Virus record (IMG/VR): IMGVR_UViG_3300042010_000041
Coordinates: 1-23,233 of that record
Reading direction: 5' to 3' (one strand)
From: a virus
Length of the DNA: 23,233 bases
A program made the position numbers and the translations under genes. Shown one piece after another: positions 1 through 23,233 of the stretch; positions within the stretch are counted from its first letter, which is position 1, and each line of letters opens with the position of its first letter. The notes under the pieces are model-generated. The model was not told the origin of the DNA, did not search any database, and saw nothing but the letters and a program-made list of their open reading frames with translations.

Positions 1-104
1 GCATTGGGTTGCTCCTGTTGGCTTGGAGTGATTGTAATCTGCCACACAGGATTTGCGCAATCTGTTTTCGGTTAAAATGGAAATATATTTTGAGGTGCGA
101 GCAA

Positions 105-551
105 ATGAAAACTTCTCAGGCCGGTATAGACCTAATCCATAGCTTCGAGTCGTTGTGGCTTAAGGCTTATCCAGATCCAGGCAGCAAGGATGGGAAGCCT
201 ATTACGTGCGGCTGGGGCTCAACAGGTCCGGACATTACGCTGGAAACCGTGTGGACCAAGGAATATGCGGATAAGCGCTTTGCTGATGGACTGTCGAAGG
301 CTGAGCAGGCTGTATCGCTGTTGGTCAAGGTTCCGCTGAATCAGAACCAGTTCGACGCGCTTGTGTCGTTTACCTACAACCTCGGCATCGGCAACCTGAA
401 AAGCTCGACTTTGCTGAAGATGCTGAATGAAGGCTATTACACGAACGCCAGTCTTCAACTACTGAGATGGGACAAGAACGACGGGAAGGTTATGGCTGGA
501 CTGACACGCCGTCGCAAGGCAGAGCTTAAAATGTTCTCCGGAGAACACTAA
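105..551 (+). CDS. Phage endolysin, GH24 (T4-type) lysozyme
   Basis: Muramidase of about 148 aa that cleaves the peptidoglycan glycan strands at the end of infection. The N-terminus has the T4-lysozyme-type catalytic layout: Glu15 in FESLWLKAYPDPG, Asp24 nine residues on, and a downstream Thr (about residue 34) before the GWG turn. A C-terminal MAGLTRRRKAE segment is also typical of the family. There is no signal peptide or SAR anchor, so export should depend on a holin; the only holin candidate seen is far away at 19562. I chose the ATG at 105 because TGAGGTG sits just upstream at 91-97; the reading frame is open further upstream, but that extension is not lysozyme-like. The last codons carry the 14-bp palindrome at 533-546. 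The stop overlaps the Rz start by one base. Confidence 0.93.
   Translation: MKTSQAGIDLIHSFESLWLKAYPDPGSKDGKPITCGWGSTGPDITLETVWTKEYADKRFADGLSKAEQAVSLLVKVPLNQNQFDALVSFTYNLGIGNLKSSTLLKMLNEGYYTNASLQLLRWDKNDGKVMAGLTRRRKAELKMFSGEH
533..546. promoter_or_regulatory. Palindrome site 1 (exact GTTCTCCGGAGAAC)
   Basis: Exact 14-bp palindrome at the endolysin/Rz junction, encoding the endolysin C-terminal FSGE. Its right half contains GGAG (540-543), seven bases before the Rz ATG, so it also supplies the Rz ribosome-binding site. It is one of six related sites in the window. The regulatory role is inferred. Confidence 0.6.
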
Positions 552-991
552 TGCCGATATGGCTAACTGCGCTACCGTGGCGATTCCTCTCAGGGCTCGC
601 GTGTGGCGCGCTCGTGGTTTTCCTTTGGCATGATGCGAGTGTGTCGAGGATTGAGCTGAAACAGGTTCAGGAGAAGGCGCGGGCTACACTGGAGCAGTCA
701 ATCGTAGTAACTCAAGCTGACGCAAAGGCCAGCAAGGAATTATCAGATGCAAAGGCTAAAACTGATCTGCTTGCTGGCGAGCTTGCTAGTGGCGCTAAAC
801 GGTTGCGCATCGCAGCCACCTGCGTGCCAGTTGCCAGTGGTGCCAGAGTGGATGCTAGTAAAGGAGCAGTCCTCGATAGAACTGCTGAATCAAGTTATCT
901 CGCCCTTCGACGAAACCTCGAAGTGAAGGAGGCTCAGATCAAAGGCTTGCAGGAGATTGTTCGCGGGCTGCAAAACGGTTCGCGAAACTAA
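551..991 (+). CDS. Rz: Rz-type inner-membrane spanin (i-spanin)
   Basis: Protein of 146 aa with one N-terminal membrane segment (about residues 8-26), followed by a long Ala/Lys/Glu-rich, coiled-coil-like periplasmic region. This is the usual shape of Rz i-spanins, which link to the Rz1 lipoprotein and fuse inner and outer membranes in the last step of Gram-negative lysis. The call rests on topology, position directly after the endolysin, and a complete Rz1 frame nested in +1. The start overlaps the endolysin stop. The last 50 bases overlap the end of the convergent gene at 939-1499. Confidence 0.88.
   Translation: MPIWLTALPWRFLSGLACGALVVFLWHDASVSRIELKQVQEKARATLEQSIVVTQADAKASKELSDAKAKTDLLAGELASGAKRLRIAATCVPVASGARVDASKGAVLDRTAESSYLALRRNLEVKEAQIKGLQEIVRGLQNGSRN
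747..926 (+). CDS. Rz1: Rz1-type outer-membrane spanin lipoprotein, embedded in Rz
   Basis: A 59-aa ORF lies entirely inside Rz in the +1 frame. It begins MQRLKLICLLASLLVALNGC, a compact lipoprotein signal: basic n-region, hydrophobic core and lipobox LNGC with acylation Cys20. A short mature chain follows with an ASQPPACQLPVVP stretch, matching the small proline-containing periplasmic domain of o-spanins. Rz1 nested in Rz is a well-known arrangement in lambdoid phages. An intact signal peptide and lipobox in the alternative frame are hard to explain by chance. Confidence 0.9.
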   Translation: MQRLKLICLLASLLVALNGCASQPPACQLPVVPEWMLVKEQSSIELLNQVISPFDETSK

Positions 992-1499
992 TATCCGTCT
1001 CAATCCTGCATCGCCTAGACTGAAGCCCCATCCCTCTCGGAAGATTGCTAGGCGCCTTCATGAATTCAGCGTCCATTCCGTGACGCTTAAGCCATGCGCG
1101 GAATGGTGTTGAATGGCAATATCCAAGAATCGTGGCAACCTGAGTGATTGTGTGAGTCTTCCTGGTTCGCTCAACTAGCTGAGCGACTGACTCCCCTGTT
1201 CTGATTTCGTAATCCTTGGCTAGCGTCGGCTGATTCTCAAGCTTTGCCTTGGACAGCTTTGCGCGTGTCTCATCAGTAACTGGCTTGCGATTCTGGTGTG
1301 AATTGCACTTGCCAAATGCGGGCCAGTCAATTTCGATTCCACGCCGAGACAGATAAGTCCGAAGACCCTTGGGATGCTTGTATCCTAAAATCCTTGCTGT
1401 AGTCGCGCACGCATAGTTATCAGACGCAAATCCACGAACAACTGCAATAAATGGCTGGCCGTATTCTTCCTCTACCTCTGCCACAACTGATCTGGCCAC
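939..1499 (-). CDS. Two-repeat helix-turn-helix-like protein, possible homing-endonuclease relative
   Basis: Protein of 186 aa with a GTG start at 1499 preceded by a strong GGAGG (1506-1510). It contains two similar segments: TTARILGYKHPKGLRTYLSR (about residues 33-52) and a second reading VATILGYCHSTPFRAWLKRH. Each looks like a short DNA-binding helical unit. Between them, KPVTDETRAKLSKAK resembles the NUMOD3-type motif that accompanies phage homing endonucleases. I see no GIY-YIG or HNH catalytic signature, so it may be a DNA-binding protein or the targeting half of a decayed mobile endonuclease. It lies four bases after the gene at 1503-1715 and converges on Rz, overlapping its 3' end. Confidence 0.6.
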   Translation of the reverse strand: MARSVVAEVEEEYGQPFIAVVRGFASDNYACATTARILGYKHPKGLRTYLSRRGIEIDWPAFGKCNSHQNRKPVTDETRAKLSKAKLENQPTLAKDYEIRTGESVAQLVERTRKTHTITQVATILGYCHSTPFRAWLKRHGMDAEFMKAPSNLPRGMGLQSRRCRIETDISFANRFAAREQSPASL

Positions 1500-1502
1500 G
1501 AC

Positions 1503-1715
1503 CTACCTCCAGGTTTCATAACTTGCAACTTTCTCAATTGTGCGAACTGATACATCAAATTTTTGGGATAAAGCCTTATTGCTGGCGATTGAATTGATCC
1601 TGGCTATTTCTGAAACCTTCCATTCTTTCAACTGACGGATCATCTCTGCGTCTTCCTCAGTTAGCTTCGACGTGTGATGATTTCGGCCTCTGGATGGATT
1701 GATTGGTGCGGCCAT
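1503..1715 (-). CDS. Small helix-turn-helix protein (70 aa)
   Basis: Basic 70-aa protein. It has a SKLTEEDAEMIRQLKEWK stretch, then LSQKFDVSVRTIEKVASYETW, the pattern of an HTH module (alpha helix, Ser-rich recognition helix, closing Trp) often found next to phage HNH or homing endonucleases. No nuclease residues are present. AAGGA lies just upstream of the ATG at 1715. The stop is four bases before the GTG of the next gene, so the two are probably co-transcribed and may form a functional pair. Confidence 0.65.
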   Translation of the reverse strand: MAAPINPSRGRNHHTSKLTEEDAEMIRQLKEWKVSEIARINSIASNKALSQKFDVSVRTIEKVASYETWR

Positions 1716-1750
1716 TAGATTTGGATTCCTTGGCTTTCTGTTAGTGAATT

Positions 1751-1769
1751 GCCCCGTGGTTAGCGGGGC
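1751..1769. repeat. GC-rich hairpin between ssb and the HTH pair
   Basis: Perfect inverted repeat GCCCCG / CGGGGC with a 7-base loop. On the plus strand it is followed by TTTGTTGTT (1770-1778), giving a terminator-like look for plus transcription. On the minus strand the loop reads CTAACCA, the same as the loop of the promoter hairpin at 17783-17803. Confidence 0.55.
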
Positions 1770-1781
1770 TTTGTTGTTAGA

Positions 1782-2165
1782 TCAAAACGGGATCTGGCTA
1801 TCCAGATCGTCGTCTGGCGCAGGAGCTGGACGCGACTGTTGTTGCTGAGGCTTAGGCTGCGAACTGCCTTCGCTCTTACCGCCAACCAAGTCGATAGTCG
1901 ATACGCGCAATTGCGGATAGAGCTTATTCTCGTATTCGCGCATAGAAAGCTCGCCGGTCAGAGCTACCATCTGGCCTTTGACGAGATAGTCAACGAGCTT
2001 CGATTCTGCCTGCTTGCCCCAAATACTTGCGGCCAGCCAAATCGTAGCCTTTTTTTCCCCGAAGCCCGAAGTCATCGCAACGCTGAAATTGGCAACAGCA
2101 GTGCCGCCTACGTTGTTTACCTTTACATCGCCGCCGATGTTGCCCGTCATGCATAGCAGGTTCAT
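1782..2165 (-). CDS. ssb: Single-stranded DNA-binding protein
   Basis: Protein of 127 aa with an N-terminal OB fold (residues 1 to about 95), including GNIGGDVKV, a beta-strand with VANFSVA, and LTGELSMREYENK. A Gln/Pro-rich linker follows, ending in the acidic tip DDDLDSQIPF that in bacterial SSBs recruits replication and repair partners. It coats single-stranded DNA during phage recombination and replication. The ATG overlaps the stop of the upstream gene (ATGA, 2162-2165), which suggests translational coupling. It is the last gene of the leftward recombination operon. Confidence 0.95.
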   Translation of the reverse strand: MNLLCMTGNIGGDVKVNNVGGTAVANFSVAMTSGFGEKKATIWLAASIWGKQAESKLVDYLVKGQMVALTGELSMREYENKLYPQLRVSTIDLVGGKSEGSSQPKPQQQQSRPAPAPDDDLDSQIPF

Positions 2166-2722
2166 TGTGCCGCCTCTTGTGGAGTTTTGATTTTCGCGAT
2201 TTGCTCAGGCGTCAATTTACCAGACTGCTGAACTTTTGCAATGATTTGTTCGGCTGTTGTTGGGCCTTTGAGAATTGCTGCATGCCATGCGGGCAGATTC
2301 GTATCGAACTTCTCTGCCGGGTACATGACCACATCAAGCTTCTTCACGGTGTACGGCGAGCGCTTGCCGCGTGTAGTCGTCAGCGAAATCGCCAGATCGG
2401 CGTCAATGTGAGAAAGGGCAGCAATCCGAATCCCGCCAACCGCAACACCGCCAAACCGCACGGCAGGATCGCAGAACAGCGTTGCCGACTTGCCTACCCA
2501 ATCAGCCCCGTTATCTCCGTATGCAGTGATCAGCACGCGGCGCATGGACTTGCACGGATACCAAGGCTTGCGATCCTTGATGTGAACCGCAACCGGCGAG
2601 TCAGCGTCGCCACGCTTAACGGCGGTAATCTCTACGGTTTCAGGGCCAGCTATAAAATCGTCTGCGTTGATTCTGTCGCTCTTAGGCGTAATCGTCTCGC
2701 GCAGGTTTGCCAAATCAGTCAT
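2162..2722 (-). CDS. Conserved phage protein of unknown function in the recombination operon
   Basis: Soluble protein of 186 aa. The N-terminus reads MTDLANLRETITPKSDRINA. A central beta-rich region has a KPWYPCKSMRRVL motif and a Gly/Val-rich stretch (RFGGVAVGGIRIAALSHID), and the C-terminal tail is helical and Lys/Gln-rich. I recognise the pattern as a common phage protein found beside SSB and exonuclease genes, but know no assigned activity. Its place between exonuclease and SSB, where a RecT- or Erf-like annealing protein would be expected, makes a DNA-annealing or accessory role a reasonable hypothesis only. It overlaps the upstream gene by 8 bases and ssb by 4. Confidence 0.85.
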   Translation of the reverse strand: MTDLANLRETITPKSDRINADDFIAGPETVEITAVKRGDADSPVAVHIKDRKPWYPCKSMRRVLITAYGDNGADWVGKSATLFCDPAVRFGGVAVGGIRIAALSHIDADLAISLTTTRGKRSPYTVKKLDVVMYPAEKFDTNLPAWHAAILKGPTTAEQIIAKVQQSGKLTPEQIAKIKTPQEAAQ

Positions 2723-3023
2723 TATCCATTTCCCGTAAGTCGATTGCGTTGATTTCTAGCCAGTTTTCGCGGACGCTCTGCTTCGCGTCATCTAGCGTTT
2801 TATGATCTTTGGAATACGTCATCCAGCTCCAGTTACAATTTTCATGGGCTGGCTCGTTTGTCATAAGCCAAACCTCGTAACCCCTACGATTGCCTCCAAA
2901 TCTAGAAGGTGGGCTGATTCGTCCAATAACCTTTTTTGAGCGCTTGATGTCAGATCCAGCAACGAATCCAACAGACGCCAACCCTGATGGTCGCGGATCA
3001 TCCTTAAATGTCGGCTTGCTCAA
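2715..3023 (-). CDS. Hypothetical protein (102 aa)
   Basis: The start is a TTG at 3023 with a strong GGAGGA (3030-3035) inside the end of the exonuclease gene; the exonuclease stop is at 3026-3028. The protein is polar, with KVIGRISPPSRFGGNRRGYE and a Trp-rich ENCNWSWMTYS segment, and an acidic tail. No signal peptide, membrane segment or known motif is visible. Tight packing between the exonuclease and the 186-aa gene implies it belongs to the same operon. Confidence 0.75.
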   Translation of the reverse strand: MSKPTFKDDPRPSGLASVGFVAGSDIKRSKKVIGRISPPSRFGGNRRGYEVWLMTNEPAHENCNWSWMTYSKDHKTLDDAKQSVRENWLEINAIDLREMDND

Positions 3024-3025
3024 CG

Positions 3026-3916
3026 TTATTCCTCCAATCCATTAACTTCTAAACCATCTTCAAACTGATTCACCGCATAACCCGGCAAGCCAATCTCTTC
3101 TTCCGACTCATCATAACTAGGCCATTCATCGCGATCAAGACAATTCGCATAAATTTCCAACGCTTCACGATACAACGACCGAGCAATCATCAGCGCATCT
3201 GCATCCGGCTTGTAGCGCATCGCTGCATGCGGCGACTGTTCCTCAACGGCGATCCAGCGCATCACGTCCAGCTTCTCGCCGAATTGCCACTCCCAGGCGT
3301 CCATGTAAAGCGCGGCGCTGATGTGGTATCCGTAGTTGTTGATTGTGCGCGAAAAGTCGTCGCGACCGGCTTTCTGGCACTTCTTCAGGTCAACCGGCAT
3401 ACCCGCATCGGTCAGCTTGTCATAGCGAACCTTCACTGGGACGCCTGTGATCGGATCGACAGTGAATAGGCTCAGCTCGTAACGACCCGGCTCCTCGATC
3501 AGTTGCCGGCAGTGACGATTGCGCAGAACGCCTTTCTGCATCCCAAGCACGTTATCGTATTCCGCCGAAGTCAGCACGCGCTCTTTCGGATGATCCTTGC
3601 ACGCAGCTTTGTACAGCGCAGACGTACGCGCATCACACTCAACCACCTTGTAATCCGTACCCCAGCGCTCAGACTCAAGGATGCGGCAGTGAATCGCGCT
3701 GCCGATCTCCTTGGCCCGAGTAGCGTTGAACGGGTTAGGATAACGGAAGTGCGCAGGGCTTACGAGGATTCGCTTGAGCCCTGTACTTCCTACTGCTGGG
3801 TCAGAGTGGTAGTCGGAGTTAGAAAGGTTCTCGTGTAGGCCGATAGCGATCCGTGGGCGCTCCTTCGTTGCTGGCGATTCCTCTGCACCAATCCAGTCAT
3901 CCTGCATAATCGTCAT
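3026..3916 (-). CDS. PD-(D/E)XK exonuclease, RecE/ExoVIII-like
   Basis: Protein of 296 aa resembling the nuclease domain of exodeoxyribonuclease VIII. It has an N-terminal LSNSDYHSDPAVGSTGLKRI segment, motif GSAIHCRILE (about 72-81), a central KVRYDKLTD...VDLKK core (about 162-180) supplying the acidic and Lys metal-site residues, and an NYGYHISAALYMD helix after it. Such enzymes resect double-stranded ends to give 3' single strands for annealing. I prefer the ATG at 3916, which overlaps the stop of the 41-aa gene and follows GGAGGAAGG; an upstream in-frame start at 3934 would add only six residues. Confidence 0.88.
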   Translation of the reverse strand: MTIMQDDWIGAEESPATKERPRIAIGLHENLSNSDYHSDPAVGSTGLKRILVSPAHFRYPNPFNATRAKEIGSAIHCRILESERWGTDYKVVECDARTSALYKAACKDHPKERVLTSAEYDNVLGMQKGVLRNRHCRQLIEEPGRYELSLFTVDPITGVPVKVRYDKLTDAGMPVDLKKCQKAGRDDFSRTINNYGYHISAALYMDAWEWQFGEKLDVMRWIAVEEQSPHAAMRYKPDADALMIARSLYREALEIYANCLDRDEWPSYDESEEEIGLPGYAVNQFEDGLEVNGLEE

Positions 3917-4038
3917 TGCGCCTTCCTCCAGCACTCAACCAAGTGCATATATTTCTTCCGCTTAGCCCGCGTTATCCGATGCCCAAATTTATCAGCCTCG
4001 CCGATGATTGCTGCCCAGAGTGCGTCGCGGTAGGTCAT
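3913..4038 (-). CDS. Small basic protein (41 aa)
   Basis: Short ORF beginning MTYRDALWAAIIGEADKFG and ending in an Arg/Lys-rich helix (RITRAKRKKYMHLVECWRK). Its ATG shares one base with the stop of the upstream gene (TGATG at 4036-4040), and its stop overlaps the exonuclease ATG by four bases. This coupling on both sides is the main evidence that it is translated. Function unknown. Confidence 0.7.
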   Translation of the reverse strand: MTYRDALWAAIIGEADKFGHRITRAKRKKYMHLVECWRKAQ

Positions 4039-4280
4039 CAAAATGCGCGCTCCTTGAATGCTTCCCCGCAGAACATGCAGAACTTGCCGAGGGCGTTAAT
4101 AACCTTCTTCTGCTTAACGATTTTGCCTTTTGCTGTGGTCCGTGCGCCAACCACTTCACACTCCAGATATTGGAAGCCAGATGGAATCAGCATGTAACCC
4201 TGTAGCGTTGCCTTACCATCCTCGATTTCACGATAATGTTCTGCTGCCTTTGCTTCGAATTCTTTTCTGCAATCGCACAT
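4038..4280 (-). CDS. Hypothetical protein with paired cysteines (80 aa)
   Basis: First gene of the leftward recombination operon, 80 aa. It starts MCDCRKEFEAKAAEHYRE and ends with KFCMFCGEAFKERAF. The N-terminal CxC and C-terminal CxxC could together hold a metal ion, such as a zinc ribbon. The start at 4280 follows AGGAGGGC (4287-4294) and the promoter at 4309-4337. No homologue is recognised. Confidence 0.78.
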   Translation of the reverse strand: MCDCRKEFEAKAAEHYREIEDGKATLQGYMLIPSGFQYLECEVVGARTTAKGKIVKQKKVINALGKFCMFCGEAFKERAF

Positions 4281-4308
4281 CTTGTAGCCCTCCTATTCGT
4301 GTTCCGTC

Positions 4309-4337
4309 ACTCTAGCCGCACACTTAATCGCAGTCAA
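4309..4337 (-). promoter_or_regulatory. Sigma-70-type promoter for the leftward recombination operon
   Basis: On the minus strand, TTGACT (4337-4332), a 17-base spacer and TAGAGT (4314-4309) precede the gene starting at 4280 by a short leader containing AGGAGGGC. It lies directly beyond the terminator of the methyltransferase gene, so the operon has an independent start. Confidence 0.6.
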
Positions 4338-4340
4338 CAA

Positions 4341-4369
4341 AAAAGGCCAACTATTTCTAGCCGGCCTTT
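4341..4369 (-). terminator. Rho-independent terminator after the methyltransferase gene
   Basis: Minus-strand hairpin AAAGGCC / GGCCTTT (arms 4369-4363 and 4348-4342) with a 14-base loop and a run of T on its 3' side. It lies 10 bases after the methyltransferase stop. Confidence 0.8.
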
Positions 4370-4378
4370 CTGTTATGA

Positions 4379-5137
4379 TTAGGCGGTTTTGTCGGATGCG
4401 TCCAGGCTCAAGGAAATAGCGGCTTCCAAGTCTTTCGCAGCAATGGCTCCAGCAATTCGCTTCTGTGCGATCTCAAAATATCCGTCATCCATCTCGATCC
4501 CGATGAATTTCCGGCCAGTGTTTACGCAGGCTACTCCGGTTGTGCCGCTGCCCATAGTGTTGTCTAGCACCGTTTCGCCTTCGTTGGTGTAGGTGCGAAC
4601 CATGTATTCCATCAGCGCTATTGGCTTCTGCGTCGGGTGAACTGGGGCTGTCTCATGCTGAAATCGCAGCACTGAGCGGGGGAAATTTCCTTCCTTTTGA
4701 ATGTAAGGCCTGTCACTTACCCTGCCAAAGTTGCCAGAACCGGCTTTGTTCTTTCTTGCATTATTCACTTCTACCGCCACTAGCCCCTGAGGGTTGTATG
4801 TGTCGATATTGCCGAAGACAACGATATCCTCGTGGGCGGTTAACGGTCGGCGTCTAGCATTCAGGAATCCAGATGCCTTGGTTTTTTCCCACACCCATTG
4901 ATACCTAAATCTCTTCGCGTTGCTCATCACCAGTGCGGACGTGAATGGCTGGGCGGCGGTCAAGACAATCGCGCCCTTGCAGACTCTCACGTACTGCTCC
5001 CACAGATCAGCAAAGGGAATGATAGCATCCCACTTGTTCTGCGTAGTCCCATACGGCAAATCACAAAGCACCATATCCACCGAGCCATCCGGAATCCCTT
5101 TCATCAGCTCCAGGCAATCACCCTTCATTAAATCCAT
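4379..5137 (-). CDS. Site-specific DNA methyltransferase, beta-class amino-methyltransferase
   Basis: Protein of 252 aa that transfers a methyl group from S-adenosylmethionine to an amino group in DNA. Catalytic motif IV is DLPYG at residues 26-30, and the AdoMet-binding motif I, DNTMGSGTTG, lies near residue 192. Motif IV before motif I is the beta-class order. The HPTQKPIALMEYMVR segment just before motif I is typical of phage N6-adenine or N4-cytosine enzymes. No restriction endonuclease is adjacent, so it is an orphan, probably protecting phage DNA from host restriction or modulating gene expression. It has its own promoter (5173-5201) and terminator (4341-4369), making it a single-gene unit. 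Confidence 0.92.
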   Translation of the reverse strand: MDLMKGDCLELMKGIPDGSVDMVLCDLPYGTTQNKWDAIIPFADLWEQYVRVCKGAIVLTAAQPFTSALVMSNAKRFRYQWVWEKTKASGFLNARRRPLTAHEDIVVFGNIDTYNPQGLVAVEVNNARKNKAGSGNFGRVSDRPYIQKEGNFPRSVLRFQHETAPVHPTQKPIALMEYMVRTYTNEGETVLDNTMGSGTTGVACVNTGRKFIGIEMDDGYFEIAQKRIAGAIAAKDLEAAISLSLDASDKTA

Positions 5138-5172
5138 TCTGCAAATCCGCCGTTCTGGTTTTTGATTCCGGA

Positions 5173-5201
5173 ACGATACGCGGAATTTATTTTTTAGGCA
5201 A
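5173..5201 (-). promoter_or_regulatory. Sigma-70-type promoter for the methyltransferase gene
   Basis: Minus strand TTGCCT (5201-5196), 17-base spacer, TATCGT (5178-5173), upstream of the ATG at 5137. The -35 abuts the terminator of the upstream gene. Each hexamer matches consensus at four of six positions, so this is moderate evidence. Confidence 0.45.
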
Positions 5202-5202
5202 C

Positions 5203-5232
5203 AAAAAACCCCAAGCCTTTCGACCTGGGGTT
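5203..5232 (-). terminator. Rho-independent terminator after the gene at 5252-5812
   Basis: Minus-strand stem AACCCCA / TGGGGTT (plus-strand arms 5207-5213 and 5226-5232) followed by a T-rich tract on the minus strand. It closes the gene ending at 5252. The 14-bp palindrome 5236-5249 sits between the stop codon and this terminator. Confidence 0.85.
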
Positions 5233-5235
5233 ATT

Positions 5236-5249
5236 GTTCTCCGGAGAAC
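5236..5249. promoter_or_regulatory. Palindrome site 2 (exact GTTCTCCGGAGAAC)
   Basis: Exact copy, two bases beyond the stop codon of the gene at 5252-5812 and before its terminator. It lies upstream of the methyltransferase promoter, with its centre about 75 bases before the expected start of that transcript. Confidence 0.6.
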
Positions 5250-5251
5250 GA

Positions 5252-5812
5252 TTAAGCGGCTTTTGGCTTCCTGATCTCTTTCGGCACGCGGGACTGGAAA
5301 CGCATGACCAGCTTGCGAAGACGCTGCTCGAAATCGTCCTTGTCCTCTTCGTTCAGGTTCTCGATCACCACAATTGCGTCGTGCCATAGGGCGCCGTTCA
5401 TGTGACCAGTGGACCGGAGCATTACGCCCTTAAGCTCAGGGTCGTTCGGCTTGACAGGAGGTGTTGCCAGCTCCTTACGCTTGGCCGCAACAGCATCCAC
5501 CATCTGCCGGACATTCTCGAACTCAGTCACCTTAAGTTCATACTTGAATGCAGCCCGAAACATCGATGCGTACTGCTTAACTGCTCTAGGCGCCGGGGCC
5601 AATGTCGTCACTCCCAAGCCGGGGCGACCTACCTGACTCGACCAGCCATTCTCTGTATAGCCAATTTCCAACCAGGGGTTGAACTTCTCCAGTGAGTCGA
5701 TCTTTTCTTCCTTGACTAGCTTCATAAAGGCGCCCGCTACATTGTCCAGTTTTTCGCCCTCTTCGGCGATGTTTTGGAGGACCAGTGCTTGCTTGCTTTT
5801 TGTAGTAGCCAT
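5252..5812 (-). CDS. Unknown protein in the CI-repressor position (186 aa)
   Basis: Mostly helical, soluble 186-aa protein beginning MATTKSKQALVLQNIAEEGE. A central part has EIGYTENGWSSQVGRPGLGV and PAPRAVKQYASMFRAAFKYE, and the tail is Lys/Arg-rich. I do not recognise the family and see no standard HTH, protease or dimerisation domain of a CI repressor. Its context is suggestive: divergent from Cro, with its own promoter (5905-5932), a structured 5' leader and its own terminator, and bracketed by two copies of the 14-bp palindrome (5236-5249, 5984-5997). A regulator that binds those sites is a testable inference; a structural or moron role is equally open. GAGG lies upstream of the ATG at 5812. 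Confidence 0.8.
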   Translation of the reverse strand: MATTKSKQALVLQNIAEEGEKLDNVAGAFMKLVKEEKIDSLEKFNPWLEIGYTENGWSSQVGRPGLGVTTLAPAPRAVKQYASMFRAAFKYELKVTEFENVRQMVDAVAAKRKELATPPVKPNDPELKGVMLRSTGHMNGALWHDAIVVIENLNEEDKDDFEQRLRKLVMRFQSRVPKEIRKPKAA

Positions 5813-5863
5813 GATTTGTTGCCTCGTAATAATTTGTCGCTTCCCTTGCAGTAATCCTCAGGA

Positions 5864-5894
5864 CAGGGGGCGCCGCTAGTGGCGTTTGCCCCTG
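5864..5894 (-). other. Stable hairpin at the 5' end of the leftward leader
   Basis: Outer arms CAGGGG / CCCCTG (5864-5869, 5889-5894) enclose inner arms CGCC / GGCG around GCTAGT. Transcription from the promoter at 5905-5932 would start just before it, putting the hairpin at the 5' end of an mRNA whose coding region starts at 5812. A role in mRNA stability or control is inferred. Confidence 0.5.
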
Positions 5895-5904
5895 CCTGTA
5901 CTCA

Positions 5905-5932
5905 ATGTTAGCTGGGGTCCGGCCTGCGTCAA
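5905..5932 (-). promoter_or_regulatory. Leftward promoter of the control region
   Basis: Minus-strand TTGACG (5932-5927), 16-base spacer, TAACAT (5910-5905). It would give a leader of about 85 nt before the ATG at 5812. The -35 matches consensus at five of six positions. Confidence 0.5.
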
Positions 5933-5983
5933 AGAACTTTTCGTTATAAGCGACAGGCGGTTTCGGCATAAGAAAGACTAATA

Positions 5984-5997
5984 GTTTTCCGGAGAAC
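5984..5997. promoter_or_regulatory. Palindrome site 3 (one change), divergent control region
   Basis: GTTTTCCGGAGAAC, one base from the exact copy. Flanks extend the symmetry to 20 bp (5981-6000, ATA...TAT ends). It lies between the leftward promoter (5905-5932) and the rightward extended -10 (6011-6019), covering where the -35 of the Cro promoter would be. That is the expected place for an operator. Confidence 0.65.
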
Positions 5998-6010
5998 TAT
6001 TTATTGTTTG

Positions 6011-6019
6011 TGGTATGCT
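6011..6019 (+). promoter_or_regulatory. Rightward early promoter (extended -10)
   Basis: TGGTATGCT is an extended -10 element (TG-N-TATGCT). No clear -35 is visible; the -35 zone is occupied by palindrome site 3. It would drive cro and the replication operon, with the transcript starting near 6026. Confidence 0.5.
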
Positions 6020-6036
6020 TTGGCACTCAACGTAAA

Positions 6037-6046
6037 CACCTAGGTG
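6037..6046. repeat. 10-bp palindrome CACCTAGGTG over the cro ribosome-binding site
   Basis: Perfect palindrome six bases before the cro ATG; its right half contains the AGGTG Shine-Dalgarno. It could be a second operator or a site where binding blocks cro translation. The function is inferred only from position. Confidence 0.4.
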
Positions 6047-6052
6047 CAATAG

Positions 6053-6217
6053 ATGAAGACGAAGGACGCGATTAGCTACTACGGCGGGATCAAGGCTCTG
6101 GCGGATGCTCTCGGAATCTGGCCTCACAACATCAGCCGCTGGGGCGAGACTGTACCTATGGCCCGCCAGTACGAGCTACAGGTTAAGAGCAGCGGGAAGC
6201 TCAAGGCAGAGGCTTAA
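6053..6217 (+). CDS. cro: Cro-like transcriptional regulator (54 aa)
   Basis: Small DNA-binding protein of the lambda Cro family. It begins MKTKDAISYYGGIKALADAL, with a helix-turn-helix (ALADALGIWPHNISRWGE, about residues 16-33), then VPMARQYELQV and a Lys-rich end GKLKAEA, the classic Cro pattern. Cro normally represses the promoter of the lysogenic repressor and tunes early transcription. AGGTG (6042-6046), inside a 10-bp palindrome, acts as the ribosome-binding site. It is the first gene of the rightward operon, two bases before the DUF1376 gene. Confidence 0.88.
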   Translation: MKTKDAISYYGGIKALADALGIWPHNISRWGETVPMARQYELQVKSSGKLKAEA

Positions 6218-6219
6218 CT

Positions 6220-6972
6220 ATGGCGGCGCTTCCGTACATGCAGCTATACGTTGCCGACTACCTGGCAGACACGCAGCACCTTACTACCGAGGAGCACGGT
6301 GCATACCTTCTGTTGCTGTTCAGCTACTGGCAGACTGGCAAGTCTTTGCGGTCTGATCGTCTAGCGCCCGTTGCACGTTTGTCCAACGAACGTTGGAATG
6401 ATGTTAAAGAAACGTTGCGAGAGTTCTTCTTTGAGGATGGTAATCAGTGGATTCATTTCCGCGTTGAGGCTGATTTGGAGTCTGTAAACAGCAAAAGTCT
6501 TAAGGCTTCTGGCGCAGGGAAGGCATCCGCTAGAGCTAGGGCGGCCCGTAGACAGGCGGTTCCACATGGTATTTCAACGAACGTTGAACAACCGTATGAA
6601 CGAATCGTCAACCATACAGATACAGATACAGATACAGATAATAAAAAACCTGTCGCGGCAAAGGCCGCTAGGGTTAAATTTGATCCGTTGCCAATGAAGC
6701 CTGCGAACGTAAGCGAACAGGTTTGGGCTGAATGGTGCCAGGCAAGATCGGAAAGCAGGAAGCCGCTGACCAAGGCAATGTGTACGGCTCAAGCCAAGCA
6801 GCTCGACGGACATGGCAATGCAGACGAGGTTATCCGCAAGTCTATTGCCGCTGGCTGGCAGGGGCTGTTTCCTGATGGCGTCAAATCAGCATCCCCGCGA
6901 CACAGCGGATTTGCGCAAACCGATTACATGGACGGCTTGACCGTCGACGAAAATGGCTCACTACGATTCTGA
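6220..6972 (+). CDS. DUF1376 replication-initiator-type protein (lambda O position)
   Basis: Protein of 250 aa. The N-terminal DUF1376 domain (residues 1 to about 90) is recognised by PYMQLYVADYLADTQHLT and EEHGAYLLLLFSYW. A low-complexity linker follows, with HTDTDTDTDNKK encoded by four ATACAG hexamers, then a C-terminal domain with WAEWCQARSESRKPLTKAM. DUF1376 proteins commonly sit just before DnaC/DnaB genes in phages and are thought to start replication in the way lambda O does. The gene contains repeated AACGTTG elements and an AT-rich stretch that may be the origin. The ATG is two bases after the cro stop. Confidence 0.85.
   Translation: MAALPYMQLYVADYLADTQHLTTEEHGAYLLLLFSYWQTGKSLRSDRLAPVARLSNERWNDVKETLREFFFEDGNQWIHFRVEADLESVNSKSLKASGAGKASARARAARRQAVPHGISTNVEQPYERIVNHTDTDTDTDNKKPVAAKAARVKFDPLPMKPANVSEQVWAEWCQARSESRKPLTKAMCTAQAKQLDGHGNADEVIRKSIAAGWQGLFPDGVKSASPRHSGFAQTDYMDGLTVDENGSLRF
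6384..6640. other. Candidate replication origin repeats inside the DUF1376 gene
   Basis: CAACGAACGTTG occurs twice (6384-6395 and 6575-6586), each within a larger inverted repeat with AA at the centre (6383-6396 and 6573-6588). A further AACGTTG lies at 6411-6417, 22 bases after the one at 6389. Four tandem ATACAG units (6614-6637) run into ATAATAAAAAA. Iterons plus an AT-rich tract inside the initiator gene is the lambda arrangement; no origin function has been shown. Confidence 0.4.
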
Positions 6973-6981
6973 GGAAATAAA

Positions 6982-7740
6982 ATGATACCTAACCCGTTTA
7001 CCTACCATGCCGATCTTTGCCAGGATCACCCAGAAGAAGCGGCCGGATCAAGGGACGGCGGCATAACTATGTCTTTTTGCTTGGAGTGCTCCCGCGAGAA
7101 GCAGAGAGCTGAATGGATAGCCGAACAAAAGGCTCAGTCTGAGGCAAGAAAGGCGAAATCAATCGCTGATCGTGTTGCTTCCTGCCGTATCCCAGACAGG
7201 TTTGCCGATAAATCCTTCTTGGACTATTCGGCATCGTCTGGTGGTCAGCGCTCTAATCTCGAGAAGTGCCAGGATTACGCAGAGAACTTCGACACCCATT
7301 ACGCTGACGGTCGATGCCTCATCCTTTCCGGCACGGTTGGCACGGGGAAAACCCATCTCGCGATTGCGATCTTGAAGGATGCGGTTGAAAAGCAGGGCTA
7401 CACGGGTAAATACTGGACCGTGAACGGGCTGCTGCAAGTCATCCGGTCCTCATACGAGAAAGACTCCGGCTTCAGCGAATCTGACGTGATTTCCTCGGTC
7501 ACGGATACTCATCTGCTGGTTCTGGACGAGGTAGGCGCAACAAAGCAGTCTGAGTTTGAGATGGCAACGCTGTTCAACATCATCAACTCGAGGTATGAAT
7601 GGAAGCTGCCGACCATCATTATCTCCAACCTCGGGCCAAAACAAATCGGCGAGGCGATTGGTGAGCGATGCTTTGACCGTCTGCGTGAAGGTGGCGGAGA
7701 GTGCCTAGTCTTCCAAGGCGAATCAAATCGCAAGAAATAG
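6982..7740 (+). CDS. dnaC: DnaC-like helicase loader (AAA+ ATPase)
   Basis: Protein of 252 aa. The N-terminus has a possible zinc site (C13-x2-H16 and C33-x2-C36). The AAA+ core has Walker A GTVGTGKTH at residues 117-125, Walker B LLVLDEVG at about 178-185, and a sensor-like PTIIISNLG. A C-terminal CFDRLREGGGECL contains the arginine-bearing box of DnaC/IstB ATPases. It should load the adjacent DnaB-type helicase onto the origin. GAGG lies seven bases before the ATG. Two CTCGAG sites of the cluster at 7258-9074 fall in this gene. Confidence 0.9.
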   Translation: MIPNPFTYHADLCQDHPEEAAGSRDGGITMSFCLECSREKQRAEWIAEQKAQSEARKAKSIADRVASCRIPDRFADKSFLDYSASSGGQRSNLEKCQDYAENFDTHYADGRCLILSGTVGTGKTHLAIAILKDAVEKQGYTGKYWTVNGLLQVIRSSYEKDSGFSESDVISSVTDTHLLVLDEVGATKQSEFEMATLFNIINSRYEWKLPTIIISNLGPKQIGEAIGERCFDRLREGGGECLVFQGESNRKK

Positions 7741-9074
7741 ATTGCTCCTGCGCCAAGGAGGCAATACCATTGGGAAATAATTGCTCGGAGCGGGAAAATG
7801 AGAGATCCTTTTAGCCTTGAGGCTGAACAGAGCGTCTTGGGTGCAATGATGATTGCGCCTGAGATGATCGACCTGCTATGCGCTGACATATCGGCCAAGG
7901 ATTTCTATTGGCAGGACAACGCAGATGTCTTCAAGGCAATCCTCGAGCTGAACTCGCTTAACCGTCACATCGACTTTTTGACGGTTGGCGAGCATATCGG
8001 GAATCTGGACAGCGGAGAGCCAGCGTTCGCCTACACCGCCGAAATCCAGAAGGGCACGCCTAGTACCGCCAACGCAGAGCAATACGCCAGGATCGTGCGT
8101 GAGCGGTCTATGGACCGTAGTTTGATTGAGGCCGCTCGAGAGATTCACGAGATCGCGCACAGCACTATTCAAACAGAGGACAAAATCTCGAGATCACAGA
8201 CGGCAATCCTTGGATTGGATACCGAGACAGCAACGAACGACACGGTGAACATCTTTGATTCGCTCGTGAAGCACATGGACGTTCTCGAGGTTCGTCTTGC
8301 TGGTGATAACGCGGTAACGGGCATTGCTACAGGTCATGAGGACTTCGATAATCACACTGGTGGGCTTCAACCTGGCGGGCTGTATCTTGTTGCTGGTCGT
8401 CCAAAGATGGGCAAGACGACTTTTGCGCTAGGCATCTGCCAGCATGCGGCTATCCGTCAAGGTAAGCGGGTGATGATGTATCACCTAGAGATGACAGAAA
8501 AGCAAGTGATGGATAAGGTGTTGGCTGCCGAGGGAAGTATTCCACTTGACGCCATGAAGGACGGCTCTGCATTGTCTGATCACTCGGCGCAACTCATGGC
8601 TGCTGTGTCAAAGATGAAAGATGCGCACTTCGACGCATCGTATCGCTCGAGCTACACCATGCAGCAGATCCGCGCAGATGCACGACGGAAGAAGCGAAAG
8701 GATGGGCTAGACCTAATCATGGTTGACTACCTCGGGCTATTGAATGGTGATGATCCAAAGCACAACCAGGTTGCGAAGATTACGGAGATCTCGAGGCAGG
8801 CTAAGTTGATGGCTAAGGAGCTGAATGTTCCTGTACTGTTCCTGTCGCAGCTCAACCGTTCGCTCGAGCAGCGACCCAATAAACGGCCTGTACCGTCTGA
8901 CCTTCGCGACTCTGGATCGCTGGAGCAAGACGCCGACATGATCATCTTTGTCTATCGCGACGAGGTTTATCATCCGGATACTGATCGCAAAGGGATTGCC
9001 GAGATCATCATTGGTGCCGCTCGAGAATGCTCGCCTGAGACGTTCTTCAGTATCTTCCAGGGAAAGTACTCGAG
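7258..9074. repeat. Cluster of eleven CTCGAG hexamers
   Basis: CTCGAG starts at 7258, 7587, 7942, 8135, 8187, 8284, 8646, 8790, 8863, 9020 and 9069. I found only one more in the rest of the window (12486). The sites fall in different reading frames (for example Leu-Glu, Ile-Ser-Arg, Ala-Arg-Glu), so codon choice does not explain them. Confidence 0.75.
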
Positions 9075-9174
9075 GTTTACAAAGCTTGATCCTGCTGTAT
9101 TCCAGGGCTGGGACGAAGAAGAGCCGGCGCCCAAGAAGAGCGGCGGGACTAAGTGGAAGAAGGAAGGCTTCTAA
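7798..9174 (+). CDS. dnaB: DnaB-like replicative DNA helicase
   Basis: Protein of 458 aa, close to the usual length of DnaB. The N-terminal DnaB domain starts FSLEAEQSVLGAMM. The RecA-like motor has Walker A GRPKMGKTT at residues 200-208, Walker B LIMVDYLGLL near 305-314, and DnaB motifs VLFLSQLNR and DLRDSGSLEQDADMI. It unwinds the fork, loaded by the DnaC homologue encoded just upstream. The gene carries nine of the eleven clustered CTCGAG sites. A basic tail ends in GGTKWKKEGF. Confidence 0.94.
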   Translation: MRDPFSLEAEQSVLGAMMIAPEMIDLLCADISAKDFYWQDNADVFKAILELNSLNRHIDFLTVGEHIGNLDSGEPAFAYTAEIQKGTPSTANAEQYARIVRERSMDRSLIEAAREIHEIAHSTIQTEDKISRSQTAILGLDTETATNDTVNIFDSLVKHMDVLEVRLAGDNAVTGIATGHEDFDNHTGGLQPGGLYLVAGRPKMGKTTFALGICQHAAIRQGKRVMMYHLEMTEKQVMDKVLAAEGSIPLDAMKDGSALSDHSAQLMAAVSKMKDAHFDASYRSSYTMQQIRADARRKKRKDGLDLIMVDYLGLLNGDDPKHNQVAKITEISRQAKLMAKELNVPVLFLSQLNRSLEQRPNKRPVPSDLRDSGSLEQDADMIIFVYRDEVYHPDTDRKGIAEIIIGAARECSPETFFSIFQGKYSRFTKLDPAVFQGWDEEEPAPKKSGGTKWKKEGF

Positions 9175-9186
9175 TGGAGACCCAAG

Positions 9187-9441
9187 ATGACTTCATATGC
9201 GGAACCTGCTTCGTCACACAACTTGGCGATCCTGTCAATTGCCGAGATCGAAGCCATAGAGAGCCACAAAGCGGACTGTCTCCAGAGATGGAAGGCAGCC
9301 AGGGATCTATCCAGTACGATTTATGTTGGACTGAAGTCGGGCAAGACGCGCCTCTGGGCTGAGATCCAACTCAAGGCTAGACCTGACATCGAAGCTGAAA
9401 CCCGGCGCCAACTGAACTTATTGCTGAAGGTTAAAAAGTGA
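9187..9441 (+). CDS. Hypothetical protein (84 aa)
   Basis: Helical protein beginning MTSYAEPASSHNLAILSIAE, then ESHKADCLQRWKAARDL and a basic C-terminus. No known domain is recognised. Its stop overlaps the GTG start of RusA (GTGA at 9438-9441), which supports this frame over the competing short ORF starting at 9174. It is part of the replication/recombination operon. Confidence 0.7.
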   Translation: MTSYAEPASSHNLAILSIAEIEAIESHKADCLQRWKAARDLSSTIYVGLKSGKTRLWAEIQLKARPDIEAETRRQLNLLLKVKK

Positions 9442-9785
9442 TTGAGCTGACCGTGCCGTATCCGCCCAAAGAGCTAAACCCGAACACAAAACTGCACTGG
9501 GCCGCAAAGATGGGCTACATCAAGATGTATCGCGGCACATGCAAGGCCATAGCGAGCGAATCTAGCCACGTTATCCCTGATGGCGACCTCGTTCTAGATC
9601 TTGAGTTCTTTCCGCCTGACAATCGACGCAGGGACGACGACAATATGATCTCTAGCTTCAAAGCTGGCCGAGATGGGATTGCCGAAGCGCTGGACCTTGA
9701 CGACGTACGATTTCAGCTTCGCGTGCGCACTCGTGACAAGTTCCCAGGCGGAAAGGTCGTGGTGAAAATCTATGAGGACATCTAA
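9438..9785 (+). CDS. rusA: RusA-family Holliday junction resolvase
   Basis: Protein of 115 aa, close to the RusA length. It has an N-terminal PYPPKELNPNTKLHW and the acidic active-site region RRRDDDNMISSFKAGRDG (about residues 63-80), with the conserved Asp/Asn, Lys and downstream DLDD (86-89). RusA enzymes cut four-way junctions made by recombination and are common phage substitutes for RuvC. The start is GTG, overlapped by the upstream stop. The stop shares one base with the next ATG. Confidence 0.92.
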   Translation: MIELTVPYPPKELNPNTKLHWAAKMGYIKMYRGTCKAIASESSHVIPDGDLVLDLEFFPPDNRRRDDDNMISSFKAGRDGIAEALDLDDVRFQLRVRTRDKFPGGKVVVKIYEDI

Positions 9786-10111
9786 TGAAATTCATCGTAT
9801 GCGGCGGACGTGATTACGCAGACAGAGCCCGACTCAATCAGGTGCTCGACGGCGTACACAAGAAATGCACGATCCACGCGATTATCGAGGGTGGCGCGAA
9901 TGGGGCTGATCGACTGGCCAGGGAGTGGGCGCTAGAGAAAGGCGTGCAGGTGTTTACGGCGATTGCTAATGGTGATGAACATAAACAGCATGCAGCAATG
10001 CTATCCCTAGATCCTGATGGCGTGATTGCCTTCCATAACGGATTCCAGGTTAGGGATATGACCCGAATGGCCGAACTGTCTGACGTCAAAGTCATGCACA
10101 TTTTGTATTAG
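9785..10111 (+). CDS. DUF2493 / SLOG-superfamily nucleotide-binding protein
   Basis: Protein of 108 aa with a Rossmann-like SLOG fold. It starts MKFIVCGGRDYADR (GGRDY motif) and contains IIEGGANGADRLAREWA, the hallmark Gly-Gly-x-x-Gly-Ala-Asp segment, then FHNGFQVRDMTRMAE near the end. SLOG proteins bind nucleotides or nucleotide-derived ligands. Phage DUF2493 proteins have no settled role. Placement between RusA and a phosphatase hints at nucleotide metabolism or signal handling, but this is inference. Confidence 0.88.
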   Translation: MKFIVCGGRDYADRARLNQVLDGVHKKCTIHAIIEGGANGADRLAREWALEKGVQVFTAIANGDEHKQHAAMLSLDPDGVIAFHNGFQVRDMTRMAELSDVKVMHILY

Positions 10112-10120
10112 GAGGATTGA

Positions 10121-10846
10121 ATGAACCAAATCAAGCGCTTCACCAAAAACACAAAAGGACGAGACTTCTGCGTCGGCGATATTCACGGGCATTTCACTAA
10201 GCTACAAAAGGCTATGGACGCTATCGGCTTCGACCAAGCTACAGACCGCCTGTTCAGTGTTGGCGATTTGGTTGATCGTGGGCCTGAGTCGCTGGATGTT
10301 GATACGTGGCTACTGCGCAATCCGTGGTTCCACGCTGTACGTGGCAATCATGAGCAGATGACCATTGACTCTTACGAGACAGGCCGGCAAAGCGATCAAT
10401 GCGGGATGCACTTTATTAATGGAGGATCTTGGTTCTATGGGATATCCGAGATCGATCAGGGTTGCTACTCTTCGATCCTGGCTGATTTGCCATTAGCCAT
10501 TGAGGTCGAGACTGACACCGGAATGGTCGGAATCGTCCATGCAGATGTCCCTCGTGGTAGCTGGCAGGGAATGGTGTCGGCGCTAGATGGCGACGATTAC
10601 GAATCAGATCACGTAGCCTCAATGCTCCAATGGTCGCGAAAACGTATCAGCGCTGAGGATGCCTCTGGAGTCTCTGGCGTTCGCGCCGTGATCTGCGGGC
10701 ACACTCCATTGCGTGCGCCGGTCGTGCTTGGCAACGTCTATCACATCGATACCGCTGGCTGGACGACAGATGGATACTTCACTTTGATCAACCTGGCAAC
10801 GCTTGAGACTATCCCTCCGATGAAGCAAAAACTCGAATGGAAATAG
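10121..10846 (+). CDS. PPP-family serine/threonine protein phosphatase (lambda NinI-like)
   Basis: Metallophosphoesterase of 241 aa. All main motifs are present in order: GDIHGHF, GDLVDRGPES, RGNHE, a metal-binding His in IVHADVP, and CGHTPLRAP. This matches lambda protein phosphatase and bacterial PrpA/PrpE-type enzymes, which use two metal ions to hydrolyse phosphoproteins. AGGAGG precedes the ATG at good spacing. It is the last gene of the rightward replication operon before the promoter at 10848-10876. Confidence 0.9.
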   Translation: MNQIKRFTKNTKGRDFCVGDIHGHFTKLQKAMDAIGFDQATDRLFSVGDLVDRGPESLDVDTWLLRNPWFHAVRGNHEQMTIDSYETGRQSDQCGMHFINGGSWFYGISEIDQGCYSSILADLPLAIEVETDTGMVGIVHADVPRGSWQGMVSALDGDDYESDHVASMLQWSRKRISAEDASGVSGVRAVICGHTPLRAPVVLGNVYHIDTAGWTTDGYFTLINLATLETIPPMKQKLEWK

Positions 10847-10847
10847 C

Positions 10848-10876
10848 TTGACGCCAACCCAGCAGCACCGTAAATT
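10848..10876 (+). promoter_or_regulatory. Sigma-70-type promoter before the accessory region
   Basis: TTGACG (10848-10853), 17-base spacer, TAAATT (10871-10876), immediately after the phosphatase stop and 36 bases before the ATG at 10912. Confidence 0.5.
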
Positions 10877-10911
10877 GTTTTCACATTCAGAGCATTCGGC
10901 AGGGGAATTAA

Positions 10912-11400
10912 ATGAAGCTGGAAATTCGAGATAAGGATCATGCTGCAATTCTTGAGAAGGCATTCCACGCTCAAGAGATTATTGAATTCCATGGCGTGTC
11001 CATGGCTATTCACGAGTTTGGATTCAATTTCGATGGTCGTCCAAGCTGGACTGTTGGGCTGGCTGAAGTCTTCAAACCGCAGTGGAAGGAAGGCGGAAAG
11101 CCACCAGCAGGAACCATCTGCGAATACACCGACGTTCACGGCCTGAAGTGGTATGGCTGCGAAATCATTGCATATCACGGCGACCATGTATGGCTGCGTA
11201 CAACCGTAGCTAATCGTGACCATGTGAAAGTTTTTGGCGCTTTCAGGTTTCGTCCAATCCGAACTCCCGAGCAGATCGCTGCGGAAGAACGAAGGATAGC
11301 GGTAGAGAATATGCGCGAAATCATAACTGATGAAAACCTTAAGGGGCTTGGCCTTACTTTGCATCTTGAGGCTCTCTACGACGCCGGCTACAGAAAGTAA
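10912..11400 (+). CDS. Hypothetical protein with C-terminal FRPIRT module (162 aa)
   Basis: Protein of 162 aa with an N-terminal KLEIRDKDHAAILEKAFH segment, a beta-rich middle (about 63-115) and a C-terminal helix beginning FRFRPIRTPEQIAAEERR and ending LYDAGYRK. The middle and C-terminal parts match the protein at 22722-23231, so the two are paralogues that share a module but differ at the N-terminus. Similar modules recur in hypothetical phage proteins. Function unknown. It follows its own promoter and precedes palindrome site 4. Confidence 0.78.
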   Translation: MKLEIRDKDHAAILEKAFHAQEIIEFHGVSMAIHEFGFNFDGRPSWTVGLAEVFKPQWKEGGKPPAGTICEYTDVHGLKWYGCEIIAYHGDHVWLRTTVANRDHVKVFGAFRFRPIRTPEQIAAEERRIAVENMREIITDENLKGLGLTLHLEALYDAGYRK

Positions 11401-11402
11401 GT

Positions 11403-11416
11403 GTTTTCCAGAGAAC
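11403..11416. promoter_or_regulatory. Palindrome site 4 (two changes)
   Basis: GTTTTCCAGAGAAC, between the stop at 11400 and the start at 11445. It is the weakest member of the family but sits exactly in the gene junction. Confidence 0.45.
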
Positions 11417-11444
11417 AGTTAAATTGAGAGTTTGGAGGGGTGTG

Positions 11445-11720
11445 ATGGATAGCAGGCAGCAGTTTGAAGAGTGGGCAGCGGATTACCACGAGTCGCTAGG
11501 TAACTTTTACACGCGTGCTGGCGGTATGTTTGCGCTTGATGAAAGTGGTGAATACGAAGTTAGATGGTTGCAAGGTGATTTTGTGGCTTGGCAGGCATCA
11601 CGAGAATCGATTCTTGTTGAGCTGCCGCACGACGTAATGCACGTTACCAATATTGCCTATGGGGATGGGCGCGATGACGTTATCACCGCCATCCACTCTG
11701 CCGGAATCCGCACGAAATGA
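11445..11720 (+). CDS. Hypothetical protein with RxxFExW N-terminus (91 aa)
   Basis: I chose the ATG at 11445 because TTGGAGGGGT (11432-11441) precedes it; a TTG at 11424 would overlap that ribosome-binding site. The protein begins MDSRQQFEEWAADYHES, has an internal DFVAWQASRESIL, and a polar C-terminus. The N-terminal SRxxFExW and WQASR elements also occur in the protein at 12121. Function unknown. The stop overlaps the next ATG (ATGA). Confidence 0.75.
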   Translation: MDSRQQFEEWAADYHESLGNFYTRAGGMFALDESGEYEVRWLQGDFVAWQASRESILVELPHDVMHVTNIAYGDGRDDVITAIHSAGIRTK

Positions 11721-11890
11721 CCCTAACCGACCTACTCCCCCTACTAATCGCCATCTACGAAAAACACGGCGACCTACCACTCGCTACAGGCTTCGACGAC
11801 CATAAGCCTATTGTGGGGGCGCTGGTGAGTAAGTTTGAGAAGACGAGCGAGCTTGGTAAGAAGGGCGAATTGTTTGTTGATTTTTACTAA
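11717..11890 (+). CDS. Small hypothetical protein (57 aa)
   Basis: ORF beginning MTLTDLLPLLIAIYEKHGDL and ending KKGELFVDFY. The ATG overlaps the preceding stop (ATGA at 11717-11720). An amphipathic N-terminal helix is likely. The internal GFDDHKPIVGAL has no assigned meaning. Coupling and in-frame coding through to a clean stop before AAGGGA support it. Confidence 0.65.
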   Translation: MTLTDLLPLLIAIYEKHGDLPLATGFDDHKPIVGALVSKFEKTSELGKKGELFVDFY

Positions 11891-11908
11891 TAACCAAAGG
11901 GAATCAAA

Positions 11909-12118
11909 ATGACTACCGAAATGTGGACTCACGAAAATAGCACTCTTGAATTTCGCCAAGGCTATCGCGAAGGGCTGGAGGCTGCCATTAAGCTTGTTGA
12001 CGAGTACAAGCAAGAACTTAAGGCTGATCGAAAAATCAACGAATGCCTATGGGTCAACGTTTGCACTGAGCGGCTTAATGATGAGTTGTCCATGTATGAA
12101 GTCGGCGACGAGGAATAG
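11909..12118 (+). CDS. Hypothetical protein (69 aa)
   Basis: Acidic, helical 69-aa protein: MTTEMWTHENSTLEFRQGY, a REGLEAAIKLVDEYKQELK helix and an ELSMYEVGDEE tail. AAGGGA lies upstream of the ATG. It ends two bases before the next gene. No family is recognised. Confidence 0.7.
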   Translation: MTTEMWTHENSTLEFRQGYREGLEAAIKLVDEYKQELKADRKINECLWVNVCTERLNDELSMYEVGDEE

Positions 12119-12120
12119 GA

Positions 12121-12345
12121 ATGAGCAGCAGAGAAGAGTTTGAAGCGTGGTGGAGTTCTACTCCGATCCTCGGCGAGAACAAAAGGACGATTGCCGAGAA
12201 AGCCTGGCAAGCTTCCCGAGCTAACTCCGAGCTTCTATCCGCCCTAATCGCCATAACCAACTCCGACCCCGACGCAATACCGATCAAGGAGGCGTTTGAG
12301 ATGGCGCATAGGGCGATTGAGCGGGCTAGCGGAGGCGGTGTATGA
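12121..12345 (+). CDS. Hypothetical protein with RxxFExW N-terminus (74 aa)
   Basis: Begins MSSREEFEAWWSSTPILGE and contains EKAWQASRANSELL, matching the SRxxFExW and AWQASR elements of the protein at 11445. Such short Ser-Arg-x-x-Phe-Glu-x-Trp proteins are frequent in phage accessory regions. Their role is unknown to me. The last codons overlap the next ATG (ATGA at 12342-12345). Confidence 0.72.
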   Translation: MSSREEFEAWWSSTPILGENKRTIAEKAWQASRANSELLSALIAITNSDPDAIPIKEAFEMAHRAIERASGGGV

Positions 12346-12617
12346 ATTATCCAGTCTGGTCGTGTAGCCAAGAACACGGATTCTATTTTGTTGAGGCGGT
12401 GGTGCGTGATGGGATGATTAAATACGGCGTTAGTCATGCAATTAGCAAGTCCGAGCTCAATAACGCGCACTGCAAGAAAGCATTGCTCGAGCCTTGCATT
12501 GAGGGCATGATGGATGAGTTCCGTAATATGGCATTTAAGAACGCCGGCGGTAATCGTTTCCTAGGCTGGCCAAAACAGAAATACGACACAAATCAATCGC
12601 TTAATAGAAAATACTAA
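12342..12617 (+). CDS. Hypothetical protein (91 aa)
   Basis: Starts MNYPVWSCSQEHGFYFVEAV and ends FLGWPKQKYDTNQSLNRKY. Single cysteines and an internal KSELNNAHCKKALLEP give no recognised motif. It is translationally coupled to the gene before it. A run of AT-rich sequence and a TATACT (12640-12645), a possible -10, follow before the next gene. Confidence 0.68.
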   Translation: MNYPVWSCSQEHGFYFVEAVVRDGMIKYGVSHAISKSELNNAHCKKALLEPCIEGMMDEFRNMAFKNAGGNRFLGWPKQKYDTNQSLNRKY

Positions 12618-12659
12618 TCGATAAGTCGCCTTTCATAGCTATACTGTTTGGAGTGGGAT

Positions 12660-12953
12660 ATGAACGACATACGCGCAAAGTTTGAAGAGATTTGGCCGGC
12701 GCCTGAGGGTGTCTACTGGTATGGAGAATATAGTACGCACCTATATTCAATGCTGGTTGCAGCAAGGGAACACAACGCCCGCCTCGACACCTTCACCCGC
12801 TGCCAGGAGACTATGGCGCCGGTTATGTCGTTGGTGGATGAAATGATTGCGGATATCAGGTATCGCGCTTACCATGATGCAGACGATGAGGATGATGAGA
12901 AGTCTAAGGCGTTGCTGTATCGGGCCAAACAAATATTGGGAGAAAGGGAATGA
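12660..12953 (+). CDS. Hypothetical acidic protein (97 aa)
   Basis: I place the start at ATG 12660 because TTTGGAG (12647-12653) is well spaced; an earlier TTG at 12648 would overlap it. N-terminal MNDIRAKFEEIWPAPEG recalls the RxxFExW pattern of the proteins at 11445 and 12121, followed by YSTHLYSMLVAAREHNARLD. An acidic patch, DADDEDDEKSK, precedes the C-terminal helix. Function unknown. The end overlaps the next start by four bases. Confidence 0.7.
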   Translation: MNDIRAKFEEIWPAPEGVYWYGEYSTHLYSMLVAAREHNARLDTFTRCQETMAPVMSLVDEMIADIRYRAYHDADDEDDEKSKALLYRAKQILGERE

Positions 12954-13219
12954 ACGCACTACCCGGACAACTGGAGCTTATGACGGTGATCGACCATAGC
13001 CAGCGCATGGGAATTATTTCCATGATCACCAACGACGGTGCACAAAATCTGGAGGACGTGATTGATCCTCAGTCACCGCAGTACAAATGGCTGATGGAAG
13101 ACACCCACAAGCCGGCAGGTGTACGTCTGGCTAAGATGCTGAGCCAGTACGACGACTCGCCCTCATCGCAATTGTGGTCAGATATTCAGCGGTTGGCGCG
13201 GGAGATCTTGAAAGCATGA
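12950..13219 (+). CDS. Hypothetical protein (89 aa)
   Basis: Begins MNALPGQLELMTVIDHSQR, a fully helical-looking sequence with MEDTHKPAGVRLAKMLSQY and a C-terminal IQRLAREILKA. No cysteines, membrane segments or known motif. It overlaps its neighbours on both sides by four bases, which suggests tight co-translation. Confidence 0.68.
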   Translation: MNALPGQLELMTVIDHSQRMGIISMITNDGAQNLEDVIDPQSPQYKWLMEDTHKPAGVRLAKMLSQYDDSPSSQLWSDIQRLAREILKA

Positions 13220-13464
13220 AAAAGTATTGCGGTGGATCTGTGTGTATGGGTCAAGGTCCTAGCGAGAAATGCGGAAACTTCTGGGGCACAAGTATGATTC
13301 AGTGCGCTAGTTGCAAGGCCTACGACTTGGCTAGGCTGGAAATGAAGGAGTTCCCGGATGATGAGCTGGACGAGCTAGATATCGCAACAATAATGCTCAG
13401 GAATCATGGCTATAACCATCTAGCGGACTCGGTTGCATTGGCCAAGAAAGCGCTTACGAAATAA
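13216..13464 (+). CDS. Cysteine-rich small protein, possible zinc finger (82 aa)
   Basis: Start at ATG 13216, overlapping the upstream stop (ATGA). N-terminus MKKYCGGSVCMGQGPSEKCG, then MIQCASCKAYDLARLEM. The CxxxxC ... C ... CxxC arrangement within about 40 residues could bind one zinc ion. An acidic segment, DDELDELDIA, and a basic helix finish the protein. The function is not known; such proteins may act as adaptors or small inhibitors. Confidence 0.72.
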   Translation: MKKYCGGSVCMGQGPSEKCGNFWGTSMIQCASCKAYDLARLEMKEFPDDELDELDIATIMLRNHGYNHLADSVALAKKALTK

Positions 13465-13480
13465 GCTTGACTCAAAACCA

Positions 13481-13509
13481 AAAGGCTCCTAATGTGAGCC
13501 TTTCTTTTT
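13481..13509 (+). terminator. Rho-independent terminator
   Basis: AAAGGCTC (13481-13488), loop CTAATGT, GAGCCTTT (13496-13503), then CTTTTT. It ends the co-transcribed block that finishes at 13464 and lies 10 bases before the next ribosome-binding site. Confidence 0.88.
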
Positions 13510-13529
13510 GGGTTATTTTTGGAGGGGTT

Positions 13530-13769
13530 GTGACTGACATTCTCAATATGGACATGATCAATTCGCTGCCTCAGCCTTTTTATGGCAGCGAGAACGGTAA
13601 AGACTGGTGGTGGCCGATTATGGATATCGATGTTGAAAGCGGAATTTGCCGAATCGATGTTTGCGGGAAATTGGAGGCCAAGTGGATAACTGACTTCCGG
13701 TACATCCGCGACGATGCGCAAACCATGCACGAACCTGATACCTTTTATCTCGACTACGAGGCCGAATGA
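13530..13769 (+). CDS. Hypothetical protein (79 aa)
   Basis: I place the start at GTG 13530, right after TTGGAGGGGT (13519-13528) and clear of the terminator; longer in-frame versions would read through that hairpin. The protein contains FYGSENGKDWWWPIMDIDVE and CRIDVCGKLEAKWITDF, a Trp- and Asp-rich small domain that I have seen in hypothetical phage proteins without a known function. The stop overlaps the next ATG. Confidence 0.68.
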   Translation: MTDILNMDMINSLPQPFYGSENGKDWWWPIMDIDVESGICRIDVCGKLEAKWITDFRYIRDDAQTMHEPDTFYLDYEAE

Positions 13770-14086
13770 TGACCATCTCAACCACAACCCTAAAAAACGC
13801 AGCAAGAGCGATTGAGCATGACCTGTGGACTGACTCGGATGGCGCGAACTACCTGGTTAAGGATGGGGCTATTCTGAGGCGGTGGGAGCCTGAGACGAGT
13901 TCGGCGGATTCGTTTGAGATTATGACGGCGCTTGAGATTGAAGTGAGCTACTGGCCTGGATTTGAAGAAGTTCGCGCTGAATACCATCTGGGATACGTGA
14001 CCATGCTGAATTACACGCATGACCGCAACGCCGACACTCGATGGGCAATCCTTTTGTGCGCTGAAAAAGTCGGGTCAGCCCTATGA
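13766..14086 (+). CDS. Hypothetical protein (106 aa)
   Basis: Begins MMTISTTTLKNAARAIEHDL, then GANYLVKDGAILRRWEP and VSYWPGFEEVRAEYHLGY. Soluble, with no recognised domain. The start overlaps the preceding stop (ATGA at 13766). Its own stop overlaps the ATG of a 26-codon hydrophobic mini-ORF at 14083. Confidence 0.68.
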   Translation: MMTISTTTLKNAARAIEHDLWTDSDGANYLVKDGAILRRWEPETSSADSFEIMTALEIEVSYWPGFEEVRAEYHLGYVTMLNYTHDRNADTRWAILLCAEKVGSAL

Positions 14087-14163
14087 TCGCCTTGACTTAC
14101 TTCATTCTCGTCTACACAATGCCTGCCGTTAAGGTGAAAATTAGTTATTGGAGGGGTGCATGA
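14083..14163 (+). CDS. Possible 26-aa hydrophobic peptide
   Basis: ATG overlaps the previous stop (ATGA), and the stop TGA overlaps the next ATG (14160). The peptide reads MIALTYFILVYTMPAVKVKI followed by SYWRGA, which could span or sit on a membrane. The same DNA also carries a promoter-like TTGACT-N17-CACAAT, so translation is uncertain. Confidence 0.3.
   Translation: MIALTYFILVYTMPAVKVKISYWRGA
14092..14120 (+). promoter_or_regulatory. Possible sigma-70 promoter before the Ead-like gene
   Basis: TTGACT (14092-14097), 17-base spacer, CACAAT (14115-14120). It would start a transcript about 33 bases before the ATG at 14160, which has its own strong ribosome-binding site. Confidence 0.4.
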
Positions 14164-14546
14164 AGGATTACAACGAGCTTAAAGCGCTGGCTGAGATGGC
14201 TTGTCCTGGGCCATGGATGCAAGAAAACGACGATTTGTATTTCAATGACGACGGATACACTAGGCACATGATGTTCACAGACTCAGGTCATGACGTGTGC
14301 GACGACGAGTGTTGCGACGACGGTCATCGAGATAACCTTAAATTCATTGCGGCCGCAAATCCTGCCGCTGTGCTGGCGCTGATCGCCGAAAACGAATTTC
14401 TGCGCGCCGATGCACGACGATTTAGATTCATAGTCGATTGCCCAATACGAGTGCATGTTGCCTTAAGCAGATTGGCTGACGGATCTGATGATTTCGATTT
14501 GGCAGCTGAGTGCGACCGGTTTAATAGTTCTCCGGAGAACCCTTAA
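14160..14546 (+). CDS. Ead/Ea22-like protein (128 aa)
   Basis: Start at ATG 14160 after TTGGAGGGGT (14148-14157). The N-terminus MKDYNELKALAEMACPGPWM and the later IAAANPAAVLALIAENEFLR are hallmarks of the Ead/Ea22 family, accessory proteins from the lambdoid early region with no settled biochemical role. Between them is a Cys/Asp-rich loop (DVCDDECCDDGH). The C-terminus ends NSSPENP, encoded by palindrome site 5. Confidence 0.75.
   Translation: MKDYNELKALAEMACPGPWMQENDDLYFNDDGYTRHMMFTDSGHDVCDDECCDDGHRDNLKFIAAANPAAVLALIAENEFLRADARRFRFIVDCPIRVHVALSRLADGSDDFDLAAECDRFNSSPENP
14527..14540. promoter_or_regulatory. Palindrome site 5 (exact GTTCTCCGGAGAAC)
   Basis: Exact copy at the end of the Ead-like gene, six bases before the next ATG (14546). 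Its GGAG (14534-14537) is the likely ribosome-binding site for that gene, as at site 1. Confidence 0.6.
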
Positions 14547-14695
14547 TGCCAGCGCTGAGATGCTTTTTCGGTGGACATAAATACACGAGAGTCTCAACAA
14601 AAGAGCTGACGTGGCAATATCTGGTGATTATTGGTATGTGCGAGCGCTGCGGACACTGCGCATTCACTGAGTGGCAGCCAAGGAGTAAGAGATGA
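14546..14695 (+). CDS. Small Cys/His protein (49 aa)
   Basis: ORF MPALRCFFGGHKYTRVSTKE, then a central beta-strand and MCERCGHCAFTEW near the end. C...H plus CxxCxxC could form a zinc site. Its start shares a base with the preceding stop and its stop overlaps the next ATG (ATGA at 14692-14695). Confidence 0.65.
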   Translation: MPALRCFFGGHKYTRVSTKELTWQYLVIIGMCERCGHCAFTEWQPRSKR

Positions 14696-14925
14696 CGACT
14701 CTGAGCATCCTAGGGCTCACTATGGAGGCCGATATCATCTACTCGCACACCGAGCCAGCCACACAGCACGCAAACGGCTACAGCGAGCTTGAGTGGACTC
14801 TCTCCAGCGGTGAAGACGAAATAGGCGAAACAATTTCGCGAAAAGGTCTTGACTTAATCTCGATCCAGTTCCAAATTGACATCGAACGCGCTATTTGGGC
14901 GCAGATAGAGGGAAGAAGGACATGA
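14692..14925 (+). CDS. Hypothetical protein (77 aa)
   Basis: Begins MTTLSILGLTMEADIIYSHT, with LEWTLSSGEDEIGETISRK and a C-terminal amphipathic helix (FQIDIERAIWAQIEGRR). No domain is recognised. It overlaps both neighbours by four bases. Confidence 0.68.
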   Translation: MTTLSILGLTMEADIIYSHTEPATQHANGYSELEWTLSSGEDEIGETISRKGLDLISIQFQIDIERAIWAQIEGRRT

Positions 14926-15149
14926 CCACTACAGTTAAAGAAGCTCGCATCGCACTCGAATCTGCACACGCAGCGTACGTTAAGGCCGATATCGAGCATC
15001 CGACAGCCATCAGTACCGCCAAAGAGCTGCTGAATAATGCGCGCCAGAACTACTGGAATGCGTGTGCCGCGCTCTGCACTAAACTCGAATTCTCGGTCGA
15101 CCTGGCTGATGTTCATGAGAATCTTATCGCGCAGGGGCTTTGGACATGA
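14922..15149 (+). CDS. Hypothetical helical protein (75 aa)
   Basis: Start at ATG 14922, overlapping the upstream stop. Two predicted helices: MTTTVKEARIALESAHAAYV and TAKELLNNARQNYWNACAAL, a helical-hairpin pattern. The tail ends NLIAQGLWT. Function unknown. Confidence 0.68.
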   Translation: MTTTVKEARIALESAHAAYVKADIEHPTAISTAKELLNNARQNYWNACAALCTKLEFSVDLADVHENLIAQGLWT

Positions 15150-15382
15150 GGGAGTTGCAGGCGAGTGGATTGGCTTTGATAATCGGAGCCGTGCGACTTC
15201 CGGAGACGATAGGAAAAATAGTTACGCTAATAGCAAGCTCGCATAGCTTGGAGGAGGCCTGCGATGTCTGGTATGTTGAGGGCATTGAGCCATGCTTATT
15301 TGTTCGCGCTCATCACCTACTCCCAATCAAACCAGAAGCCGACCCGCTCGACGTAACCCATAAGGAAGAACTGCATGCATGA
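15146..15382 (+). CDS. Hypothetical protein (78 aa)
   Basis: Start at ATG 15146, overlapping the previous stop (ATGA). Starts MRELQASGLALIIGAVRLPE, then VTLIASSHSLEEACDVWYVE and a HHLLPIKPEAD segment. It reads like a small beta-barrel (SH3-like) with hydrophobic strands. No name is supported. Confidence 0.65.
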   Translation: MRELQASGLALIIGAVRLPETIGKIVTLIASSHSLEEACDVWYVEGIEPCLFVRAHHLLPIKPEADPLDVTHKEELHA

Positions 15383-15563
15383 CCGAATCATCAAGGAAAT
15401 GAAGAATCGCGGCTGGAATATGAGTCTGATTGCCAGCCGCACAGGGATTAGCCAGAGCCGATTGGAGGATGGGAATCTAGGGGTTAGGGAGCAAAGGAAA
15501 TTGCAAGAGATTGCATACCTGGAAGCGCATATTGATGTTGATGAGCTGGAGGATGGGGAATGA
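15375..15563 (+). CDS. Small HTH-like protein (62 aa)
   Basis: MHDRIIKEMKNRGWNMSLIA followed by SRTGISQSRLEDGNLGVREQ resembles a short helix-turn-helix (GWNMSLIASRTGISQSRLED), like the N-terminal unit of XRE-type regulators. The acidic end is DVDELEDGE. It may bind DNA, but the protein is short and the match is by eye. The stop overlaps the next ATG. Confidence 0.6.
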   Translation: MHDRIIKEMKNRGWNMSLIASRTGISQSRLEDGNLGVREQRKLQEIAYLEAHIDVDELEDGE

Positions 15564-15712
15564 AATTTTTAGATGTCCTTGAAAGGATTCTTGTTGTGTT
15601 GTCAGGGATATGTGTTGGCTTTGCATATACTCCGGCAGCAGGTTTTGCTACTTTAATCGCGCTGGATACCTTGCTTGATATTCGACATGCTGTAGAGGGG
15701 AAGAAACAATGA
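15560..15712 (+). CDS. Small membrane protein (50 aa)
   Basis: MKFLDVLERILVVLSGICVG and FAYTPAAGFATLIALDTLLD form a likely membrane hairpin (two short hydrophobic segments), with a basic C-terminus. The start and stop overlap both neighbouring genes (ATGA junctions), which supports expression. Role unknown. Confidence 0.62.
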   Translation: MKFLDVLERILVVLSGICVGFAYTPAAGFATLIALDTLLDIRHAVEGKKQ

Positions 15713-16221
15713 AGTCAACAGAATTCCTACAGGCAGCAATCGACGTTCAGGCTGAGCGCGGGGTTACATACGACAAACCTACAGGCGAGCGCTCCATGGG
15801 TGCCACTGTAACGGCCTTCAACGCCATCACAGGGCGCGATATGTCCGAGGCTGAGGGATGGTTGCTGCTTCAGACTCTGAAGGACGTGCGGCAGTGGCAG
15901 AACCCTAGCAAGTATCACCATGACTCCGCACTTGACGGCGTGGCTTACTCGGCGCTTAAGGCTGAGGCGCTGAGTGAGGAGCAGGTATTAGATCCTTCAC
16001 ATGCAATTTCGGATTTGCCAGATGGTTATCACTGGGATGATGCGCCTGAAGACTTTGAGTGGATGGCAACCGATAGAGAAGGTGCTTTTTGGTTTCGGCA
16101 CGAGCCGGAAGTTGGAATCGCTGGAAAAACATGGGCGTGGCAAACGGCCGGCTGCAAAACTATTGATACAGATGAAAAGAAGATGGAAAAATACCAGCGC
16201 CCAACGAGCACAGCCCAATGA
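15709..16221 (+). CDS. DUF6378-like phage protein (170 aa)
   Basis: The N-terminal 90 residues match the pattern of DUF6378 proteins: an FLQAAIDVQAERGVTYDKP segment, GERSMGATVTAFNAITGRDM, EAEGWLLLQTLKDVRQWQ and SALDGVAYSALKAEA. The remaining part (about 100-170), with DGYHWDDAPEDFEWMATDRE, is a separate acidic, Trp-rich domain. The family is frequent in phages and its function is unknown. It overlaps the phosphoesterase gene at its stop. Confidence 0.78.
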   Translation: MKSTEFLQAAIDVQAERGVTYDKPTGERSMGATVTAFNAITGRDMSEAEGWLLLQTLKDVRQWQNPSKYHHDSALDGVAYSALKAEALSEEQVLDPSHAISDLPDGYHWDDAPEDFEWMATDREGAFWFRHEPEVGIAGKTWAWQTAGCKTIDTDEKKMEKYQRPTSTAQ

Positions 16222-17339
16222 CCGAATACAACGAGCAGCTAGTCAAGGAAGCGATTGCGTCAGGTCGCACAAATGGCGAGATGGCTACAGAGTTCGGCGT
16301 GAATGAGCGGACTATGCGGAGATGGAAGGCTAAGCTTGCAAGCGTTGGCTATGCACCTGAGGCAGACATGACTCGCCAATGCCCTGATGGGTTCCGCGTC
16401 AAAGGCGTATCTAGCCTTTACAACAAGGAAGGCGTTCTCTCTGCTCAGTGGGTGAAGACGACGACCGATGATGATCGTCGTCTTGCCTTGCTCATGGAGA
16501 CTGTCTCAACTCTCAAGGAAGAGATCCCGGCTATTCGCGCTGTAGTGCCGCCAGTAGCCAAGAACGCGAACCTGCTCAACGTCTACACGATCTCCGACTA
16601 CCACTTCGGAATGCTGGCATGGAAGCCTGAGACTGGTGACGACTGGGACACCGACATTGCCGAGCAGATGCTTATCAACTGGTTTGCGCAATCAATCCAC
16701 CAGGCACCTGACGCAGACTCTTGCGTATTCGCTCAGCTTGGCGACTTCATGCACTTTGACGGACTGGAGAGCATCACGCCGAGCAGCGGGCATAACCTGG
16801 ATGCAGATACACGCTTCAGTCGTTTGGTGCGCGTAGTGATCCGTACAGTGGCTCGTATCGTGGATATGCTGCTGGCTAAGTATCCGAAAGTGTTCATGCT
16901 CATGGCCGAGGGCAATCACGACCTTGCATCGTCTGTATGGCTGCGTGAGTTGTTCGCCGCTCGCTACATGGATGAGCCGCGTATCACCGTTGAAACACGG
17001 CCAGATCCCTACTACTGCTATGAACACGGCCTGACTAGTCTGTTCTGGCACCACTCCCACAAGCACCGGATGGCTGGCATCGATTCTGTATTCGTCGCCA
17101 AGTTCCGCGAAGTATTCGGGCGCACTCGTTTTTCGTACGCGCATACGGGTCACCTGCACCATCGCGACCTGAAGGAAACAAGCCTGATGATTGTTGAGCA
17201 GCACCGCACCTTGGCAGGCGCAGACGCATACGCTAGCCGGGGCGGGTGGATGTCTGGTCGCAGCTCCACTGTCATCACCTACCACAAGCAGTACGGCGAG
17301 GTTAGCCGCATCACTGTTTCGCCTGAGATGCTGCATTAA
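16218..17339 (+). CDS. HTH-fused calcineurin-like metallophosphoesterase (373 aa)
   Basis: Residues 1 to about 45 form a helix-turn-helix (TNGEMATEFGVNERTMRRWK). A linker follows, then a metallophosphoesterase domain from about residue 115 with all the metal-binding motifs: TISDYHFG, QLGDFMHFDG, AEGNHD, a His-rich FWHHSHKHR and a terminal GHLHH. The enzyme part should hydrolyse phosphodiesters or phosphomonoesters with two metal ions. The HTH suggests DNA is its target or that it is recruited to DNA, like a nuclease; this is inference. The ATG overlaps the DUF6378 gene stop. Confidence 0.87.
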   Translation: MTEYNEQLVKEAIASGRTNGEMATEFGVNERTMRRWKAKLASVGYAPEADMTRQCPDGFRVKGVSSLYNKEGVLSAQWVKTTTDDDRRLALLMETVSTLKEEIPAIRAVVPPVAKNANLLNVYTISDYHFGMLAWKPETGDDWDTDIAEQMLINWFAQSIHQAPDADSCVFAQLGDFMHFDGLESITPSSGHNLDADTRFSRLVRVVIRTVARIVDMLLAKYPKVFMLMAEGNHDLASSVWLRELFAARYMDEPRITVETRPDPYYCYEHGLTSLFWHHSHKHRMAGIDSVFVAKFREVFGRTRFSYAHTGHLHHRDLKETSLMIVEQHRTLAGADAYASRGGWMSGRSSTVITYHKQYGEVSRITVSPEMLH

Positions 17340-17351
17340 TGCAAATAGGTA

Positions 17352-17380
17352 TTGACCCGCTGAAAATGCGGGTCTATTCT
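17352..17380 (+). promoter_or_regulatory. Promoter with inverted-repeat spacer, copy A
   Basis: TTGACC (17352-17357), 17-base spacer, TATTCT (17375-17380). The inverted repeat GACCCGC-N7-GCGGGTC (17354-17374) fills the spacer and overlaps the -35. It drives the membrane protein at 17406, which has AGGAG upstream. Confidence 0.65.
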
Positions 17381-17405
17381 TCGCGGACACATAAAGGAGA
17401 TTCAC

Positions 17406-17774
17406 ATGAAAGCTGCTATTAACAATTTGGTTTGGTTGGCTCTATTTGCGGTAATGGTTGCCGCATCCTTATACCCTGCATTCTCTCGTGTTTCTCAGGC
17501 GGTTATCTGGCTGCTGAATACAGTGATTATCGTGTTTGCCCCACTTACTATTGTTGGCGCATTCATTGAAGAAAACAAAGAAAAGCTAGCGAATCTAGCA
17601 GGAAAGAAGACTGGCAAAATCCGAAAGACATTTGGCGCTATCAAATTTGCGTTGATGTTCTGTGCAATCTCCTATGCAGGGTTCACGGTAGCGGCTATTT
17701 TCTATTCTGTTGGTGCGTTATGCGTGCTTTTCGCTAAAGATGTAGCAGAAAAGCGGCTGAAAGAAATGGCATAA
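17406..17774 (+). CDS. Multi-pass membrane protein (122 aa)
   Basis: MKAAINNLVWLALFAVMVAA begins the first of about four hydrophobic segments. VIWLLNTVIIVFAPLTIVGA is the second. A polar lysine-rich loop (ENKEKLANLAGKKTGKIRK) separates these from two more C-terminal segments (IKFALMFCAISYAGFT and IFYSVGALCVLFA). It should sit in the inner membrane. The role is unknown; options include superinfection exclusion or host-membrane modulation. AGGAG sits before the ATG and promoter copy A lies directly upstream. Confidence 0.75.
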   Translation: MKAAINNLVWLALFAVMVAASLYPAFSRVSQAVIWLLNTVIIVFAPLTIVGAFIEENKEKLANLAGKKTGKIRKTFGAIKFALMFCAISYAGFTVAAIFYSVGALCVLFAKDVAEKRLKEMA

Positions 17775-17780
17775 ATGGAT

Positions 17781-17809
17781 TGACCGCGCTAACCACGCGG
17801 TCTAACCTT
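17781..17809 (+). promoter_or_regulatory. Promoter with inverted-repeat spacer, copy B
   Basis: TTGACC (17781-17786), 17-base spacer, TAACCT (17804-17809). Inverted repeat GACCGCG-CTAACCA-CGCGGTC (17783-17803). The -10 is weaker than in copy A, but spacing, repeat length and flanks (ATTGACC ... GGTCTA) are the same. Confidence 0.55.
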
Positions 17810-17837
17810 CACAAATACACACGAAGGAGGGCGCACC

Positions 17838-18005
17838 ATGTTTTATCTAGGCTTGTTCTTGATGGTTGTTGTGATGGTTGCACTGTTCGGATTCAGCTCG
17901 CTCCTGATCGGCGTCAGGGTCACGGCGATCATCTGGATTACCGCCTTTGTAGTCATGGCAGCGTTTGCTTTCGGGTTTTATCAATTGATGGGTGGGACGT
18001 TATGA
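17838..18005 (+). CDS. Small two-helix membrane protein (55 aa)
   Basis: MFYLGLFLMVVVMVALFGFS plus a second hydrophobic segment (TAIIWITAFVVMAAFAFGFY) indicates two membrane spans. A strong GAAGGAGG precedes the ATG at 17838, and promoter copy B lies upstream. Its stop overlaps the next ATG (18002). The reading frame is distinct from a longer frame that runs through the same DNA, which I reject as the start of the next gene. Confidence 0.68.
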   Translation: MFYLGLFLMVVVMVALFGFSSLLIGVRVTAIIWITAFVVMAAFAFGFYQLMGGTL

Positions 18006-18211
18006 AAAAGTATCCGTGGGAGCAAGAGACAGAGATCGACTGGGATGCCGAATGGCCCGAAATCGCCAATCAGTACGCAGATAGATACTATGACGCCACG
18101 AGCAAGCTAATCAGTCATTACTTCAGGGCTGAATATCTTAGGGCGTCCAGCATTGCCGGATGGTCTATGTCTGCGATTCTTTTCTTTTGCTTGGTGGTGA
18201 TATCTCAATGA
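18002..18211 (+). CDS. C-terminally membrane-anchored small protein (69 aa)
   Basis: Starts at ATG 18002 (MKKYPWEQETEIDWDAEWPE), overlapping the upstream stop. The N-terminal half is acidic and soluble. Residues about 48-66 (SIAGWSMSAILFFCLVVIS) form one C-terminal membrane segment, a tail-anchor layout. The stop overlaps the next ATG. Function unknown. Confidence 0.65.
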   Translation: MKKYPWEQETEIDWDAEWPEIANQYADRYYDATSKLISHYFRAEYLRASSIAGWSMSAILFFCLVVISQ

Positions 18212-18426
18212 TCAACGTAATCCCGCGCTGGACAAAAGGCGCACCATCCGCATTCAAGCCCGGCCAATTCATAGTCTACGAATCCGGCGAGTATGCGCTT
18301 GTAGGCAGCAATACGGCTATCACGTCAACGCAGAAGATCGCCAAGCATACGACGCTGATTGAGGGGCATGAGTTGGAGTGGTTGCAGTCGATGGCAAATG
18401 AACGCTCACTGGGAGTTCGGAAATGA
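18208..18426 (+). CDS. Hypothetical protein (72 aa)
   Basis: Start at ATG 18208, overlapping the upstream stop; longer versions in this frame would run inside the previous gene. Sequence: MINVIPRWTKGAPSAFKPGQ, FIVYESGEYALVGSNTAITS, then a helix ending LEWLQSMANERSLGVRK. A small beta-barrel-like fold is likely. No family is recognised. Confidence 0.65.
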   Translation: MINVIPRWTKGAPSAFKPGQFIVYESGEYALVGSNTAITSTQKIAKHTTLIEGHELEWLQSMANERSLGVRK

Positions 18427-18608
18427 CAACCTTAATCGCAATCTACATCCTGTACGGTGTATTCACCTTCTGGCCATTGGCTCTAGTTGACTGCGACTAC
18501 ACGAAGGGCAAGTGGTATGAGTGGTTGGCGGCGTGGGTCTTGTGGTCAGTATTGTGGCCAGTTCGCTACATCTCTGATGCTTGGTATTGGTGGAGGGCTA
18601 AGAAGTGA
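18423..18608 (+). CDS. Trp-rich membrane protein (61 aa)
   Basis: MTTLIAIYILYGVFTFWPLA is one membrane segment, and YEWLAAWVLWSVLWPVRYIS a second, with a DCDYTKGKW loop between. It ends in YWWRAKK. It is coupled to both neighbours by four-base overlaps. Role unknown. Confidence 0.65.
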   Translation: MTTLIAIYILYGVFTFWPLALVDCDYTKGKWYEWLAAWVLWSVLWPVRYISDAWYWWRAKK

Positions 18609-18799
18609 ATGATTGGATTAGCGTACACGACGAATTGCCAGAAGAAACACAGGCGTATGGGTGTACAACAGACCTTGTACACGTTAAGAGTTATCTATTT
18701 AATGGGCTTGCATATCTAGCCAGAACGACTACTGGCGATAGATGGTTCAGCGGAAACGGTAGTATTGAGCTTCACGGCGTAACGCACTGGAGATACTAA
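18605..18799 (+). CDS. DUF551-like small protein (64 aa)
   Basis: GTG start overlapping the upstream stop (GTGA at 18605-18608). N-terminal NDWISVHDELPEETQ and the closing VTHWRY match the ends of DUF551 proteins, which usually start with WISV.D.LPE and end with VTHW. The middle includes GDRWFSGNGSIELHG. DUF551 is a common phage/prophage family of unknown role. Confidence 0.65.
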   Translation: MNDWISVHDELPEETQAYGCTTDLVHVKSYLFNGLAYLARTTTGDRWFSGNGSIELHGVTHWRY

Positions 18800-19017
18800 T
18801 GACCACAATCAACGACCTAGACCAAATCAACACAATGGCGATGATGACCATGTGCGAGCTTGGGTATGCGCGGTATGAGCGGTTTCGTGCTGGACTAAAG
18901 ATGGATGATGAGGCTTGCGAGAAGCTGAGGCAGTTTATTCATTCCAACGCTGATCGCGAGCATGAGCTAGAACTACGAATTAAATGCGCACCGATGTACA
19001 AACCTATGGCATACTGA
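18799..19017 (+). CDS. Hypothetical protein (72 aa)
   Basis: Helical protein: MTTINDLDQINTMAMMTMCE, LGYARYERFRAGLKMDDEAC, and a C-terminal helix with NADREHELELRIK. It shares a base with the previous stop. It is the last gene before the gene-free stretch at 19018-19561. Confidence 0.65.
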   Translation: MTTINDLDQINTMAMMTMCELGYARYERFRAGLKMDDEACEKLRQFIHSNADREHELELRIKCAPMYKPMAY

Positions 19018-19057
19018 TTGCCAGCGGTGACTCCCCTCCCATCGCTGTTACACTTTT

Positions 19058-19091
19058 TGCCAGTCGTGAACCGTCCGACTGGCATTTTTTT
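19058..19091 (+). terminator. Strong rho-independent terminator after the accessory genes
   Basis: TGCCAGTCG (19058-19066), 9-base loop, CGACTGGCA (19076-19084), then seven T. It is the strongest-looking terminator in the window and separates early from late transcription. Confidence 0.92.
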
Positions 19092-19109
19092 GCGCGTTTT
19101 TACGCAAAA
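19088..19109 (+). repeat. AT-rich hairpin after the early terminator
   Basis: TTTTGCG (19088-19094) pairs with CGCAAAA (19103-19109) around an 8-base loop. It overlaps the T-run of the preceding terminator and could strengthen it on the opposite strand. Confidence 0.4.
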
Positions 19110-19138
19110 CAGGCAGAATATGTGCAGTTTTATGCATG

Positions 19139-19147
19139 TGGTATCAT
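19139..19147 (+). promoter_or_regulatory. Extended -10 promoter for the putative leader RNA
   Basis: TGGTATCAT, an extended -10 element without a clear -35. It sits between two terminators, so transcription from here would make an RNA of about 290 nt ending at 19444. Confidence 0.45.
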
Positions 19148-19153
19148 TCTCGC

Positions 19154-19446
19154 TCCTGTCGCAGTACTCAGGAAACCCCGGCGAGATAGAGTACGGATTG
19201 ACTCGGCGTAGGGTGAGACGCAGGTGATGTAATACGGATCTTACGTTCATACGCGGCGTAAGACGCTGACGAGTAGCCGAGGATGTTCAGCCATTACGTT
19301 AGATTCAAGGGCCGACTACGAGAGCGGTGCAAGTCTAGCGGATCTACGAAATGATGTAGCTCTTGAAGCGCTGAAATACGGATTGGGAGATGATACCCGG
19401 TCGAAATGTAGTACTAGCCCAGCCTTAAAGAAGCTGGGCTTTTTAT
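19154..19446 (+). ncRNA. Putative structured leader / noncoding RNA before the holin
   Basis: Promoter-like element upstream, strong terminator at the end, no ORF, and several stems: GTACTC/GAGTAC (19164-19169 with 19189-19194), GCGT/ACGC (19206 with 19218), TCTTACG/CGTAAGA (19239-19245 with 19257-19263), GCTGA/TCAGC (19265 with 19287), CGAGAGC/GCTCTTG (19319 with 19359), and GATTGGG/CCCGGTC with two G-U pairs (19381 with 19396). TACGGAT occurs three times (19192, 19233, 19377). It resembles the pR'-tR' leader of lambda in position, but no homologous sequence is recognised. The ends are approximate. Confidence 0.5.
19416..19444 (+). terminator. Rho-independent terminator of the leader RNA
   Basis: AGCCCAGC (19416-19423), 9-base loop, GCTGGGCT (19433-19440), TTTTATT. 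It lies 118 bases before the holin start, so readthrough or antitermination is needed for the late genes unless the element at 19511 is a promoter. Confidence 0.9.
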
Positions 19447-19481
19447 TGCCAGTAGCTCGGTAATTCCGAACAACTGAAAAA

Positions 19482-19491
19482 GTGATATCAC
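19482..19491. repeat. 10-bp palindrome GTGATATCAC
   Basis: Perfect palindrome in the non-coding stretch before the holin. It could be a protein-binding site or part of a packaging site, but nothing beyond symmetry supports this. Confidence 0.35.
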
Positions 19492-19510
19492 AAAGCCATG
19501 GAACCACAAC

Positions 19511-19519
19511 TGATACAAT
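19511..19519 (+). promoter_or_regulatory. Extended -10 before the holin gene
   Basis: TGATACAAT matches an extended -10 well, with no good -35 at the right distance. It could start the holin-terminase transcript about 40 bases before the holin ATG. Confidence 0.4.
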
Positions 19520-19561
19520 TGGTTCAAATGGATTACATTCCACTAATCAGACCCATCAACG

Positions 19562-19888
19562 ATGAAGAAGCCAATGAGCGACCCTACCGGCGATCCAAAC
19601 GTACTAGCGCAACTGTGGGCATCTATTCCGGAGCCTATCAAGGCCGCAATCATGAACGTAGCACTCAGCACGGTAATGGCGTTTCGTAATAGTGAGCGAA
19701 CATTCTGGACGTCGTTCTGGGAGGTTAGCGCAGGTGGTATTATCACCTTCATGGCCGGCTCAGCAGTAGAGGCATTCGGACTGTCTAACGGCTGGTGTTT
19801 CGCAATTGGTGGCGCCGTCGCAGTCTTCGGCATCGATCAGGTTAAAGCCTTCGCTGCTAGATTCGCGGAAAAGAAAGCTAGCGAATAG
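19562..19888 (+). CDS. Lambda S-family holin with dual-start motif
   Basis: Protein of 108 aa with three hydrophobic segments: about residues 28-43 (IKAAIMNVALSTVMAF), 52-74 (VSAGGIITFMAGSAVEAFG) and 77-94 (GWCFAIGGAVAVFGID). The tail VKAFAARFAEKKASE resembles the lambda S end. It begins MKKPMSDPTGD. Like lambda S (MKM), two starts (19562 and 19574) would give a longer, two-lysine antiholin and a shorter holin. GAAGAAG is present just before the second ATG. It forms lesions in the inner membrane that release the endolysin. It lies next to terminase, about 19 kb from the endolysin in the window's coordinates. Confidence 0.82.
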   Translation: MKKPMSDPTGDPNVLAQLWASIPEPIKAAIMNVALSTVMAFRNSERTFWTSFWEVSAGGIITFMAGSAVEAFGLSNGWCFAIGGAVAVFGIDQVKAFAARFAEKKASE

Positions 19889-19898
19889 GTTAAACTAG

Positions 19899-19920
19899 GC
19901 CTCCACCATGGAGGCTTTTT
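19899..19920 (+). terminator. Terminator hairpin overlapping the TerS ribosome-binding site
   Basis: GCCTCC (19899-19904), loop ACCAT, GGAGGC (19910-19915), TTTTT. The downstream arm holds GGAGG, the only good Shine-Dalgarno for TerS (ATG 19922). The hairpin would therefore both end transcription and hide the ribosome-binding site. Confidence 0.75.
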
Positions 19921-19921
19921 A

Positions 19922-20416
19922 ATGGCTAATAGACCAATCGTTCACACAGGGGATAAGACCTCTACTGTCGGGCGCTCAAGAATGTTTGAGACGCCTGATG
20001 ATTTGCGTGATGCTTGCTTGGGATACCTTGAGTGGGCAGACGAGCATCCACTGATTGAAGAAAAGCACTTCTGCGCTCAAGGCCAGATCCTCACTGCCGA
20101 GATGAAGAAGCCCCGCGCCGTCACCATCGTCGGTCTATGCCTGCATCTCGGCATCCATCGCCACACCTGGCAGAACTACCGAATCAGCGAAGAGTTCGAT
20201 CTTGTCTGCGGTGAGATCGAGGACCGCATGAAGCAGTACAAGTTCGAGAATGCCGTAGCTGGGCTGATGAACCCTACGTTGATTGCTCGGGATATTGGGC
20301 TTGTTGAGAAATCAGAAGTCAGCAACTCCGGCACAGTAACGCACGTCAACTATTCCCCCGCAGACTACAAGCAGGCCGAACTAGAGCTGAGGAACAAGCT
20401 CGATGACCTCGACTAA
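19922..20416 (+). CDS. terS: Terminase small subunit
   Basis: Protein of 164 aa. The N-terminal region has a basic start and FETPDDLRDACLGYLEWADE, followed by a helix-turn-helix-like RAVTIVGLCLHLGIHRHTWQ. The C-terminal half has RMKQYKFENAVAGLMNPTLI and ARDIGLVEKSEV, typical of phage DNA-packaging small subunits. It recognises the packaging site and recruits TerL. The stop lies inside the TerL start region (14-base overlap), which suggests translational coupling. Translation initiates from a ribosome-binding site inside a terminator stem. Confidence 0.9.
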   Translation: MANRPIVHTGDKTSTVGRSRMFETPDDLRDACLGYLEWADEHPLIEEKHFCAQGQILTAEMKKPRAVTIVGLCLHLGIHRHTWQNYRISEEFDLVCGEIEDRMKQYKFENAVAGLMNPTLIARDIGLVEKSEVSNSGTVTHVNYSPADYKQAELELRNKLDDLD

Positions 20417-22067
20417 TAAGCTGCTTGACTGGGAGGATATGAACTTTGCGGACAGGCTGATACTTAAGCAGAAGTCCGAGAAGTCATTCCTTAACTTCAC
20501 TCGCATCTGGTTTGAGCTGCTTCAGGGTGATCGCCTGCTGGTCAACTGGCATCACAAGATGATGGCAGCGTCGATTGACGATCTCATTAACGGCAAGCTG
20601 AAGCCTGGAAACCTGATCGTCAACATCCCGCCTGGCGGCACGAAGACAGAATTCTTCTCTATCCACTTGCCGGCCTATATCAACACAAAGGTGCAGTCCA
20701 AGAAGCTGCGCAGATTCCGCAACCTAAACGTGTCCTACGCTGACTCGCTAGTACGTCGAAACTCCAGACGCACGCGGGACATTATTGCGTCCAAGGAATA
20801 CCAAGAGCTTTGGCCTTCAATATTCGGCGTTAACCAGGCTGAAGAGTGGGAGCTGATCGACGACAAGGGGCGATCAGTTGGGCAGACCATCAGCAAATCG
20901 GCTGGCGGACAGATTACAGGTGGTCGTGCTGGCTACTTCGGGCCTGAGTTCTCTGGCTGCCTGCTATTTGATGACCTTAACAAACCAGACGACATGCTTT
21001 CAAATACGAAGCGTGACGCCAGTAATGCACGACTGACTGGTACGTTCCGCTCTCGCCGTGGTGACAAGTCGAAAGAACACCCTACGCCTATCGTATCCAT
21101 CCAGCAACGACTCCATACGATGGACGCTACGGGATTCATGATGTCTGGCGGCATGGGTGTCGAGTTCAAGAATATAGCGATCCCTGCACTGGTTACAGAG
21201 GACTACATAGCCACTCTGCCGGAACCATACCGGCAAATGTGCTGGGATACTGTAAAGGATACTGATTCAGTAGAAAAGGGCGGCGTTCGTTACTGGTCAT
21301 ATTGGCCGGAAATGGAACACGTCAACGACCTCATGTCGCTTTGGGAGCGAGATGAGTACACGTTTATGTCTCAGTACATGCAACGCCCCCAAGCGCTTAC
21401 AGGCGGCCTTCTTGACTCGGCATGGCTGCAACGATACGAAGTACTGCCTCCTTTGCAGTGGCGAGCCGTATACGCGGATACAGCGCAGAAGAAAGGCGAA
21501 CTTAATGACTACTCCGTGTTTGAGTTGTGGGGGCTTGGCATTGATAACAACGCTTACCTGATCGACGTTAGGCGCGGCAAGTGGGACGCCGACGAACTGA
21601 TCACGACGGCGCAGAACGCATGGGCTGAATGGTCGTCATGGGATAGCACCTATCAGGGCCAGATCCGGCATATGGCGATTGAGGACAAGGCGAGCGGCAC
21701 CGGTTTGATTCAGACGCTAACTAACAAGAAGCACATACCAATCAAGGCTATCCCTCGCGGCCCTGACAACAACAAGGTATCGCGCTGCCTGGATATTCAG
21801 AGTTACGTTAAGAATGGGCGTGTTTTCGTGCCTGCGATCCTGAATGAGGACGGCTATCCAATCCTGCGCACTCAGGACAGCAACGGCAAGCTGATAGCTA
21901 AGACCGATTGGGTGCTGCCTTTCCTGGCAGAGGTTGCAGACTTCAGCGCGGATGACTCGCATAAGCATGATGACCAACTCGACCCTATGTTCGATGCCGT
22001 GGCTGAGATGCTGATTGAGCAGGCGCCATCGGGTGGAGTCTTCCTGCCAGCCAGGCTCAGGAGGTAA
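20403..22067 (+). CDS. terL: Terminase large subunit
   Basis: Protein of 554 aa. The N-terminal ATPase has an unusual Walker A-like loop PPGGTKTE (about residues 76-83) and Walker B CLLFDDL (about 186-192). The C-terminal RNase H-like nuclease has acidic clusters VYADTAQKKGELNDYS (about 356), AIEDKASGTG (about 425) and HKHDDQLDPMFDAV (about 521). It powers DNA packaging into the prohead and cuts the concatemer. The length is normal for a terminase of this type. The start overlaps TerS. No portal gene follows directly; the next genes are small and unknown. Confidence 0.95.
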   Translation: MTSTNKLLDWEDMNFADRLILKQKSEKSFLNFTRIWFELLQGDRLLVNWHHKMMAASIDDLINGKLKPGNLIVNIPPGGTKTEFFSIHLPAYINTKVQSKKLRRFRNLNVSYADSLVRRNSRRTRDIIASKEYQELWPSIFGVNQAEEWELIDDKGRSVGQTISKSAGGQITGGRAGYFGPEFSGCLLFDDLNKPDDMLSNTKRDASNARLTGTFRSRRGDKSKEHPTPIVSIQQRLHTMDATGFMMSGGMGVEFKNIAIPALVTEDYIATLPEPYRQMCWDTVKDTDSVEKGGVRYWSYWPEMEHVNDLMSLWERDEYTFMSQYMQRPQALTGGLLDSAWLQRYEVLPPLQWRAVYADTAQKKGELNDYSVFELWGLGIDNNAYLIDVRRGKWDADELITTAQNAWAEWSSWDSTYQGQIRHMAIEDKASGTGLIQTLTNKKHIPIKAIPRGPDNNKVSRCLDIQSYVKNGRVFVPAILNEDGYPILRTQDSNGKLIAKTDWVLPFLAEVADFSADDSHKHDDQLDPMFDAVAEMLIEQAPSGGVFLPARLRR

Positions 22068-22076
22068 CACCATCCC

Positions 22077-22107
22077 CGCACGGTATCACCCGGCCTGCTA
22101 CCGTGCG
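22077..22107 (+). other. Nine-base-pair hairpin after terL
   Basis: CGCACGGTA (22077-22085), 13-base loop, TACCGTGCG (22099-22107), no T-run afterwards. It may be a transcript-end or stability element, or a protein-binding site, just after the TerL stop. Confidence 0.5.
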
Positions 22108-22115
22108 AAATAACT

Positions 22116-22129
22116 GTTCTCCGGAAAAC
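22116..22129. promoter_or_regulatory. Palindrome site 6 (one change), abutting a promoter
   Basis: GTTCTCCGGAAAAC. The symmetry extends to 22 bases (22112-22133; arms AACTGTT and AACAGTT). The right arm overlaps the -35 of the promoter at 22132-22160. Confidence 0.65.
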
Positions 22130-22131
22130 AG

Positions 22132-22160
22132 TTGCCATGAGCTGAATTCGCTGCTACATT
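22132..22160 (+). promoter_or_regulatory. Sigma-70-type promoter after terL
   Basis: TTGCCA (22132-22137, five of six to consensus), 17-base spacer, TACATT (22155-22160). It precedes the gene at 22190 and overlaps palindrome site 6. Confidence 0.6.
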
Positions 22161-22189
22161 CGGCTCACAACTGAAACGGAGGGTGGAAA

Positions 22190-22426
22190 GTGGAAGCTAA
22201 ATTCAAGATGGGTGATCGTGTTTTAGTTTCGAATCAGTGCGATCACGCGATAGGCTATGGAAAAGCTGATGAGTTCCATGGTGCTAGCGGACGTATTGCA
22301 GGCGTGTGGACTTACGAAGGCGATGTATCGACTGACTATGACGTAATCATTGACGGTCATGCATCTCAAAACGCACGAAGCTGCCCAGCTTTCGAGGAAG
22401 AATGGCTAACACTGGAGTCTGTGTAA
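22190..22426 (+). CDS. Hypothetical small beta-barrel-like protein (78 aa)
   Basis: GTG start at 22190, six bases after GGAGGG (22178-22183). MEAKFKMGDRVLVSNQCDHA and HGASGRIAGVWTYEGDVSTD suggest an SH3/KOW-like barrel (MGDRV ... GRI). Function unknown. It is the first gene of a new transcription unit with its own promoter and palindrome. The stop overlaps the next ATG. Confidence 0.7.
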   Translation: MEAKFKMGDRVLVSNQCDHAIGYGKADEFHGASGRIAGVWTYEGDVSTDYDVIIDGHASQNARSCPAFEEEWLTLESV

Positions 22427-22725
22427 TGGCGACGGTTAAAGAACGAAAGCTGATCAGAGAAATCACTGATTTGGCGCTTGATGTAAATCTGATGCATGGC
22501 GAATACACGATTGCTACCAGCTACATCGGGCACATCCATGCATTCGAAGTGCGCGTGCTGGACAAGGATCTGAATGTGCAAGGTGATCCGTATCAGTGGG
22601 CGCATCTCTCTGGTGGCGAGACTGAGCTATGGGACGACAAGCAGGCTATAGAGTCGCTACAGGCTCAGCTTCACATCGTTAAAACATACCACCCACAATT
22701 CGACGCGGACGGGGTTAAGTTATGA
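22426..22725 (+). CDS. Hypothetical protein (99 aa)
   Basis: I use ATG 22426, which shares a base with the preceding stop; a start at 22402 is possible but lies inside the previous gene. The sequence includes MATVKERKLIREITDLALDV, HAFEVRVLDKDLNVQGDPYQ and WAHLSGGETELW. The C-terminal helix is DDKQAIESLQAQLH. No domain is recognised. Confidence 0.7.
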   Translation: MATVKERKLIREITDLALDVNLMHGEYTIATSYIGHIHAFEVRVLDKDLNVQGDPYQWAHLSGGETELWDDKQAIESLQAQLHIVKTYHPQFDADGVKL

Positions 22726-23231
22726 GTATTCCAGCAGGCGCAACACACGTAGTCGCAGATATTTACAGTCTGCGAGATGCGCAAAAGGAAATGAACAGCA
22801 AGCATCCATACCGGAAGAAGGACGGCGATTTGTGGCTGGCATTCGTTGATGACGAGTGGGTTAACGTATGGCTTCCTGATCCGTCTCGCTATCAGAAGAT
22901 AGATAAGCAATGGTCAGGCCCGCAAGATGGGTTGCCGCCAGTAGGCTCGACTGTAGAAGTGTTCGAATGCACTCACGACTACACCAAGCGATTCAATGGG
23001 CAGAAGGTTCGCATCCTTTGCCACGAGAATGATGTTGCTGTGTTTTCGGCAAAGAACTTCGAATACCACGCGCTCGTCAAGGATAAGTTCCGTCCTATCC
23101 GCACAGAAGAACAACTAGCCGCCGAACAACGCGAAACCGCAATCCGCGAGATCATGGATATTGCCGATGTGGATTGCCGGGTTACTGCGGCTCGACTGGT
23201 TGATGCTGGGTTTAAGCGGGAGGTGGTTTGA
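22722..23231 (+). CDS. Hypothetical protein with C-terminal FRPIRT module (169 aa)
   Basis: Protein of 169 aa. N-terminal HVVADIYSLRDAQKEMNSKH is unlike the paralogue at 10912, but the region from about residue 74 (LPPVGSTVEVFEC, then a beta-rich segment) and the C-terminal KFRPIRTEEQLAAEQRE ... ARLVDAGFK follow the same plan. It ends at 23231, where its TGA shares a base with an ATG (23231-23233) that starts a gene running off the window. Function unknown. Confidence 0.75.
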   Translation: MSIPAGATHVVADIYSLRDAQKEMNSKHPYRKKDGDLWLAFVDDEWVNVWLPDPSRYQKIDKQWSGPQDGLPPVGSTVEVFECTHDYTKRFNGQKVRILCHENDVAVFSAKNFEYHALVKDKFRPIRTEEQLAAEQRETAIREIMDIADVDCRVTAARLVDAGFKREVV

Positions 23232-23233
23232 TG

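Follow-up and report, generated by a model that had tools for sequence, protein, structure and literature searches.

What occupies the boundary between the early and late genes of this phage, where the initial annotation saw no open reading frame (ORF) and proposed a structured RNA? The DNA analysed here (the window) is a 23,233-base record of a bacterial virus, a 23-kb contig fragment. Its early genes encode replication proteins, a NinI-like phosphatase, RusA and an exonuclease, and are followed by the holin and the small and large terminases; the closest relatives of the helicase occur in mixed phages, several of them from Pseudomonas. The last small ORF ends at 19017 and the holin gene begins at 19562. 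Between them lie, in order, terminator 1, promoter P1, the RNA, terminator 2, a palindrome and promoter P2. The non-coding unit (19139–19447) combines an extended −10 promoter, an RNA of approximately 290 nt and a strong intrinsic terminator, and the RNA has the architecture B-E-C-D-T2. The features are as follows.

19059–19091, plus strand: terminator 1, end of the early operon; stem GCCAGTCG/CGACTGGC, 9-nt loop, T7 ATTTTTTT.
19139–19147, plus strand: promoter P1, extended −10 TGGTATCAT, a consensus motif; predicted start near 19154.
19155–19224, plus strand: RNA domain B; closing helix CCUG(u)CG/CGCAGG, inner helix GUACUC (19164–19169)/GAGUAC, stem CUC/GAG.
19192–19198, plus strand: TACGGAT copy 1, inside domain B.
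19233–19239, plus strand: TACGGAT copy 2, at the seam of B and E.
19236–19351, plus strand: RNA domain E; hairpin P1 CUUACGUU/GGCGUAAG, P2 GCUGA/UCAGC, P4 CGUUAGAUU/AGUCUAGCG, possible pseudoknot GUAG/CUAC.
19356–19376, plus strand: RNA segment C, GUAGCUCUUGAAGCGCUGAAA; recurs behind A, B or E in relatives.
19377–19383, plus strand: TACGGAT copy 3, at the seam of C and D.
19380–19403, plus strand: RNA hairpin D, GAUUGGG-loop-CCCGGUC; fold z −2.13.
19416–19447, plus strand: terminator 2, exchangeable, type T2; 8-bp stem AGCCCAGC/GCTGGGCT, 9-nt loop, T5; fold z −2.82.
19482–19491, strand not applicable: palindromic sequence GTGATATCAC, candidate operator, near −40 of P2.
19511–19519, plus strand: promoter P2 of the holin/terminase operon, extended −10 TGATACAAT, a consensus motif.
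19562–19888, plus strand: holin gene (lambda S family), the landmark of the locus (Pfam PF05106, 3.8e-11; phrog_126, 6.2e-16).

Four chance ORFs (69–103 amino acids) overlap the RNA, and stops, frameshifts or lost synteny break them in relatives, so that the description of the stretch as free of ORFs holds. ARAGORN and RF00005 detected no tRNA or tmRNA in the window, and a DNA search of the window region against phages returned no match.

Both promoters and both terminators are consensus calls made from the sequence. The position of the extended −10 of P1 predicts a transcript start near 19154, at the first base of the first RNA domain, and a regular-expression search recovered the motif in 32 distinct loci (TGTTATCAT in 12, TGGTATCAT in 10, TGATATCAT in 5, others in the remainder), bearing out the extended −10 originally read at the start of the stretch. 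The two terminators between which the RNA had been placed, with a strong one at its end, are likewise present. The module of terminator 1 ('t') stands at the same place in most relatives, with variants of the stem, and the place of terminator 2 holds T1, T2 or T3 (others are unnamed). An automated terminator scan missed both, presumably because it accepts loops of up to 8 nt and theirs measure 9 nt. At the place of P2, the motif TGNTANNNT was found in 40 of 40 distinct loci. The palindrome upstream of it, where a late activator or repressor may bind, has the form GTGATATCA in 30 of the 40 loci, and other alleles replace it elsewhere. Small ORFs with a common leader (TTGACGCGCAATCCTGGCAGGCGTAGATT...) lie between the RNA terminator and P2 in seven loci (L004, L006, L013, L016, L020, L029 and L103); this insertion place before P2 is a moron site, unused in the window.

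The initial annotation counted at least six stems in the RNA. Single-sequence folding lends this no support for the stretch as a whole, which folds no better than shuffled sequences (z −0.57), nor do domains B and E alone give a signal over shuffles; hairpin D and terminator 2 do fold better than shuffles. Comparison among relatives sustains several individual stems, namely the invariant closing helix of B and its helix B2, P1, P2 and P4 of E with the possible pseudoknot, D, and terminator 2. In domain B (13 variants), three pairs of the inner helix are compensated (GUACUC/GAGUAC, GCAUGC/GCAUGC and GCACGU/GCGUGC), a comparison that comprises only about three independent helix alleles; the domain-B model R1 detects the B of the window at E 5e-23, as it must by construction. 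In domain E, CUUACG/CGUAAG of P1 changes to CUUGCG/CGCAAG and to CACAC/GUGUG, GCUGA/UCAGC of P2 changes to GCUGC/GCAGC, and P4 is retained despite sequence changes, all among eight variants of which few are independent. The invariant GUAG/CUAC segments of E would form the possible pseudoknot. A pattern scan of viral contigs for domain E returned mostly unrelated matches, many of them within regularly spaced repeats.

The three TACGGAT repeats first noted in the stretch were found at 19192, 19233 and 19377, that is, three copies within 200 nt on the plus strand against 1.7 expected for the whole window on both strands. The short common sequence at the B/E and C/D seams may aid recombination. 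Titration of CsrA/RsmA through the GGA motifs of the ACGGAU repeats was considered and set aside, as several GGA sit in paired stems. A hammerhead ribozyme in domain E was rejected: the letters CUGACGA...GAAA are present, but one relative (L012) has CUGCCGA without GAAA, and there is no Rfam match.

Relatives were collected with a small-terminase query (46 viral loci) and a holin query (27 viral loci). When positions 19000–19600 were compared with them by blastn, the matches were broken, with some parts of the RNA 90–98% identical and the next part unrelated. Reading of the regions and mapping of reference modules resolve the RNA region into discrete domains combined as a mosaic, with constant flanks on either side. 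From left to right it comprises terminator 1, P1, a subset of I, A, B, F/J, E, C/H, D/G and K, and a terminator T1, T2 or T3, followed in some loci by a small ORF with its own leader, then by P2 and the holin. The 35 tabulated loci represent 28 architectures, ranging in length from no RNA to more than 600 nt. The order of the domains is fixed: 24 unique orders (terminators left out) contain no inversion, compared with a mean of 19.5 and a minimum of 9 after shuffling, although this conservation partly reflects the common ancestry of close relatives. It may be functional, or may be inherited from an ancestor with a longer RNA. No single domain occurs in every locus. One relative has no RNA, with P1 fused straight to the P2 region (L040), another has P1 and a bare terminator only (L043), a third has C as its sole RNA domain (L021), and in a fourth an ORF replaces the RNA (L008). 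The relatives are close kin from a limited set of metagenomes, and some of the apparent exchange of domains could be due to assembly error, although several architectures recur across independent contigs or metagenomes (L006/L007 and L039/L042/L068/L071).

These comparisons suggest that the stretch is probably an independent accessory RNA gene, an 'RNA moron', located where the early operon gives way to the late one. Transcription would start at P1, run for approximately 290 nt and stop at terminator 2, and the late genes would start separately at P2. The RNA would consist of consecutive domains, a number of which have a closing helix of their own, and phages would gain, lose and exchange these domains through recombination at their edges.

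The edge of such a domain is sharpest in domain A, a 50-nt unit that is absent from the window and common in its relatives. Over 21 loci, the majority fraction is 1.00 through the last base of the closing helix and 0.43, 0.38 and 0.38 at the next three bases, and this drop in conservation directly after the helix indicates that domain A ends at its own helix. Among 17 variants, 97.9% of cells are paired and 7 of 14 pairs have changed on both sides; none of 500 shuffles was as good in these pairing measures, and sliding controls were far lower. The core (GACAAUGCCAGC...CCUGAAA...AGCUU) is nearly invariant, and the outer helix differs among phage groups. Covariation analysis on homologous regions, the check proposed at the outset, thus yielded compensatory base changes in A, B and E. 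Together with the conserved flanking promoter motif and terminators, the covariation supports the initial suggestion that the early-late junction holds a new structured RNA.

The properties of domain A also bear on the idea that the RNA is a base-pairing small RNA (sRNA) or sponge for host or phage mRNAs or sRNAs, comparable to the anti-sRNAs of E. coli prophages, with the domains as structural dress. Prophages carry the sRNAs AgvB and AsxR and the Pas sRNAs, several of them near holin or lysozyme genes (PMC13192938), and the size and U-tailed terminator of the RNA described here are compatible with such a role. However, those are single sRNAs with seed regions, whereas this RNA is a mosaic whose domain cores are structured and, in the case of the A core, near-invariant rather than open seeds, and domain A is exchanged at a helix boundary. 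We regard this explanation as unlikely.

Domain A extends well beyond the relatives of the window. Exact-pattern scans found it in a second phage group (L109, L110, L112, L114, L122, L133, L135, L149, L153, L156, L158 and L293) and in one further phage (L291). It is also present in the cultured Pseudomonas phage MR14 (L273), with a model score of 60.6 bits that includes MR14 in the underlying alignment. Genome scans covering 84,980 species gave no true match. In the loci of the second group that were read, A lies in an RNA region of approximately 0.5–1 kb with a terminator at its end, followed by the holin or other late genes, and in L135 NinG/HNH genes lie upstream. Hairpin D recurs in the relatives of the window and, in the second, Pseudomonas-type group, often comes after A, as it does in those relatives. 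Some RNA regions of the second group hold tRNAs or tRNA-like sequences, including degenerate tRNAs. Helix-closed hypervariable inserts were observed within a conserved RNA frame in L112, L133, L135, L153, L114 and L156. In MR14, a tRNA-like sequence (positions 60–180 of L273; RF00005, 30.9 bits) sits in a long perfect helix adjoining domain A.

The RNAs of the second group also contain a covarying, cloverleaf-like module, M, which has a closing helix and two hairpins, with a hypervariable arm of 38–79 nt between the hairpins; in L112, this arm holds a tRNA-like sequence. A scan extracted at least 100 distinct frames. Pairing was computed on 35 of them: 95.4% of cells are paired, both sides have changed in 14 of the 23 pairs, and none of 500 shuffles did as well. 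The hairpin loops GCUGAU and AUCAGC/U are complementary, and we propose that they may form a loop-loop contact recalling that of the D-loop and T-loop in tRNA; the invariance of the loops is no evidence for it, since the search pattern preset all but one of the paired loop letters. Adjoining module M is a further conserved segment, X, which is also found in Felixounavirus phages.

15876–16012 of the HK620 record (L422): conserved RNA segment X (GATAAATGCAAACGA...GGTAAGAGCATT), beside M; also in L425 and L426.

HK620 carries M and X behind Q, pR' and a first terminator; the annotated tQ terminator and the holin come after them. In D3, KP591P3, IME11 and ZC03, M has tRNA genes around it or sits in non-coding DNA rich in tRNAs, and linked modules are also found in tRNA-rich parts of N4-like phages, which are not known for lambda-type late control. 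Modules M and X are unannotated in most of the matches listed, and Rfam 15 contains none of the modules. At gathering and relaxed thresholds, Rfam searches gave only tRNAs, an IS1222 frameshift element and chance matches, and in the RNA regions themselves they matched no family other than tRNA. No earlier description was found in the open-access literature.

The company of tRNAs raises the question of whether these regions are the remains of decaying tRNA or RNA arrays, kept by drift and shuffled by illegitimate recombination, with no present function. The tRNA-like inserts, the degenerate tRNAs of linked phages and the wide variation in presence and size of the RNA would fit such decay. Drift is nevertheless hard to reconcile with compensatory changes that preserve helices, with an A core that is near-invariant across different phage groups, and with the retention of promoter and terminator motifs, and we consider this account very improbable.

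HK620 bears on a different explanation, raised by the initial annotation, in which the RNA or a part of it (B, D) is a cis-acting antitermination leader: polymerase that has left P1 would be modified by it and pass terminator 2 to transcribe the late operon. The put RNA of HK022 and the action of Q at pR' are precedents for antitermination. The parallel drawn with the lambda pR'-tR' leader (6S RNA) is apt as to position: both loci have the order terminator, RNA, terminator, holin, and the related RNA of HK620 lies within a Q-controlled late region. The earlier remark that no Q gene is visible also stands for this fragment, as none of the 29 ORFs compared with PHROGs matches an antiterminator family; the contig is incomplete and a distant Q is possible, and no N was found either. 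Hairpin D often adjoins terminators, both in these RNAs and in capsid mRNAs, where it sits between the stop codon of a capsid-like gene and a terminator, right next to both (six contigs, L414 and L417–L421).

Unlike the lambdoid leader, however, the locus is a mosaic RNA followed by a holin promoter motif of its own. The occurrence of that motif in every one of the loci compared, together with the relatives devoid of the RNA or reduced to a bare terminator, makes an obligatory put- or Q-like leader unlikely, and loss of the RNA as in L040, L043, L021 and L008 is not expected of a leader needed for antitermination. The want of a domain present in all loci also speaks against one, as does the occurrence of linked modules in N4-like phages. 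The more specific suggestion of a put-type RNA fares no better. The put RNA of HK022 is a short structured RNA of about 70 nt with two stem-loops, located downstream of a phage promoter (PMC9378689), a size close to that of domain B. In the 24.0–40.75 kb region of HK022, where put is expected (it is unannotated in the record), the domain-B model found no match and only chance matches of 10–13 nt were seen; the gap between Q and the holin in HK022 also lacks these modules. Antitermination in cis is therefore an unlikely function for this RNA.

The accessory RNA gene that we favour instead has its nearest counterparts among the large structured RNAs GOLLD and ROOL of phages and prophages, whose function is not known and which often lie near tRNA islands (PMC12286853). 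GOLLD has a conserved 3' part and a variable 5' part, sometimes with internal tRNAs (PMC12286853), and L112 and L135 have a similar layout: their 3' side holds A and D, their 5' part varies, and tRNAs or tRNA-like sequences lie within them. The RNA described here differs in being shorter and in having exchangeable domains. The Rfam models of GOLLD and ROOL gave nothing above the gathering score in the window and its relatives, and nothing relevant at E≤5 in 19000–19560. Phage tRNA arrays offer a second likeness, as accessory RNA cargo of varying content in or beside which M and X occur, although the window itself is without tRNA. Closed, covarying domains in varying combination place the locus in a class of domain-mosaic phage RNAs; the window lacks A and M, and its tie to the wider class consists of D (24 nt) and of the relatives that carry A.

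As an accessory gene product, the RNA would be made, stable, released from the template and trans-acting. It may serve, through its several domains, as a decoy or scaffold that captures host proteins of RNA processing, tRNA targeting or other RNA binding late in infection, a suggestion that is doubtful and offered as a guess. Domain combinations would then shift under selection, as do the tRNA sets of phage tRNA arrays. Such capture of host proteins, whether they bind RNA, target tRNA or serve defence, would explain why domains are exchanged, why tRNAs and tRNA-like inserts keep them company, and why both temperate and virulent phages carry them. An assembly like that of GOLLD or ROOL, a homo-oligomeric RNA cage, would be a comparable alternative. 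The broadest reading, which we put forward tentatively and at somewhat less than even confidence, is that of a categorically new kind of phage gene, an RNA evolving by domain shuffling. Its self-folding domains (A, B, E, M, X and others) would come from a common pool that extends across enterobacterial and Pseudomonas phages, temperate and virulent, and the RNA would act in trans as a decoy, scaffold or RNA particle. It would have escaped annotation even though hundreds of sequenced phages, and E. coli prophages, contain parts of it.

Non-coding RNAs are usually viewed as single families that vary through point mutation and insertion. The RNA gene described here looks instead to be built like a mosaic protein, with closed domains and swaps at helix edges. 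Module M is present in 182 and segment X in 635 of 50,697 phage records (a few of the M matches are chance matches of the variable arm), mostly unannotated and absent from Rfam 15, and a large class of phage RNAs has thus apparently been overlooked. HK620-type sequence occurs in 156 of 5,426 complete E. coli genomes and is unannotated in the matches listed; 11 of these genomes contain most of the query and the majority only part of it. This makes the class testable in laboratory strains. Such a class would add candidates for RNA-based counter-defence, or for RNA assemblies beside GOLLD and ROOL.
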